NCBI GenBank assembly: GCA_041874755.1
Contig: CP102611.1
Span: forward strand, 1,364,001 to 1,428,000
Source of the DNA: Chitinibacter sp. SCUT-21
GTDB lineage: Bacteria > Pseudomonadota > Gammaproteobacteria > Burkholderiales > Chitinibacteraceae
Direction of reading: 5' to 3'
Length of the DNA stretch: 64,000 nucleotides
The notes below the pieces were generated by a model. The model ran no database searches. It was not told the DNA's origin and saw only the letters and a list, made by a program, of their open reading frames with translations. The position numbers and the translations under genes are program-made. The stretch's first letter is position 1; every line of letters begins with the position of its first letter. Below, piece by piece: positions 1 to 64,000 of the stretch.

Positions 1-224
1 TGGGCGACTTCAATATCACACCCTTTTCGCCAATTTACCGTGAATTTCGATCGCAAGCCGCTTTGGCTGAACTGGGTTTTAATTTTGCACCCAGCTGGTC
101 ACCGATCATTGGCTGGCCGCTACTGCCGCTGGATCGCGCCTTGGCGCGCGGCATCAGCGTGCAATTGACGATCGGGCCAGCCTTGGGGTCGGATCATCGG
201 CCGATTGTTGTTACCACACAGTAA
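1..224 (+). CDS. Endonuclease/exonuclease/phosphatase family protein, C-terminal fragment
   Basis: The reading frame is open from the left window edge and ends at TAA 222-224, so only the last 73 or so residues are present. The motifs GDFN at the start and SDHRPI near the end are the conserved Asn/Asp and His-containing blocks of the metal-dependent EEP (DNase I/exonuclease III/sphingomyelinase-like) fold. Substrate cannot be told from this fragment; members cleave phosphodiesters in nucleic acids or lipids. It converges on the histidine kinase at 235, and the two stop codons lie in one perfect 16-base palindrome (222-237). Confidence 0.75.
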   Translation, partial: GDFNITPFSPIYREFRSQAALAELGFNFAPSWSPIIGWPLLPLDRALARGISVQLTIGPALGSDHRPIVVTTQ

Positions 225-234
225 TCGAGCTCGA

Positions 235-1794
235 TTAAGACGCGGGCAGCGTAATCATCGCCTGCAATCCGCCTTCGGGATGATTGCTCAGCACCAGCTC
301 GCCGCCGTGCGCTTGGATGATATTACGCGCGATGCCAAGCCCGAGGCCGTGGCCGTGGCTGTTGCTGTGGCGGCCGTGTTCGAGCCGCACGTAAGGGTCG
401 AACAAGGTGTGCAACGCGTCTTCTGGCACACCCGGCCCATGATCGCGAATCACAATCACGCATTTGCCGACGCCTTCGTAAACGCTGATTTCGGCGCTTT
501 GGCCGTAATACAGCGCATTGTCGAGCAGATTGCCAATCGCCCGTTTTAGCGCCAACGGCTTGCCTTTCACGCGCAGGCCACAGCGGGTAAACGCCACTTC
601 GTGCCCAGATAGGCGCGCGTCGCGCACCATGCGCCCGAGCATGGCATCCAAACTAATTGCAGTGTGATTTTCGTGAATATCGCTGTCTTTCACGCTTTGC
701 AACGCGCCCTTGACCATCATATCGAGCTCGTCGAGGTCTTCGTGGAACTCGGCGCGCGCCGCGTCGTCATCGAGCATTTCGGTGCGCAGTTTCAGTCGCG
801 TAATTGGCGTGCGTAAATCGTGGCTGATCGCGGTAAAGAGTTTTTCACGGTCTTCCAGATAGCGCACGATCCGTTCGCGCATTGCAGCAAACGCTTGCGC
901 TGTGCGCACAAACTCCACGCTGCCGGTTTCAGGCAGAATGGGCGATTCGCCGCGACCAAAGGCTTCAGCAGCGTTCGATAGCGCCGCCAGCGGCCCCGTA
1001 ATCCAGCGCACGACAACCCAACTGAGCAGCAACACCGTCACCAAGGTGACAAATTGCAGCAGCCAGCGTTCAGGCGGCAGCGGGTCGCTATTGTCCAAAA
1101 AGAATGGATCGGGCATTAAGGTGGCCAAATACAGCCATTGCCCCGGCTCGATTTGCGCTTGAATCACCAAAATCGGCGCAGGCCGCGGTTGGATCAGCAG
1201 CGTGTTTTTAATCCAATGATCGGGCAGCTCGCTAATTTGCGTGCCGGCATTATTCACGACCAAGCGTTCTGGCTGCGCAAAGCTGACTTTAAGCGCATAA
1301 AGTTGCGGCAGTCGCTCCAATACATCCCGATGTATTTCATTCAAAACCATATTGGATAATGGCTTTGGCGATATACCGTCAAAAACAACCTCATCGGTAT
1401 TGGCGCTAATAAAAAAGCGCGTGCCGCCCATTTCGCGCATTTGCTCGATCACCAGTTGGCGGTAATTAAGCGGCAGGCTGTGAAAATACTGAATCGCACT
1501 GATTGCGCCCGTGGCGACGTGCATCGACGCCTGTTTAACTTCTTGCTCAGATTTTCCTTTGAGGTATGTGGCCCAAATCAAGTTACCCAGCAACTGGGAA
1601 GCCAATACCCCCAAGGACATCACCAATAAAAAGCGGGCCAGCAAGCTGGCCGGCAATAGGCGCTCAAACCAATTGGGCGCACGGCGGCCCAGCCACGAGC
1701 TGAGCCAAGCGCGCCAGCGCGGTACGCTGGCTTTGCTGGCGCTGAGTTCCTGCCCCGCTTCGATCATCGCCGCCGTGGTGCGTGGGTCAGACAT
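235..1794 (-). CDS. Sensor histidine kinase, EnvZ/GtrS-like
   Basis: Inner-membrane sensor kinase of 519 residues. A membrane segment at about 52-75 and another at about 244-265 enclose a periplasmic domain of roughly 170 residues. A HAMP linker follows, then a HisKA box with ISHDLRTP (phosphoacceptor His325), then a HATPase domain with N box, DHGPG (G1) and GLGLGIA (G2). An unusual His-rich stretch, HGRHSNSHGHG, immediately precedes G2. The start overlaps the end of the upstream response regulator by 8 bases, so the pair is translationally coupled. The partner is the OmpR-type regulator at 1787-2500. The neighbouring sugar-binding proteins suggest it senses carbohydrate status, as GtrS does in Pseudomonas. 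The ligand is inferred, not seen. Confidence 0.9.
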   Translation of the reverse strand: MSDPRTTAAMIEAGQELSASKASVPRWRAWLSSWLGRRAPNWFERLLPASLLARFLLVMSLGVLASQLLGNLIWATYLKGKSEQEVKQASMHVATGAISAIQYFHSLPLNYRQLVIEQMREMGGTRFFISANTDEVVFDGISPKPLSNMVLNEIHRDVLERLPQLYALKVSFAQPERLVVNNAGTQISELPDHWIKNTLLIQPRPAPILVIQAQIEPGQWLYLATLMPDPFFLDNSDPLPPERWLLQFVTLVTVLLLSWVVVRWITGPLAALSNAAEAFGRGESPILPETGSVEFVRTAQAFAAMRERIVRYLEDREKLFTAISHDLRTPITRLKLRTEMLDDDAARAEFHEDLDELDMMVKGALQSVKDSDIHENHTAISLDAMLGRMVRDARLSGHEVAFTRCGLRVKGKPLALKRAIGNLLDNALYYGQSAEISVYEGVGKCVIVIRDHGPGVPEDALHTLFDPYVRLEHGRHSNSHGHGLGLGIARNIIQAHGGELVLSNHPEGGLQAMITLPAS

Positions 1795-2500
1795 TGCTGA
1801 GGCTCACCTCAGCCGAGAGCACATAACCCGCGCCGCGCACGGTTTTAATCAAGCTAGGCTGTTTGCCATCATCGGATAAGCGCTGGCGCAAGCGGCTAAC
1901 TTGCACGTCGAGCGAGCGATCGAGCGGGCCAATATCGCGCCCGCGCGTTTCTTCGGCCAATTGGCTGCGATCCAGAATCTGCCCCGGATGCTCCAAAAAG
2001 AATTTCAGCAACTGAAAATCCAAACCGGTGAGTTTGACCGAATCGCCGCTCGGTGATTGCAAAGTGCGCTCCACGGTATCCAGCGTAAAGCCAACAAAGC
2101 GGAAATAACGCCCGCCCGCGCTGACATTATCCAAACCAGCGCGGCGATGGATGGCTTTGATCCGCGCCAGTAATTCGCGCGGATTGTACGGTTTGGCGAT
2201 GTAGTCGTCGGCACCGAGCTCCAATCCAACGATGCGGTCGGTGTCGTCCGAGCTGGCGGTCAGCATAATAATCGGCACATTGCATTGCTTGCGCACCGCT
2301 TGGCACAGCACAAAACCGTCGGTATCGGGCAACATCACATCTAAAATCACCAAGCTCAGGTCATCGCGGCAGCGCTCGAATTCTTGATAAAAGCTCTCGC
2401 CATCGTGCGCCAAACGCACTTCGTACTGATTGCGCTCGAGATACGCTTTGAGCAGCATGCGGGTTTTTTGGTCGTCATCAACAATCAGAATTTTTCTCAT
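1787..2500 (-). CDS. OmpR-family response regulator, GltR-like
   Basis: Cytoplasmic DNA-binding response regulator of 237 residues. The N-terminal receiver has the acidic pocket VDDD near residue 8, phosphoacceptor Asp54 in VILDVMLPD, a conserved Thr in MLTAS and Lys in AKPY. The C-terminal winged helix ends with the usual RGAGYVL strand-turn. It starts within the stop of the binding-protein gene upstream (ATGA overlap, 2497-2500) and overlaps the kinase downstream, so the three genes form one operon. The likely targets are the divergent sugar ABC transporter and its own operon through the 3811-4130 spacer. That is inferred from position and from the GltR/GtrS precedent in Pseudomonas glucose uptake. 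Confidence 0.9.
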   Translation of the reverse strand: MRKILIVDDDQKTRMLLKAYLERNQYEVRLAHDGESFYQEFERCRDDLSLVILDVMLPDTDGFVLCQAVRKQCNVPIIMLTASSDDTDRIVGLELGADDYIAKPYNPRELLARIKAIHRRAGLDNVSAGGRYFRFVGFTLDTVERTLQSPSGDSVKLTGLDFQLLKFFLEHPGQILDRSQLAEETRGRDIGPLDRSLDVQVSRLRQRLSDDGKQPSLIKTVRGAGYVLSAEVSLSNV

Positions 2501-3810
2501 TGTTCGGTATTTCCTTCTTGAATATTCAGTGCCCGCACCATTGCCGCCATGCGCTGTTGGTTTTCCTGCACGCTGATGCTGTCATCGAGATAGAATTTTT
2601 GAATCTGCGCCACCATGGCGTCTTTAAATTTTTCATCGGCGGCCATACGGTGCACCAAGCTGGGCGCCTGCATGGCTTTGCCACGGTTAAATGTTTGCCA
2701 TGAGCTTTGCGCGCAACGATCCATCGCGGCCAGGGCTTTTTGATCGAGATCTCGACGCACGCTCACCGAACCTTTAATGCGGTTATAGCCTTGTTGAATC
2801 GCCGGCGAGACCATCAATTGCGCGACTTTTTCTTGCGCGGTTTGCTGCGAATAATCGCCGCTAAACATCACAAATGAATCAATACTGTACAGATGATAAT
2901 TTTGGGTATTAGGCACCGTGGTACACGCAAATTGCTGCTCGAGCTTTTGCCCCATCGTGAGTAATTCACCTTTAAACCAATCGCCCATAATCACCATACC
3001 CACTTGGCCATTGGCAAATTGCTGGGCAATGTCGGTCCACGATAATTCGCGTTGTGATTTATTGCTGGCATACGCGGTATAAGCCCGCATCTGGCGCAAG
3101 CGATTCAAAGCACGGGCAAATTTGGGGTCAAGATAAGCATTGGCATTGCGCCGTACAAACACATCACGGTAAAAAGCGGGGCCACCTTCCATCAGCACCA
3201 GCGTTTCAAACAAGGTCGCCACCTGCCACGCTTCGGTACTTTGCCCTAAGGGTGTGATATTGGCGGCGGATAAACGCAAAGCCGCGCGCTTAAAATCATC
3301 CATTGTTTTCGGTTCGGCAATGCCCAATTCGCGAAATAACTTAGCGTTGTAATACAAATTGTTAATGCGGTGCACCCCCAGTGGTGCCGCCACCGTATGG
3401 CCTCGATGCAATAATAATTCGTTCACGGTCGGCGAAAGCGTTTTGGGCCAAGCATTGTTTTTGGCCACATTATCGAGCTCTAAAATCAAACCCAAATCGG
3501 CCCACTCGGCAATCGCCGGGCCAATCAATTGGGCCACAGCCGGTTGCTTGCCGGCTAAGACACGACTTTTGAGCACGCGCATCGCACCGATACCGCCGCC
3601 GCCCGGAATCGCGGCATCGCGCCATTCAATTTTGTCCTCAAGGAGCTTGCTCTGCAAAAAACGCACGGCTCCACGCTCGCTGGTGGAAGTCCACCAATGC
3701 AAGACATCGACCGAATCGTTCGCAAAAGCTTGGCTGCAAAACAGCAAAGCGACTGCGCTGATTTTTGCTTTGTTTTCAAACACCTGTTGTTTACCCCACC
3801 ATAATGGCAT
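2497..3810 (-). CDS. Periplasmic sugar-binding protein, GltB-like, in two-component operon
   Basis: Extracellular solute-binding protein of ABC cluster CUT1, 437 residues, with a signal peptide likely cut after SQAFA. The blocks VDVLHWWTS, PGGGG, HRINNLYYN, GGPAFY and VGMVIMGDW match the glucose/mannose-binding family exemplified by Pseudomonas GltB. A GTG at codon 10 (position 3783) with a TGGGG upstream would give a more typical signal peptide and may be the true start. The gene is first in the operon with the OmpR regulator and sensor kinase, and no permease lies beside it on this strand. It may feed sugar to the divergent transporter, or act as a ligand-loaded co-sensor for the kinase, as chitin-binding protein does for ChiS in Vibrio. 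The co-sensor role is inference. Confidence 0.88.
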   Translation of the reverse strand: MPLWWGKQQVFENKAKISAVALLFCSQAFANDSVDVLHWWTSTSERGAVRFLQSKLLEDKIEWRDAAIPGGGGIGAMRVLKSRVLAGKQPAVAQLIGPAIAEWADLGLILELDNVAKNNAWPKTLSPTVNELLLHRGHTVAAPLGVHRINNLYYNAKLFRELGIAEPKTMDDFKRAALRLSAANITPLGQSTEAWQVATLFETLVLMEGGPAFYRDVFVRRNANAYLDPKFARALNRLRQMRAYTAYASNKSQRELSWTDIAQQFANGQVGMVIMGDWFKGELLTMGQKLEQQFACTTVPNTQNYHLYSIDSFVMFSGDYSQQTAQEKVAQLMVSPAIQQGYNRIKGSVSVRRDLDQKALAAMDRCAQSSWQTFNRGKAMQAPSLVHRMAADEKFKDAMVAQIQKFYLDDSISVQENQQRMAAMVRALNIQEGNTEQ

Positions 3811-4130
3811 GACTATAACGTAAGCAAGAGAAGTAAATTGTAAAGAATCATCTCATACTCTTACCGAGTGCTAACACAATGCAAGACAGAAAAACCCCAT
3901 CTAAGCCTTATTTTTGCTGATCAGCCCCCAGTTGGCGATCGGGGCTTTCGTTAACATTTGTAATCAAAAAAAATCGACTACACATAAAAACCAGAACAGT
4001 GCTCCTTTAAATTCAACAACTTAACTTATATCAGGGTTTTCAGCAGCCAAAAATCGTGTTGCAAAAATGATCGTGCTAACTTGTGCTCACCGTGGCGACA
4101 AGATCACGGCTCACTCAAGGATATTCGATC
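3811..4130. promoter_or_regulatory. Divergent control region between two sugar-binding-protein operons
   Basis: This 320-base AT-rich spacer separates the minus-strand sensor operon from the plus-strand transporter operon, so it must hold both promoters. No close match to a sigma-70 promoter stands out. An inverted repeat AGCCCC (3923-3928)/GGGGCT (3941-3946) forms a hairpin followed by TTTCGTT. GTGCTAAC occurs at 3868-3875 and again near 4073-4080 and could be a repeated operator half-site. The ribosome-binding site AAGGA at 4117-4121 serves the ATG at 4131. Confidence 0.5.
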
Positions 4131-5390
4131 ATGCAAAACACGAAGTACACCGCAGCAGCTCGCGCTGCGCTTGCCGCAACACTGTTAGCCAGCGCCGCAG
4201 CGCAAGCAGGTACTGTCACCATTGAATCATGGCGCGTTGATGACAAAACGCTATGGGAAGATGTATTGATTCCTGCTTTCCAAAAGAAAAACCCGGGCAT
4301 TCAAGTTAAATTTGCCCCGACCGCCCCAACGGAATATGACTCATCGTTGACCGCCCGCCTCACAGGCGGTACGGCTGGCGATTTGATTACTTGCCGCCCA
4401 TTTGATAAATCGCTCGATTTATTCAAAAAAGGCCAGTTGGAAAAACTTGACGGCAAAGCGGGCATGGAAAACTTCCCCGCTTCAGCCAAAGTAGCGTGGC
4501 AAACGGATGATGGCAAAGATACTTATTGCATGCCGATGGCTTCAGTCATTCATGGTTTTTTCTACAACAAAAAGATTTTCAAAGATCTGAATCTGAAAGA
4601 GCCAAAAACCCAGGCTGAATTCTTTGCAACACTCGAGGCGTTAAAGAAAGCCGGCAAAACGCCGCTGGCGCTAGGCACTGCCGATCAATGGGAATCTAAC
4701 CAGATCGTCTTCACCAGCATTGGCGCCAATTACTGGAAAGGCGAAGAAGGCCGTAAAGCACTGATCGCCGGTAAAGCTAAATTTACCGACCCACAATTTG
4801 TGGCGGCGTGGGAGCAAATGGCCAAATGGGGCCCGTACATGGGCAAAGGCGCGTCAGCACAAACTTATGCCGACAGCCAAAACTTGTTCGCCATGGGCAA
4901 AGCGGGTATCTACCCAGCGGGCTCGTGGGATATTGCCTACTTTAACCAGCAAGGTCTAGATTTCGGCGCTTTCCCACCACCAGTAGCGAAAGCCGGTGAC
5001 AAATGCCAGATTTCGGATCACACCGACATCGGTATGGGCGTAAACCCGAAAGCGAAAAACAAAGCCGACGCATATAAATTCCTCGCGTGGCTCGGTTCGC
5101 AAGAATTCGCTGATTTGTACACTAACAAAGTCACCGGCTTCTTCTCGCTGTCGAATCACCTGATTTCGGTGAAAGACCCTGTTGCCAAGCAAATGATCGA
5201 CTGGCGCAAAACTTGCGGCTCAACCATCCGCCTGAACGCGCAAATCATGAACCGTGGCGAGCCAGCGATGGAAAACGAATTGTGGAATGTCAGCTCACAA
5301 GTCTTGAACGGCAAAATGGCGCCGAAAGACGCAGCAGCCAAAATCCAGACTGGTTTTGCGAAATGGTATAAACCACAGCAACGCAAATAA
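4131..5390 (+). CDS. Carbohydrate ABC transporter substrate-binding protein (CUT1)
   Basis: Periplasmic binding protein of 419 residues that delivers a sugar or oligosaccharide to the permeases encoded next. The start at ATG 4131 is chosen because AAGGA lies 9 bases upstream and a clean signal peptide follows (cut near AAAQAG). A longer frame back to GTG 4083 has no such support. Family features are the early TIESW and LTGGTAGDL blocks, HGFFYNKKIF, and the Trp-rich ligand-facing segments GSWDIAYF and WYKPQ. Expression is probably higher than that of the permeases because a hairpin and T-run follow the gene (5490-5525). The substrate is unknown; a chitin-derived or plant sugar is plausible. 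Confidence 0.9.
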   Translation: MQNTKYTAAARAALAATLLASAAAQAGTVTIESWRVDDKTLWEDVLIPAFQKKNPGIQVKFAPTAPTEYDSSLTARLTGGTAGDLITCRPFDKSLDLFKKGQLEKLDGKAGMENFPASAKVAWQTDDGKDTYCMPMASVIHGFFYNKKIFKDLNLKEPKTQAEFFATLEALKKAGKTPLALGTADQWESNQIVFTSIGANYWKGEEGRKALIAGKAKFTDPQFVAAWEQMAKWGPYMGKGASAQTYADSQNLFAMGKAGIYPAGSWDIAYFNQQGLDFGAFPPPVAKAGDKCQISDHTDIGMGVNPKAKNKADAYKFLAWLGSQEFADLYTNKVTGFFSLSNHLISVKDPVAKQMIDWRKTCGSTIRLNAQIMNRGEPAMENELWNVSSQVLNGKMAPKDAAAKIQTGFAKWYKPQQRK

Positions 5391-5401
5391 GAAAGTCATA
5401 A

Positions 5402-5450
5402 GGGTATTGCTATCAATCTCATTACTGGATTGGTTCATTGCGCAATACCC
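5402..5450. repeat. 49-bp dispersed inverted-repeat element, copy A
   Basis: Left arm GGGTATTGC 5402-5410 and right arm GCAATACCC 5442-5450 are perfect inverted repeats spanning exactly 49 bp. Same-length copies occur at 7630, 25595, 35001 and 44509. The left end, GGGTATTGCTATCAA, is identical to that of the 7630 copy over 15 bases. It lies in the transcribed spacer between the binding protein and the permease genes. Confidence 0.7.
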
Positions 5451-5489
5451 CAAACCCTTCTCCTCCTCTCACTCGCTGAGTGAGTATTG

Positions 5490-5525
5490 GCCGGCGGTGT
5501 TTAACACCACTGCCGGCTCTTTTTA
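5490..5525 (+). terminator. Intra-operon hairpin/attenuator after binding protein
   Basis: GCCGGC-GGTGTT (5490-5501) pairs with AACACC and GCCGGC (ending 5517) with a three-base bulge, and TCTTTTT follows. It resembles a leaky intrinsic terminator that lets the binding protein be made in excess of the permeases, a common arrangement in ABC sugar operons. Confidence 0.7.
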
Positions 5526-5587
5526 CGCCTGAAACTTCCTACTGCACACCGATGCGCAGCGGGAGAGCTTTTGTTTGGGAGCTTGCG

Positions 5588-6499
5588 ATGAAACGCATGC
5601 CTTGGCATATCGCCGTCTTTTTAGCACCCGCGGTGCTGATTTACTCCATTTTTAGCGCGCTACCGCTGCTCGATACGCTGCGACTGGGCTTTTTCACCAG
5701 CAATGATGCGGGCCATTTTAGTTTTGTCGGCCTCGCCAATTATCTGACCATTCTGACCGACCCGGCCTGGTCGGAATCGTTCTGGAATGCGATGTGGAAT
5801 AACTGTAAGTTCTTCCTGATTCATTTACTGATTCAAAACCCAATCGGTTTGATTTTGGCGACGTTGTTGTCGCTGAAAGGACTGAAAGGCGCGCGCCACT
5901 ACCGCACGCTGATTTTCCTGCCAACGCTGTTGTCGGTGGTGATTATCGGCTTTATCTGGCAGCTGATTCTGTCACCACTGTGGGGCGTGTCCGAAGGCCT
6001 GATGGGCAAAGTCGGCTTGGCGGACTATTTCGCGCCGTGGCTCGGTGAAGAAGGCTCGGCCTTGATTACGCTGGCGCTGATTTCAGTCTGGCAGTTTGTC
6101 GGTATTCCGATGATGTTGATTTATGCCGCGCTGCTCGCCGTACCCGAAGACATTATCGAAGCCGCGCACGTTGAAGGCGCTTCGGCTTGGCGCATTTTCT
6201 GGGAAATTAAACTGCCGCTGATTTTACCGACGCTGGGCTTGGTGACGATCCTGACCTTTGTCGGCAACTTTAATGCCTTCGATTTGATTTACTCGGTCAA
6301 AGGCGCGATCGCTGGCCCGAACTACAGCACCGATATTCTCGGCACCTTGTTCTACCGCACCTTCTTTGGCTATCAAAGCCAAGTCGGCAGCCCGACGATG
6401 GGCGCTGCGGTGGCGACGCTGATGTTCTTGGTGATTCTGGCGGGTGTTGGCACCTATTTCTATTTTGTTCAGCGCAAGCTGACGCGCTACGAGCTGTGA
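5588..6499 (+). CDS. Sugar ABC transporter permease, MalF/UgpA-type
   Basis: Inner-membrane permease of 303 residues with about six transmembrane helices. The start at ATG 5588 has GGGAG 6 bases upstream and begins MKRMPWHIAVFLAPAVLIY, a normal first helix; an upstream GTG at 5480 falls inside the terminator hairpin and is rejected. The EAA loop that docks onto the ATPase is visible as EAAHVEGASAWRIFWEIKLP. It forms a heterodimeric channel with the permease that begins 9 bases downstream. Confidence 0.9.
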   Translation: MKRMPWHIAVFLAPAVLIYSIFSALPLLDTLRLGFFTSNDAGHFSFVGLANYLTILTDPAWSESFWNAMWNNCKFFLIHLLIQNPIGLILATLLSLKGLKGARHYRTLIFLPTLLSVVIIGFIWQLILSPLWGVSEGLMGKVGLADYFAPWLGEEGSALITLALISVWQFVGIPMMLIYAALLAVPEDIIEAAHVEGASAWRIFWEIKLPLILPTLGLVTILTFVGNFNAFDLIYSVKGAIAGPNYSTDILGTLFYRTFFGYQSQVGSPTMGAAVATLMFLVILAGVGTYFYFVQRKLTRYEL

Positions 6500-6508
6500 G
6501 GCCGCGAG

Positions 6509-7351
6509 ATGAAAAAACATAAGATCACCCAACCCCTCTCCAGCGCGGGCGTGCACCTGATGCTCGGCGGCTACACGCTGCTGGCACTGTTCCCGATTGC
6601 GCTGATTTTGATTAACGCGTTTAAAAGCCGCGCCGGCATTTTTGATGACCCGCTCGCACTGCCGAACGCCGAAACCTTCTTCATCGGCGGCTTTGAGAAG
6701 GTGCTCGCCAAATCGAACTTCATGCTGTATTTCGGCAATAGCCTGACGGTGACGCTGATTTCCTTGGCGCTGATTTTACTGTTCGGCGCGATGGCGGCGT
6801 GGGCGCTGTCCGAATACAAATTTCGCGGCAATCGCCTGCTGGCCTTGTATATGGCGATCGGCATTATGGTGCCGATTCGCCTTGGCACCGTGTCGATTCT
6901 GGAGCTGATCGTCAAACTCGATCTGATCAATACGCTGACCGCGCTGGTGCTGGTTTACACCGCGCAGGGCCTGCCGCTGGCGATCATGATCTTGAGCGAA
7001 TTTATGTCGCAAATTCCGAAAGAACTCAAAGAAGCGGCGCGCTGCGATGGCGTTGGCGAATTCAAGATTTTCTTCCAGATCATCTTGCCGCTGATTCGCC
7101 CTGCGGTGGCGACTGTGGCGGTGTTTACGATGATTCCGGTCTGGAACGATTTGTGGTTCCCGCTGATTTTGGCGCCGGGTGAAGAAACCCAAACTGTCAC
7201 GCTGGGCGTACAGCAGTTTATCGGTCAATACGTCACCGATTGGAACGCCGTGCTCGCGAGCCTGAGCTTGGCGGTGATTCCGGTGCTGATTATGTACACG
7301 ATCTTCTCGCGCCAACTGATCCGCGGGCTGACTTCGGGTGCGGTGAAATAA
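6509..7351 (+). CDS. Sugar ABC transporter permease, MalG/UgpE-type
   Basis: Second CUT1 permease, 280 residues, about six transmembrane helices. The EAA loop reads EAARCDGVGEFKIFFQIILP, followed by the conserved PVWNDLWFPL segment typical of MalG-like subunits. The ATG at 6509 is preceded by a weak GCGAG. The gene ends 352 bases before the ATPase gene, an unusually large gap for such an operon, filled by two repeat elements. Confidence 0.92.
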   Translation: MKKHKITQPLSSAGVHLMLGGYTLLALFPIALILINAFKSRAGIFDDPLALPNAETFFIGGFEKVLAKSNFMLYFGNSLTVTLISLALILLFGAMAAWALSEYKFRGNRLLALYMAIGIMVPIRLGTVSILELIVKLDLINTLTALVLVYTAQGLPLAIMILSEFMSQIPKELKEAARCDGVGEFKIFFQIILPLIRPAVATVAVFTMIPVWNDLWFPLILAPGEETQTVTLGVQQFIGQYVTDWNAVLASLSLAVIPVLIMYTIFSRQLIRGLTSGAVK

Positions 7352-7506
7352 GTTTGTGTTTTATAGGCTCAACAACGAAGCGCGCTGTTTGGGCTGGGGC
7401 TTAAAACCCCGTATAGCGAAAACCGCGGCGAGGAGAGAGACAAACAGTTTCATCGTTTGGCTCACGACGACGCAAGGGCAGCGCGGAGCGCTTTTCGCCC
7501 GGGTCG

Positions 7507-7545
7507 CCTTTCTTTGCTTCCTTTCTTTGGCGAAGCAAAGAAAGG
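7507..7545. repeat. Long perfect hairpin of REP-like repeat
   Basis: CCTTTCTTTGCTTC (7507-7520) pairs perfectly with GAAGCAAAGAAAGG (7532-7545) around an 11-base loop that itself repeats CTTTCTTTGG. It sits inside a conserved-looking intergenic repeat and may stabilise or attenuate the operon mRNA. There is no T-run, so it is not a clear terminator. Confidence 0.75.
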
Positions 7546-7629
7546 AAGTCCCCGTCGCGGATTGCGACTGCAAAACAGCGTGCCGAAGGCACTAAACCTA
7601 AAAATATGACACGTTCGCAATACCATCAC

Positions 7630-7678
7630 GGGTATTGCTATCAAGAACAAATAGAAATTGACCTCTCTGGCTATACCC
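7630..7678. repeat. 49-bp dispersed inverted-repeat element, copy B
   Basis: GGGTATTGC (7630-7638) and GCTATACCC (7670-7678) are inverted repeats with one mismatch and span exactly 49 bp. The left 15 bases are identical to copy A. It lies in the presumed 5' leader of the ATPase gene. Confidence 0.65.
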
Positions 7679-7703
7679 AGAAGATCGCAATAGGAGTACG
7701 CAG

Positions 7704-8828
7704 ATGGCAACAGTCAAACTCAATAATCTATCCAAATCCTACGACGGCAAAGCCAAAGTGTTGGATGGCATCAATCTCGATATTAAACACGGCGAATTCG
7801 TGGTGCTGGTTGGCCCGTCGGGCTGCGGCAAATCGACGCTATTACGCATGTTGTCGGGCCTCGAATCGATCACCGGCGGTGAGCTGTCGATTGGCGATGC
7901 GGTGGTGAATGATTTGCCACCGGCCGAGCGCGGCATCGCGATGGTGTTCCAAAGCTACGCGCTGTACCCGCATATGAGCGTGTATAAAAACATGGCGTTT
8001 GGTCTGAAGATCGCCGGCGAAGACAAAGCACAAATCGATGTACGCATCAAAAACGCCGCCAAAATCCTGAAAATCGATCATTTACTGCAACGCCTGCCGC
8101 GCGAATTGTCGGGCGGTCAGCGCCAGCGCGTGGCGATTGGCCGTGCGATTGTGCGTGAGCCGAAATTGTTCTTGTTTGACGAACCGCTATCGAACTTGGA
8201 CGCCGCACTGCGCGTGCAAACTCGCCTCGAAATCGCCAAGCTGCACCGCGACTTGAACGCAACGATGGTGTATGTCACGCACGATCAAGTTGAAGCGATG
8301 ACCTTGGGCGACAAAATTGTCGTGATGCACGACGGGCATATTCAGCAAGCGGGTACGCCGCTTGAGCTGTACCAACAACCGGCCAACCTCTTCGTGGCGA
8401 CCTTTATCGGTTCGCCAAAAATGAATTTGTTAAAAGGACGCGTGATTTCACTCGATGCTGATGGCGCACATATTGCGCTCAAAGGTGGGCAGGAAATTCG
8501 GGCGACGGTCGATGCCAGCGCGCTAAAAATCAACGACAACGTGACGGTAGGCATCCGCGCCGAGCATTTAGTTGAGGGGACGGGAGCCAGCGAGACTTTC
8601 ACAGGCAAAGTCAATTTAATCGAACATTTGGGCGAAGCCAATTATCTGTATCTAACGCTGGAAAATGGTGATGATATTGTGGTGCGTGGCGATGGCGAGC
8701 GCGAAGTGGCGCTCGGCAGTGAGATCGAAATCAGCGCGGCCAGCACCTCGTTCCATGTGTTTGATCAACAAGACCGCGCATTGCGCCGCCTCAAACCAGG
8801 CAATATGCGCTCTTCGCGTCACAGTTAA
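7704..8828 (+). CDS. Sugar ABC transporter ATP-binding protein, MsmK/UgpC family
   Basis: Cytoplasmic ATPase of 374 residues that powers the CUT1 transporter. Walker A GPSGCGKST is at 37-45, the Q loop at VFQSYALYPH (81-90), the signature LSGGQRQR from 135, Walker B with catalytic glutamate FLFDEP (156-161), and the H loop at VTHDQ. The C-terminal third (about 240-370) is the TOBE-type regulatory domain of MalK/UgpC proteins. Ribosome-binding site AGGAG lies 7 bases before ATG. Such ATPases can serve several sugar transporters, and its separation from the permeases by 352 bases fits independent expression. Confidence 0.94.
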   Translation: MATVKLNNLSKSYDGKAKVLDGINLDIKHGEFVVLVGPSGCGKSTLLRMLSGLESITGGELSIGDAVVNDLPPAERGIAMVFQSYALYPHMSVYKNMAFGLKIAGEDKAQIDVRIKNAAKILKIDHLLQRLPRELSGGQRQRVAIGRAIVREPKLFLFDEPLSNLDAALRVQTRLEIAKLHRDLNATMVYVTHDQVEAMTLGDKIVVMHDGHIQQAGTPLELYQQPANLFVATFIGSPKMNLLKGRVISLDADGAHIALKGGQEIRATVDASALKINDNVTVGIRAEHLVEGTGASETFTGKVNLIEHLGEANYLYLTLENGDDIVVRGDGEREVALGSEIEISAASTSFHVFDQQDRALRRLKPGNMRSSRHS

Positions 8829-8843
8829 GCTGTTTCAAACAAG

Positions 8844-8890
8844 GTAGCGTAGCCGCACTCGGGCAAGTCGGCTATGCTGCTTTATCGTTT
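8844..8890 (+). terminator. Intrinsic terminator of sugar ABC operon
   Basis: GTAGCGTAGCCG (8844-8855) pairs with CGGCTATGCTGC (8869-8880) with two wobble pairs, followed by TTTATCGTTTTT. It ends the transporter operon 30 bases before the next gene. Confidence 0.7.
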
Positions 8891-8919
8891 TTCGCAGGCA
8901 GCCTATTTCGCCTAGCACC

Positions 8920-11337
8920 ATGTCTTACTCAAGCCAGATTTCGGATGAACTCGCCGCGCGCTTGGCGCGCATTCAAGCGAGTTACCATCAAGACCCCGAC
9001 ACTGCACGCAGCGAATGCGAAGCTTTAATCAATTACGCCCGCGCACACCGAGCCACTTTATTACAAATTTACGCCGCAGAGCTGTACGGCAAAATCATGG
9101 ATCATGCGGGTGAAGCCCAGCTGGCGCGTAATTTTTTATATGAAGCATTGCAGCAAGCACAAGCCATCCATAATTTCATACTTGAAGCTAGGGTATGTGA
9201 GCAAATTGCACGCTCTTATTACACTTCAGGCCAATACTCACAAGCATTGCACAACTGGTTACGCTGTATCGAGTTAGCCGAATTCAAGCAAGGCGAAGCC
9301 GCAATCTGGATGCTGGCCAAAGTGGGCGTGGGACAAATTTATGATGCTCAGGGTGAGCAAGAAACCGCGCTGCTGTTTCACAACACCGCCTTGGCGCGGA
9401 TTGCCGAAGTTGACGACCCGTATTTACACGCCAAAATCTTAATCAATATTGGCGTGGTTCAGCTCAAACTCAATCGGTTTGCTGAAGCTAAAACGGCTTT
9501 ATTGGCCGCACAGCACATTTGTCTGGCGCACCACTATGCCGATTACGCCGCGACAACTTATTCCCGCCTAGCTGAAATTGCCTTGGCCCACAACGAACTC
9601 GATCCGGCCATGAATCTGCTAGCACAGGCTTTGTGCTATGCGCGCCAAGTCAAGTATGTTTGGGGGGAGGCCAATATCTTAAATAATATGGCGCAAATCC
9701 ATACCCGCCGAGCTCAATACCCTGCGGCTTTGGAATGTATTTTCGCGGCGCAACAAATTGCCAAGACGCATCATTTTTCACCTGTGTTGCTGCGCCTGCA
9801 TCAAGCCGCCGCACATAATGCCGAGTTGGCTGGTCAAACTGAACTGGCAATTACCGAAATCAAAGCATCGATTGGATTGCAAGCCCTGCGGCTGCAGGAG
9901 ACACAAAACGAGCAATACAAATTAGCGATTCAAAAAACCGAGGTAAGATCGTCCAGCAGCAGCAAATTATTAAAGCTCATGAATCACCCCGAAATTGAGC
10001 GCGGCGATAGCCAGCGTTTTTGGCCCCTGATTGCGCAAGCAAGCGCCGATATTTTACAAGTTGCGCAGTTGAGTATTTGGCGGATCAATGCCGACGACGA
10101 ATACATCGACTGCATGCTGCGCTACCCAGTCGACGTCCCGAGCAGGCCACAACGATTAACCCGGCAAGACATGCCCGTATTTTTTGCCAGCTTGCAGCAT
10201 CGACAGCCGATTATTGCCCACGACGCCGCACATCATCATTTTGCCTGGGATTTATCGCAGGCTTATTTGAAACAACAGCAAATTCACTCGGTGATGGCCT
10301 TTATGGTGCAGCATAACCAAGAGCAGTATTTATTGCTGTTTAAGCACTTGGGCTCACAACGTAATTGGCTGCCAGAAGAAATTCAACTGGCCAATCAATT
10401 AACCCACATCATCTCGCGGGCACTCAATCATCAAGCACGGCATCAATATCAGCATGAAATTCATCTGCTTAATGCACGTTTAAGCCAATCACACCAAGAG
10501 CTGGAACAACGCGTACAGGAACGTACCGAAGGCTTGCGACGCACCAATCAAGAGCTTGAATATACGATGCAACAATTGGTGCAAAGCGAAAAACTGGCCG
10601 CCCTTGGGCGCTTAGTCAATGGCTTTGCCGGCGAGTTAATTCCCCCGCTGATCGATGCACTGCAACTCAGTCATTCCTTGGGGCGCAGCAGTCAAGACAT
10701 TGCGACTTTATTGGCCAGAGGCGAATTAAAACGCTCTGGCCTGCAGCACTATTTAAGCACGACACAAAATTACGCCCAGTTAATCGAGCAAAAAATCACG
10801 CGTAGTAGCGAACTGGTGGCGCAGTTTAAATTAGTCGCCGTCGACACCAGCAGCGAACGACGCCGGCAATTTAATTTGCAGCGCACTGTCTGCAACTTAG
10901 CCAATATTTTTCGTAGTCAGCGCAGCAATACGGCTTACCAAATTGAGCTAAATATTCCCGCTTCGATCGAGCTTGATAGCTATCCTGGGCCACTCGAGCA
11001 AGTGCTAAGCCATTTAATTCAAAACGCCTTGCTCCATGGTTTTAAAAATCGCGCCCACGGCAAGATCACGATCAGCGCCGAACACGATGGCAATGAGCTG
11101 ATCATCCGCTGTCATGACAATGGTTGTGGCATTGCGCAGGCCCATTTCCCGCCGCTGAGCGAGCCGTTTTATAGCCCCAAGCCAGATCCGCAACATCGCG
11201 GCTTGGGGTTGTATATTTCCAATAACATACTGAACAAGGTATTAGCTGGAAACCTAGAATTAGAAAGCATTACAGAGCAATACACCCAGGTAGTAATCCG
11301 AATGCCGCACATTTCCCCGCCCGCAGTAAGGCCGTAA
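8920..11337 (+). CDS. TPR-GAF histidine-kinase paralogue lacking the phosphoacceptor His
   Basis: Soluble protein of 805 residues without membrane segments. Residues about 1-330 form tetratricopeptide repeats; about 345-515 form a GAF domain (SIWRINADDEYIDC, IIAHDAAHH, QRNWLPEE). A coiled coil (QELEQRVQERTEGL) leads into a degenerate dimerisation/phosphoacceptor domain. Where the downstream twin has GIAHELNTP, this protein has GFAGELIPP, so Gly571 replaces the histidine. The ATP-binding domain keeps its N box (HLIQNALLHGF), DNGCGI and GLGLYIS, but the glycines before G2 are changed (QHRGLGL). It could be an ATP-binding pseudokinase that modulates its twin. It is an ancient-looking tandem duplicate, 138 bases from the intact copy. 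Confidence 0.85.
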   Translation: MSYSSQISDELAARLARIQASYHQDPDTARSECEALINYARAHRATLLQIYAAELYGKIMDHAGEAQLARNFLYEALQQAQAIHNFILEARVCEQIARSYYTSGQYSQALHNWLRCIELAEFKQGEAAIWMLAKVGVGQIYDAQGEQETALLFHNTALARIAEVDDPYLHAKILINIGVVQLKLNRFAEAKTALLAAQHICLAHHYADYAATTYSRLAEIALAHNELDPAMNLLAQALCYARQVKYVWGEANILNNMAQIHTRRAQYPAALECIFAAQQIAKTHHFSPVLLRLHQAAAHNAELAGQTELAITEIKASIGLQALRLQETQNEQYKLAIQKTEVRSSSSSKLLKLMNHPEIERGDSQRFWPLIAQASADILQVAQLSIWRINADDEYIDCMLRYPVDVPSRPQRLTRQDMPVFFASLQHRQPIIAHDAAHHHFAWDLSQAYLKQQQIHSVMAFMVQHNQEQYLLLFKHLGSQRNWLPEEIQLANQLTHIISRALNHQARHQYQHEIHLLNARLSQSHQELEQRVQERTEGLRRTNQELEYTMQQLVQSEKLAALGRLVNGFAGELIPPLIDALQLSHSLGRSSQDIATLLARGELKRSGLQHYLSTTQNYAQLIEQKITRSSELVAQFKLVAVDTSSERRRQFNLQRTVCNLANIFRSQRSNTAYQIELNIPASIELDSYPGPLEQVLSHLIQNALLHGFKNRAHGKITISAEHDGNELIIRCHDNGCGIAQAHFPPLSEPFYSPKPDPQHRGLGLYISNNILNKVLAGNLELESITEQYTQVVIRMPHISPPAVRP

Positions 11338-11475
11338 GCGACCAGCGAGATAATGCGCCAAAAATTGGGGGTGGATGCTTGCAAATGTGCCAAACTAATA
11401 TCAGCTTGGCGATCAAACAATGGCGATCTTATGAGCAGATCGCAAGGCGCGAGCAATTAACGAGAATAGACAGCA

Positions 11476-13893
11476 ATGGTGATCACCCAGATAACTGAAA
11501 CTCAGCTCATTGCGCAATTAAAGCAAATCGCAGAAGTCTGGCATTTAGAGCCCGAGCGAGCACGCTTAGCCTGCCTTGAACTAATTGAACACGCCCGCCA
11601 GCTGCGGTTGCCGTATTACCAAATTTGCGCAGCCGAATTGTATGGCCAAATCATGGATCACGAGGGCAAAGCCTTTGAAGCCCGAAATGTACTATATGAA
11701 GCAGTACAACAAGCGCAAGCCCTGCATAATTTTCAGCTAGAGGCGCGCATTTACGAACAAATTGCGCGGCTGCACTATAGCAAAGGCGATTATCGTACCG
11801 CTTTGCAAGATTGGCTAACCTGTATTGAGCTCGCGAATGATGATCCAAAAACATGGATGTTGGCCAAAGTGGGCGTGGGCCAAGTGTATGATGCGCTCGA
11901 CGATGCTGCATCCGCGATTCTGTTTCACCAGGCTGCTGCGAGCCGAATTACTGAAGTCGATGATCCTTATCTTGAAGCCAAGATTCAAATTAATTTAGCC
12001 GTTAATTTGCATCGTTGTCAGCGCAATGACGAAGCCAGAGTAGCCCTCGATCGCGCCCTACACATTTGCTTGGCCCAACATTTTCCAGACTACGCCGCCG
12101 AATCATATTATCGCCTTGCCGAAATCGATATTGATGACGGGCATTTGGATCAGGCGATGGACTTACTGCAAAAAGGACAAACCCTCGCCAGCCAAGTTGG
12201 CTATCAATGGGGTTTGGCGAATATCCTGAGTGCGATGGCGGTGATTCATGCACAGCGTAAGGATTGGAGCACCGCACTCGAAGTCATTCATGCGGGGCAA
12301 ATTATTTCGCGGGCTAATAATTTCTCGCACATCTTGATGCGCCAACATTTAGCGGCGGCGCAGTATGCCGAAGCCTTATTTGACTCCCACCTGGCTTTGC
12401 AAGAATTAAAAGCGGGGTTTGCCTCCCAACAGCAAATTCACGCCAGTGCTCAACCTGAAAAACGCAGTGAGTTAGAGCAAAAAACCGGTTTGCGGCTCAG
12501 TGTCGGTACGCTGTTGATTAATTTAGCTAACCACCCTGCCATTGAGCATGGCAAATTAGTGGAATTCGCCCCTGTGATTAGTAAAGCGGCCAGCGAGATC
12601 TTAAACGTACAAAGAGCCGGCTTGTGGCAACTAAATGAGGATCGTTTGGATCCGGTGAGCATTTACGATCAAAAACAAGACCAATTTATCACCGCAATCA
12701 GTATTGAGCAGCAGCAAGCACCCGTCTTTTTTAATGCGATGAATCGGGGAAAGACCTTGATCGCACACGATGCATTGCATCACCCAGAAGCTTGGGATTT
12801 AGCCGAGCGCTATTTACGCCCCACCCACACGTCATCCATCTTAGCCTTACCAGCATTTAGTAATAATTATCGCTGCCTACTGATTTTTGAACACATAGGT
12901 GAGCAAAGAAACTGGATTCCAGACGAAATCCAATCGGCGAGCCAAATTGCAGAAATTACCATTCGGGCAATGACCAACCAAGAACGCCGCGAATTTCAAC
13001 GCGAAATCCATGATCTTAATGTGAGACTCATGCAGGCCAATGAAGAGCTAGAGCAGCGCGTACAAGAACGTACGCAGCAATTGGCGAAAAGTAATCAGGA
13101 TTTACACAAGGCGATGGATCAATTGGTGCAATCAGAAAAGCTGGCTGCTTTGGGCAGCTTGGTTGCCGGGATCGCCCATGAACTCAATACCCCACTGGGG
13201 GCTGCATTAACCTGCAGCTCAACGCTGAGTGCACAAAGCCAAGAGATTCAGCAAAAGCTAGCGAACAGCACCCTCAAAAAATCAGCACTTGATGAATTTA
13301 TTGATAACAACCTAAGCGCAACACAATTAATTGAACGCAACATCCAGCGCGCGAGCGATCTGGTGGCCAACTTCAAACAAGTAGCCATCGATACCGATAG
13401 CACACGGCGGCGGGAATTTGATTTATCAGAAACGATTGATGAAGTGCTCACCATGCTGCAGCTGCAATTGGAGCGCACACCGTATCAATTTGAAAATGGG
13501 GTGCCAAAAGGTATTATTTTTGACAGCTTCCCAGGGCCGTTAGAGCAAATTATCAGCAATTTAATTCTCAACAGCGTGACACATGGCTTTGAAAATCGTA
13601 GCTACGGCAAAGTGACGCTCTATTCAGAGCCAGTGAACTCGCAATGGCAGCGGCTGATTTTTGAGGACAATGGCTGTGGGATGAGCCCAGAAATCCAGAA
13701 AAGGGTTTTTGATCCCTTTTTCACCACCAAACTAGGAAAAGGCGGCAGCGGCTTAGGCTTATATATTACCTACAACATTGTCTGTAATATTTTGGGGGGC
13801 GAGTTAGAACTAGAAAGCGAGCTTGGACGCTTTACCCGCTTTATCATTACCCTACCACGGCAAGCGCCACTAAATAATAATGTATCTAGCTAA
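11476..13893 (+). CDS. TPR-GAF-histidine kinase (soluble)
   Basis: Cytoplasmic sensor kinase, also exactly 805 residues. TPR repeats fill about residues 1-330, a GAF domain about 345-515 (GLWQLNEDRLDPV, LIAHDALHHPEAWDL, QRNWIPDE), then a coiled coil (NEELEQRVQERTQQL), HisKA with AGIAHELNTPLG (His568), and HATPase with NLILNSVTHGF, DNGCGMS, PFFTTK and GGSGLGLYIT. All catalytic motifs are intact. No response regulator is adjacent, so it is an orphan kinase. The TPR part resembles that of the 979-residue kinase at 26538-29477, pointing to a shared input mode, perhaps protein or peptide binding. Confidence 0.9.
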   Translation: MVITQITETQLIAQLKQIAEVWHLEPERARLACLELIEHARQLRLPYYQICAAELYGQIMDHEGKAFEARNVLYEAVQQAQALHNFQLEARIYEQIARLHYSKGDYRTALQDWLTCIELANDDPKTWMLAKVGVGQVYDALDDAASAILFHQAAASRITEVDDPYLEAKIQINLAVNLHRCQRNDEARVALDRALHICLAQHFPDYAAESYYRLAEIDIDDGHLDQAMDLLQKGQTLASQVGYQWGLANILSAMAVIHAQRKDWSTALEVIHAGQIISRANNFSHILMRQHLAAAQYAEALFDSHLALQELKAGFASQQQIHASAQPEKRSELEQKTGLRLSVGTLLINLANHPAIEHGKLVEFAPVISKAASEILNVQRAGLWQLNEDRLDPVSIYDQKQDQFITAISIEQQQAPVFFNAMNRGKTLIAHDALHHPEAWDLAERYLRPTHTSSILALPAFSNNYRCLLIFEHIGEQRNWIPDEIQSASQIAEITIRAMTNQERREFQREIHDLNVRLMQANEELEQRVQERTQQLAKSNQDLHKAMDQLVQSEKLAALGSLVAGIAHELNTPLGAALTCSSTLSAQSQEIQQKLANSTLKKSALDEFIDNNLSATQLIERNIQRASDLVANFKQVAIDTDSTRRREFDLSETIDEVLTMLQLQLERTPYQFENGVPKGIIFDSFPGPLEQIISNLILNSVTHGFENRSYGKVTLYSEPVNSQWQRLIFEDNGCGMSPEIQKRVFDPFFTTKLGKGGSGLGLYITYNIVCNILGGELELESELGRFTRFIITLPRQAPLNNNVSS

Positions 13894-13942
13894 CGGTATA
13901 ACCCTAGAGACCAATATTTTCCTGATCTAGCGGCATATACGT

Positions 13943-13975
13943 AAAAAGCCATCGCAGACTGCGATGGCTTTTCTG
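13943..13975. terminator. Bidirectional terminator
   Basis: AAAAGCCATCGCA (13944-13956), loop GAC, TGCGATGGCTTTT (13960-13972) is a strong stem with A and T runs on opposite sides. It can end the kinase gene and the convergent dsbC-like gene. Confidence 0.9.
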
Positions 13976-13991
13976 TTGTGATTCACGGGAA

Positions 13992-14717
13992 TTATTTTTT
14001 CGCGTTCAACATTTCTTCGATTTTTTCTTTCGGAATAGCACCGGAGACAATTTGACCGTTGGCAAAAATCAAAGCAGGTGTGCCAGAAATGCCTAATGAC
14101 TCACCCAAGGCCATATTGCGCTGCACCGGGTTGTCACATTCTGGACTATTGTCGGGCAATTTGCCGTCAAAGAACCAGCCTCGCCACGCCGCGTTTTGAT
14201 CTTTACTGCACCAAATCATCGCCGATTTGCGCGCAGCATCGGGGTGCAGGCCAGGTAATGGCATCAGGAAGTTATAAATCGTGACATTATCAATGCCAGC
14301 CAAACTTTGCTGCTCTAAGCGTTTGCAAAATGGGCAATCGGGATCAGTAAACACGGCCATTTTGCGCGAACCATCGCCGCGCACAATTTTAACCGCGTCA
14401 GCCAATGGCAATTTGGCAAAATCGGTGGTCATCATTTCCGCAATACGGCGCTCGGTGATGCTTTCCTTTTTGGCCACATCAACCATTTCGCCAACAAATG
14501 CATACTCACCCTTGGCATCGGTATAAATAATTTGGCGCTTGCCCATCACAACTTCATAAATACCTTTCACTGGCGTTGGATTCACCGCATCAACAGGACG
14601 GCCAAGCTTTTTCGCGATTGTCGCTTTCAAGTCTTTTGGCGGCGTATCGGCCTGTGCACTGCACGCAACCATCGCCAAAATACCGGCAGCCATCATAATA
14701 CGAGTCAGATATTTCAT
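13992..14717 (-). CDS. dsbC: Thiol:disulfide interchange protein, DsbC-like
   Basis: Periplasmic disulfide isomerase of 241 residues. The ATG at 14717 is used because AAGGA lies 5 bases upstream and MKYLTRIMMAAGILAM makes a signal peptide cut near SAQA; a longer frame would overlap the upstream gene. The N-terminal part is the DsbC dimerisation domain, followed by a thioredoxin fold with the active site DCPFC (Cys128, Cys131) and the cis-Pro loop at SGTPALIF. CPFC is unusual compared with CGYC of E. coli DsbC. It follows the ubiH-like gene by 8 bases and is probably co-transcribed with it. Confidence 0.88.
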   Translation of the reverse strand: MKYLTRIMMAAGILAMVACSAQADTPPKDLKATIAKKLGRPVDAVNPTPVKGIYEVVMGKRQIIYTDAKGEYAFVGEMVDVAKKESITERRIAEMMTTDFAKLPLADAVKIVRGDGSRKMAVFTDPDCPFCKRLEQQSLAGIDNVTIYNFLMPLPGLHPDAARKSAMIWCSKDQNAAWRGWFFDGKLPDNSPECDNPVQRNMALGESLGISGTPALIFANGQIVSGAIPKEKIEEMLNAKK

Positions 14718-14725
14718 TTCAATCC

Positions 14726-15901
14726 TTAGGAATCCATTGCATGCCGAATCAGTTGGCGTTTGATCCATGGTGCAGAGTTGGTGAGATTGAGGCCAATATT
14801 ACGCAAAGATTTGAGAATTGGCTTGTCATTATTAAACAAAACTTGTAATCCATCGCACACCGTTTGCATCAGCAAAACCGATTCACGCCGAGCACGCTCG
14901 TAGCGGCGCAGCACCAGCGCATCGCCAATACGTTCGGGATGCACTTCGGCCAATACTTTGGCCAGCTCGGCGACATCGCCAAAGCCCAAATTCACGCCCT
15001 GCCCCGCCAATGGATGCACGGTATGCGCAGCATCGCCCACCAAGGCCACACGCGAGCGGGTAATGTGTTCAAGCTGCGTTAATTTGAGCGGAAATGCCGC
15101 TGGCGGCGTAATGAGTTTGAGCTCACCTAAGCGCGATTGTCCGGCTTGCGCGACTTGCTTAGCGAGTTCGTCTGCTGAAAGGGCCAAAAGTTCATCTCGG
15201 CGGTCTTGGTAGCACGACCAAACCATCGACATTTGCTGATTCGGCAGCGGCAACCAAGCTAAGATGCCATCCGCCATAAACCATTGCTGTGCAACGCCGT
15301 AATGCGGCTTTTCGCACGCGAAGTTGGCTACCACACCAAATTGCTGATACGGCTTGCTACTCGCTTCAATTTGCAATTGCTGGCGCACCCAAGAGTTCGC
15401 TCCATCGGCACCGATAATCAATTTCGCGCTCAAACGCTGACCATCGGCCAAAGTTAAATACGCTGCATCAGCTTGAATATCGAGCGCTTGCGCAGTCAGG
15501 CCGGTCATCACGCGCACATTGCTGCATTGCGCCAAGGCCAGCCATAAGGCGCGCTGCAGTTCGCGGTTTTCGACGATAAACGCCAATTCATCGACACCAC
15601 TTTCGAGCGCCGAAAATTCCAAGCGACTATTGGGTTCGTCACCGGCTATTTTCATCGCGGATACGGGGCAGAGGCGCTCGGCGCGCGCCAAAGGCCAAGC
15701 GCCAATCTCGGTCAGTAAACGTCGGCTGGCGCGGCTAATCGCGTAAACACGCTGATCCCAGCTCTCGAGCGGCCAATCGAGCTGCGGCTCGCGACCTTCC
15801 AGCAACACAATATCGAGTGTGGTGTTTTTCAGCGCCAAAGCCAAAGCCGCGCCGACCAAACCGCCACCAACAATAATTAAATCTGCGTCATAGGTTTTCA
15901 T
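14726..15901 (-). CDS. FAD-dependent hydroxylase, UbiH/UbiF/VisC family
   Basis: Flavin monooxygenase of 391 residues, expected to hydroxylate the ring of a ubiquinone precursor at the inner membrane. It has the N-terminal dinucleotide fold IIVGGGLVGAALALAL, the middle motif GADGANSWVR, and the FAD ribityl motif LVGDAAHTVHPLAGQG. Which ring position it acts on cannot be told from sequence alone. The ATG at 15901 is preferred; a GTG two codons upstream (15907) is also possible. It lies directly upstream of dsbC. Confidence 0.85.
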   Translation of the reverse strand: MKTYDADLIIVGGGLVGAALALALKNTTLDIVLLEGREPQLDWPLESWDQRVYAISRASRRLLTEIGAWPLARAERLCPVSAMKIAGDEPNSRLEFSALESGVDELAFIVENRELQRALWLALAQCSNVRVMTGLTAQALDIQADAAYLTLADGQRLSAKLIIGADGANSWVRQQLQIEASSKPYQQFGVVANFACEKPHYGVAQQWFMADGILAWLPLPNQQMSMVWSCYQDRRDELLALSADELAKQVAQAGQSRLGELKLITPPAAFPLKLTQLEHITRSRVALVGDAAHTVHPLAGQGVNLGFGDVAELAKVLAEVHPERIGDALVLRRYERARRESVLLMQTVCDGLQVLFNNDKPILKSLRNIGLNLTNSAPWIKRQLIRHAMDS

Positions 15902-16085
15902 GGCCACAGTTTAACATCGTCTCTGGCGAGGCAACACCGTCGCAGCATTGATAAGCGCGTGTGAGAACTGCACAGCACGATACGGCAACCCGTATTACGC
16001 GATAGCGCTCATCAGGATTGGCTCAGCAGCCTATACGTCATGTTTGAAAGGGGAAATTAGGAAAACGGCAAGATTGGACAGTAGA

Positions 16086-16109
16086 AATAAAAAAAGCCGA
16101 ACCTTTCGG
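16086..16109 (-). terminator. Terminator of tRNA operon
   Basis: On the minus strand CCGAA-AGG-TTCGG is followed by a long T-run (plus-strand A-run 16089-16095). It lies about 35 bases past the last tRNA gene. Confidence 0.8.
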
Positions 16110-16143
16110 ATCGACTGTCTTTTATCTATTTGCCAAACTGTTT

Positions 16144-16218
16144 TGGCGTCCCCACGGGGAATCGAACCCCGGCCGCCGCCGTGAAAGGGCAGTGTTCTAA
16201 CCGCTAAACTATAGGGAC
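16144..16218 (-). tRNA. tRNA-Glu (TTC), copy 1
   Basis: Folds as a 75-base tRNA including an encoded CCA end. Acceptor stem GTCCCTA/TGGGGAC, anticodon loop CCTTTCACG with anticodon TTC, T loop GGTTCGATTCC. Identical in body to the second copy at 16348-16422. Confidence 0.95.
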
Positions 16219-16243
16219 CTGGTAAAACTATCAAACTTTAAAC

Positions 16244-16320
16244 TGGTGCGCCCGGAGCGATTCGAACGCCCGACCCTTTGGTTCGTAGCCAAATACTCTA
16301 TCCAACTGAGCTACGGGCGC
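16244..16320 (-). tRNA. tRNA-Arg (ACG), copy 1
   Basis: 77-base tRNA with CCA encoded. Acceptor GCGCCCG/CGGGCGC, anticodon loop CTACGAA with anticodon ACG (wobble A expected to become inosine), T loop GTTCGAATC. Duplicated at 16452-16528. Confidence 0.95.
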
Positions 16321-16347
16321 ACTGATTTAAAATTTGCTTGAAATTGT

Positions 16348-16422
16348 TGGCGTCCCCACGGGGAATCGAACCCCGGCCGCCGCCGTGAAAGGGCAGTGTT
16401 CTAACCGCTAAACTATAGGGAC
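16348..16422 (-). tRNA. tRNA-Glu (TTC), copy 2
   Basis: Second copy of the TTC tRNA-Glu with the same 75-base body and encoded CCA. It is part of a tandem Arg-Glu duplication. Confidence 0.95.
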
Positions 16423-16451
16423 ATTTACAATTTCTATCTGCATTGTGATGT

Positions 16452-16528
16452 TGGTGCGCCCGGAGCGATTCGAACGCCCGACCCTTTGGTTCGTAGCCAA
16501 ATACTCTATCCAACTGAGCTACGGGCGC
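16452..16528 (-). tRNA. tRNA-Arg (ACG), copy 2
   Basis: Second copy of the ACG tRNA-Arg, 77 bases with CCA. It lies between tRNA-Ser and the second Glu copy in the five-gene operon. Confidence 0.95.
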
Positions 16529-16552
16529 ACACTACACAACAATTACAGCCTC

Positions 16553-16646
16553 TGGCGGAGACGGAGGGATTCGAACCCTCGATACAGGTTTTAGCCCGTA
16601 TGTCTCCTTAGCAGGGAGGTGATTTCAGCCACTCATCCACGTCTCC
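16553..16646 (-). tRNA. tRNA-Ser (GCT)
   Basis: 94-base tRNA with a long variable arm and encoded CCA. Acceptor GGAGACG/CGTCTCC, anticodon loop CTGCTAA with anticodon GCT. First gene of the tRNA operon. Confidence 0.95.
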
Positions 16647-16661
16647 GTTCAGAGAAGCGAG

Positions 16662-16690
16662 ATAATACCCACCCCCCAGAACCCCGTCAA
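16662..16690 (-). promoter_or_regulatory. Sigma-70 promoter of tRNA operon
   Basis: On the minus strand TTGACG (16690-16685), a 17-base G-rich spacer, then TATTAT (16667-16662). Transcription would start only a few bases before tRNA-Ser. Confidence 0.85.
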
Positions 16691-16814
16691 CACTTATCGT
16701 CAATTTTTTTGGCTCAGTTGCATAAGTACCTCACTAGAAAGGCAAAATTTTTACAATCTGCGGTTAAGCTTTCAACTACACGCGCATCCACACAAAATGC
16801 AGCAGCAACAACCA

Positions 16815-16855
16815 TAAAAAAAGCCGCCGACTGCATCAGCAGTAGCGGCGGCTAG
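16815..16855 (-). terminator. Terminator of lysC
   Basis: AGCCGCCG and CGGCGGCT form the stem, with an inner CTGC/GCAG pairing, and the minus strand continues into a T-run (plus-strand A-run 16816-16822). It lies just past the lysC stop. Confidence 0.88.
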
Positions 16856-16871
16856 TTTGAAGCAAGGGCAA

Positions 16872-18098
16872 TTAGCCTTGCTGATCCAGGCCGAATGCCT
16901 TGTGCAGTACACGTACAGCCAACTCGAGGTATTTCTCGTCCACAACCACAGAGATTTTGATTTCTGAAGTTGAAATCATTTGGATATTGATGCCTTCTTC
17001 CGCCAGAGTGCGGAACATCGTTGATGCAACACCCACGTGAGAGCGCATACCTACGCCGACGATCGATACTTTACAAATCTTGTCGTCGCCAGAAACCGAT
17101 TTACCACCGATTTGGCTTTGTACGCCTTCCAGCACTTTCACTGCACGTGCCATTTCACCTTTTGGTACGGTGAATGAGAAATCAGTAGTACCATCTTGAC
17201 CCACGTTTTGAATGATCATATCAACGTCGATATTCGCATCCGCTACTGGGCCTAAGATTTGGTAAGCAATGCCTGGTTTGTCAGGAACACCGATCACATT
17301 GATGCGGGCTTCGTCGCGATTAAAGGCGATGCCAGAGATGACTGGTTTTTCCACGGTAGAGTCTTCCTCAAAAGTAATCAACGTACCCTCGCCTTCTTCT
17401 TGGAACGAGGACAGTACGCGCAATTTCACATTGTATTTACCTGCAAACTCAACCGAGCGAATTTGCAAAATCTTTGAGCCCAAGCTCGCCATTTCGAGCA
17501 TTTCTTCAAACGTAATCGTTTTGAGCTTTTTCGCTTCTGGCACCACGCGTGGGTCAGTGGTATAAACCCCATCCACGTCGGTATAAATTTGGCATTCATC
17601 CGCCTTCAAGGCCGCAGCCAACGCCACGCCCGAAGTATCCGAACCACCACGACCCAAGGTCGTGATATTGCCGTTTGGATCTACACCTTGGAAACCAGCA
17701 ACCACCACCACGCGACCAGCATTCAAATCAGCGCGCATATTCGCGTCGTCGATGTGTTGGATACGCGCTTTGGTGTGCGAGCTATCGGTCAAGATTTTAA
17801 CTTGAGCACCAGTATACGAAACCGCATCCAAACCAATCTCTTTTAATGCCATCACCAGCAAGCCAATCGTAACTTGCTCACCGGTAGAAACGATCACGTC
17901 GAGTTCACGTGGATCAGGATTCGCTTGAACTTCTTTAGCCAGAGCGATCAGACGGTTGGTTTCGCCTGACATCGCAGACACTACCACCACCAAGTCATGC
18001 CCTTGGGCTTTAAACTTGGCGACGCGGCGCGCTACATTTTTGATGCGATCAGGAGACCCAACCGATGTGCCGCCATATTTTTGGACGATCAATGCCAT
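16872..18098 (-). CDS. lysC: Aspartate kinase
   Basis: Cytoplasmic enzyme of 408 residues that phosphorylates L-aspartate, the first step towards lysine, threonine, methionine and diaminopimelate. The N-terminal kinase domain starts [10 protein letters not shown] and contains [15 protein letters not shown] and GRGGSDTSG. Two C-terminal ACT domains (about 265-405, for example [16 protein letters not shown]) are where lysine/threonine feedback acts. Length matches the monofunctional betaproteobacterial form. It stands alone with its own terminator. Confidence 0.96.
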
Positions 18099-18205
18099 GA
18101 TTAACCTGCAGGCTGGAAAAAAATTAATAAAACCGGATTATTGTAATTGAAACCACAGCTTGTTGGGATAATCAAACCGCAAATACCCCGACTTACTGCA
18201 CACAT

Positions 18206-19276
18206 TTAATCCAAACGTATTGATACTCGCTGTGTAATTGCACACATTAATTCGTAGGCAATCGTGCCTGCGGCTTGCGCCACCGCATCAATAGACAAGT
18301 GCGCCCCCCAAAGTTCCACCTCACTATCAATCTGAGCCTGAGGGATATCCGTCAGATCAACGCACAACATATCCATCGAGACGCGACCTAAAATCCGCGT
18401 CGTTTGCCCTGCAACGATGACAGGTGTACCCGTTGGGGCGTGGCGTGGATAGCCATCAGCATAGCCGCAGGCCACCACACCAATCCGCATTTCACGATCA
18501 GCGGTAAAAGTAGCGCCATAGCCCACCGTGTCACCCGCTTGTAAATGTTGAACTGCGATAATCCGTGAGCGCAATGTCATTGCAGCTTGCAAGCCCAAAT
18601 CCGCCGCAGATAAATGAGCAAACGGCGACGAGCCATACAAGGCAATGCCAGGTCTCACCCAGTCCGCATGCACTTCAGGATAGGCAAACACTGCAGCCGA
18701 ATTAGCCAAGGAGCGTGGACAATCCAAATCCGCAGTCACCGTCTGAAAACGATGCCACTGTTTGGCAATCCCTTTTTCTGGCTCATCCGCAGTTGCAAAA
18801 TGCGTCATCAGCGTGACACTGGCCACATTGGGCATCGCCCGCAATTGATCGACAATTGCTGGGGCACTTTCTGCCACAAAGCCAAGGCGGTTCATGCCGG
18901 TATTGAGTTTAAGGAAAACATCGACGGGCGCATTCAGAGGAGTATCGCGCAACCAATCCAAATGCTGAGCCTGATGAATCGCCAGCATAATATTGTGCTG
19001 CGCACATTGCTGAAGCTCATCACGGCTAAACACGCCTTCGAGCAATAAGATCGGTTGTGTTATGCCTTGCTGGCGCAATTGCAGCGCCGTACCAAATTCA
19101 AGAATTGCAAATCCGTCGGCATTGCGCAAAGCCGCGACCACGCGCGCCGCACCATGGCCATAGCCATTGGCTTTTATCACTGCAAAGGCACGGGCGTTTG
19201 GCGCGCGCTGCTTGATGACTTGATAGTTATGCGCCAATGCATTGCTGTGGATTACAGCCTCAATCGGACGAGACAT
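18206..19276 (-). CDS. alr: Alanine racemase
   Basis: PLP enzyme of 356 residues that makes D-alanine for peptidoglycan. The PLP lysine lies in AVIKANGYGHG near the N-terminus; the catalytic tyrosine region is VGYGATF, and MNRLGF and YADGYPR are further family motifs. ATG at 19276 (MSRPIEAVIHS) is preferred over a TTG five codons earlier, although neither has a strong ribosome-binding site. It is separated from dedA by about 35 bases and may be co-transcribed with it. Confidence 0.94.
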   Translation of the reverse strand: MSRPIEAVIHSNALAHNYQVIKQRAPNARAFAVIKANGYGHGAARVVAALRNADGFAILEFGTALQLRQQGITQPILLLEGVFSRDELQQCAQHNIMLAIHQAQHLDWLRDTPLNAPVDVFLKLNTGMNRLGFVAESAPAIVDQLRAMPNVASVTLMTHFATADEPEKGIAKQWHRFQTVTADLDCPRSLANSAAVFAYPEVHADWVRPGIALYGSSPFAHLSAADLGLQAAMTLRSRIIAVQHLQAGDTVGYGATFTADREMRIGVVACGYADGYPRHAPTGTPVIVAGQTTRILGRVSMDMLCVDLTDIPQAQIDSEVELWGAHLSIDAVAQAAGTIAYELMCAITQRVSIRLD

Positions 19277-19311
19277 GGTGTTAAAACTCAAAAATAGCTG
19301 CTAATGCAAAC

Positions 19312-19929
19312 TTAGTTATTGTTGGGTTTGGCGCGTTTGTTTCTGAAGTACCAAACACCGACAATCACCGCCACAATGCCAACCAGAACAAAAATTGCTG
19401 TTTGCCCACGGCCCAACCAAGTCATTAACCACTGATGGTTTGACGCACCGTAATAGCCCAAATAGACCCAGATCGGCACACTAATCAAGGCTGCAAAACC
19501 ATCGAGCAATAAAAAGCGCAGATAGGAAATTTTGCACGACATGCCCGCGGTTAAATAAATCGGGGCCCGCAAGCCTGGTAAAAAACGCGCAACAAACAAG
19601 ACGCGATTACCATAACGCTCGAATTTATCTTGTACCGCCTCGTAGCGTTCGGGCGTCATCATGCGCTTAAAGTAGCGATGTTCCAGCAAGGTCGTCCCAA
19701 AGTAGCGCCCCAGTAGGAACATGCAGCTATCGCCAATCAGTACCCCCGCCATCCCGACGGCAAACATGGTATGAACATTGGCATAGCCGAGCCCAGAAAT
19801 AACGCCGCCCGCAACAAGTGACACGTCTTCAGGAATAGGTACGCCAAAACCACAGATTAGCAATACCGTGAACACGGCCAAATAACCGTAATCCGTAAAA
19901 ATCCCGATGAGCGACTGAAGGATATCCAT
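19312..19929 (-). CDS. DedA-family membrane protein
   Basis: Inner-membrane protein of 205 residues from the ATG at 19929. The DedA/SNARE-associated core is visible: GFGVPIPEDVSLVAGG, the glycine-rich GDSCMFLLGRYFG, and FVARFLPGLRAPIYLTAG, with four to five hydrophobic segments. Family members are implicated in undecaprenyl-phosphate or phospholipid flipping and in membrane-potential homeostasis. A longer frame reaches 20031, but the added N-terminus is not family-like. Confidence 0.85.
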   Translation of the reverse strand: MDILQSLIGIFTDYGYLAVFTVLLICGFGVPIPEDVSLVAGGVISGLGYANVHTMFAVGMAGVLIGDSCMFLLGRYFGTTLLEHRYFKRMMTPERYEAVQDKFERYGNRVLFVARFLPGLRAPIYLTAGMSCKISYLRFLLLDGFAALISVPIWVYLGYYGASNHQWLMTWLGRGQTAIFVLVGIVAVIVGVWYFRNKRAKPNNN

Positions 19930-20103
19930 AACAACCGTCAGAAAAAAGGCCAATGGCGCAGATGATAGCACGAGCCTAGGTTTTTTAATTTGCGGCAATT
20001 TGATGACAAAGCGCAGTTTGATTGTCATCAATCCATGCTATAAGCAGTTTTCACATGCCGATATAGCATGCCATCCTAGCTAATTAGCCCCAAGGCCTGC
20101 GCG

Positions 20104-21396
20104 ATGAACCGTGGTTTCTTTTTGATTTTAGGTGCGCAATTTTTTTCTGCGCTGGCCGACAATGCTCTATTTTTTGCGGCGCTTGCCCTACTCAAAGAAC
20201 AGCAAGCGCCCGAATGGCATTTGTCGATGCTGCTCTGGGCCTTTACCGTATCCTATGTAGTCATCGCACCCTACGCTGGGGCCTTTGCCGATTCGATGCA
20301 CAAAAGCCGCGCCATGCTCATTTGCAATGGCATCAAACTGGCGGGCTGTTTGTGTATGATTTTTGGAATGCCGGCTATTTTTGCGTACGCAATAGTTGGT
20401 TTTGGCGCAGCGGCCTACTCGCCCGCCAAATACGGCATCATTACTGAATATTTACCCCATGATCAGTTGGTTAAAGCCAATGGCTGGCTCGAAGGTGCTA
20501 CGGTGGGGGCGATTATTTTTGGCACTATCATTGGAGGGTATTTATCCGGAGTCCGCATCCAATCATGGCTAAACAGCAATACATTAGGCAGTATCTTTAG
20601 CCCAGCGCATTTTGCCATTGCTGCCACGGTCCTGATTTATTTATTGGCGGCCTATATTAATTACTTTATTCCCAAACTCAATGTCCGCCTAAAACCACTG
20701 CACCTCGATCCGATTCATCAGGCCAAAGAATTTGCTTGGTGCGTAAAACGCTTATGGCGCGACCCACAAGGGCAACTCTCGCTCGGGGTGACCACCCTAT
20801 TTTGGGGTGCAGGTGCCACGATGCGGCTGGTTGTTCTAAATTGGGCTGTCATTTGGTTGGCGCTAAAAATCGAACAAGCCAGTCAATTAATTGCGCTCGT
20901 AGCAATTGGCATCGCGATCGGCGCGATTGCTGCGGGCCGTTGGGTACCCTTGCACAAAGCCTTTACCGTACTTTGGGCTGGTATTGTGATGGGCGCCTTA
21001 GTGATTGCGATGTTGTGGGTCAACCAAATTGCAGTCGCCGCGTTATTAATGATCATTATTGGCGCTTTATCTGGATTTTTTGTTGTGCCGCTCAACGCCA
21101 TGCTGCAACATCGAGGTCATAGCCTGATGGGTGCAGGACATTCGATTGCGGTGCAAAACTTCAATGAAAATCTAGGTATTTTAGTTATGGTCGGCCTGCA
21201 TGCGTTCTTGATTAAACACTGGAGTACGCCTGTCAACGCTGGCGCAAGCACACTACTACACCAGCAATTTGCGCATTCTGGCATGCCGCCAATGGTATTG
21301 ATTATTCTATTATTTGGCGGTTTTGTGATCGCAGTGATGAGCTGGATTATGCTGCGCTACCGCCGCAATTTAAAATTAGGTTTGCTGCACGATTAA
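20104..21396 (+). CDS. lplT: Lysophospholipid transporter, LplT-like
   Basis: Major-facilitator protein of 430 residues with about twelve membrane helices. The opening FFLILGAQFFSALADNALFFAALALL and the blocks PYAGAFADS, YSPAKYGIITEYLP and NGWLEGATVGAIIFGTIIGG are characteristic of LplT, which flips lysophospholipids inward for re-acylation. The usual partner aas is not next to it; instead an RND efflux pair follows after 3 bases, so the three genes probably share one transcript. Confidence 0.88.
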   Translation: MNRGFFLILGAQFFSALADNALFFAALALLKEQQAPEWHLSMLLWAFTVSYVVIAPYAGAFADSMHKSRAMLICNGIKLAGCLCMIFGMPAIFAYAIVGFGAAAYSPAKYGIITEYLPHDQLVKANGWLEGATVGAIIFGTIIGGYLSGVRIQSWLNSNTLGSIFSPAHFAIAATVLIYLLAAYINYFIPKLNVRLKPLHLDPIHQAKEFAWCVKRLWRDPQGQLSLGVTTLFWGAGATMRLVVLNWAVIWLALKIEQASQLIALVAIGIAIGAIAAGRWVPLHKAFTVLWAGIVMGALVIAMLWVNQIAVAALLMIIIGALSGFFVVPLNAMLQHRGHSLMGAGHSIAVQNFNENLGILVMVGLHAFLIKHWSTPVNAGASTLLHQQFAHSGMPPMVLIILLFGGFVIAVMSWIMLRYRRNLKLGLLHD

Positions 21397-21399
21397 ACA

Positions 21400-22527
21400 A
21401 TGAGAAAAAAACCAATGAATTTCACAGCTGGCCCTCTATTTGCCCTTATTAGCGCCAGCCTGCTGCTCGCATGCAGCCCTAAAGAAAAACCACAAAAGCA
21501 AGAGCGCCCGACCGTTGTCGTTAGCACCACGGTCAAACAAGGTGAATTACCCCAAATCATCAATACCAGTGGCCACGTCGAAGCCACACAAATGGTCGAG
21601 ATTCGCCCGCAAATTAGCGCGCAAATTGCGGGTATTCATTTTAAAGAGGGCGACGAAGTCAAAGCGGGTCAATTGCTATTTACACTGGATGCACGTAACG
21701 ATATGGCGCAAGCCAATCGTAGCCAAGCGGTAACCCAGCAAATCAAAGCGCAATTGGCCGAAGCAGATCGGAATCTATCGCGCTCCATTGAATTGGCGCA
21801 GGCCAAATTTATTTCACCATCGGCCGTCGATACCGCACGCGCCAAGGCCGAAAGCCTACGCGCGCAATTGGCCGCCGCACAAGCAGATCAAACTGCCGCC
21901 GCAGTGCAACTCTCATTCACGCGTATTGTTGCACCGTTTGCTGGCCGCACCGGCAAAATCAATATTCGCACAGGCGGATTGGCGCAGGCCAATAGCAGCG
22001 AGCCTTTGGTAACCTTGACGCAACTCGACCCGGTTCGCATTAGTTTTAATGTCCCCGAACGTGATTTACCGGCACTGCTTGCCGCCCGCGCGCAATTGAA
22101 AGTAGCGGCAACGCTACCCGATGGCAGCAAGCGAGAAGGCAAATTGGTCTTTTTAGATAGCTCCGTCGAGAAAAACAGCGGCACCTTGCTCGCCAAGGCC
22201 GAGTTTACCAACACCGATCGCCAACTGTGGCCCGGCTTAAGCACCGGCATTCAAGTCCAACTGAGCAATGAACAAGGCATGGTTTTGCCCTTGCAAGCGA
22301 TTCAAACAGGCCCCGAGCAGCGCTTTGTATATGTGATAGGCCCAGATCAAAAAGTGCAAGCGCAAAATATCACCGTTAAACGCATTCACGACGGCCAAGC
22401 CTTAGTGGATGGGCTAAGTGTCGGCACCAAAGTCGTGCGAGAAGGCGGCCAAAATGTTCGCCCTGGCGGCAAAGTGCTTGAAGGCAGCCGCCCCGCAAAA
22501 GCCAGCAGTGAGGCCAGCGCAAAATGA
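21400..22527 (+). CDS. RND efflux periplasmic adaptor lipoprotein
   Basis: Membrane-fusion protein of 375 residues. The lipobox LLLAC places the lipidated cysteine at residue 25. Downstream are the lipoyl/barrel-sandwich halves (EIRPQISAQIAGIHFKEGD and FTRIVAPFAGRTGKI), a helical hairpin and the beta-barrel/MP domains. It links an inner-membrane pump to an outer-membrane channel. The stop overlaps the start of the pump gene (ATGA), so synthesis is coupled. Confidence 0.92.
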   Translation: MRKKPMNFTAGPLFALISASLLLACSPKEKPQKQERPTVVVSTTVKQGELPQIINTSGHVEATQMVEIRPQISAQIAGIHFKEGDEVKAGQLLFTLDARNDMAQANRSQAVTQQIKAQLAEADRNLSRSIELAQAKFISPSAVDTARAKAESLRAQLAAAQADQTAAAVQLSFTRIVAPFAGRTGKINIRTGGLAQANSSEPLVTLTQLDPVRISFNVPERDLPALLAARAQLKVAATLPDGSKREGKLVFLDSSVEKNSGTLLAKAEFTNTDRQLWPGLSTGIQVQLSNEQGMVLPLQAIQTGPEQRFVYVIGPDQKVQAQNITVKRIHDGQALVDGLSVGTKVVREGGQNVRPGGKVLEGSRPAKASSEASAK

Positions 22528-25500
22528 GCCAAGGGATTTCATGGTGGGCGATCCATCGCCCCGTGGCAACTTTATTGCTGTGGCTTGCCGTGATGGTGGC
22601 AGGCGTCATTGCATGGTTTCATTTGCCGATCTCGGCACTGCCTAGCTACGACACGCCAACGATCAATGTTTCAGCCAGTTTAAGCGGCGCCTCACCAGAA
22701 ACCATGGCCAACTCGGTGGCCACACCGCTGGAAAAGCAATTTTCGACAATTCCAGGTTTGGTGATGATGAGCTCAAGCTCTCGCTTGGGCAGCACGTCGA
22801 TCACATTGGAATTTGCGCCCAGCCGCGATATTGAATCAGCCGCCGTTGACGTACAAGCCGCGCTGTATCGCGCCAATCGCGCCCTGCCAAGCGATATGAA
22901 AAGCCCGCCCAGCTATCGCAAAGTGAATCCATCTGATGCACCAATATTGATGCTGGCGATTAATTCGCCGTCGATGTCTTTATCGCAGTTGAACGATTAC
23001 TCCGACAATTTAATCGCACCAGCCCTCTCGACGATCGACGGTGTGGCACAAGTACAAATTTACGGCCAGAAAAAATACGCCATCCGCATTTCTGTCGACC
23101 CCGACAAATTAAACGCCCGTAATATTGCCCTGCCCGAATTAGCCAGTGCGCTAAAAACAGCCAACGCGAACTCGCCAGTCGGTCAACTAGAAGGCGAACG
23201 ACAAACCCTGATGCTGCAAGCGAATGAACAGCTTAAAAATGCTGCTGAATTTGCCGAAGTCATCGTCGCCAATCGCGGCAGTGATCTAGGCGGTATGGTG
23301 CGATTAAAGGATGTCGCCACGGTTGAAGACAGTGTAGAGAATATCAAATCGGGCAGCTGGGTGAATGGCGAGCGCTCGATTATTCTTGCAGTGCAGCGCC
23401 AACCTGGCGCCAATACCGTGGCGACAATCGACGCGATCAAGGCGATGCTACCTAAGCTCAAAGCACAAATGCCCGCTTCGGTGCAATTGCGCGAATTAAA
23501 CGACAGATCAACGTCGATCCGCGAATCGATCCACGACGTCAACCTCACCCTAGTGTTGACACTGGGCTTGGTCGTGATGTCGGTATTGCTCTTCCTGCGC
23601 CGTGCAGCCGCGACCTTAATCCCCTCGGTATCGCTCCCTATCTCTTTGCTAGCAACGTTTGCATTGATGTACTGGCTAGGGTATAGCTTGGACAATATCT
23701 CCCTAATGGGCTTAACCGTCGCACTCGGCCTTGTGGTTGACGATGCGATTGTGGTGCTAGAAAACATTGTCCGGCATATTGAAGAAGGCATGAAACCCTG
23801 GGATGCGGCGATCAAAGGCGCGGGCGAAGTCAGCTTTACCGTCGTGTCGATTTCAATCTCCTTGGTCGCCGTTTTTATCCCGATTTTCTTTATGCCCGGC
23901 ACGATGGGGCTGCTGTTTCATGAGTTCGCCGTCGTCGTCTCGCTGGCAATTTTGGTCTCCATGTTGGTGTCATTAACTCTGATTCCGCTGTTTGCTGCTC
24001 GGTTTTTAAAGCCAGAAACCGCCGACAGCACTCAGCACGAGCCGGCTTGGAGCCGCTATTTTGAAGCGATGTTTAACCGCCTGCTCGCCGCCTATCAGCG
24101 CAGCTTGGCGTGGGTATTGCAGCATCGCGTCTGGATGCTGCTCGTCACGCTGGGCACTTTTGCGTTGACCGCATGGCTGTATATCGCGATTCCAAAAGGC
24201 TTTTTCCCGCAAGAAGACATCGGCCAAGTACAAGCCAGCGTCGATATGTCGCCCGATATTAGCTACCCTGCGCTGCTGCAATTGCAGCAGCGCGTCGCCA
24301 GCGTCGTTGCCAAAAACCCAAACGTAGCCAGCGTGGCATCCAGCTTAGGCAGCTCGGGCAATGGTGGGCGATTATTTATCACGCTCAAGCCGCGCAATGA
24401 GCGCGCCAATATGCAAAAAACGCTGGAAAGTTTGCGCAAGGACACCGGTAAAATCGCCGGTGTGAACGTGTTTTACCGCCCTACGCAAAACTTGAATATT
24501 GGCGGGCGCAGCGGCAAAAGTAGTTATCAATACACGCTGCAAGCGGTAAAAGCCAATGATTTGGAAGACTGGAGCAATAAATTGCAGGCCGCACTGGCGA
24601 GCAAAGCAATTTTCCGCGATGTCAATTCGGATGCCGATCAAAAAACACTACAAGCCAAACTCAATATCAATCGAGATCGCGCGGCCGAACTGGGCGTTGA
24701 TTTACAAACCTTGCGCGACACCCTCTACGCCGCGTATGGCGAGCGCGAAGTGGCGAGCATTTATGCGCCGCAAGATAGCTATTCGGTGCTGATGCTACTA
24801 AATGAAGCCGATCGCAGCGACGAAAGCAAACTGGCAAAACTGCACGTGCGCAGTAAAAACGGCAGCTTAATTCCGCTCAGCAGCTTTGCCACTGTCGAGC
24901 GCACCGCGGTGACCACCACGATTAACCACCAAGGCCAACTGCCAGCAATTACGCTGTCGTTCAACTTAGCCGAGGGCGCGTCGTTGTCGGATGCGGCCAA
25001 AGCCATTGAAGCGGCGCAAAGCGAAATCGGCCTGCCCGCCTCTATTTTTGGGGGGTTCGCTGGTGATGCGGCCCTGTATCAACAGACGCAAACCAGCCAG
25101 TTGTGGCTGATTTTGGCGGCAGTGGCTGTCATTTATGTGGTACTGGGCGTGCTGTACGAAAGCTGGATTCATCCAATTACCATTCTGGCCGGGATTCCAT
25201 CGGCGGCGATCGGCGCACTGCTGGCGCTGCAGTTAATTGGTTTGGAACTGACTTTTATCGCGATGATCGGCATTTTGCTTTTGGTCGGCATTGTAAAAAA
25301 GAACGCAATTATGATGATCGACTTTGCGCTGGAGGCGGAGCGAAAAACGCAACTGTCATCGCTTGAAGCGATACGTGAAGCCAGCGCAAAACGGTTCCGG
25401 CCGATTATGATGACCACATTGGCGGCAATGATGGGCGCAATGCCACTCGCGCTGGGTTTGGGGGCGGGCGCCGAATTGCGCCAACCTCTAGGGGTGGCGA

Positions 25501-25595
25501 TTGTCGGCGGTTTGCTCTTTTCTCAACTAATTACATTGTACATTACGCCTGTACTGTATATGAGCCTGGCCAAATTGGAAAAGAAACTCAAATAG
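22524..25595 (+). CDS. RND multidrug efflux pump, MdtB/MdtC-like (HAE1)
   Basis: Inner-membrane proton-driven drug exporter of 1023 residues with the usual twelve helices and two large periplasmic loops. The proton-relay aspartates are in GLVVDDAIVVLENI (Asp406, Asp407). The N-terminal WWAIHRPVATLLLW, the ISALPSYDTPTI segment and the FFPQED loop near mid-protein resemble MdtB/MdtC more than AcrB. Only one pump gene is present, so it likely forms a homotrimer. No tolC-like gene is in the operon. The last base of its TAG stop is the first base of a 49-bp repeat element. Confidence 0.93.
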   Translation: MSQGISWWAIHRPVATLLLWLAVMVAGVIAWFHLPISALPSYDTPTINVSASLSGASPETMANSVATPLEKQFSTIPGLVMMSSSSRLGSTSITLEFAPSRDIESAAVDVQAALYRANRALPSDMKSPPSYRKVNPSDAPILMLAINSPSMSLSQLNDYSDNLIAPALSTIDGVAQVQIYGQKKYAIRISVDPDKLNARNIALPELASALKTANANSPVGQLEGERQTLMLQANEQLKNAAEFAEVIVANRGSDLGGMVRLKDVATVEDSVENIKSGSWVNGERSIILAVQRQPGANTVATIDAIKAMLPKLKAQMPASVQLRELNDRSTSIRESIHDVNLTLVLTLGLVVMSVLLFLRRAAATLIPSVSLPISLLATFALMYWLGYSLDNISLMGLTVALGLVVDDAIVVLENIVRHIEEGMKPWDAAIKGAGEVSFTVVSISISLVAVFIPIFFMPGTMGLLFHEFAVVVSLAILVSMLVSLTLIPLFAARFLKPETADSTQHEPAWSRYFEAMFNRLLAAYQRSLAWVLQHRVWMLLVTLGTFALTAWLYIAIPKGFFPQEDIGQVQASVDMSPDISYPALLQLQQRVASVVAKNPNVASVASSLGSSGNGGRLFITLKPRNERANMQKTLESLRKDTGKIAGVNVFYRPTQNLNIGGRSGKSSYQYTLQAVKANDLEDWSNKLQAALASKAIFRDVNSDADQKTLQAKLNINRDRAAELGVDLQTLRDTLYAAYGEREVASIYAPQDSYSVLMLLNEADRSDESKLAKLHVRSKNGSLIPLSSFATVERTAVTTTINHQGQLPAITLSFNLAEGASLSDAAKAIEAAQSEIGLPASIFGGFAGDAALYQQTQTSQLWLILAAVAVIYVVLGVLYESWIHPITILAGIPSAAIGALLALQLIGLELTFIAMIGILLLVGIVKKNAIMMIDFALEAERKTQLSSLEAIREASAKRFRPIMMTTLAAMMGAMPLALGLGAGAELRQPLGVAIVGGLLFSQLITLYITPVLYMSLAKLEKKLK

Positions 25596-25643
25596 GGTAT
25601 ACCAGCATAATCAAAAATCAGCAAAGCCTACGAGTCTATACCC
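25595..25643. repeat. 49-bp dispersed inverted-repeat element, copy C (divergent)
   Basis: GGGTATA (25595-25601) and TATACCC (25637-25643) bound exactly 49 bp. A second inverted repeat AGCCTAC (25626-25632)/GTAGGCT (25648-25654) overlaps it. The element covers the convergent ends of the RND pump and the diguanylate cyclase genes and may act in 3' end formation. Confidence 0.5.
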
Positions 25644-26541
25644 CGAAGTAGGCTTGATTCCGGCCCGCGGCTTTAGCCGCGTACAGGGCTTGATCGGCAA
25701 TCTGCAATAAGGCCTCAACCGACACGCATTCTGGGTGCCAATGCGCAACACCCGCGCTGATCGTCACGATATGCCGTACGGGAGCTTTGGGATGTGGAAT
25801 GGCCAACTCGGCCACGCAGGCACATATCCGCTCTGCGATTTGGCGCGCTTTTTCAGGCGAGGTTTCAGCCAACAGGCAACAAAATTCTTCACCACCATAG
25901 CGCGCCATTAAATCATTGGGATGGCGCAATTCTGCCTTTACCGCCGCTGTCACACGCTGCAAACAAAAATCACCCGCAAGATGACCTTGGCTATCGTTAA
26001 AACGCTTAAAGTAATCGATATCGAGCAACACAATACCAAACGCTGCGATCTCAGGAAGCGCCCCTGCACGCTCAAACTCTTGCTGCAGACGCTCAAATAA
26101 ATAGCGACGATTGGCTAAGCCGGTTAGGCTATCTGTTTGAGCTAGAATGCGTAACTGATCTTTTGCATGCTTTAAAGCCAAATGATTCCGGACCCGTGCC
26201 CGAACAATCGCGGGATTAAAAGGCTTCACGATATAATCGACCGCACCCGCATCTAAACCACGGGTTTCCTGTGCTGGCGTCGCTAATGCGGTGATAAAGA
26301 TTACGGGAATTTCTGTGGTTTGCGGCCTCGATTTGAGAATGCGACATAACTCATAGCCATCCATATCGGGCATCATAATATCGAGCAAAATTAGATCAGG
26401 CGTTTGCCGTTCAATTTGCTGCAACGCTTGCTGCGCACTGAGAGCAAACCTCACATCATGTTGCTCGCCCAATAACTCGCCTAGCGCCTCAATAATCGCC
26501 ATCTGGTCGTCAACCACCAAAATATAGGGATCGAGATTCAT
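25636..26541 (-). CDS. Response regulator with diguanylate cyclase output (REC-GGEEF)
   Basis: Cytoplasmic protein of 301 residues. The receiver (1-120) has phosphoacceptor Asp54 in LLDIMMPDMDG; the GGDEF domain (about 130-300) has SLTGLANRR, DIDYFKRFND and the active GGEEF signature at 216-220. The allosteric I-site is not canonical: HPND precedes LMARYGGEEF, with Arg one residue early. It is the last gene of the signalling operon and overlaps the 979-residue hybrid kinase by 4 bases, so it is the natural phosphorelay target. Phosphorylation would switch on cyclic-di-GMP synthesis. Confidence 0.93.
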   Translation of the reverse strand: MNLDPYILVVDDQMAIIEALGELLGEQHDVRFALSAQQALQQIERQTPDLILLDIMMPDMDGYELCRILKSRPQTTEIPVIFITALATPAQETRGLDAGAVDYIVKPFNPAIVRARVRNHLALKHAKDQLRILAQTDSLTGLANRRYLFERLQQEFERAGALPEIAAFGIVLLDIDYFKRFNDSQGHLAGDFCLQRVTAAVKAELRHPNDLMARYGGEEFCCLLAETSPEKARQIAERICACVAELAIPHPKAPVRHIVTISAGVAHWHPECVSVEALLQIADQALYAAKAAGRNQAYFGV

Positions 26542-29477
26542 CGCTCTACCTCTGGCAACAATGGCATTAGCACAGCCAAAGCCGCGGGATAATCTAAACG
26601 ATCAAGCGCCCTTTCGATGGCTTGCAATCCCTTTTGGAGGCTTTCGTCCTCAACTAAATCAGACAGTAACTGCAATTTTGTTCTGGCCCTCAGGCTATTG
26701 GCGAGCAATGCCTCTTTTAACACTTTTGCAGGCCCCAACAATGCCTCCGGCAACATACACGTCGATGCGCTTGCTTCAGGACTTGGTGCGGTATCGTCTA
26801 ACAATGGACAAATGGCATCTAGCGCTGATTTCCAGTGGCGCTCCAGCAGTGAGGTATCTGGATAAACCCCTCCTTGACGGGCAAACGTATTTAGATCCTG
26901 CTCAAGCTGACTGGCGGCCTCATACAAGGCAGTTAGCCCTAACGTCCCAGCAACTCCGCGCAGCGCATGAACTCGCGCCATTAAATTGGGTACATCCGAG
27001 GTCTGGACAGATTCTGCCAGCTCAGCAAAAAGCGGTTTTTGCTCGGTAAAAAACTGCAAAAGCCAACGTTTAAACCTGGTCACATTATTATTCAAGCGTG
27101 GCAGTGCTTCTTGTACTGCTACGCCTGCCAATTCAAGTTTATTGAGAAATATACGATCAGCATCGTTGATTTTTACTCGTTGTCCGGCTTGTGCATTCGA
27201 TTGGGGCAGCAATTTTTTGCCGCGGCTTAGCTGATATTCTGCAGCGGCCAAAATCGCTTTGCGCAGCTTTGCAGGATCGATGGGTTTGAGTAAATAATCA
27301 TTCATGCCGGCCTTAACCCCAGCCTGCTGCTCTTCTGCGCCAGCATTCGCGGTCAGTGCGACGATATAAATATCAGGATCTCGCACATCAATGCCACGAT
27401 AAGTGCCTTGCCGAATAAAATGGGTTGCCTCAATGCCATCCATCACAGGCATGCGTCCATCCATTAACACCAAATCATAGTCTTGCTGCGATAAGGCAAT
27501 CAGTGCTTCATAGCCATTTTCGACCACATGTAAATTTAAACCTAACTCTTCCAACTGAGATCGCACTATGAGTTGATTGGTGGGAATATCCTCGGCATAA
27601 AGCACCTTCATTTGATATGGTATTAACTCTGGACCAGGCAATACCTCATCTATTTTTTCCAATAAATCTACCGGTTCTAAAGGCAAATCAACACGAAAGC
27701 AGGTACCTTCTCCAACCTGACTCGTTACGGCAATTGAGCCATGCATCAATTCAATCAATGCTCGACATATGGATAGCCCCAAGCCAGTTCCACCATATTT
27801 CCGTGTAGTCGAAGTATCAGCCTGCTCGAATTTATTGAAGAGGCGACCTAAGCTTTGCTCATCTAAACCGATGCCTGTATCCGTAATAGAAAATTTGATT
27901 TGCTCCCCATCTCGATATGCACTCAAACGAATACTGCCGGACTCAGTAAACTTAATCGCATTGCTAATCAGATTAAATAGAACTTGACGAATACGAGTAG
28001 GATCACCCAAGCAGCCTTCATGGGGTAAATAAGCGACATCCACAAGGAAAGTTAATCCTTTTTCTTGTGCTTTTGGTGCGAACAAAGCTGCAACCTGAGC
28101 AATTATTTTATGTAAATCAAATGGGATTAACTCCAAAGAAATTTTACCGGCCTCAATTTTGGAGGCATCTAACAGATCATTAATAATTTCAAGCAGCATT
28201 TCTGCATTTTCAAGACCAATTGAAACTTGCTCTTTCGCTAACGAGGGCAAGGTATTCTGAGCCAACGCTAAACGAAGCATACCTATCACACCAGACAATG
28301 GGGTTCGGATTTCGTGGCTAACCAAAGCCAAAAACTCACCCTTTGCTTTGTTCACCGCAATCAATGCTTCTTTTTCCGCAGCAAATTTGGCCAACTGCTG
28401 AATTCTTTCATTCTCTAAATTCTTTTTTTGCTGCTCCGCTTTTAAAAGTTTCAATCTAACTTCAGATCGATTCAATTTTTTTAGCGCCGCACTTTGCAAC
28501 TGAATTTTATGTCTTGCCATAGATAGAGCAGACTGTAATTCATAATATCGCTCAAACATGAGTAAGGCATTCTCATAATCGTCTAGCGCCTCGTAAATTT
28601 GCGAAGCTAATTGGCATATTTTTAATTCATGATGAATTGATTGATTATCAATAGAAAATCTATGTGCAAGTAAAATTAATTTTAAAGCTTCAGCATTCCT
28701 TCCCTTCGCAAAAAAAATCTTAGCCAAGCCCATGTGAGCCATAGCCATTGGCCATGAGTGGGCATGTTCCTCCGCAATACGTATACTCTCCTTGAATAAC
28801 TTTGAAGCCTTACTCCAATCCCCTAGGCCCGCATAAGAAAAGCCAAGATGCATGATAATCTCGCATACTTGTCCGATATCGGCGCGTCGACGATAAAAAG
28901 ATCTTGCTAGTTCTAAGTGATTAATTGCCTGCTCATATTTACCTAATTCATTATAATCGCTACCTAACCATAAATTTAGCATCATGGATAGAATTGGGTT
29001 ATCAAGTTCTTTAGCGAAATCCAAGGCAAATAGATGATGATGCAATGAATCATTATACAAACCAAAGTACAGATAGATGCCACCGACCCCTGTATATGCT
29101 TTTATGTAATGCTCAATCGACTGATGCTCCAGTGCAAGCTCTAAACAATCACTCCAATATTCCAAAGCCTCATCCAACTCACCGATTGCGTAGCATGCTT
29201 TACCTAAACACTCATAAACATCGAGCAACAATTCATCTTTTTTATTTCTCTCGCACACTTCATTTTTTAACCTTAATAGTAATTTTTTTGCCTCAGCAAA
29301 TCTCCCTAATTTTTCTAAAGCCTCGCCCTTTAAAAATGTTGCCAATTCAAGCTCAGAGGAAATTCCATCATTGATTGCAAATTGCAATAACTCTTCGGCC
29401 AAAATTAATGCCTGGTCAAAATTACGTATACGATATTGCTCTTGCTGCATGAGCTTTATATTAAATTCATCACGCAC
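26538..29477 (-). CDS. Soluble TPR hybrid histidine kinase with receiver and Hpt
   Basis: Large cytoplasmic kinase of 979 residues with no membrane segment. Residues about 15-320 are tetratricopeptide repeats, 320-380 a coiled coil. HisKA contains [10 protein letters not shown] (His388). HATPase (about 490-600) has NLISNAIKF, DTGIGLD and [10 protein letters not shown] receiver (about 622-745) has Asp673 in VLMDGRMPVMDG. A C-terminal Hpt domain (about 775-890) has RVHALRGVAGTLG (His837). This is a complete His-Asp-His module ready to pass phosphate to another receiver, most simply the REC-GGEEF protein encoded by the overlapping next gene. The 5' third looks more AT-rich than the rest. Confidence 0.92.
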   Translation of the reverse strand: MRDEFNIKLMQQEQYRIRNFDQALILAEELLQFAINDGISSELELATFLKGEALEKLGRFAEAKKLLLRLKNEVCERNKKDELLLDVYECLGKACYAIGELDEALEYWSDCLELALEHQSIEHYIKAYTGVGGIYLYFGLYNDSLHHHLFALDFAKELDNPILSMMLNLWLGSDYNELGKYEQAINHLELARSFYRRRADIGQVCEIIMHLGFSYAGLGDWSKASKLFKESIRIAEEHAHSWPMAMAHMGLAKIFFAKGRNAEALKLILLAHRFSIDNQSIHHELKICQLASQIYEALDDYENALLMFERYYELQSALSMARHKIQLQSAALKKLNRSEVRLKLLKAEQQKKNLENERIQQLAKFAAEKEALIAVNKAKGEFLALVSHEIRTPLSGVIGMLRLALAQNTLPSLAKEQVSIGLENAEMLLEIINDLLDASKIEAGKISLELIPFDLHKIIAQVAALFAPKAQEKGLTFLVDVAYLPHEGCLGDPTRIRQVLFNLISNAIKFTESGSIRLSAYRDGEQIKFSITDTGIGLDEQSLGRLFNKFEQADTSTTRKYGGTGLGLSICRALIELMHGSIAVTSQVGEGTCFRVDLPLEPVDLLEKIDEVLPGPELIPYQMKVLYAEDIPTNQLIVRSQLEELGLNLHVVENGYEALIALSQQDYDLVLMDGRMPVMDGIEATHFIRQGTYRGIDVRDPDIYIVALTANAGAEEQQAGVKAGMNDYLLKPIDPAKLRKAILAAAEYQLSRGKKLLPQSNAQAGQRVKINDADRIFLNKLELAGVAVQEALPRLNNNVTRFKRWLLQFFTEQKPLFAELAESVQTSDVPNLMARVHALRGVAGTLGLTALYEAASQLEQDLNTFARQGGVYPDTSLLERHWKSALDAICPLLDDTAPSPEASASTCMLPEALLGPAKVLKEALLANSLRARTKLQLLSDLVEDESLQKGLQAIERALDRLDYPAALAVLMPLLPEVER

Positions 29478-30921
29478 GATGCCAACCTCGTTCCGTCTTA
29501 TTTTTCAGCTGACTCAGGAGTGCTTCATCTACCATTAAAATCCTACTTCGTACCTGAACCTTGCCGACCCCCAAACGAGTCCACGGCTGCAATTCAATAC
29601 CTGCGCTGAGGGCCCGAGAGAATTCAAATAAACTTGCGCTGTTTGTGCCGGGATAGATATAGTAATGCCCAGCCGAAACGCATATCCACAAATCATGATT
29701 TGTGCAACGCTCATAAATAATCCTGGCAACTCTTTGCCATACTTCTTGGGTATCTTTAGCACGAACTATTAATTCCACTATACGATTCGCACACCATTTA
29801 TTACTGCATCGATCAATAAACTCCTTAAGTTTATGTTTTGTCATTCTAGTTCCAGACTGCTCAACTAGACGGTCACATTTTTTGAAATCATGCAAAATAT
29901 CATCCAGTTTATTCAACAAAAACTCTGCAATTTTTGACTGATCCACATTCAAACCACTAACGGGAGACGATGGTATTTTTTTAAGACAATCTAATGCTTC
30001 TTTCGAAAATCCTTTATTTTTGCAACACAAATATTTTAATCTTAGCCACTTCAATCGAAGTTGATCGTCTTCAAAAATTGAGAAGCAAGGTTCAACTTCT
30101 TCAACCACCAAACAAGCATGATCATAATCATTAATTTCTTGCAACAACTCCACGTATGATAATGATATGTCAATATAGGCCCAAAACATTTCAAAACGAT
30201 TTGCCATTAAACGACCAGATTCATAACACTGATTAGCATCATCTAGGCGATTAGTGCGCCAGAGGCATTCAGCCTTATTTTTACAAATCTGCACAATCCA
30301 AGTGATATCAGAGTACAAAATAACTTCAATTTCAACACGATCAATAATAGACAGTGCACCATCGTAATCACCAACGGCAATAAGAACACTCGAGAAATGA
30401 ATACCCGATTTCGCCAATAGCTTTTTATTATCAAGCATCTCTATCATCGAAAAGCAATTTTCAAACAAGCGAAGAGAATCTCTACTCAAGCCAGCTTGAT
30501 GATACAAATATGCCAAATTAATATATGCCTCGATAGCACAATCTAAATTATCCTGCTCAATCGAAAGCAAAAAGCACGCCGACCAGCTTTTATATGCATC
30601 AATCAATTCTGTTAATCTTTCATGGACAATACCTTTCCACAACCATCCCAATGCAAGATGAGCACAATCTCTATTTTGCTGACAAACTTTAATACCTTTT
30701 TTGATCTTAATTTGTGCTTCTTCTACTTCCCCAGAAATGAGAAGGCTACGCCCATGTAAAATATATGCATATCCAAGTAACGGGTGTTTTGCTCTTAAAC
30801 AAATACTTAATAAATCAACACATGCGTTTTGTTGAACCTGATTAGACTTCCAATAGCCCAACTCAATCTGACCTAGCAAGTTTGCCACTTCTGAATCCAG
30901 ATCTAAGCTAAGCTCAGTCAT
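29470..30921 (-). CDS. TPR protein with eroded GGDEF-like C-terminus, paralogue 2
   Basis: Predicted soluble protein of 483 residues. About residues 1-330 are helical TPR-type repeats. The last 120 or so resemble the second half of a GGDEF domain: an HDLW block, then AGHYY at 417-421 where GGDEF would be, then a YPGT strand, a helix, and PW before a beta strand. The catalytic signature is lost and the first half of the domain (LTGLxNR, DxDxFK) is not recognisable, so it should not make cyclic-di-GMP. It aligns in register with the neighbour at 30918-32372, for example SDITWIVQ against GDMTWVVE. It overlaps both flanking genes by 4-8 bases. The function is unknown; a scaffold or partner-sensing role in the relay is possible. 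Confidence 0.7.
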   Translation of the reverse strand: MTELSLDLDSEVANLLGQIELGYWKSNQVQQNACVDLLSICLRAKHPLLGYAYILHGRSLLISGEVEEAQIKIKKGIKVCQQNRDCAHLALGWLWKGIVHERLTELIDAYKSWSACFLLSIEQDNLDCAIEAYINLAYLYHQAGLSRDSLRLFENCFSMIEMLDNKKLLAKSGIHFSSVLIAVGDYDGALSIIDRVEIEVILYSDITWIVQICKNKAECLWRTNRLDDANQCYESGRLMANRFEMFWAYIDISLSYVELLQEINDYDHACLVVEEVEPCFSIFEDDQLRLKWLRLKYLCCKNKGFSKEALDCLKKIPSSPVSGLNVDQSKIAEFLLNKLDDILHDFKKCDRLVEQSGTRMTKHKLKEFIDRCSNKWCANRIVELIVRAKDTQEVWQRVARIIYERCTNHDLWICVSAGHYYIYPGTNSASLFEFSRALSAGIELQPWTRLGVGKVQVRSRILMVDEALLSQLKNKTERGWHRA

Positions 30922-32372
30922 ACAACCACCTCTAAACGCGCAACAAGATCATTTATTTCTAAAATAGAAAAACTAACCGTAGGTGCAGTACAGCGATGCC
31001 AAGACCAAGGGAAACAATCGATGCATGACTTCAGTTGATTCGCCATAGCTGACAGCGCATCACTTTTAATTGAAGGGAAAAGAACAAATTCATTCCCTGC
31101 CAATTGAAACCAAATTTCATCATGAACACATGCTTCTTGGAAAAGTGCCTTTACCTTCCTTTCAACATACACATTCTGAACTACAGGTGCATCAACCTTA
31201 AAAACTAGTATTTTTTCACTACGTGAACGACTCGCAATACACTCTCCAATATCTTTATTTTTATAACCACACTTAGGATACCCACCTAAATAATTTAAAA
31301 TATCATCTCTTTTTTCCTTCACACCTGCCATCAGGCGATTAAATTTTTTCAATCTAAACTTATTATTTTTTTCAACAAAGAAAACATCTCCATCTATCAG
31401 CTGCATTTTTAAATCACTTAAATCTTTACTTAGCTTCAGCGCACCTTTGAAATCTCCAACCGCTCCACTCAATTTTATTTTTATTTCATTTAACTTTATC
31501 AGACAATAATAATCTTTATACCGACTCAGGTCAGGCTCAGCACATTCCAACAATTCTCGCGCAACTGCACCTAATCCTTTATTAGCTAAATATTCCGCAT
31601 AAAATACACTCAGAATCGCACAAGCCCAATTTAGTTTCTGTTGCCTCGACAATGCAAGCATCGCACAGAAATATAACTCCGCCTCTTCCATACGATTTAA
31701 GCCCTGGTAACATACGGCCGCTATTTTCCCAGCCTCAACCACCCAAGTCATATCGCCATACGCCAAAATACAACTTTCAGCCTCATAAATAATATCCAAT
31801 GCCAATTGGTATTCTTTTTTATCAATCAGCACACCTGCAATAAAAATACTTCCCTTTGCTATCAAACGCTGACTATCAACAACTTTGGCTAGATAAAAAC
31901 CCAACTTCAAGAGTTCGTTCGCTTCCTCATATTTTTCGTACAACGCATACAGGGCCCCCAAATACAAATAAGATTCAATAATTTCATCAAAACTCATCAC
32001 CTCAACAGATAAGTCTAATGAAATTACAAAATCTTCGACGGCCTTCAAATATCGTTTCAAACTAAAATATGCAATTCCTCTACGAAGATACAACTCCGGC
32101 AAATAGAAAAATTCTTCTGTTAATTTTGAAAGTTTGATTGCGCGATTAAAATAACGAATTGACTGCTGAAACCGTCCGTAAGCCCATAGCGTTTTGCCAT
32201 AGATCATTGTGATACGGATTTCTAGCGCAGGGGGAAGCTGAGAAGATAGCGGCAAAAGCTCAAGAGATGCTTGATAAGCCTGCTCAAGATCACCAAGCAA
32301 CCAGAGCTCAATTTGCTCTAGTTGTTGCTCAATATCTTGCAGCTCTAAATGGGAATACAGCACAGGCAGCAC
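30918..32372 (-). CDS. TPR protein with eroded GGDEF-like C-terminus, paralogue 1
   Basis: Predicted soluble protein of 484 residues, paralogous to the next gene. TPR-like helices fill about 1-330 (LYLRRGIAYFSLKRYLKAVEDF, trimmed here, is one repeat). The C-terminal about 100 residues retain more GGDEF character: KILVFKVDA at the position of the DxDxFK strand, HDEIW, AGNEF at 425-429 in place of GGDEF, then VLFP, FPWSW and TVSFSI. The first glycine of the signature is Ala and the aspartate Asn, so catalysis is unlikely though nucleotide or protein binding is conceivable. It ends with ATGA overlap onto its paralogue and starts 71 bases after the membrane kinase. The gene is visibly AT-rich, which suggests relaxed selection or separate origin. 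Confidence 0.7.
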   Translation of the reverse strand: MLPVLYSHLELQDIEQQLEQIELWLLGDLEQAYQASLELLPLSSQLPPALEIRITMIYGKTLWAYGRFQQSIRYFNRAIKLSKLTEEFFYLPELYLRRGIAYFSLKRYLKAVEDFVISLDLSVEVMSFDEIIESYLYLGALYALYEKYEEANELLKLGFYLAKVVDSQRLIAKGSIFIAGVLIDKKEYQLALDIIYEAESCILAYGDMTWVVEAGKIAAVCYQGLNRMEEAELYFCAMLALSRQQKLNWACAILSVFYAEYLANKGLGAVARELLECAEPDLSRYKDYYCLIKLNEIKIKLSGAVGDFKGALKLSKDLSDLKMQLIDGDVFFVEKNNKFRLKKFNRLMAGVKEKRDDILNYLGGYPKCGYKNKDIGECIASRSRSEKILVFKVDAPVVQNVYVERKVKALFQEACVHDEIWFQLAGNEFVLFPSIKSDALSAMANQLKSCIDCFPWSWHRCTAPTVSFSILEINDLVARLEVVV

Positions 32373-32443
32373 CTAGAAAGACAGTGTCTTCTTTATAGCT
32401 GCCGAGGGTTTCTAGTACAAATGCGAAACAGGAAAACAAAAAT

Positions 32444-34189
32444 CTATTTCAGCAGGGCGGCAATTTCAGCATGCAGCAACTCAGGTCGAATGGGCTTGGT
32501 GGTAAATCCACTCATTCCTGCGGCAAAGCAAGCCTGCCGATCTGATTCCATTGCATTTGCGGTTAGGGCCAATATAGGGATACTAGGGTTGAATTTTCGG
32601 ATACAACGCGTAGCTTCTAAACCATCCAGCACTGGCATTTGTACATCCATCACCAGTAAATCAAAATGCTGCTGACTTGCAGCCTCTACTGCTAACTGCC
32701 CATTTTCTACGCAGCTCACTTTGTGACCTGCCGACTCGAGTATTTTAGCTGCAACCAAGCGATTGGTCGGATTGTCTTCAGCGAGTAAGATCCGTAGTGA
32801 ATTGTTAACTAGCTTGGTCGCGTCTTCCTTCGCGGTCACTTTTGCTTGGACTGCCAGCAATGGAATTGCAAACGAAAAAATCGTCCCGCGCCCCAGCTCA
32901 GAACGAACCACAAGCTCCCCCCCCAGTAAAGCGACGAGTTTTTTCGCGATTGTCAGTCCCAAACCAGTGCCACCATATTGGCGGGACAAAGAACCATCCG
33001 CTTGCACAAAAGCATCAAAAATCGCATTTAAGCGCTCTTTAGCAATCCCAATCCCAGTATCTCTTACCTCAAAGTGCACAAAGGAATTGCAAATTGAGCA
33101 CTCGAGCTGCACTCCTCCTTGCTCGGTAAACTTGATGGCATTACCGACCAAATTCACTAGCACTTGCTGCAAATGAACAGCATCACCGTAAAACAACCAA
33201 GGTCTAATGGCCGGATATTTAAAATTCAGATCGATTCTTTTTTGTCTAGCGGCAATTTCGAACATTTGTTCAGTGCTACTCAGGATATTAGCTAGATCAA
33301 ATTCCTTTTCATCACGGCTAATTTGCCCCGACTCAATCTTTGAAATATCCAGCACATCATTAACTAGAGCCAATAGCAAGTCGGACGAGGACTGAATAAC
33401 TGCCACATCATGCCGCTGCGACGAATTTAATTCTGACTGGGCCAACAAATGCGCCATACCCACAATACCATTCATTGGGGTTCGAATCTCATGACTTACA
33501 TTGGCGATAAATTCACTTTTTGCCCGGCTCGCAGCTTCGGCACTATTGCGAGCCTGTTGTAAATCAATAATCAACTGGCTTTGCTCGACCTGAAGCAAAA
33601 TACTCTCAACAATCGCCGTGTGATAGTTACGCACCCCTTTGATCACCACCACGATAAACATCGCACACATGAGGGCCAGAATCATATCGAGCGATCCACC
33701 CGCAATTAAGGCTGCGGGGATAACCGGAATTAAAATCAACAAGGCAAAATTGCGAAAACCTCGATAATGCGCCCCCAAAATAGGCACCGCACCGGAGACC
33801 ACGCCCGACAAAACAAAGGCGGTAAAAATACGCAGCACTTCATTCGATGAAATGAGCAATACAAAGCCGCCAACGCCCCAAACCAAGCCAGAAGTATTGA
33901 CCCCTAGCTCAAACCGGCGATTCCAAGCTGGGTAATCCACTGGTAGCTGAGACTGCTTCATGTAACGGTAGGCGGTATAAATCCGCCACAAAGCAACAGC
34001 CCAAGTGGAAGCGAGCCAATAAAATAAAATGTTGCTTGGTATGTGATTGCGATATGTAAGCGCCAAAGCCAGCGCGATCAAAATGCAGATAATTTGGCCA
34101 GAAAATGAATTGCGATAGACTAATTGCGTGATGCGTTCGACTACCACAGGGTGAGCGGTTTTGCTCACAAATTCATTCGTCCATTTCAT
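32444..34189 (-). CDS. Membrane hybrid histidine kinase with receiver, no Hpt
   Basis: Inner-membrane sensor kinase of 581 residues. ATG at 34189 is chosen over GTG 34195 because AGGA lies 7 bases upstream. Five or six membrane helices occupy about residues 30-190, a MASE-like intramembrane sensor without a large periplasmic loop. HisKA has [11 protein letters not shown] (His233), HATPase has [16 protein letters not shown] and YGGTGLGLT, and the receiver has Asp515 in [12 protein letters not shown]. It lacks an Hpt domain, so phosphate could go through the Hpt of the 979-residue kinase made from the same operon. It starts 16 bases after the motD-like gene. Confidence 0.92.
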
Positions 34190-34205
34190 TCGCACATCCT
34201 GACTT

Positions 34206-34982
34206 TTACTCCGTTTGAATCACAGCCACTTCATCTTGGTTATCGGCCAAGATATTGAGCGTGACGCGACGATTACGCGCACGGCTTTCAAGTGTGTCGT
34301 TGGGGCCGATTGGGCGATATTCAGCATAACCAATCGCCACCATACGCTGCGGGGCAACACCAACACTTTGAAACAGGCGCACAACGCTGGCGGCACGGGC
34401 GGCAGACAACTCCCAATTGCTCGGAAAAATGCCTGCGCGAATCGGTTGATTATCGGTATGACCTTCAATTTGGATTAAGTTGTCGGAATTTTTGACCCGC
34501 TCAGCAATCGCAGCGAGAGCATCGATAGATTCAGGCTGTAGTTCGGCACGGCCGGTATCGAACAAAATTGAATCGCTGATTTCTACCGCTATCCCACGCT
34601 TCGATTGCGTGACCTTAACTTTACCTTGATCAATCAACTCCCCCAGTGAACTACGAAAATCGCCCGCCATGCTTTGCATTTTCTTAGTTTGCTCTTGATA
34701 CTTGCCAGCATCTGGCATCATCGTAGGCGCAGGAATCACGATTAATTTGGGCGGAGCACCAGGCATAGTTTGGCGATCTGGTTGGAGCAATTCGGCAGAC
34801 TGCTTAGGTTGTTTAAAGGCGTCGACCAAGGAGTTGGACAGCACTTTATACTTTCCCTCGTTAATCGATGAAATGGCATACATGACGACAAAAAAAGCAA
34901 ACAAGAGCGTAATAAAATCGGCGTACGACACCAACCAGCGCTCATGATTATCGTGCTCTTCAGGACGTTTTCTGCGTGCCAT
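34206..34982 (-). CDS. motD: MotB-type flagellar stator protein, MotD-like
   Basis: Stator subunit of 258 residues. The N-terminus [27 protein letters not shown] (trimmed family pattern) has the single helix with the proton-carrying aspartate in SYADF, and the C-terminal half is an OmpA-like peptidoglycan-binding domain with [19 protein letters not shown] and RARNRRVTL. It resembles MotD of the second Pseudomonas stator MotCD. No motA/motC partner is adjacent; upstream is sppA. A partner must be encoded elsewhere. It may be co-transcribed with the hybrid kinase 16 bases downstream. Confidence 0.88.
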
Positions 34983-35000
34983 TCACGACTCCTTATTTAT

Positions 35001-35049
35001 GGGTATTGATCCGAGCACCACTATCTAAAATACCTTCACAACAATACCC
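35001..35049. repeat. 49-bp dispersed inverted-repeat element, copy D
   Basis: GGGTATTG (35001-35008) and CAATACCC (35042-35049) are perfect 8-base inverted repeats spanning exactly 49 bp. It nearly fills the 74-base gap between sppA and motD. Confidence 0.7.
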
Positions 35050-35056
35050 CGAGCAA

Positions 35057-35995
35057 TTACCTCAACTGCCATTCCAGCTTAGCACCTAAAGTCGTTGCCG
35101 CAGCAACGCCCAATTGGCGCGCTAGGCGATCGGCGTACGAAGGCTGCGGGGTAAAATCAACGATATTGTCGACCTTCACAACATCGCGTGCGACGCTATC
35201 GACCGAGCCCAAGGCGTCGACCAAACCGAGCTTCAAGCCCGATTCACCCGACCAAACCAGACCCGAAAACAGATCGGGATTGTCTGCGGCCAAGCGCTTG
35301 CCGCGCCCTTCTTTCACCACATTAATAAATTGCTGGTGAACTTCTTGCAGCATCGCGGTGGCTTTTTGCTTTTGCTCTTCGCTTTGCGGCGAGAATGGAT
35401 CGAGGAAGCCTTTGTTCGCACCTGCCGTAATCAAACGGCGCTCTACGCCCAATTTATCCATCGCGCCTGTAAAACCAAAACCGTCCATCAACACACCAAT
35501 CGAGCCAACAATGGATGCTTTATCGGCAAAGATTTTCTCGCCCGCCACTGCGGCGTAGTAGCAGCCGGAAGCGCATACGTCTTCAACGACGACATAAAAC
35601 GGTGTATTGGAGTGTTTGGCTTTCAGGCGTTTGATTTCATCGTACATCATGCCCGACTGCACAGGGCTACCACCCGGGCTATTGGCGCGCAAAATGACGG
35701 CCTTGGTATTTTTATCTTCAAACGCGGCCTTCAAGCCCGCAATCACCAATTGGCTGCTGGCATCGCCATCAGCCGCAATCGGCCCCGATAAATCAACGAC
35801 GCCCACATGTGGGCCGCTGGATGCGCTTTCACTTTCGTGAGCGCCGATCCAACCCAACATCAGGGCCATCACCAAACCCAAATAACCAAAGGTCAGGACT
35901 TTGAAAAAAATCCCCCAGCGGCGAGCAGCGCGCTGCTCCTTAATCGACGCGGTTAAAATTTCTTTCAGCGCATCGCGCTCTAGTGAATCACTCAT
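35057..35995 (-). CDS. sppA: Signal peptide peptidase SppA, short (36K) type
   Basis: Membrane-anchored S49 serine protease of 312 residues that clears cleaved signal peptides. One membrane anchor lies at about residues 30-50. The catalytic serine is in CASGCYYAA (Ser143) and the catalytic lysine is likely Lys195 in GANKGFLDP. ANSPGGSP and SIVGSIGV are conserved family blocks. The start overlaps the Rieske gene by 4 bases, at the end of the rluC-HAD-Rieske-sppA operon seen in other betaproteobacteria. Confidence 0.92.
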   Translation of the reverse strand: MSDSLERDALKEILTASIKEQRAARRWGIFFKVLTFGYLGLVMALMLGWIGAHESESASSGPHVGVVDLSGPIAADGDASSQLVIAGLKAAFEDKNTKAVILRANSPGGSPVQSGMMYDEIKRLKAKHSNTPFYVVVEDVCASGCYYAAVAGEKIFADKASIVGSIGVLMDGFGFTGAMDKLGVERRLITAGANKGFLDPFSPQSEEQKQKATAMLQEVHQQFINVVKEGRGKRLAADNPDLFSGLVWSGESGLKLGLVDALGSVDSVARDVVKVDNIVDFTPQPSYADRLARQLGVAAATTLGAKLEWQLR

Positions 35996-36324
35996 CCAGT
36001 TTTTCCTTCAATCAGCCACACAGCGCCGTTTTCTTCGCAAATGGGCAACGCCGTTAAGCGACGCCCGACACAAGGTCCACCCAAACAAAAACCATTGGTC
36101 GGATCATAATATGCGCCATGGGTAGAACAAATCAAATATTGCCGGCTTAAATCAAACACATCACCGGGGTTAAAATCGAGTTCAATCGGAATATGCGCGC
36201 ATTCATTGATGTAGGCATAGACTTGCCCGTCAAAGCGCAAAGCAAACGCGTTGCGACCAGCAACCGTAAAACGATGCGCCAGCCCCCGCTCGGCCAATTG
36301 CGCAGATTGGCAAATCTCAACCAT
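35992..36324 (-). CDS. Rieske [2Fe-2S] domain protein
   Basis: Small soluble ferredoxin-like protein of 110 residues. Cluster ligands are CAH and CSTH, separated by the usual loop, and the fold ends with GGPCVGRRLTALP. Such stand-alone Rieske proteins are thought to shuttle electrons, but the partner is not known. It overlaps the HAD gene by 8 bases and sppA by 4. Confidence 0.9.
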   Translation of the reverse strand: MVEICQSAQLAERGLAHRFTVAGRNAFALRFDGQVYAYINECAHIPIELDFNPGDVFDLSRQYLICSTHGAYYDPTNGFCLGGPCVGRRLTALPICEENGAVWLIEGKTG

Positions 36325-36973
36325 GCGTCAAGATCCAATCGACCAAAGCGTCAAATTCGTCAAATAGCGCCAAGGCCTGCAAATCTTGCAAGGCATCGCC
36401 TTCGTGAGCGCCATAAGTCAGAGCCAAGCTCGCGGTGCCGGCATTGATGGCCAATTGCAAATCATGGGTGGTATCGCCCACCATCACAGCACGGGCGGGC
36501 TCTACCGCCGCATACTCCAGAATGTATTCCAGCATCGCCGGGTGAGGTTTCGAAAAAGCCTCATCGGCCGTGCGCGTCACCTCAAAAAAGCCCGTTAGTT
36601 GCGTGGCGTTCAACACGCGATCTAAACCTGCGCGCGATTTACCAGTGGCGACCGCCATGCGGAAATTGGCGTCGCGCAAACGCGCCAAACCTTCTTCAAC
36701 TCCGTCGTATAATTTTAGTTCTTGGTCTTTGGCCAAAAAATGGCCGCGATACGCATCGACCACTTGGCGAATTTGCGCCTCGTTAGCATCAGGCGCCAGA
36801 TGTGCCATCGCCTCAGTCAGACCATAGCCGATGACATAACGCGCTTCTTGCTCGCTCGGCACGGCCAAACCCACATCATCAAACGCGCGCTGAATCGAGC
36901 GTGCAATCATGCCGGTACTGTCCATCAGCGTACCGTCCCAATCAAAAATCACTAAATCAAAACGTCGCGACAT
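36317..36973 (-). CDS. HAD-superfamily phosphatase, phosphoglycolate phosphatase-like
   Basis: Cytoplasmic phosphatase of 218 residues. The nucleophile motif is FDWDGTLMDS (Asp11, Asp13), motif II VATGKSRAGL, and motif IV MVGDTTHDL with KPHP before it. An alpha-helical cap lies between the first two. The substrate is unknown; phosphoglycolate or a similar small phosphate ester is typical. It starts 2 bases after the rluC stop. Confidence 0.88.
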   Translation of the reverse strand: MSRRFDLVIFDWDGTLMDSTGMIARSIQRAFDDVGLAVPSEQEARYVIGYGLTEAMAHLAPDANEAQIRQVVDAYRGHFLAKDQELKLYDGVEEGLARLRDANFRMAVATGKSRAGLDRVLNATQLTGFFEVTRTADEAFSKPHPAMLEYILEYAAVEPARAVMVGDTTHDLQLAINAGTASLALTYGAHEGDALQDLQALALFDEFDALVDWILTHG

Positions 36974-36975
36974 TA

Positions 36976-37935
36976 TTATTTAGCTCCCTTGTCGAGCTGG
37001 TGAATATAGTTTTGCAATTCGGCGGGCAGCGGTGCCTCAAGCGTCATGCGCTCACCGGTCAACGGGTGATTTAGCGTTAAGCGCCAGGCATGCAAAAACA
37101 TGCGGCGCAAACCTTGCTTTGGTAAAGCACGATTCACCGCCGAGTCGCCATATTTATCGTCGCCCAAAATCGCGTGCCCGCTGGCCGACAAATGCACACG
37201 AATTTGATGCGTGCGGCCGGTTTTTAGCTCACATTCCAAAAGTGACGCATTCGCCCACGCCTGCTGGCGATTCACAATCGTGTGCGAACTTAAACCATCG
37301 GCGTGCACTTTCACACGGCGCTCGCCATCGGGCGTTTCGTATTTGAGTAATTTCATTTTGACGTGGCAACGCGTGTGCGGCCACACGCCTTCGACCAAGG
37401 CCAAATAGCGTTTATCGATGCCATGACTTTCGCGCAACACTTCGTGCATTTTGACCAAAGCGCTGCGTTTTTTCGCTACCAGCAATAAACCGGAAGTTTC
37501 GCGATCGAGTCGATGCACCAATTCCAGAAACTTCGCTTGTGGTCGCTGCGCGCGCAGTAACTCGATCACACCAAAACTAATCCCCGATCCGCCGTGCACC
37601 GCAATGCCTGCCGGCTTATCGATCACCAACAAGGCGTCATCTTCATACACAATCGGCAATTGCATGGCGTCGGCCGCCGCTGCGGCGTTATTCGGTGCAG
37701 GTGGCGCTTCAGCGACGCGCACGGGCGGCACGCGAATCACGTCACCGGCGCACACGCGCGTTGTCACATCGGCGCGACCTTTATTAACGCGCACTTCACC
37801 CGAACGAACGATGCGATAAACGTGACTTTTGGGCACACCTTTGAGGCGTTTGAGCAGAAAATTATCTAAGCGTTGGCCTGCATCTTCTTCATCAACGGTC
37901 ACGAAGCACACAGACGCTTTGCTTGTCTCCGACAT
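36976..37935 (-). CDS. rluC: 23S rRNA pseudouridine synthase RluC
   Basis: Enzyme of 319 residues that isomerises uridines in 23S rRNA. An N-terminal S4 RNA-binding domain (about 20-75, QRLDNFLLKRL) is followed by the RluA-type catalytic domain with HRLDRETSGLLL (Asp144) and the GRTHQIRVH motif. It heads the rluC-HAD-Rieske-sppA operon and is divergent from rne, an arrangement shared with many proteobacteria. Confidence 0.95.
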   Translation of the reverse strand: MSETSKASVCFVTVDEEDAGQRLDNFLLKRLKGVPKSHVYRIVRSGEVRVNKGRADVTTRVCAGDVIRVPPVRVAEAPPAPNNAAAAADAMQLPIVYEDDALLVIDKPAGIAVHGGSGISFGVIELLRAQRPQAKFLELVHRLDRETSGLLLVAKKRSALVKMHEVLRESHGIDKRYLALVEGVWPHTRCHVKMKLLKYETPDGERRVKVHADGLSSHTIVNRQQAWANASLLECELKTGRTHQIRVHLSASGHAILGDDKYGDSAVNRALPKQGLRRMFLHAWRLTLNHPLTGERMTLEAPLPAELQNYIHQLDKGAK

Positions 37936-38082
37936 ATTGGCATATACTCTATGGCACGCTGCAATATATGCAGCTGGTTAAGTAGGAAGGCAAAAGTTAA
38001 TGTACATTGTTGTTTCGCCTTGTTGTGCCACTTGCACTGACATCGCGCACTACTTGCACAAAAACTTTTGACCAATTCCTGC

Positions 38083-38175
38083 TCCTGAATTGGCGTTGCC
38101 ATTTCAGGATGAGTTTAGGCTTTAGCGAAAGCATAGCCGCAAGATAAATCGCGGCAAACCTCGCACCTAAACTCA
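38083..38175. ncRNA. Candidate branched RNA structure upstream of rne
   Basis: TCCTGAA (38083-38089) with TTCAGGA (38103-38109), extended by TGGC/GCCA, forms one hairpin. It abuts a 10-bp closing stem TGAGTTTAGG (38110-38119)/CCTAAACTCA (38166-38175). Inside that stem are GCTTT-AGCG-AAAGC (38119-38132) and GCCGC/GCGGC (38136-38155). The result is a compact three-way junction. The transcribed strand is not certain; no known RNA family is recognised. Confidence 0.4.
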
Positions 38176-38584
38176 ATCAATTGGAATAATAATCGGTATT
38201 TTACCGCGAATCCCCAGCTTTCTGGATTGTGATTTCTTTCCCGCCGTAGCGGTTATCGTTGCCTACTCTGATAGAGAGCAAGTAGCGCGGGGCTCACAAG
38301 ACGAGAGTATTTGGTGTAAACGCGATGAAATAACTGATTAGCGGTTATGACGCTCACCGCTCAATAAGAAGTAGCGATGGTAATTGATTTATTACATTAG
38401 CGCACTCACCGGATTTTTCACTTCAGGCCGTCAACACGAACAACGGCGGGAAGTTCGCCCGACAGAGCATACAGATCACCGGAGTAACGATACCCAGTTC
38501 CTAAGCCAATAAAAATGTCCGCCAAAATAGCTTAAACCGCTATGCCTTTAGCCATGAGCCCTAGCTCAATGTACTGATTCTCCC

Positions 38585-38602
38585 CTCGCTGTGCGAGTTT
38601 TT
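38585..38602 (+). terminator. Terminator-like hairpin within rne leader
   Basis: CTCGC-TGT-GCGAG followed by TTTTT, about 200 bases before the rne start. The stem is short (5 bp). It could attenuate rne or end a small RNA transcribed from the leader. Confidence 0.4.
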
Positions 38603-38803
38603 GGCTTAAAGCACGCCAAAATCGGGAAACATGTGCTGCAAAATTGAGCAGCGTATCTAATGCGCGGTAAAACTGCGTTTAGACGTGTTATGAAATCAGC
38701 TTTGCAAAGGTCGCGAATTTATATTGCTGAACTGCCGTCACAATCGATCTGCCTGTCAAAATCCAAAGCTCTACCGTGGGGTGCGCGCAGGAGCCCTACA
38801 CTC

Positions 38804-41689
38804 ATGAAGCGCATGCTTTTTAATGCAACTCAAGCCGAAGAGTTGCGCGTTGCGATCGTCGATGGTCAGAAATTGATCGATCTCGATATCGAAACGGTCG
38901 GCAAAGAACAGCGTAAATCCAATATCTACAAAGGTATTATTACCCGCATCGAGCCTAGTCTTGAGGCGTGCTTTGTCGATTACGGCTGTGACCGCCACGG
39001 CTTTTTGCCGTTTAAAGAAATCGCTCGCTCATACCTGGCCGAAGGCGAAGGTGGCCGTGGCCGCGTTGCCGATAGCCTGAAAGAAGGCCAGCAACTGATC
39101 GTTCAAGTTGAAAAAGACGAGCGCGGCAATAAAGGTGCAGCACTCACCACCTACATCAGCCTCGCAGGTCGCTATTTGGTGTTGATGCCAAATAACCCAC
39201 GTGGCGGCGGTGTTTCGCGTCGCATCGAAGGCGAAGAGCGCAATGAATTACGCGCAGCGATGGATCAATTGGAAACGCCTAACGGCATGAGCCTGATCGC
39301 GCGTACTGCAGCGATTGGCCGTAATGCCGAAGAATTGCAGTGGGACCTGGGGTATCTACTGCAACTATGGAGAGCAATTGAAGGTGCAGCCAATACCCAG
39401 ACCGGCGCCTTCCTGATTTACCAAGAATCTAGCTTGGTGATCCGCGCAATTCGCGATTACTTCCAGCCCGATATCGGCGAGTTGCTGATCGACAAACGCG
39501 ATATCTATGAGCAAGCACAGCAGTTTATGAGCCACGTTATGCCGAACAATGTGCATAAAGTGAAGTTCTACCAAGACGACGTACCACTGTTCTCGCGCTT
39601 CCAGATCGAACACCAAATCGAAACCGCGTATTCTCGTGAAGTGAGCCTGCCATCGGGCGGGGCCATCGTCCTTGATCGCACCGAAGCGCTGTGGTCGATT
39701 GACGTGAACTCGGCCAAAGCGACGCGCGGTGGTGACATCGAAGAAACCGCATTGCGCACCAACTTGGAAGCTGCGGACGAAATCGCGCGCCAGATGCGTT
39801 TGCGCGACGTCGGAGGTTTGATCGTGATCGACTTTATCGACATGGAAAACCCGAAAAACCAACGCGACGTTGAAAACCGCGTGCGTGAAGCGCTGCACCA
39901 CGACCGCGCTCGCGTGCAAACCGGCAAAATCAGCCGCTTTGGCTTGATGGAATTGTCACGCCAACGCCTGCAACCATCGCTAGAAGAAACCAGCCATATC
40001 GCCTGCCCACGCTGCCATGGCACAGGCTTTATCCGCGGCATCGAATCGTCGGCATTGCATATCTTGCGCATCATTCAAGAAGAAGCGATGAAAGAGAATA
40101 CCGGCGCATTGCACGCACAAGTACCGGTTGATGTGGCAACATTCCTGCTGAACGAAAAACGCGCCGAATTGTTCGCCGTTGAAGCTCGCCTCAAAGTTGG
40201 CGTAATGCTGATTCCAAATATGCATTTGGAAACGCCAAACTACAGCATTACTCGCGTACGCTCGGAAGACGTATTGTCGTACGAAGACGCACTGCCTTCG
40301 TACCGCATGGTTGAGCAGCCTGCAGACGAAGGCTACAAACCAGGTAAAACCAAAGAAGAGCAAGCGAAACGCCAAGAGGCTGCGGTAAAAGGTATCACCC
40401 CAGCGCAGCCAGCGCCGGCGAGCACTGAACGCGCGCCAAAACCACAAGCCAAGACTGAAGCTCAGCCTTCATTCTGGAGTAAAGTGGTTGCTTGGTTTAA
40501 GGGTGCTCCTGAAGAAGTGAAACCAACTGAGGACGTGAAGCCAGCTCCACGCAACCCGCGTGGTCGTAACGATCGTCGCAATGGCCGTCATGACCGTAAT
40601 GAAAGCCGTGAAGGCCAAACGCAACGCGAGCGCGGCGAACGCAGTGAGCGTAACCATGATCGTGGCGAACGCACCGAAAAAGCGGACCGCCCAGAGCGCA
40701 ACAACCGTTCGAGCAAACCGCGTATCGAAGAGGACATGCAAAAACGCGAAGAGCGTCAACAGCGCCCACCGCGCGGCGAGCGTCCACCGCGTGAAGAACG
40801 TCAGCGCCAAGAAGTGCGTGCGACTGAACCTGCTCCAGAATTGCTAACAACTGCTGCAGTCGAAACTAGTGCGCCAGAGCAAAGCAACGAAAGCAATGGC
40901 GAGACCCGTAACCGTCGCCGTCGTAGCCGTCGTGACCGTCGTGACCGTAGCGATCGCAATCCAGCCATGGCTGACAATGCGCAAAATGGTGAAACTGCGA
41001 CACCGGCTTTTGTACCAAATGAAGTCATTCTGGAACAGCAAGCACAAGCAGCCGCCGAAGTAGCCGTGCAAACGGCAACCTCTGACAGCACTGCAAATGC
41101 CATCGAGACCAGCACCGCCATTGAAACGGCAGCCGATACAAAACCGGCGCCAGCATTCGAAGCGGCAGTGACCATTCCAGTGGCAAGTCCAGTTGCTGAA
41201 CCTGCAGACGAAGCAATCACAGCAGCCCCAGCTCAAACCACTAGTGCGGAAGCGGCTCCAACTAAGAATGTATCAACTGAAATCGAGCCAAGCCAAAGCC
41301 CTAAAGCGAGTGCCGAGCCTACTCCTCAAGAAGCTAGCCCTGCCACCGTTGAGCCAGAAGCCAGCCCAAAAGTTGAGTTTGTCGTGGCATCACCAGCAGA
41401 AGTGGGGTTGACGCAAGTTGCAACTCGTAATGAAACGCCTACCGCAGATGCTGTAGTTGTAGAAGTCCCACAACGCCGTCGTCGCAAAGACGTACAAGGT
41501 GCGAGCCAAGCAGTAGCCACAGAAACCCCTGCGCTGCAACTGGTAGAAACACGTAATAAGGTTGCAGCTCCAGTTGAAGAAATTTTGGTTACAGCCCCTG
41601 TGCGCCGCCGTCGCAGTGATTTGCAAAATAAAGCAACGGCGACAAGCAGCGCTGAGGCACCTTTGGCTCAAGTAGAAACCAAGCAATAA
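38804..41689 (+). CDS. rne: Ribonuclease E
   Basis: Endoribonuclease and degradosome scaffold of 961 residues. The start at ATG 38804 ([21 protein letters not shown]) has AGGAG 10 bases upstream; a longer frame from 38660 lies within the leader. The catalytic half (about 1-510) has the S1 RNA-binding domain, the DNase I-like motifs SIDVNSAK and VIDFIDM carrying the metal-binding aspartates, and the zinc link CPRCHGTG. The rest is disordered: an Arg-rich RNA-binding stretch ([18 protein letters not shown]), a Pro/Ala/Glu-rich linker, and two similar motifs, RRRRKDVQ (891-898) and RRRRSDLQ (934-941), that may bind partners. It is followed by a strong terminator. Confidence 0.96.
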
Positions 41690-41704
41690 ACTGACATTTA
41701 GCTT

Positions 41705-41737
41705 AAAAAAACCACACCTAAGGGTGTGGTTTTTTAT
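41705..41737 (+). terminator. Intrinsic terminator of rne
   Basis: ACCACACC (41711-41718), loop TAAG, GGTGTGGT (41723-41730), then TTTTT; an A-run precedes it. Confidence 0.92.
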
Positions 41738-41820
41738 TTTCTGGCTAGCAGAGTGAACTACTGTGTTCTAGTATGAACATGGTTTCTACCGATAAGAAAA
41801 ACGCCCACGGGAGTGTCGCC

Positions 41821-42648
41821 ATGAAATTAGAAGAAGTGTTCGAACAAACCCATAAACTACCAACCATTCCAAAAGTCGTTCAAGAACTCATCGATAGTTT
41901 TAGTAAAGATGACATCGATATTGATACCATCGCCAAAAAAATCGCCTTAGACCAAGTCATTACCGCCAAGGTATTGCGACTGGCCAATTCTGCTCACTTT
42001 GGCTCCAGTCGGCAAATCGGCTCAGTACAAGAAGCAGTTGTGGTACTTGGATTTAATACGGTACGAACGCTGGTTGTTGCCTCTGGTATAACGGGTGCAT
42101 TTGTCGCCACTCCAGGCTTTGATCGCAAGAAATTCTGGAAAAATAGCTTGCAAGTCGCAACGATAGCCAAATGGCTTGCCAAACAAGCGAAAATCAACGG
42201 TGAGGTGGCATTTACCGCCGGCATGATTCACAACATCGGCGAAATGCTTATTCACATCGTCGCCCCCGAAGTCGCAGTTAAGATTGACCAATTTGTTGAA
42301 AATGGCGCCGCGGATCGAGTTGCGCTAGAGGACAATAATATCGGCTTTGATTATGTGATGGTTGGCGAAGAGCTAGCACGCCGCTGGAACTTCCCGGTGA
42401 GCATCCAGCAAGCCATTAAATTCCAAAATACACCTGCCGAACAAGAGCCACTCGATAAACTCAGTGCCGTATTGTGTTTAGCAAAAACAATCACCCATCA
42501 GACGCAAGAGAATGCTTCACCTGATGATCTGGCCGCCGCCTTGCCAGTAAGTGTTGTAGAACTGGCAGGTTTAAACAATGATCAGTTAACTGAGAAATTG
42601 CTTGAACTAAACGATCTATCTAGTGGTTTAGACGAGCTTATTGCTTAA
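41821..42648 (+). CDS. HDOD-domain signalling protein
   Basis: Cytoplasmic protein of 275 residues. ATG 41821 has GGGAG 7 bases upstream and gives the family-typical start (HKLPTIPKVVQELI); an in-frame ATG at 41773 is less likely. The HDOD fold is an HD-like helical domain without a full catalytic metal set: KVLRLANSAHFG, VVLGFNTVRTLV, MIHNIGEMLI and EELARRWNFP are visible. Such proteins take part in regulation of motility, biofilm or c-di-GMP networks, usually by protein contact. No linked partner is obvious here. Confidence 0.9.
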   Translation: MKLEEVFEQTHKLPTIPKVVQELIDSFSKDDIDIDTIAKKIALDQVITAKVLRLANSAHFGSSRQIGSVQEAVVVLGFNTVRTLVVASGITGAFVATPGFDRKKFWKNSLQVATIAKWLAKQAKINGEVAFTAGMIHNIGEMLIHIVAPEVAVKIDQFVENGAADRVALEDNNIGFDYVMVGEELARRWNFPVSIQQAIKFQNTPAEQEPLDKLSAVLCLAKTITHQTQENASPDDLAAALPVSVVELAGLNNDQLTEKLLELNDLSSGLDELIA

Positions 42649-42701
42649 TATAAGCCTCAGAATTTAAATGAATTTCCTGCGCCAAGCTAAAAATAGGGAA
42701 A

Positions 42702-42743
42702 GCCCTGATTATCTCTTCGCGCAAAGCTTACTAGCATCAGGGC
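42702..42743. other. Inverted repeat upstream of amino-acid binding protein
   Basis: GCCCTGAT (42702-42709) and ATCAGGGC (42736-42743) are perfect 8-base arms 26 bases apart. They lie between the HDOD stop and the binding-protein start. There is no T-run, so an operator or mRNA hairpin is as likely as a terminator. Confidence 0.45.
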
Positions 42744-42814
42744 AGAACATGAGGACCGTTCGATGGGTTATCATATCTGCCCTTTTTCTTGTTATTTGCT
42801 GGAGTACATCAAAG

Positions 42815-43567
42815 ATGATTCGTAACCCTGTACGCTTTTTCACCACTGCCCTTTTGGCCGGCCTGATGCTCAATGCTCCAGCACATGCGGCAAAAACTTA
42901 TCAAGTTGCCACCGACGCTGCGTATGCCCCATTCGAATCATTGAATGAGAAAAAAGAAGCGGTTGGTTTTGACATGGACATTATGAAAGCCGTGGCAGCC
43001 AAAGCGGGCTTTCAAGTGAAATTTGTAAACACCCCATGGGAAGGTATTTTTGCCTCGCTCAATAATGGTGACCGCGATATCGTGATCTCAGCGGTAACGA
43101 TTACACCTGAGCGTAAACAGTCTATGGATTTCTCTGATCCATATTTCGAAGCAAAACAATTGATCGCCGTAAGCCAAAGCAGCAAAGTCACTAAGCTGGC
43201 TGATTTGAAAGGCAAAAAGATCGGCGTGCAAACTGGTACGACTGGCGACGAAGTTGCACAAAAATTCCTCGGCAAAACCAGCCCTAACATCAAGCGCTTT
43301 GAATCAACGCCATTGGCAATTCAAGAATTGCAAAACGGTGGTGTAGATGCGGTAATCGCAGATAACGGCGTCGTAGTTAACTACGTTGCCAACAACGCCA
43401 AAGCGAAGCTAAAAACAGTGGATGACGCCACATTTGCGAAAGAGTACTACGGCATCGTAGTAAAAAAAGGCAATAAAGCCTTGCTCGAGCAAATCAATAA
43501 AGGCATCGCGGCAATCAAAGCGGATGGCACTTACGACAAAATCTACAAGAAATACTTCGGTAAATAA
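42815..43567 (+). CDS. Polar amino-acid ABC transporter binding protein
   Basis: Periplasmic binding protein of 250 residues. ATG 42815 follows GGAG by 10 bases and opens a signal peptide cut near APAHAA; an upstream in-frame start at 42668 adds an implausible tail. Family-3 features are YQVATDAAYAPFE, GFDMDIMKAVA, SAVTITPERKQSMDFSDPY and QTGTTGD. The substrate is probably glutamine, arginine or another polar amino acid. The matching permease follows after about 95 bases. Confidence 0.93.
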   Translation: MIRNPVRFFTTALLAGLMLNAPAHAAKTYQVATDAAYAPFESLNEKKEAVGFDMDIMKAVAAKAGFQVKFVNTPWEGIFASLNNGDRDIVISAVTITPERKQSMDFSDPYFEAKQLIAVSQSSKVTKLADLKGKKIGVQTGTTGDEVAQKFLGKTSPNIKRFESTPLAIQELQNGGVDAVIADNGVVVNYVANNAKAKLKTVDDATFAKEYYGIVVKKGNKALLEQINKGIAAIKADGTYDKIYKKYFGK

Positions 43568-43661
43568 GCCTTCGTATTTCGTCTCACCCGCTCACGCGTA
43601 GGACAATAAAGCGCAACCTCGTGTTGTGCTTTATTGTCTTGAGCAACTAGATGGTAAAAAA

Positions 43662-44462
43662 ATGGACTTTATTCAATTTTGGCAACAAGCGCAGCACACT
43701 TTGCCAGTGCTAGAAAACTTCCAACTGCAAATTGTGTGGGAATATCGCGAGCTTTTCATTGATGGGATGAAAATGACTCTGGGCATTACACTGATCGCGG
43801 TCGTACTCGGCACCCTGATCGGTTTATTTGCCGGCATGGCGCGCCTTGCTGATGTGAAGCACGGCCCATGGAAATACCCGGTACGCTTTTTCTTACGCTG
43901 GCCAGCCGCAGCCTATGTGACGTTTTTTCGCGGCACACCGCTGTTTGTACAAATTTTACTCACGCATTTTGCCGTCATGCCTTTATTGGTTCACCCCGAC
44001 CACGGCTTAATTCTAAGCGGCGAAATGGCATCGACATTACGCCAAGACTACGGCGCATTTCTATCCGGCTTGGTTGCGCTCACCCTAAATGCCGGCGCAT
44101 ATATCACCGAGATTTTCCGCGCGGGGATTCAATCGATTGCCAAAGGTCAATTTGAAGCGTCACGCTCTTTGGGGATGTCGTACAGTCAGACGATGCGCTT
44201 TATTATCGTGCCTCAGGCTTTCCGCCGCATGCTACCGCCACTGGGCAATGAAGCGATTATGCTGCTAAAAGACAGCTCGCTGGTTTCGGCCATTGGCTTG
44301 GCTGAACTCGCGTATGCGGCACGTACCGTTGCTGGCGCGTATTCCCGCTATTGGGAACCGTACCTAACAATTTCGTTTATCTATTTGATTTTGACTTTGG
44401 TGCTGGCCGCCGGTGTTAATCACTTGGAAAAACGCTACCAGCAAAGTGGCGGTATTCATTAA
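43662..44462 (+). CDS. Amino-acid ABC transporter permease, HisM/GlnP-type
   Basis: Inner-membrane permease of 266 residues. ATG 43662 (MDFIQFWQQA) is preferred; the frame extends upstream without a good start. Motifs: TFFRGTPLFVQILL, the EAA-loop EASRSLGMSYSQTMRFIIVPQA, and LLKDSSLVSAIGLAEL. It probably works as a homodimer with the binding protein just upstream. No ATP-binding subunit follows; a terminator does, so the ATPase must be supplied from elsewhere. Confidence 0.92.
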   Translation: MDFIQFWQQAQHTLPVLENFQLQIVWEYRELFIDGMKMTLGITLIAVVLGTLIGLFAGMARLADVKHGPWKYPVRFFLRWPAAAYVTFFRGTPLFVQILLTHFAVMPLLVHPDHGLILSGEMASTLRQDYGAFLSGLVALTLNAGAYITEIFRAGIQSIAKGQFEASRSLGMSYSQTMRFIIVPQAFRRMLPPLGNEAIMLLKDSSLVSAIGLAELAYAARTVAGAYSRYWEPYLTISFIYLILTLVLAAGVNHLEKRYQQSGGIH

Positions 44463-44478
44463 TTGAATGCTCGCCAAT

Positions 44479-44506
44479 AAAAAAGCCCGCACAGCGGGCT
44501 TTTTTA
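44479..44506. terminator. Intrinsic terminator after amino-acid permease
   Basis: AAAAGCCCGC, loop ACA, GCGGGCTTTTTT. It is strong and potentially bidirectional. Confidence 0.92.
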
Positions 44507-44508
44507 TT

Positions 44509-44557
44509 GGGTATTGCCATCTAGCCATTACACACAAATGACTACAATAAATTACCC
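44509..44557. repeat. 49-bp dispersed inverted-repeat element, copy E (right arm decayed)
   Basis: GGGTATTGC at 44509-44517 and TTACCC at 44552-44557 bound exactly 49 bp. It sits between the permease terminator and the stop of the convergent LysR gene. Confidence 0.55.
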
Positions 44558-44558
44558 T

Positions 44559-45485
44559 TCAGGGTATATACGGCATCGCAATTTCATCGCTACGCTGCAC
44601 ACCGGCGGTGGCTTGCTGACACAAAGCCAAAAACGCATCCATACTCGGCGTTTGATATTTTTGCCGATGCACCACAAAGTGGAACTGGCGCGCCAAATCC
44701 AGCCCTGCCACTTCCAGCGGCACCAAACTGCCGCGACGGAATGCATCTTTTAGCGCCAAGCGTGAAATACAACCAATACCAAGCCCAGATTCAACCGCAC
44801 GTTTAATCGCTTCGGTGTGCTCCAGCTCCAAGCGAATATCGAGTTGCGACAAGGCATGGCGCATTGCAAATTCAAACGTTTGCCGCGTACCCGAGCCCTG
44901 CTCGCGCACAATCCATGACGCTTTAACAAGGTCTTCAAAACTCACTTTGTCCTGTAACGCCAACGGATGTTGTGGCGCGGCAAACACAACGAGTTCATCG
45001 GCCACCCACGGCAACACCACCAGATCGGGGTGCTGGCAATCGCCTTCAATTAACCCCAAATCGAGCTCAAAATGCACCACTTGATTCACAATCGTCGCCG
45101 TATTGTGCACCGCCAAACTAACGCGACAACCTGGGTGTTGGCGCATAAAATCACCGATCAGCAAGGTCGCGAGATAATTACCAATTGTTAGCGTCGCACC
45201 AACGCGCAAGGGGCCAAAACCATGTTGGCCGCTGAGCATCGCATCCATGCTTTGCGCACGATCGAGCAATTCTATGGCACGCGGCAAAAGTAAAGCGCCC
45301 AATTCATTGAGCTGCAAGCGCTTGCCAACCCGATCAAACAAGCGCATTTCGTATTGCCGCTCAAGCTCGGCAAGCGCGGTGCTAGTTGCCGATTGCGACA
45401 TTTTTAGCTGTTCGGCGGCGCGCGAAACACTCTCGCCTTGACCGACAGCAACAAAAACTTCCAATTGCCTCAGCGTAAATTTCAT
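44559..45485 (-). CDS. LysR-family transcriptional regulator
   Basis: DNA-binding regulator of 308 residues. N-terminal winged helix-turn-helix (LRQLEVFVAVGQGESVSRAAEQL), then a periplasmic-binding-protein-like effector domain (RVGATLTIGNYLA, GSGTRQTFE, ESGLGIGCIS). It resembles the CbbR/YeiE branch, but the effector and targets are unknown. It points towards the amino-acid transporter but is separated from it by a terminator, so it need not regulate it. Confidence 0.9.
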   Translation of the reverse strand: MKFTLRQLEVFVAVGQGESVSRAAEQLKMSQSATSTALAELERQYEMRLFDRVGKRLQLNELGALLLPRAIELLDRAQSMDAMLSGQHGFGPLRVGATLTIGNYLATLLIGDFMRQHPGCRVSLAVHNTATIVNQVVHFELDLGLIEGDCQHPDLVVLPWVADELVVFAAPQHPLALQDKVSFEDLVKASWIVREQGSGTRQTFEFAMRHALSQLDIRLELEHTEAIKRAVESGLGIGCISRLALKDAFRRGSLVPLEVAGLDLARQFHFVVHRQKYQTPSMDAFLALCQQATAGVQRSDEIAMPYIP

Positions 45486-45582
45486 TCTGCGCCTTCAATA
45501 TAATCGATTTAATTAATCCAAATTATAAATATGGGGCGTTGCTCTCGCAATCACCCCAGACAAAAGACGCACAATCCGTTGC

Positions 45583-46797
45583 TTACAGGCGCTTCATACA
45601 CGTGTCGTAGCGCCATTTCACGCGATTGGCAAACCACTCTGTGGTTAGCTTGCGGGTGATTTTAGGGCTCTTCAGATCAATCTGCGGCATGCTCGCTCGT
45701 GGCCAGCGCTTACCGCCCTTTTCGGCCATGGCGTACACTTTTTGATACAACTCGGTTTGGGCAAAACCCACCAGTTTTTCTTGCTTTAAATCACGCAAGA
45801 TTTCATCACGACTCATGCCCAGTTGACCTGCAATGCTATGCAATGCCGTTTGCACGCTACTAGTTCCGCTTGGTACACCATTGCTGTAGCTAAGCAAATC
45901 ACCATCTTCGACCAATTGGCGGCCAGTTAAACTGGAAACCACCTGCTGAAAAGCCGCGTTCCGGCTGGCATAACGGCCGGCGTTATAATCGGCAAAGCGA
46001 TACACCATATCAGTATAGGGTGCGGGGTATTGCAGCAAAATAGCTGTACCGAAATACACCCCACCACGGCGTGTAAAGACTTCGCTACGAATGCTTTTCT
46101 CGATCGGATACGGATAAGGCCATACTTTGGCGTGCTGCTGGGCAAACTCAACGCTCACCTGCATTGGGCCACCGGTGCGAATCGGGTTTTTCATATTCAG
46201 CGGCAAATTCAGCTTCTTCGCTTCTGCCGACAAATCTTCGAATAAATCATTCATCTCGCGTTCGGTACGCAAGCTATCAATGCGCGCTTTATAGCTTTTG
46301 CCCGTTGGTGACGGCTTTAATAGTGCTGTTTGCACCGCAATGAGCGGGATGTGATATTTATCGGCACGCTCTTCGATCGCATTCCAGACAATTTTTGGCA
46401 GACCGGGTACGACTGGATCGCCCTGCCAAGTCGATTCTTGCTCAATCGTTGCGGCCAGTGCGCAAAAATTTTCCGGCGTGTACGCCAGTTTCAAGGCGGT
46501 AAACGCATCGAGCATATCTTCCGTCCAGCCTTTGCGATCGGGCATTTTGGCGGGAAGCAATTGATTTAACAGCGCACGACCTTGTGCCTCGCTCAGTTGC
46601 GGCTTGGGCGTTGGTTTAATGGTTGGAATGGGGCTAATGCTCGGCTGTACGCTGGACAACGGCAGCGGCGTGCTTATCGCGGCGGGTGTTGCAGTCGCGG
46701 TGGGGAGCACTTCGGGCGTCATGATGGGGGCAACAGGTTGCTGAGTCGCACACGCACTCAACAGGATAAACGGCGCTAAAACTAAAATCCGACGCAT
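45583..46797 (-). CDS. DUF1615-family lipoprotein
   Basis: Predicted lipoprotein of 404 residues. The signal MRRILVLAPFILLSACA has a lipobox LLSAC. A Pro/Thr-rich spacer (about 25-75) leads to a conserved domain whose blocks ATIEQESTWQGDP, GGPMQVSVEFA and FADYNAGRYASRNAAFQ recall lysozyme-like lytic transglycosylases (catalytic-type Glu in the first block). DUF1615 has no established function; a peptidoglycan-acting role is inference. ATG 46797 is preferred over GTG 46812 because of the signal peptide. Confidence 0.8.
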   Translation of the reverse strand: MRRILVLAPFILLSACATQQPVAPIMTPEVLPTATATPAAISTPLPLSSVQPSISPIPTIKPTPKPQLSEAQGRALLNQLLPAKMPDRKGWTEDMLDAFTALKLAYTPENFCALAATIEQESTWQGDPVVPGLPKIVWNAIEERADKYHIPLIAVQTALLKPSPTGKSYKARIDSLRTEREMNDLFEDLSAEAKKLNLPLNMKNPIRTGGPMQVSVEFAQQHAKVWPYPYPIEKSIRSEVFTRRGGVYFGTAILLQYPAPYTDMVYRFADYNAGRYASRNAAFQQVVSSLTGRQLVEDGDLLSYSNGVPSGTSSVQTALHSIAGQLGMSRDEILRDLKQEKLVGFAQTELYQKVYAMAEKGGKRWPRASMPQIDLKSPKITRKLTTEWFANRVKWRYDTCMKRL

Positions 46798-46989
46798 TGT
46801 AAATTGATCCACTTGCAGAAGGTGGCAAGCTTAAAGACAAGCACTACACTGAATCAAGCATAAATACAAATGGTTACGCTGCAAAACCGATAAAAAGTGG
46901 CGCAATTTTTGGCTAAAACCTGTATAGTTCGCCCTTATTTAAAAAAATGACGCTCAAACAGATCGGCGTCAGCCTTACTGGAATAAAGC

Positions 46990-47253
46990 ATGTCAAAAGA
47001 AGACGTAGTTGAAATGGAAGGTGTTGTGGCCGAGGTTTTCCCGGACACTCGCTTTCGCGTAACTCTGACCAATGGCATCGAAATCACTGCCTACGCTTCG
47101 GGCAAGATTCGCCAAAACCATATTCGTATTATTGCCGGTGACCGTGTTACCGTTGAAATGTCGCCGTACGACTTGACCAAAGGTCGCGTCACTTTCCGTC
47201 ACAAAGACGAGCGCGGTGGCCCTCCAGCCGGTGGCAACTTCCGCCGTAAATAA
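46990..47253 (+). CDS. infA: Translation initiation factor IF-1, long form
   Basis: S1-fold factor of 87 residues that binds the ribosomal A site during initiation. The core [19 protein letters not shown], ending RHKDER, is typical IF-1, but the usual protein is 72 residues; this one has a C-terminal extension rich in Gly/Pro/Arg ([12 protein letters not shown]). It stands alone instead of within a ribosomal-protein operon, so it may be a second paralogue. A TATAGT at 46921-46926 could be its -10 box, but the -35 is poor. Confidence 0.92.
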
Positions 47254-47322
47254 TACGTAGGGACGTATGGCCCTGTAATTCAATTCAAAATTGACCTACA
47301 GACGCATACCCCAGAATGAAAG

Positions 47323-47346
47323 ACCGGGCTTAGGCTCGGTTTTTTA
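47323..47346 (+). terminator. Intrinsic terminator of infA
   Basis: ACCGGGC, loop TTAG, GCTCGGT, then TTTTT. One G-T pair is in the stem. Confidence 0.85.
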
Positions 47347-47369
47347 TTGCCTAGCGCAAATTAATGCAC

Positions 47370-47402
47370 AAAAAAAAGCCCAGCATGCGCTGGGCTTTTT
47401 TT
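47370..47402. terminator. Terminator of ABC-F gene (bidirectional)
   Basis: A-run, GCCCAGC (47378-47384), ATGC loop, GCTGGGC (47389-47395), T-run. It ends the minus-strand ABC-F gene 17 bases past its stop and could back up infA termination. Confidence 0.92.
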
Positions 47403-47418
47403 ATTAAACAAGCAAGAC

Positions 47419-49023
47419 TTATTCTAAGCCACGGCTTTCCAGATATTCTTCGTAGCCGCCCAAGAAGTGCGTATACGTACCATCGCCGTTCAATTCCAAA
47501 ATCTGCGTCGCCAATGACGAAACAAATTGACGGTCGTGCGAAACGAAAATCAGCGTGCCTTTGTACAACTCCAGCGCCATATTCAACGATTCGATCGACT
47601 CCATGTCCATGTGGTTAGTTGGCTCGTCCATCACCAAGACATTCGGGCGCTCTAAAATCAGCTTGCCGTACAACATGCGGCCCTTTTCACCACCCGACAG
47701 CACTTTCACTGATTTTTTCACATCATCGCCGCCGAATAGCAAACGCCCCAGAATACCGCGAATCACTTGGTCGTCGTCGCCTGGTTGACCCCACTGCTTC
47801 ATCCAGTCAAACAGCGTGATGTCTTCGGCGAAATCTTCTTCGTGGTCCTGCGCGAAATAACCTGGCTCCGCTTTCTCAGCCCATTTCACAGAACCCGCAT
47901 CGGGCGCCAACACCCCTACCAGCATTTTCATCAGCGTAGACTTACCCACGCCGTTACCACCAATCACCGCGAGCTTCTGGCCGGCCTCAAAAATGAAGTC
48001 CAAATCCTGAATCAGTGGCTTATCGAATGATTTCGACAGGCGAGTCAATTCAAAAGCCTGACGATGGAGCTTTTGTTTGTCGTCCATATCAAAGCGGATA
48101 TATGGGTTTTGACGTGAAGATGGCTTCACTTCAACCATGCCTTCTTTAATCTTATCAGCCAGTTTCAAGCGGCTAGTGGCTTGGCGGCTTTTTGATTTAT
48201 TCGCGGCAAAACGTTGCGCAAAGGCTTGCAACTCGGCCACACGCTCTTTGGCCTTGCTATTGTCAGTCAAGGCGCGTTCACGCGCTTGCGTTGAAGCCAG
48301 CATGTAGTCGTCGTAATTGCCAGGATAAATCTGGATATTGCCGTAATCCACGTCGGCGATATGCGTACACACTTGATTCAAGAAGTGACGATCGTGGGAA
48401 ATGATAATCATCGTTGAATTGCGTTCATTCAACGTGTGTTCCAACCAGCGAATCGTATTAATGTCCAAGTTATTGGTCGGCTCGTCGAGCAGCAGTACGT
48501 CCGGGTTTGAAAACAGCGCTTGCGCCAACAATACCCGCAACTTCCAGCCTGGTGCTACATCCGACATCGGGCCATTGTGCTGCTCAATCGGCACACCCGC
48601 GCCCAACAATAAAGCGCCAGCGCGGGCTTCGGCGGTATAACCGTCGTATTCAGCCACCAAGCCTTCGAGCTCAGCCGCGCGCATATAGTCGTCTTCAGTC
48701 GCCTCCAGATTGGCGTAGATTGCATCACGCTCATGGATGGCGGCCCACAATTCAACGTGACCTTGCATCACCACATCGAGCACACGCTGATCTTCATAGG
48801 CGAATTGATCCTGCTTCAATTTACCCAAGCGCACGCCAGGTTCGAGCGATACATTACCGGCACTTGGCTCCAAGTCGCCGCCAAGGATTTTCATAAAGGT
48901 CGATTTACCGCAACCATTGGCGCCAATCAAACCATAGCGATTACCATCGCCAAATTTTACTGAGACTTTTTCGAACAGTGGCTTAGCGCCAAACTGCATC
49001 GTAATGCCATTAGAACTGATCAT
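47419..49023 (-). CDS. ABC-F ribosome-associated ATPase, YbiT-type
   Basis: Soluble protein of 534 residues with two ABC domains and no membrane part. Walker A motifs are GANGCGKST and GGNGVGKST; signatures are [18 protein letters not shown] (the non-canonical YbiT form) and LSGGEKGRM; Walker B motifs are [11 protein letters not shown] and [12 protein letters not shown] charged linker (P-site tRNA-interaction motif) joins the two. ABC-F proteins bind ribosomes at the E site and relieve stalls. It is transcribed alone. Confidence 0.93.
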
Positions 49024-49126
49024 TATTCGTGTGCCCTATCACTATCAGTGAGGAACAGCCCTATTTGGCGGCCTAAGTACACGCCAAACGGCTGAAAACG
49101 CAGTATTTTATCACAGCCCATGCCGA

Positions 49127-49147
49127 CGGTTTTGTAATTACAAACCG
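49127..49147. promoter_or_regulatory. Palindrome, candidate operator
   Basis: CGGTTTTGTAATTACAAACCG is one base over perfect symmetry around TGTAATTACA (shown trimmed elsewhere). It lies in the divergent spacer between the ABC-F gene and the PilZ-like gene, where an operator would be expected. Confidence 0.4.
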
Positions 49148-49314
49148 GAATGATTCGGGCAAAATGTGGACAACATCACAGAACTGCAACAAAGCCATCA
49201 GCTCTGGCAGGCAAAATGCGTTATTCGCTTGCCGCCAAGGTAAGAATCAGTTTATCGTTGCAGATCAAGAAAATATCTAAACATCATGACGGCATAGAGC
49301 TAGGAATTGACCCC

Positions 49315-50832
49315 ATGTTTGACTTTAAAAGTCTGATCGGCGCGCTATTCGGCAAACGCGAGCAAGAAGGCGTGCATAACTACAAGTCAGCCACGATTAT
49401 GATGCAGGAGTTGCCCGAAAGTGACATTCTGCAAGCCCAGCAAGAAATCGTAAAAGCGCTCAAACAGCTTAATACTAATTCGAAAATCAGCGCCAAAGAA
49501 CGCTTTAAAACCGTCCCTTACCTTGATGAAAAAGCACGTTCTTTGCAAGCCCATCTGATTGATATCTATCAGGGTAAAACCCTCGACGATAGCGCCAGCC
49601 CCAAGCAGGTATTACCCACCTTACTGGCTTTTTGGAATGATATGGGTGACGCATATCGCTTTTGCGTCAAACAAGCCAGCCACAATTTACCGCGCGGTTT
49701 AGAAAAAGATCTGCAAATATTCACACTCCGTGGATTGATGTATTTTGTTGAACAAGCGCGCTGGGCCTATTTACGCTACATGGAAGTAGACAGCCGTACT
49801 TGGCGCAACATTAATCGGCTCTATCTATATGCTGAACAAGAAGGCTTCGCTACAACACCATTACAGCCTTATCCAGAAGCTGAAATTACCGATATTCGTC
49901 GCGAATACATGCTCCTGATGATGCTGTCGTTAGCCCAACCGGAAAAAATGCAACCCGCCCAAATTGAGCTTGTCACGCTTTGGCTCAAACGCTGGGTTAG
50001 TCGCATCGATCTGGAATCACAAATCAAGCCAAATCGTCAGCTATTTGCCATCAACGTAGCAGGTTCAACCCCCCCCAAGCGATTACGTCGTGACATGGTG
50101 GGAGAAAATTGGCGTTATTGGTTTACAGAAACACTGATTTTGCACATCAAAGAAACCATCGAGAAACTCAACCAAGGTGAAGAAGCCTCCCAGCTGGGCT
50201 TGCCTGCAGATTCAGCCCTGCCCGCGAATATTGATTTGATGCAGCACATTATTAATCTTTGGTCGCGCGATACTCCCGCGCCAATGCGCAAATCAGAACG
50301 CCGCGCTACGCAAAAATCAATTAACGTCACTCGTGGCTTAGACGATGTAATCGGCCATTTACGCGGCACGCCCCCCGCGCCCAACGGGATCGATCGCTGG
50401 ACCATCGACAACGAAAGCGCCACAGGTGTTGGCGTGAATTACCACACCGACCGCGAAGATGCGCTGCAGGTGGGTGAAATTGTCGGTATGGACGGTGTAG
50501 GGATGAGTCCAGTTTCGATTGGCATCGTACGCCGCATCACTAAAACTCGTGAAGGCCAAGTCAATGTTGGGATTGAAACCGTGTCACAAACCCCGATTGT
50601 GGTCGAACTCACGCCATTACTCGGCAACCGTAGTTTTTTTGGCGTGTATTCACCAGAAAACACGTCGATCAACCAAAACCGCTTCTTAGTATTGCCACAA
50701 GCTTTTTTCGCCGACAATCGTGAATTTAGACTGGCTGCGCAAGGTAAAACATATCGAATCCGCCTCTCACCCGCAATCGAGCATACAGCGAATGCATCGC
50801 TGGCCAATTTTGCTGTTTTAGAAAAACTTTAA
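49315..50832 (+). CDS. Protein of unknown function with PilZ-like C-terminus
   Basis: Cytoplasmic protein of 505 residues. ATG 49315 gives MFDFKSLIGALFGKR; an upstream GTG-type extension is unsupported. The first 330 residues are helical with no clear domain (LRGLMYFVEQARWAYLRYMEVDSR is one stretch, trimmed of its neighbours). From about 345 to 505 it looks like a PilZ-type beta barrel: an Arg-rich stretch RKSERR, then DNESATGVG matching the D/NxSxxG motif, then strands through VNVGIETV. That would make it a possible cyclic-di-GMP receptor, consistent with the many GGDEF proteins in this genome, but the arginine motif spacing is atypical and binding is unproven. Confidence 0.65.
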   Translation: MFDFKSLIGALFGKREQEGVHNYKSATIMMQELPESDILQAQQEIVKALKQLNTNSKISAKERFKTVPYLDEKARSLQAHLIDIYQGKTLDDSASPKQVLPTLLAFWNDMGDAYRFCVKQASHNLPRGLEKDLQIFTLRGLMYFVEQARWAYLRYMEVDSRTWRNINRLYLYAEQEGFATTPLQPYPEAEITDIRREYMLLMMLSLAQPEKMQPAQIELVTLWLKRWVSRIDLESQIKPNRQLFAINVAGSTPPKRLRRDMVGENWRYWFTETLILHIKETIEKLNQGEEASQLGLPADSALPANIDLMQHIINLWSRDTPAPMRKSERRATQKSINVTRGLDDVIGHLRGTPPAPNGIDRWTIDNESATGVGVNYHTDREDALQVGEIVGMDGVGMSPVSIGIVRRITKTREGQVNVGIETVSQTPIVVELTPLLGNRSFFGVYSPENTSINQNRFLVLPQAFFADNREFRLAAQGKTYRIRLSPAIEHTANASLANFAVLEKL

Positions 50833-50850
50833 AATTTTTTGCAAAAAAGC

Positions 50851-50879
50851 GAGACAAGGTCAAAAAAGCTTGATATTAT
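50851..50879 (+). promoter_or_regulatory. Sigma-70 promoter of tRNA-Ser
   Basis: GAGACA (50851-50856), 17-base spacer, TATTAT (50874-50879), 18 bases before the tRNA 5' end. Confidence 0.65.
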
Positions 50880-50897
50880 GCGCACCTGTTCAAGAAC

Positions 50898-50987
50898 GGA
50901 AGCGTGGCTGAGTGGTTTAAGGCAGCGGTCTTGAAAACCGTCGGGGATGTGAGTCCCCCCAGAGTTCGAATCTCTGCGCTTCCGCCA
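50898..50987 (+). tRNA. tRNA-Ser (TGA), copy 1
   Basis: 90-base tRNA with encoded CCA and long variable arm. Acceptor GGAAGCG/CGCTTCC, anticodon loop CTTGAAA with anticodon TGA, T loop GTTCGAATC. Confidence 0.95.
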
Positions 50988-50995
50988 AGAACACA

Positions 50996-51027
50996 TAAAA
51001 AACCTCAATTGATTTGAGGCTTTTTTA
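50996..51027 (+). terminator. Terminator between tRNA-Ser copies
   Basis: CCTCAA (51003-51008), TTGAT loop, TTGAGG (51014-51019), then CTTTTTT. An A-run precedes. Confidence 0.85.
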
Positions 51028-51044
51028 TTAGACAATTTAAGTAC

Positions 51045-51134
51045 GGAAGCGTGGCTGAGTGGTTTAAGGCAGCGGTCTTGAAAACCGTCGGGGATGTGAG
51101 TCCCCCCAGAGTTCGAATCTCTGCGCTTCCGCCA
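51045..51134 (+). tRNA. tRNA-Ser (TGA), copy 2
   Basis: Identical over its 90 bases to copy 1. The spacer between the copies holds a terminator, so this copy depends on read-through or on a promoter in the short AT-rich stretch after it. Confidence 0.95.
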
Positions 51135-51142
51135 AAAATTCT

Positions 51143-51177
51143 AAAAAATGCCCTGAGCTTGCTCGGGGCATTTTTTA
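51143..51177 (+). terminator. Terminator after tRNA-Ser copy 2
   Basis: ATGCCCTGAG, CTTG loop, CTCGGGGCAT and a T-run. Stem has one mismatch-type step. Confidence 0.88.
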
Positions 51178-51183
51178 TTGCCT

Positions 51184-51234
51184 GGATGTATCGCCCTCAA
51201 GCTCAGTCACCATATCCCGTACAGAGCAATACCC
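51184..51234. repeat. Possible degenerate copy of the 49-bp element
   Basis: The right end GAGCAATACCC (to 51234) matches the element; the left end GGATGTATCGC is two bases longer and diverged, giving 51 bp. It lies between tRNA-Ser and groES and is followed by a run of nine C (51236-51244). Confidence 0.35.
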
Positions 51235-51296
51235 TCCCCCCCCCGAATTCATTTTCCCCAAATACCTAGACTGGTTAATTTTTTCCACCACACCCT

Positions 51297-51326
51297 CTTG
51301 AAAACCACCGCATCCGCCCCTACCAT
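51297..51326 (+). promoter_or_regulatory. groESL promoter (sigma-70, sigma-32-like)
   Basis: TTGAAA (51298-51303), 17-base spacer, TACCAT (51321-51326). The hexamer sits within CTTGAAA, and CCCC directly precedes TACCAT, so a heat-shock sigma could also use it. The CIRCE operator abuts the -10 box. Confidence 0.65.
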
Positions 51327-51353
51327 TTAGCACTCAAGAGCAGCGAGTGCTAA
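51327..51353 (+). promoter_or_regulatory. CIRCE operator for HrcA
   Basis: TTAGCACTC, nine bases, GAGTGCTAA: a perfect match to the CIRCE consensus. HrcA binding here would repress groESL, relieved on heat shock. Confidence 0.97.
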
Positions 51354-51414
51354 AAGCCTCGTTTGCCATATCAAATTCTGAATTAACGAACTTGTACTCA
51401 GGAGTTTTAACACC

Positions 51415-51699
51415 ATGAAAATCCGTCCATTGCATGACCGTGTTGTGATCAAGCGCGTTGAAGCCGAAGAAAAAACTGCATCTGGCATTTTGCTAGCGGG
51501 CAGCGCGGCTGAAAAACCAGACATGGGTGAAGTGATTGCAGTTGGTGCCGGCAAAGTACTGGAAAACGGCTCAGTTCAAGCACTGACTGTCAAAGTCGGC
51601 GACAAAGTCTTGCTCGGCAAATACGCGCAAAGCGTGAAAATCGACGGCGAAGAGCTGGTTGTCGTACGTGAAGAAGAAATCTTCGCAATCGTTGAGTAA
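51415..51699 (+). CDS. groES: Co-chaperonin GroES
   Basis: 10-kDa lid of the GroEL chaperonin, 94 residues. [25 protein letters not shown] with the mobile loop following, and [13 protein letters not shown] with [13 protein letters not shown] at the C-terminal end, are classic. It follows the CIRCE-controlled promoter and ribosome-binding site AGGAG at 51400-51404, and precedes groEL by 61 bases. Confidence 0.98.
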
Positions 51700-51709
51700 T
51701 CCACACTAA

Positions 51710-53398
<1,689 letters not shown>

Positions 53399-53415
53399 TT
53401 TTGCCGCAGCGCAAC

Positions 53416-53451
53416 AAAACGCCACTTGTTATGCAAAGTGGCGTTTTTTTT
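53416..53451 (+). terminator. groESL terminator
   Basis: ACGCCACTT, loop, AAGTGGCGT followed by eight T. Confidence 0.93.
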
Positions 53452-53518
53452 CACTTGAACTCAGTAAGCGCAATCGGTAGAGTGAGACCCCTGTGCCATT
53501 TGTTTGTTTGAGGTTGTT

Positions 53519-54409
53519 TTGAATCCTGCAGTACTTGATCTACTCGGTTCTGATGCAGATTTCTATCCACATCATTTGGAAGAGTCTTACCCGCGCATCT
53601 TGGAGCAGATCATTGCCGTGTGGGGAACAGATCATTTCGAGCGCATTATTTCATCGCTTGCCGTTGACGAGCGCGGTGGCCGGCAGGGTTTTCCGCCAGA
53701 TGTTGCCTCTGAAATTTTCAGCCTTTATCGACTGCATCTAAGTCGTTTTGGTAAGCATGAGCCCGAAGAACAAGCTTGGGATCATGTCAAAGAGCTCGAC
53801 TCCGATTTGAGCTATGGCGAAGTCACGGTTAGCAAAGATGATTATTTTGCCTCTGCCGCCGCTGGCAACACATTACGTGTATTGATGTATTTAAAATCAG
53901 GCATCAATATCGAAACCGCTGATGAATACGGAAAAACCGCGCTCATTTGGGCCGCTACGTTTTCTCACCTGCCCTTGCTGGGGCTCTTACTTTCGCGTGA
54001 AGCGAACACAGAATCTCGCGATTTGGGTGGCTATAGCGCACTACACTGGGCTGCGGCCGATGGTAATTTGCAAGCGATAGACTTATTAATCGAGCATGGT
54101 GCGCAGGTCAATGCCGCAAATAAAGTCGGCGTAACACCACTGATGCAGGCTGCATCACGGGGTAAACATGAAGCGATTCGCCGTCTGCTTGAGGCAGGTG
54201 CTGACATCAATCAAACCGATCAAATAGGTCAAACGGCACTCATTCATGCACTGCAAACCAACCACTACCGCAGTAGCGAGACCTTGTTGTTGCAACACGC
54301 CAAAATCGACGTCGCTGGTAAAGATCAGCAAACTGCACTGAGCCTTGGTTTATCACACAGCAACCCACAAATCCGCCAATTGTTCACCAAACATCGCTTT
54401 GGCCTCTAG
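53519..54409 (+). CDS. Ankyrin-repeat protein
   Basis: Soluble protein of about 296 residues. There is no ATG near the 5' end; TTG 53519 is chosen because GAGG lies 5 bases upstream, with TTG 53504 as an alternative. The first 110 residues are acidic and of no recognised family. From about 125 onward are five ankyrin-type repeats, with YGKTALIWAA, GGYSALHWAAADG, VGVTPLMQAASRG and IGQTALIHAL as the repeat cores. It has no signal peptide and is likely a protein-binding factor. It ends one base from the convergent thioesterase stop. Confidence 0.82.
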   Translation: MNPAVLDLLGSDADFYPHHLEESYPRILEQIIAVWGTDHFERIISSLAVDERGGRQGFPPDVASEIFSLYRLHLSRFGKHEPEEQAWDHVKELDSDLSYGEVTVSKDDYFASAAAGNTLRVLMYLKSGINIETADEYGKTALIWAATFSHLPLLGLLLSREANTESRDLGGYSALHWAAADGNLQAIDLLIEHGAQVNAANKVGVTPLMQAASRGKHEAIRRLLEAGADINQTDQIGQTALIHALQTNHYRSSETLLLQHAKIDVAGKDQQTALSLGLSHSNPQIRQLFTKHRFGL

Positions 54410-54410
54410 G

Positions 54411-54875
54411 CTAAGTCGCTTTACTTTGTGCAAGCCGAATGTCTCGTCGCGCTTCGGCTTCAATCCAGCGCTTGATTTGCTCTTCGTTGGTGGCAATAAG
54501 TGGTTCGATTTCCAGTGGTCGACCCTCTTCGCTCATCGCCACCATCGTGAAATAGCAACTATTGGTGTGACGTTTGGTTTGGCGACGAATATCTTCAGCG
54601 ACTACCCGAATGCCAATCTCCATTGAAGTGCGACCGGTGTAGTTCACGCTCGCCAGAAAATGCACCAATTCACCGACATGAATCGGTTGTTTGAAGGTCA
54701 CTTGATCGACCGACAAGGTCACCGCATAAGCACCGGCATAACGTGAAGCACAGGCATAGGCAACTTGATCGAGTTGTTTGAGTAAAGCACCGCCGTGCAC
54801 TTTGCCTGAAAAGTTAGCCATATCTGGCGTCATTAATACAGTCATCGCCAATTCATGGCGTGGTAAGTCGCTCAT
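54411..54875 (-). CDS. Acyl-CoA thioesterase (hotdog fold)
   Basis: Cytoplasmic enzyme of 154 residues that hydrolyses acyl-CoA. TPDMANFSGKVHGGALLKQLDQVAY carries the hotdog helix and its active-site Asn/Asp region, and GRTSMEIGIRV is a typical strand. It resembles the YciA/BACH type. It has its own start; lipA downstream follows after a spacer containing a terminator. Confidence 0.92.
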   Translation of the reverse strand: MSDLPRHELAMTVLMTPDMANFSGKVHGGALLKQLDQVAYACASRYAGAYAVTLSVDQVTFKQPIHVGELVHFLASVNYTGRTSMEIGIRVVAEDIRRQTKRHTNSCYFTMVAMSEEGRPLEIEPLIATNEEQIKRWIEAEARRDIRLAQSKAT

Positions 54876-54886
54876 ATACCCTCAGC

Positions 54887-54935
54887 TTGTATTGCTTTGA
54901 TTGCTCTATTATTCATAGCTTTAAAAGCAATACCA
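54887..54935. repeat. Possible 49-bp element copy with diverged ends
   Basis: TTGTATTGC (54887-54895) and GCAATACCA (54927-54935) are imperfect inverted repeats spanning exactly 49 bp, between the thioesterase gene start and the lipA terminator. Confidence 0.45.
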
Positions 54936-54936
54936 A

Positions 54937-54962
54937 TAAAAAACGGGGCATAGCCCCGTTTT
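54937..54962 (-). terminator. Terminator of lipoate operon
   Basis: CGGGGC, loop ATA, GCCCCG; the minus strand continues into a T-run (plus-strand A-run 54938-54943). It lies about 25 bases past the lipA stop. Confidence 0.9.
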
Positions 54963-54985
54963 CATTAGCGAGTACAACACTTCGC

Positions 54986-55960
54986 TTATACGCCTGCGTT
55001 ATGTGCCTGCTGATCTGCGTGATAGCTCGAACGCACCATCGCGCCCACCGCCGCGTGTTTAAAGCCCAATTCATAAGCGCGTTTTTCAAACGCTTTGAAT
55101 TGATCTGGATGCACATAGCGCAAGACCGGCAAGTGGCCGTTCGATGGCTGCAGATACTGACCAATTGTGATCATATCAATGTCGTGCGCGCGCATGTCTT
55201 CCATCACTTGGTAGACTTCTTCATCAGTCTCACCCAAGCCAACCATAATGCCGGATTTAGTATTCACGTGCGGATACAGACGTTTGAATTCTTTCAATAA
55301 ATCGAGCGAATGCTGGTAATCCGAACCAGGGCGCGCTTGCTTGTACAGGCGTGGCGCAGTTTCCAGATTGTGGTTCATCACATCCGGCAAGGCTTGTTGG
55401 AAAATATCCAAGGCAATGTCCATCCGGCCACGGAAATCGGGTACCAAAACTTCGATTTGCGTATTTGGGCTGAGTTCGCGCGTTTTCTGAATACATTCCA
55501 CAAAGTGCGCCGCGCCGCCGTCGCGCAAATCATCGCGATCGACCGAGGTAATTACCACGTATTTCAATTTCAACGCGGCGATGGTCTCACCCAAATGGCG
55601 TGGCTCGTTTTCATCGAGTGGATTGGGGCGACCATGGCCCACATCACAGAACGGGCAACGACGCGTACAGATGTCGCCCATGATCATGAAGGTCGCCGTG
55701 CCTTTACCAAAGCATTCGCCAATATTCGGGCAAGAGGCTTCCTCACACACAGTGTGCAGTTTTTGCTCGCGCAAAATCTCTTTGATTTCGTAGAAACGGC
55801 TATTGTGGCTCGCCGCTTGCACACGAATCCATTCTGGCTTTTTCAGCTTGGTTTCGAGCTGAACAATTTTGATGGGAATACGTGCAGTTTTGGCTTCGCC
55901 TTTGAGCTTAACGCCGACTTCTTTGCTTGGCTTAGCCGCAGTTTTGATTTCTTCAGTCAT
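54986..55960 (-). CDS. lipA: Lipoyl synthase
   Basis: Radical-SAM enzyme of 324 residues that inserts two sulfurs into protein-bound octanoyl groups. The auxiliary cluster cysteines are in [12 protein letters not shown] (72, 77, 83) and the radical-SAM cluster in CTRRCPFC (98, 102, 105). The C-terminal serine ligand is in MVRSSYHA. It is the last gene of the dat-DUF493-lipB-lipA operon, 23 bases after lipB. Confidence 0.97.
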
Positions 55961-55983
55961 TTTCTTCCCAATAACCGCAGCTT

Positions 55984-56703
55984 TTATACGGTTAAAGATT
56001 TGATTTGGTGGGCAATTTTGTCCGCCATTTTAGCGGCTAATGACGCGGGTGTCTCGCTGATTCCAAAATCAGCCATCCGCGTGACCTGCAAGCCCTGATA
56101 ACCGCACGGGTTAATCAGGTTAAACGGCGCTAAATCCATTGAAACATTCAGCGCGAGGCCGTGATAGCAGCAGCCATTGCGAATACGCAACCCAAGGCTG
56201 GCGATTTTTGATTCGGCGTATTCGTCTTTGACGTAGACGCCGGGCGCATCAACTTTGCCGTAGGCGGTAATGCCATGATCGGCCAAGATGCCGATCACGC
56301 TATTTTCCAGCTTGCGTACTAAGTCACGCACACCCATTTTGTAGCGACGTAAATCGAGTAAAAGGTAAGCCACGAGCTGGCCCGGGCCGTGATACGTCAC
56401 CTGCCCGCCGCGATCGATTTGCACCACCGGAATATCGCTCGTTGCCAGAATATGTTCGGCCTTGCCCGCTTGGCCTTGGGTGAACACCGGCGGGTGCTCC
56501 AAGATCCACAATTCATCGACCGTATCAGCATCACGCTCAGCGGTGAATTTTTGCATTGCTTGCCACGTTGGCTCGTAATCGACTTGCCCCAAATGGCGAA
56601 CACGCAGTACGTGCGCAAATGGGTCTAGGGGTATATCAACATAGCCAAGATCTGCAATGCGCTGCAAGTCTATACTCAGTGTAGTATTTTCAACGCTTTG
56701 CAT
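55984..56703 (-). CDS. lipB: Octanoyl-ACP:protein octanoyltransferase
   Basis: Enzyme of 239 residues that moves octanoate from acyl carrier protein to lipoyl domains. [21 protein letters not shown] and KIASLGLRI contain the conserved His and Lys, and NLINPCGY the catalytic cysteine. Its ATG overlaps the preceding stop by one base (TAATG), so translation is coupled to the DUF493 gene. Confidence 0.96.
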
Positions 56704-57005
56704 TACAGTACACGCAAAACCAGCGGATGAGCGCGCAGTGCGCTATCAAGTGCATAGACTTGATCAACGTGTTCAAACGTCACCATCAACGTCGCCGAGA
56801 AATAGCTGCCTGCGCTCGAAGCACGAATCGTGATGTGTTCTTCCAAAAACACCGGCACCAACTCGCGCGTCACCGCAAACACCGCGGCGCGAAATTCGTG
56901 CTCGGCAATATTTTTTTGGCTAACTGCTTTTACCGGAATTAGCGCAGGGAAAGTTACTAAGTCTTCCAACTTTTGGTTGGGGATATCAATCAAAGCCATC
57001 TTCAT
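56703..57005 (-). CDS. ybeD: DUF493 (YbeD-like) protein
   Basis: Small alpha-beta protein of 100 residues with an ACT-like fold. [16 protein letters not shown] at the N-terminus and a long middle helix are typical. Its position upstream of lipB is conserved in many proteobacteria, but its function is not settled; regulation of lipoate metabolism has been suggested. Confidence 0.88.
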
Positions 57006-57021
57006 TCCTTCAATTCAAAAC

Positions 57022-57093
57022 AAAAGCTCGCCTGCTGCGTCTCGTCGTACTATGTGTACTGTCTTCGACTTTGCGCCTTGCAGGCCAACTTTT
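57022..57093. repeat. Palindromic REP-like repeat between dat and ybeD
   Basis: Nested inverted repeats: AAAAG/CTTTT (57022-57026, 57089-57093), GCCTGC/GCAGGC (57030-57035, 57080-57085), GTCG/CGAC and GTAC/GTAC in the centre, total 72 bp. It fills the spacer within the operon. Confidence 0.6.
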
Positions 57094-57098
57094 GTACT

Positions 57099-57974
57099 TT
57101 ACTGAGCCCGGCGCATCACCGTGGCTTTGTATGTTTGGTAAATCTGCAGCATTTTCTGATAAATGGGGCCAACTTGGCCATTTCCTACTGGCTGATCGTC
57201 CAATTTAACTATTGGCAATATTTCTTTTGACGACGACGTGAGCCAAACTTCGTCGGCATCGCGCAACATTGCCTCAGACACATCCCCCAGCACCAGCGCA
57301 AAATCATGCTGCCGCGCCAATTCAATGATCAAGTCATAAGTAATGCCAGCTAGCATTAGCTCGCTAATCTGCGGCGCGTAAAGGACGCCATTTTGCACGA
57401 TAAAGATATTACTTGCAGCGCCTTCGATCATTTTTCCATCGCGTAGCAAAATGGTTTCAGCCGCTTGTGCATCCACCGCGGCTTGCTTGGCCAGCACATT
57501 GGCCAGCAACGAAATGGCTTTAATGTCGCAGCGCAGCCAGCGCAGATCGCGTGTCGTCACCGCAGCCACGCCTTGCTGGTAAGCCGACGCGGGCGGCATT
57601 TCTAAGGGATCGCAAAATGCAAACACCGTTGCCGCTACTTCAGGCCAAGGAAATGCATGGTTGCGCGGATAAGCCACACCGCGCGTGACCTGCAGATACA
57701 CCGATTGATCTGCAAAATCTTGCTTGGCCACCAACTGCTGCACAATCGCGCGCCACTGCACGATGTCATAAGGATTGTGAATCTGCACCGCAGCCAAACT
57801 GCGCGCCAAACGCGCCAAATGTTCGTCAAGGCGAAAAATGCAGCGCGAATAGACTGGAATCATTTCATACACGCCGTCGCCAAACAAAAATCCGCGGTCC
57901 ATCACGGAAATGTTGAGCTCATTAAGCGGTGCAAATTGCCCATTCAAATATGCGGTTAACGCAGGTATCGACAT
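57099..57974 (-). CDS. dat: D-amino-acid aminotransferase (class IV)
   Basis: PLP enzyme of 291 residues of the branched-chain/D-alanine aminotransferase fold. MDRGFLFGDGVYEMIPVY, the PLP-lysine segment DIKAISLLANVLAKQ, and EGAASNIFIV are conserved. Its substrate is most likely D-alanine, interconverting with D-glutamate, but aminodeoxychorismate lyase is a close relative. It heads the lipoate operon. Confidence 0.88.
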   Translation of the reverse strand: MSIPALTAYLNGQFAPLNELNISVMDRGFLFGDGVYEMIPVYSRCIFRLDEHLARLARSLAAVQIHNPYDIVQWRAIVQQLVAKQDFADQSVYLQVTRGVAYPRNHAFPWPEVAATVFAFCDPLEMPPASAYQQGVAAVTTRDLRWLRCDIKAISLLANVLAKQAAVDAQAAETILLRDGKMIEGAASNIFIVQNGVLYAPQISELMLAGITYDLIIELARQHDFALVLGDVSEAMLRDADEVWLTSSSKEILPIVKLDDQPVGNGQVGPIYQKMLQIYQTYKATVMRRAQ

Positions 57975-58142
57975 AGCAAGGCCTCACTGATATCTATTTT
58001 ACGCTGAATGCGACATCGGCAATACAGTTTAGGCACATCAATACAAACACTTATCACTGTTTTTTATCTGCACTAGCAGTCAAACAATTTAATCACTATA
58101 CTGAGCAGACGCATTAAAACGATCGTTTAAATGGAGGTAGCA

Positions 58143-58409
58143 ATGTCCGATTTATCACAACGCTTTCAGAAAGCTCAAGACGAAGTCGTCGAACTCAATG
58201 AAGCGCCCGATGTACAAACCAAATTAAAGCTCTATGCACTATACAAACAAGCCAGCTCAGGCGATGTTAGTGGCGAGCGGCCTTCAGCGATCCAATTTGT
58301 TGCTCAAGCAAAATATGATGCGTGGAGCAAATTGGCGGGCACGAGCACTGAGCAAGCGATGCAAGACTACGTCGATTTAGTAGAAGAACTCAAAGCCAAC
58401 GACGCTTAA
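58143..58409 (+). CDS. Acyl-CoA-binding protein
   Basis: Four-helix acyl-CoA carrier of 88 residues. ATG 58143 is the start: GGAGG lies at 58133-58137, within the in-frame codons of an upstream ATG (58131) that is thus rejected. YALYKQA and KYDAWSKLAG are the ligand-binding signature. Such proteins are common in eukaryotes and scattered in bacteria. It is transcribed alone with a strong terminator. Confidence 0.94.
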   Translation: MSDLSQRFQKAQDEVVELNEAPDVQTKLKLYALYKQASSGDVSGERPSAIQFVAQAKYDAWSKLAGTSTEQAMQDYVDLVEELKANDA

Positions 58410-58422
58410 TTTAACAGCGAGT

Positions 58423-58456
58423 AATGAAAAAGCCTCGATTTCACGAGGCTTTTTCA
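58423..58456. terminator. Bidirectional terminator
   Basis: AATGAAAAAGCCTCG, loop ATTTCA, CGAGGCTTTTTCATT. It can end the acyl-CoA-binding gene and the convergent GGDEF-EAL gene. Confidence 0.93.
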
Positions 58457-61400
58457 TTAGTGGTACAACTCAATTTCTGGCAATGCTAAGCACCGATGTT
58501 CAATCATCAATTGCCGGAAAGGCTCGGCCGCTAGCGGTTTGCTATACAAATACCCCTGAATCGAGTCGGTTTGAGCGCGGCGCAAAAACTCAAGCTGTAG
58601 CTCTGTTTCTACCCCCTCAGCCAATACCGACATGCCTAGGGTTTTACCCAAACCGATAATTGCCAACACGATGGCTGCATCATTTGCATCTGAACTAATA
58701 TCGCGTACAAAGCTTTGATCAACTTTGAGTTTATTAAATGCAAAGCGCTTCAAATACGACAAGCTAGAATAACCGGTACCAAAATCATCGAGCGAAAGTT
58801 TTACGCCCAATTGCTTAATACCATGCAACATCGCCATCACATGCTCAACTTCCTGCATCACCACCGACTCAGTAACTTCAAGCTCAAGGTATTTTGCATC
58901 TAACCCAGACGATTGCAGCGCATCTTCGATCAGTTCTAGCAAATTCGATTGATGCAACTGCAGCGGCGATAGATTGACCGCAATGGTAATCGGCGGCAAG
59001 CCTTCTTGTTGCCATTGCGCCGCCAATTCACAGCTACGCCTAAGTACCCAATTACCTAAAGGCACAATCATGCGTGACTCTTCGGCAATCGGGATAAATT
59101 TGGCCGGAGAAATCAAACCCTGCGTGGGGTGATTCCAACGCACTAAAGCTTCTGCGCCAATAATTTCCCCATTAGCTAAACTCACTTGCGGCTGAAAATA
59201 GACTTCAAACTCACCGCGCTCCAGCGCATCGCGCATGCTCGTCTCGAGACTCAGGCGCTCAGACGCTCGCGCATTCATATCTGCAGTAAAGAATTGGTAA
59301 TTATTTCGCCCGTTACTTTTGGCTTGATACATCGCCACGTCGGCATTTTTAATCAGCTCGTCCGCATCATGCCCATCGTCAGGGTAGACGCTAATACCGA
59401 TCGACGTCGACGTCGCAAAATTGCCCGCCTCTAGCACAAAAGGCTCGGCAAATGACGCTAAAATTCGCTCGGCAACGTCACCCGCGACCAAGGCATTGGG
59501 CAAGTCGGCCAACACCAATACAAACTCATCACCACCAAGCCGAGACAAAATATCTTGCTTACCCACAATATTACGCAGGCGCAATGCCACTTGTGCCAGC
59601 ACCATATCTCCCGCAGCATGACCCAATGAATCATTAATTGTTTTAAAGCGATCTAGATCCAAAAACAGCAAGGCTAATTTGCGTTTATAACGCTCAGCGG
59701 ACGCCAGCGCCAAACGCAACTCATCGCGCAGTAAATTGCGATTGGCCAATCCGGTCACGGTATCGAAGTTGGCCAACTCGGTAATCCGTTCTTGCGCTTC
59801 TTTGCGCTCGGTAATATCGGTCATCGTCCCAATCAAGCGACTCGGTTTCCCGCGCGAATCGAAATCAACAAACTTACCTTGACTTTGGAACCAGCGATAT
59901 TCACCTGATTTGGTACGACGGCGAAAATCGACGGCAAACTGCGCTGAGTTTCCGACGTAATAATCGCGATAAGCTGATACCGCTTGCTCTCTGTCAGTTG
60001 GGTGAAGTTGCTCTTTCCACTTCTCAAACGTTTCGATTAATTCACCCGGCTGATAACCAAGCAATTTATCGTATTCTGGGCTGGTCACTGCAGTACGGCG
60101 ACCATCGAGTGGCATATCAAATAAACCGGTACTCGATGCTTCCAAGGCAAGCCGCAATTGCTGCTCAGATTTACCAATCGCTTCCTCGGCCATCCTGCGC
60201 TCAGAAATATCGCGCACTACCGCGCAGTTATATTCTTGGCCTTGAAACAAAATGTAGTTCGAGTGCATTTCACTCGGAAACTCTTCACCAGTTCGCGTTC
60301 GTAGCGTAATTTCATCAAACAAATGTCGATGGTGCCGCAACTTTTGCCAGAACTTGGGCCAACCATCGGCTTTGAAGTTGGGGTGGATATCACGAAAGCG
60401 CATCCCCATCAGCTCGCTTTCATTAAAACCCAAGCGTTTACAACTTGTGGTATTGACGTAGCGAATATGCCCTTGTGGATCGAGCCAAATCGCCATATCA
60501 GCACCGTTCTCCACCGCCACTTTGGTGAGGAATAAGGTGTCTTCAGTACGTTCTAAGCGACGCAACTGCCGCAACACATACAATAATAAACCAGCACCCG
60601 ATGATAGAAGCATCAAGGCAATGGCCACATTGACCAAAGTTTCTTTACGCCATTGCGATAATACGAGCTCACGATCTATCCCTACGGATACACCTAATGG
60701 CCAGCCCTGCACCCTTCGCCAACCATACACACGGGTCACCCCATCACTTTCGCTGGTCTCATAAAAAACGCCACTGGGTGAATCGCGAAACACTTTGTCG
60801 AAATAACTGCGCTGGGATATATCGCGCCCAAGCTCCTGTTTTTCCAATGGAAAACGAACCAGCGTAATGCCGTCTTCTCGAAAAAGACGAATAACCAAAT
60901 CACGATTTAAATTAATCGAATCATAAAATTGCTGATAAAAATTGGCATCCAATCCGGCCACTAACACCGCCATAGACTGGCTTTGCCGTTCGAGGACACT
61001 AACAACAAAGGGAATGCCTTCGACAGTACTGGTTGGATCAAACTGGTACTCACCAATGTAGTAAGGCAGTTGTTGACGAGCACGAATTGCGCGGAAATAT
61101 TGAATACTAGATAGATTTCGCACCGCGGTTGGATGCATTAAATTCGAAGCAGCTAACTCACCATCCGAAAAAGCCAGCGCCATTGAGTTCAGTTGCGGAT
61201 AGCGGCCAACGCTGCGCTGTAAATACGCATGTAAACAGGCCCGATCTTTGGCCGTTAAACACGAAGCAAAAATGTCATCGTGTTCGACACCATTCATGGC
61301 AGATAATGTACCTTCCATGGTGCGGCCAACGTGCTCTTCCATGGTGCGAGCCAGCAATAACATTTCTTGCTCGGCTTTCGCCAAGGTATCGTTATAGCTG

Positions 61401-61534
61401 CGCCAAATCGAAATGCCTAAAATAGCGAGTGCAATGCCACAAACGATCAGTGACAAAACAACCAGCACTTTGCGGATACGCCCCAGCGAGTACCCAGACT
61501 CTTCAACTTGCTGATTTAATCGGCTACGAGACAC
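58457..61534 (-). CDS. dCache-PAS-PAS-GGDEF-EAL membrane signalling protein
   Basis: Inner-membrane c-di-GMP enzyme of 1025 residues. Membrane helices at about 22-45 and 302-322 enclose a periplasmic double-Cache domain (SYFDKVF, VYGWRRVQGWPLGVSV). Two PAS domains follow (about 335-450 and 455-575). GGDEF has DTVTGLANRN and an intact GGDEF at 667-671; the product-inhibition site lacks Arg (GKQD). EAL has AEALVRW (795-797), LEVTESV and LDDFGTGYSSLSYL, all intact. Both synthesis and hydrolysis of cyclic-di-GMP are possible; which dominates depends on the unknown periplasmic and PAS signals. Confidence 0.95.
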   Translation of the reverse strand: MSRSRLNQQVEESGYSLGRIRKVLVVLSLIVCGIALAILGISIWRSYNDTLAKAEQEMLLLARTMEEHVGRTMEGTLSAMNGVEHDDIFASCLTAKDRACLHAYLQRSVGRYPQLNSMALAFSDGELAASNLMHPTAVRNLSSIQYFRAIRARQQLPYYIGEYQFDPTSTVEGIPFVVSVLERQSQSMAVLVAGLDANFYQQFYDSINLNRDLVIRLFREDGITLVRFPLEKQELGRDISQRSYFDKVFRDSPSGVFYETSESDGVTRVYGWRRVQGWPLGVSVGIDRELVLSQWRKETLVNVAIALMLLSSGAGLLLYVLRQLRRLERTEDTLFLTKVAVENGADMAIWLDPQGHIRYVNTTSCKRLGFNESELMGMRFRDIHPNFKADGWPKFWQKLRHHRHLFDEITLRTRTGEEFPSEMHSNYILFQGQEYNCAVVRDISERRMAEEAIGKSEQQLRLALEASSTGLFDMPLDGRRTAVTSPEYDKLLGYQPGELIETFEKWKEQLHPTDREQAVSAYRDYYVGNSAQFAVDFRRRTKSGEYRWFQSQGKFVDFDSRGKPSRLIGTMTDITERKEAQERITELANFDTVTGLANRNLLRDELRLALASAERYKRKLALLFLDLDRFKTINDSLGHAAGDMVLAQVALRLRNIVGKQDILSRLGGDEFVLVLADLPNALVAGDVAERILASFAEPFVLEAGNFATSTSIGISVYPDDGHDADELIKNADVAMYQAKSNGRNNYQFFTADMNARASERLSLETSMRDALERGEFEVYFQPQVSLANGEIIGAEALVRWNHPTQGLISPAKFIPIAEESRMIVPLGNWVLRRSCELAAQWQQEGLPPITIAVNLSPLQLHQSNLLELIEDALQSSGLDAKYLELEVTESVVMQEVEHVMAMLHGIKQLGVKLSLDDFGTGYSSLSYLKRFAFNKLKVDQSFVRDISSDANDAAIVLAIIGLGKTLGMSVLAEGVETELQLEFLRRAQTDSIQGYLYSKPLAAEPFRQLMIEHRCLALPEIELYH

Positions 61535-61703
61535 AGAACATTCTCTTTTTAATCACAGCATACGCACTTTTCGATAAGTACTCTCATTTTTATGACAAAG
61601 CCAATTGATTGCAAGCATTGATCGTAAAGCGTGGTAAAACAAGGCGTTCCAGCTCTTTTTATTACTAATAAAGAAAGAAAAATATCATTACAGGGAACAA
61701 GCA

Positions 61704-62318
61704 ATGAATATAAATCTTTGGCTATTGTTTTTACTGACCACATTTTTTATCTCTGGTACACCAGGCCCAAACATGCTGTTAATGCTCAGCCATGGAGCCC
61801 GCTATGGCTGGCAAGCCACGATTGCTACCATTGGCGGAGCCATTGCAGGGTTGTCCATTTTGATTGGACTATCGGCACTTGGTGTTGGCGCAATTTTAAG
61901 CTCGTCCGTGTTTTTATTTAATTTGCTCAAAATTTGTGGCGCACTTTATTTAATTTATTTGGGGATTCAAAGCTGGCGAGCTGGTGAATTACTGCAATTT
62001 AATGCGCCTGAAGCGCACCACGCCCCTGCCAGATTTCGCGTCGGCTTAGCCGTTGCCCTATCCAACCCAAAGGCAATTTTGTTCGCTGGGGCATTTTTGC
62101 CGCAATTTATCGATTTGCACCGCCCACAGCATACGCAATGGCTGATTCTACTGCTGTCATTTTTTCTGATCGAGATCGCTTGGCAATTGGCATATGCCTG
62201 GGGAGGAAATCGGCTGGCTAGCTGGTTATCTGGCGCAGGCCGAATACGATTTTTTAACCGCAGCTGCGCGCTGGCATTTTTTGTGGTGGGGATTGGCCTT
62301 GCCCTAGCACCACAGTAG
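61704..62318 (+). CDS. LysE/RhtB-family exporter
   Basis: Inner-membrane protein of 204 residues with about six helices. TPGPNMLLMLSHGARYGW is the family signature and ALSNPKAILFAGAFLPQFID the second conserved block. It exports amino acids or similar small molecules. An ATG at 61704 follows AGGGAA by 5-9 bases. It converges on the FecR-like gene with only 7 bases between stops. Confidence 0.93.
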   Translation: MNINLWLLFLLTTFFISGTPGPNMLLMLSHGARYGWQATIATIGGAIAGLSILIGLSALGVGAILSSSVFLFNLLKICGALYLIYLGIQSWRAGELLQFNAPEAHHAPARFRVGLAVALSNPKAILFAGAFLPQFIDLHRPQHTQWLILLLSFFLIEIAWQLAYAWGGNRLASWLSGAGRIRFFNRSCALAFFVVGIGLALAPQ

Positions 62319-62325
62319 GTGATGC

Positions 62326-62952
62326 CTAATACCGACTTGGCCCTTTGCTAAAGGGTGGGATTCGTCCAACTAAGGCTTCCAGCATGGTTAATTCCGCATC
62401 AGAATGGTTGCGCACACCCGCAGCTTGCACCTGTGAGCCTGCAACCCAATAGGGGGTTTCATGATGATGGGTTTGATAATTGATGCTGTGTGACCCGGCT
62501 AACTTGGGGGTTAAGACCGCGTGCCCATAACATAAACAAACATATGTCCCATCTGGCTCAGCCTCTAGATAACAGCCCGTTCCCCGTATTCCCAATAAAA
62601 CCGATTGTGTTTCTAACGTTTTTTCTCCAGGACCAAACACCGACAGCAGCTTTCCGGTTTGCAAACGAATAAAGCGGCTTGCAGCCTCGACACCCAAAAT
62701 CACTTTGCTATTTTCTCTAAGTAAAAAGGCATCTTTGCCTAACACAAAAACCGCCCAAGAATTAGGCCCCGTTTCGACTTGATCGCCCCACTCCACCTGC
62801 GAGCCAACCTGAGCCAGCACACCATTGATACGTAATTCACCTTGGATTTTTTGAACTCCGGCACGGGTAAAAATACTGCTCATGGCCCACACCAGGTGCA
62901 ATGGCAGCACAGCCAGTAAAGCTAACAGGGTGCGACGCTTGATCAAGGGCAT
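62326..62952 (-). CDS. FecR-domain periplasmic protein
   Basis: Secreted protein of 208 residues. The N-terminus LIKRRTLLALLAVLPLH has consecutive arginines and could be a Tat signal. The FecR core is visible as QVEWGDQVETGPNSWAVFVLG, LRENSKVILG and RLQTGKLLSVFG, followed by LLGIRGTGCYLE. It has no anti-sigma cytoplasmic domain, so it is not a classical FecR. It lies 18 bases after the cyclase gene and is probably co-transcribed, a pairing seen in other bacteria. Confidence 0.85.
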   Translation of the reverse strand: MPLIKRRTLLALLAVLPLHLVWAMSSIFTRAGVQKIQGELRINGVLAQVGSQVEWGDQVETGPNSWAVFVLGKDAFLLRENSKVILGVEAASRFIRLQTGKLLSVFGPGEKTLETQSVLLGIRGTGCYLEAEPDGTYVCLCYGHAVLTPKLAGSHSINYQTHHHETPYWVAGSQVQAAGVRNHSDAELTMLEALVGRIPPFSKGPSRY

Positions 62953-62970
62953 GATTGACTCCGATTAAAC

Positions 62971-64000
62971 TTATTTTGCTTGCCAGCTCCACACGCCGTC
63001 CGATGGCCACTCGGGCAGGCGGGTCTGATAACTATGATATAGCCCATCTTCAAGGCCTAATGCACGACAAAGCGCCAATAAAGCTAGCGCCGCGTGGCCA
63101 TCTCCTCGGCGACAAGCCGCGCGCATTTGCAGCCAAGACTCACGCCATGCGGCGGTGTCATTCGCAGGCAAAATATAAATGCCAAATGCTTGCTGGCGCC
63201 CTTTCACCCGCACATAGTCAATTTCCAGCCAATCGTAGTTCGGCAACGCCGCTGCCACCTCCTCTGTGACGAGCATTGTTTGCTGATACACCCGTGTTAA
63301 CGATTCAGTTCGTGATGCGACATTTACCGCATCGCCCAAAACGGTATAAGCACGGCGGTAGCGTGAACCCATATTGCCCACCCGCATTTCGCCGGTATGA
63401 ATTGCCAGACCAATACCTAGTTGCGGCCAATTGCGCGTGGCAAATTGCAGATTCAATGCCGCCAAACTGGCTTGCATCGCCAGCCCAGTTTGCACCGCAT
63501 GCTCAATCTGCAATTCATCGGCGACGGGAGCGCCCCAAAAAGCCATAATTGCGTCACCAATATATTTATCAACAACGCCTTGCTGAGCGTGGATTTGCTC
63601 CGTCATCACGCTTAAGTATTGATTTAGCAAATCGGCTAAATCCGCTGGGTTTAATTGCTCTGCAATCGCAGTAAAGTCTTTGACATCGGTAAACAGCACC
63701 GTCATTTTTTTGAGTTCAGGACTCATGCCCTGCTGCAAGGTCGCAGTATCGAGCTTATCCACGATTTGTGGCGGAATGTATTCGCCAAACCGTTCCCGCA
63801 AGAGCCGATGCTGACGAAAAGCCACTAATCGAGCCGCCAATACCATCCATAGGTATAACCCCACCACCAATATGAATGGCCAAACTAATGGCAATACCCA
63901 GCGATAGACATGCCAAGCTAATACAGAGACAGCCAGCAAGAGCAGCAACGCGGTAAAAAACCAGAGATGGCAGCGTATAAAACCATCGCGATTAAAACGC
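62971..64000 (-). CDS. Class III adenylate/guanylate cyclase, N-terminus beyond window
   Basis: The frame remains open to the right edge, so the start lies outside. Visible residues begin with two or three membrane helices (up to the RLVAFRQHR boundary) and end in a cyclase domain. The metal-binding aspartates are in VLFTDVKDFTA and DKYIGDAIMAFWG, and the transition-state region in LGDAVNVASRTE. A short tail follows. The N-terminal part outside may be a CHASE2 sensor, as in many cyclases beside FecR proteins. Adenylate versus guanylate specificity cannot be told safely. Confidence 0.9.
   Translation of the reverse strand, partial: RFNRDGFIRCHLWFFTALLLLLAVSVLAWHVYRWVLPLVWPFILVVGLYLWMVLAARLVAFRQHRLLRERFGEYIPPQIVDKLDTATLQQGMSPELKKMTVLFTDVKDFTAIAEQLNPADLADLLNQYLSVMTEQIHAQQGVVDKYIGDAIMAFWGAPVADELQIEHAVQTGLAMQASLAALNLQFATRNWPQLGIGLAIHTGEMRVGNMGSRYRRAYTVLGDAVNVASRTESLTRVYQQTMLVTEEVAAALPNYDWLEIDYVRVKGRQQAFGIYILPANDTAAWRESWLQMRAACRRGDGHAALALLALCRALGLEDGLYHSYQTRLPEWPSDGVWSWQAK

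Follow-up and report, generated by a model that had tools for sequence, protein, structure and literature searches.

A conserved TPR, hybrid kinase and diguanylate cyclase gene set in Chitinibacter, Deefgea and Chitinilyticum

The freshwater bacterium Chitinibacter sp. SCUT-21 carries a conserved four-gene signalling unit that is shared by Chitinibacter, Deefgea and Chitinilyticum. It encodes two TPR proteins (TPR1 and TPR2), a TPR hybrid histidine kinase and a REC–GGDEF diguanylate cyclase, and it adjoins, without including, the gene of a membrane hybrid kinase (HK1). On balance, we read the four genes as one cytoplasmic unit in which a TPR switch acts on a hybrid kinase whose Hpt domain feeds the cyclase.

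Layout and conservation of the four genes

The window is a stretch of 64,000 bases, 1364001–1428000 of a single 3.45 Mb contig. HK1 (32444–34195), TPR1 (30918–32372, GTG start at 32372), TPR2 (29470–30921), the TPR hybrid kinase (26538–29477) and the cyclase (25636–26541) all lie on its minus strand. The overlaps between TPR1 and TPR2, TPR2 and the kinase, and the kinase and the cyclase are 4, 8 and 4 bases, respectively; a gap of 71 bases separates HK1 from TPR1. Pfam identifies HisKA, HATPase and REC domains in HK1, with no Hpt, only TPR-type repeats in TPR1 and TPR2, and REC and GGDEF domains in the product of the last gene. A preliminary description of this locus had reported five genes with this domain content and overlaps of 4–8 bases among the last four, and Pfam and the coordinates bear it out on each point. 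It had placed the end of HK1 at 34189, where there is an in-frame ATG, but a GTG start lies six bases further out, at 34195. Its ‘single Hpt’ holds only locally: genome-wide there are 21 Hpt matches, of which 20 pass the curated cut-off and several fall within one long frame.

We searched a family sample of 43 genomes and counted matches at E 1e-45 or better as TPR1 orthologues, which yielded 15 genomes: six Chitinibacter, seven Deefgea and two Chitinilyticum. The order TPR1–TPR2–TPR kinase–REC–GGDEF, on one strand, recurs in all 15, which exceeds chance. The preliminary description had staked its reading beforehand on conservation of the TPR pair, and the pair does accompany the TPR hybrid kinase and the REC–GGDEF protein in every one of these genomes. 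The count includes Chitinibacter bivalviorum (G005) on the assumption of a circular contig, with the cyclase at base 4 and the kinase at the contig end, and one genome (G011) in which the cyclase is overlain by an opposite reading frame, yet is in place within the set. In both Chitinilyticum genomes, TPR1 and TPR2 are fused into one protein (965 and 966 amino acids), one half of which groups with TPR1 (support 99/94) and the other, weakly, with TPR2 (61/61).

Searches beyond these genera returned the family itself. An order-wide search (300 genomes, E 1e-15) gave TPR1 matches in five genomes, all in the same family, and a class-wide search (369 genomes, E 1e-12) gave the SCUT-21 genome alone. 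A scan of genome contigs recovered six loci, all from Chitinibacter or Deefgea, and missed Chitinilyticum, indicating limited sensitivity; TPR2 found only itself among the matches listed. NCBIfam holds no family for TPR1 or TPR2 and gave one sub-threshold match, to MamA. We found no description of the four-gene set in open PMC papers.

The components of a phosphorelay are complete in the kinase, which comprises TPR, HisKA (H388), HATPase, REC (D673) and Hpt (H837; residues 806–889, bases 26811–27062, minus strand, by Pfam) regions and a helical C-terminal tail, and which has no hydrophobic segment above the threshold used. All three phospho-residues are kept in the 14 aligned kinases (that of C. 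bivalviorum was excluded, its frame being broken after HATPase). Adjacent to the Hpt kinase in all 15 genomes is a REC protein with D54 and the GGEEF motif (at 216 here). The best PDB matches of this cyclase are PleD (E about 1e-60) and WspR, and the hallmarks of that class, the REC aspartate and GG[DE]EF, are present. It has no canonical I-site RxxD five residues before GGEEF: the arginine stands at D-4 rather than D-3 in 15 of 15 sequences, one residue out of register, making product inhibition at the canonical site doubtful.

TPR arrays and C-terminal domains of TPR1 and TPR2

By sequence comparison, the two TPR proteins are paralogues (E 1.4e-26; profile–profile E 4e-60). In their structure models (mean pLDDT of 82 and 85), an extended TPR array, with about eight TPR-like helical pairs in TPR1, precedes a C-terminal domain. 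In a tree of TPR arrays with long branches and no known root, the kinase arrays form one clade (100/100) and TPR1 and TPR2 another (100/99). TPR1 and TPR2 resemble each other more than either resembles the TPR region of the kinase, so sequence alone gives no matching of either one as its partner.

The arrays belong to a wider family. The TPR region of the kinase matches a profile built from the TPR regions of TPR–GGDEF proteins at E 2e-48, and profiles of TPR/TPR–GGDEF pairs match the kinase TPR at E 2e-44 and 1e-40 and TPR1 at E 9e-30 and 7e-29. In this genome and in C. bivalviorum we read nine TPR–GGDEF genes, most of which have a TPR-only neighbour of 337–399 amino acids; apart from one case in C. 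bivalviorum (L101, below), these neighbours do not have the C-terminal domain of TPR1 and TPR2. The TPR-family profile of the TPR–GGDEF proteins found 5 of 369 genomes in the class at E 1e-18, the SCUT-21 genome included. At that cut-off, it turned up no Vibrio-like TPR/TPR–GGDEF pair, and a search of plasmids for a Vibrio-like RcbB TPR gave no match. The two TPR proteins had been put forward as novel components; they fall instead in a TPR family with the RcbA/RcbB type of pair, TPR1 being RcbA-like by TPR family, and carry a putative degenerate GGDEF domain.

Both proteins change quickly within Chitinibacter, with mean identities of 43% for TPR1 and 46% for TPR2 (15 pairs each), compared with 67% for the kinase and 74% for the cyclase (10 pairs each) and 85% for MotB (six pairs). 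The ratio omega in five close pairs is 0.03–0.06 for TPR1 and 0.05–0.10 for TPR2 (dS is saturated in G017–G023), consistent with purifying selection. We rejected the idea that these are decaying genes, given omega values of 0.03–0.10 and intact frames in the loci read except L049, where the TPR2 frame is shorter (467 amino acids) and ends 116 bases before the kinase.

The C-terminal ~110 residues of TPR1 (residues 372–484, bases 30921–31259) and TPR2 (residues 362–483, bases 29473–29838), both on the minus strand, are probably a trimmed, catalytically dead GGDEF domain, judging from profiles and models. The domain is predicted as strand–helix–hairpin–helix–strand in TPR1, and the modelled fold, strand–helix–strand–strand–helix–strand, has its elements arranged as in the cyclase core but lacks one of the helices. 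Against a profile of the 30 GGDEF domains of this genome, its profile–profile probability is 88.8 in TPR1 (E 2.5e-6), 84.7 in TPR2 (E 6.7e-6) and 91.1 for the two combined, compared with 0.1–3.3 for control profiles of REC (two sets), HATPase, HisKA and Hpt. HMMs of the two C-terminal domains gave 78 and 77 matches over 4,668 six-frame frames, of which 75 each belong to the TPR1/TPR2 family (the frames are redundant and several loci overlap); none was found in the 4,668 reversed frames. The remaining matches lie inside the GGDEF domains of TPR–GGDEF proteins, from two genes per profile (one counted twice for the TPR1 HMM), although 69 frames carry GGDEF.

Other searches did not recover the relationship. 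Pfam recognized GGDEF in the C-terminal domain of 0 of 15 members, a PDB sequence search with the C-terminal alignment returned no GGDEF, and the probabilities were only 0.4 and 0.05 against a narrower profile built from 14 REC–GGDEF orthologues. TPR folds took up the Foldseek and VIA lists obtained with the complete models (a second inspection spans model residues 3–324), with no GGDEF chain in the rows listed, and these lists bear on the arrays rather than on the C-terminal domain. The GG[DE]EF signature is absent from TPR1 and TPR2; the nearest approach is AGNEF, at the GGDEF position in TPR1 of this genome. An intermediate occurs in C. bivalviorum, where a protein encoded at L101:3357–4925, overlapping the start of a TPR–GGDEF gene, joins a TPR region to a GGDEF domain that is visible to Pfam (36.5 bits, E 5.4e-9) and has RYYGQQF at the position of the signature. 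Sensing of c-di-GMP through an I-site was considered and rejected, there being no RxxD: no arginine stands at D-3 in 12 of 12 TPR2 rows, and no RxxD precedes W421 in 20 TPR1 rows.

Proposed mechanism and its alternatives

The simplest reading is that a pair of TPR partners has come to control a TPR kinase in place of a TPR cyclase, with the Hpt domain of the kinase as the route to the cyclase. In the kinase, the TPR array would hold the enzyme in check or in place, and TPR1 and TPR2 would set its activity by docking onto it through TPR–TPR contacts, in the way that RcbA acts on RcbB. Once active, the kinase would pass phosphate from H388 to D673, to H837 and on to D54 of the REC–GGDEF protein, which would then dimerise and make c-di-GMP with no canonical I-site to stop it. 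The dead GGDEF domains of TPR1 and TPR2 may be kept for protein contacts, and HK1 would stand outside the unit. All contacts in this scheme, together with the direction of control, the phosphotransfer and the signal, are what we infer. More speculatively, and with a low probability, a pair of pseudo-diguanylate cyclases may govern a histidine kinase, their dead GGDEF domains pairing with the GGDEF domain of the cyclase, which would put phosphate flow and cyclase dimerisation under the same partners.

In the preliminary description, HK1 was the fifth gene of the operon and one of two inputs to a branched relay, in which it and the TPR kinase would both feed one shared Hpt. HK1 has a REC domain and no Hpt, lies on the same strand as TPR1 and, as a consensus scan found no terminator-like site in the 71-base gap, could be joined to it by read-through from motB–HK1. 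It stands beside the four-gene set in 9 of 15 genomes (all six Chitinibacter and three of seven Deefgea), and its phospho-sites, H235 and D517, are kept in all nine. However, it is missing at that place in the other six (four of seven Deefgea and both Chitinilyticum), and no HK1 remnants were found in the motB–TPR1 gap (399–543 bases) of the four Deefgea. Directly upstream of HK1, across a gap of 10 bases and on the same strand, lies motB (34206–34982, minus strand), a gene for a MotB-type stator protein that was absent from the preliminary account; by position, it is the likely ancestral partner of HK1. It is upstream of the four-gene set in 13 of 15 genomes, the set lying away from motB in both Chitinilyticum.

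The sensor domain of HK1 has matches in 36 of the 43 family genomes. In eight (G001–G004 and G039–G042), the match (29–32% identity) directly follows motB on the same strand, within HK1-like open frames of 584–704 amino acids, orthology here being assigned by position rather than by tree and based on the sensor domain; these genomes have no TPR1 or TPR2 orthologue and 0–3 weak TPR matches each. Between HK1 and TPR1 there is a promoter-like element (32392–32420, minus strand; TTGTAC, 17 bases, TATAAA). The gap measures 52–85 bases and contains CTATAAA in all six Chitinibacter; in four of them, a spacer of 17 bases separates TATAAA from a preceding TTGTGA, in place of the TTGTAC of this genome, and G009 has no such hexamer. 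From the end of the element to the TPR1 start there are 28 bases in four genomes, 19 in G000 and 20 in G009; an in-frame GTG at 32363 would put the TPR1 start at the same distance as in the four relatives. A consensus promoter scan did not list the element, and returned six promoter-like sites, fewer than in shuffles (20 ± 4). The motifs suggest a separate promoter for the TPR1 set. Four Deefgea have a 15-base palindrome upstream of TPR1, of which this genome has no copy. Given the adjacency in only 9 of 15 genomes, the motB-side copies in eight genomes without TPR1 and TPR2 and the promoter-like element, HK1 belongs with motB. We therefore rejected it as a core member; by sequence, it appears to be a separate, motB-linked kinase. 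The 20 curated Hpt matches in the genome also weigh against one shared Hpt, and we consider the branched relay unlikely.

Two further explanations concern what TPR1 and TPR2 do. They may resemble Rap proteins, with arrays that alter phosphate flow by binding a peptide or a receiver domain, whether that of the kinase or that of the cyclase, and with a C-terminal domain that is no GGDEF relic. Rap and NprR are among the better TPR matches in Foldseek and VIA, a RapH–Spo0F entry included, TPR2 has a weak RNPP_C match (E 1.7e-4), and the two proteins are the fastest-changing of the set. LGN and further generic TPR scaffolds, however, top the same lists, and the closer sequence relatives are TPR/TPR–GGDEF proteins, which leaves the Rap-like role doubtful. 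Alternatively, TPR1 and TPR2 may mainly bring the kinase and the cyclase to the pole of the cell, close to the flagellum, and leave their activity unchanged. A precedent for placement is reported in Vibrio vulnificus (PMC12282931), and 13 of 15 genomes have motB upstream. But the set is away from motB in both Chitinilyticum, and RcbA in Vibrio alters activity too according to the same study (PMC12282931); placement alone seems improbable to us.

A TPR switch on the kinase thus stays our preferred reading. What would be new in it is the coupling of a phosphorelay to an RcbA/RcbB-type switch; the TPR/TPR–GGDEF switch itself is already known. If the reading is correct, the RcbA/RcbB TPR switch is a portable regulatory part that fits a cyclase or a histidine kinase, and a decayed GGDEF domain is a candidate origin for the uncharacterized C-terminal regions of such TPR partners. 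The system is compact, with four genes and no other parts, and suits tests in Escherichia coli of how TPR partners might control a cytoplasmic hybrid kinase.

Comparison with known systems

Rap and other RNPP proteins resemble TPR1 and TPR2 in the fold of the TPR array, a generic likeness with Z values similar to those of ordinary TPR scaffolds, and differ from them in the C-terminal domain. PleD carries two REC domains. The cyclase of the set shares REC and GGEEF with PleD and WspR, but has one REC only and an I-site arginine out of register; it would also differ from both in being fed by a TPR hybrid kinase through that kinase’s own Hpt. For the putative dead GGDEF domains, the nearest parallels are BcsE and PelD, which have a trimmed GGDEF fold that has lost catalysis; a core helix is likewise missing from the TPR1 and TPR2 models. 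In BcsE, the domain is reported to bind another protein irrespective of c-di-GMP (PMC7439463). BcsE and PelD retain the I-site, whereas TPR1 and TPR2 show no RxxD.

The closest systems are RcbA/RcbB of V. vulnificus and vpa1477–gefB of V. parahaemolyticus, likewise adjacent genes for cytoplasmic TPR proteins with structured C-terminal regions and c-di-GMP output. According to the V. vulnificus study (PMC12282931), the TPR region of RcbB represses its own cyclase, and RcbA relieves the repression with both of its parts; the two proteins bind through their TPR regions, and RcbA tethers RcbB to the flagellar pole. The study also reports that Chitinibacter, Deefgea and further Chitinibacteraceae have homologues of RcbA/RcbB, C. 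bivalviorum carrying two rcbAB and four rcbBA copies (PMC12282931); TPR1 and TPR2 may or may not be among these homologues. We judged the kinship through Chitinibacter pairs of that architecture, and the V. vulnificus proteins by their description. Adjacent genes with N-terminal TPRs, a feature of RcbAB, are present here in TPR1, TPR2 and the kinase. Unlike RcbB, no protein of the set joins a TPR region to an intact GGDEF domain (by Pfam): the TPR partner here is a hybrid kinase with an Hpt domain, and the cyclase is a separate REC–GGDEF protein.

The motB neighbourhood and a palindrome in Deefgea

The MotB-type gene (34206-34982) has no MotA-type gene among its neighbours, and none of the five MotA/ExbB matches in the genome adjoins it. 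Upstream lie genes that we take, from reading their sequences, to be SppA-, Rieske-, HAD- and RluC-like. In the four Deefgea that lack HK1, the membrane hybrid kinase between motB and TPR1, the motB-TPR1 gap contains a 15-base palindrome, GAATTGTnACAATTC, approximately 75 bases upstream of TPR1 (L044:6719, L045:6891, L047:11440 and L049:6822, coordinates local to each locus); a search of the Chitinibacter sp. SCUT-21 genome returned no copies.

Variant genes in C. bivalviorum

The TPR kinase gene of C. bivalviorum (L042:9709-12672) has a broken frame: a frame of 605 amino acids ends past the HATPase domain, and the REC-Hpt portion continues in a different frame that runs to the contig end. This may reflect a frameshift, a split gene or a sequencing error. 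At another C. bivalviorum locus (L101:3357-6541), a gene overlapping a TPR-GGDEF gene encodes a TPR protein whose GGDEF domain has lost its signature, possibly a step towards the C-terminal domain of TPR1 and TPR2, a putative trimmed GGDEF domain.

GGDEF and TPR-GGDEF genes in the SCUT-21 genome

The whole SCUT-21 genome (3.45 Mb) has 43 GGDEF matches, all above the curated cut-off. One locus (L093:10716-16754) encodes a TPR-GAF-histidine kinase approximately 0.9 kb past, and on the same strand as, TPR-GGDEF and TPR-only genes that overlap by 4 bases; a TPR/TPR-GGDEF pair of this type has been published in Vibrio as RcbA/RcbB.
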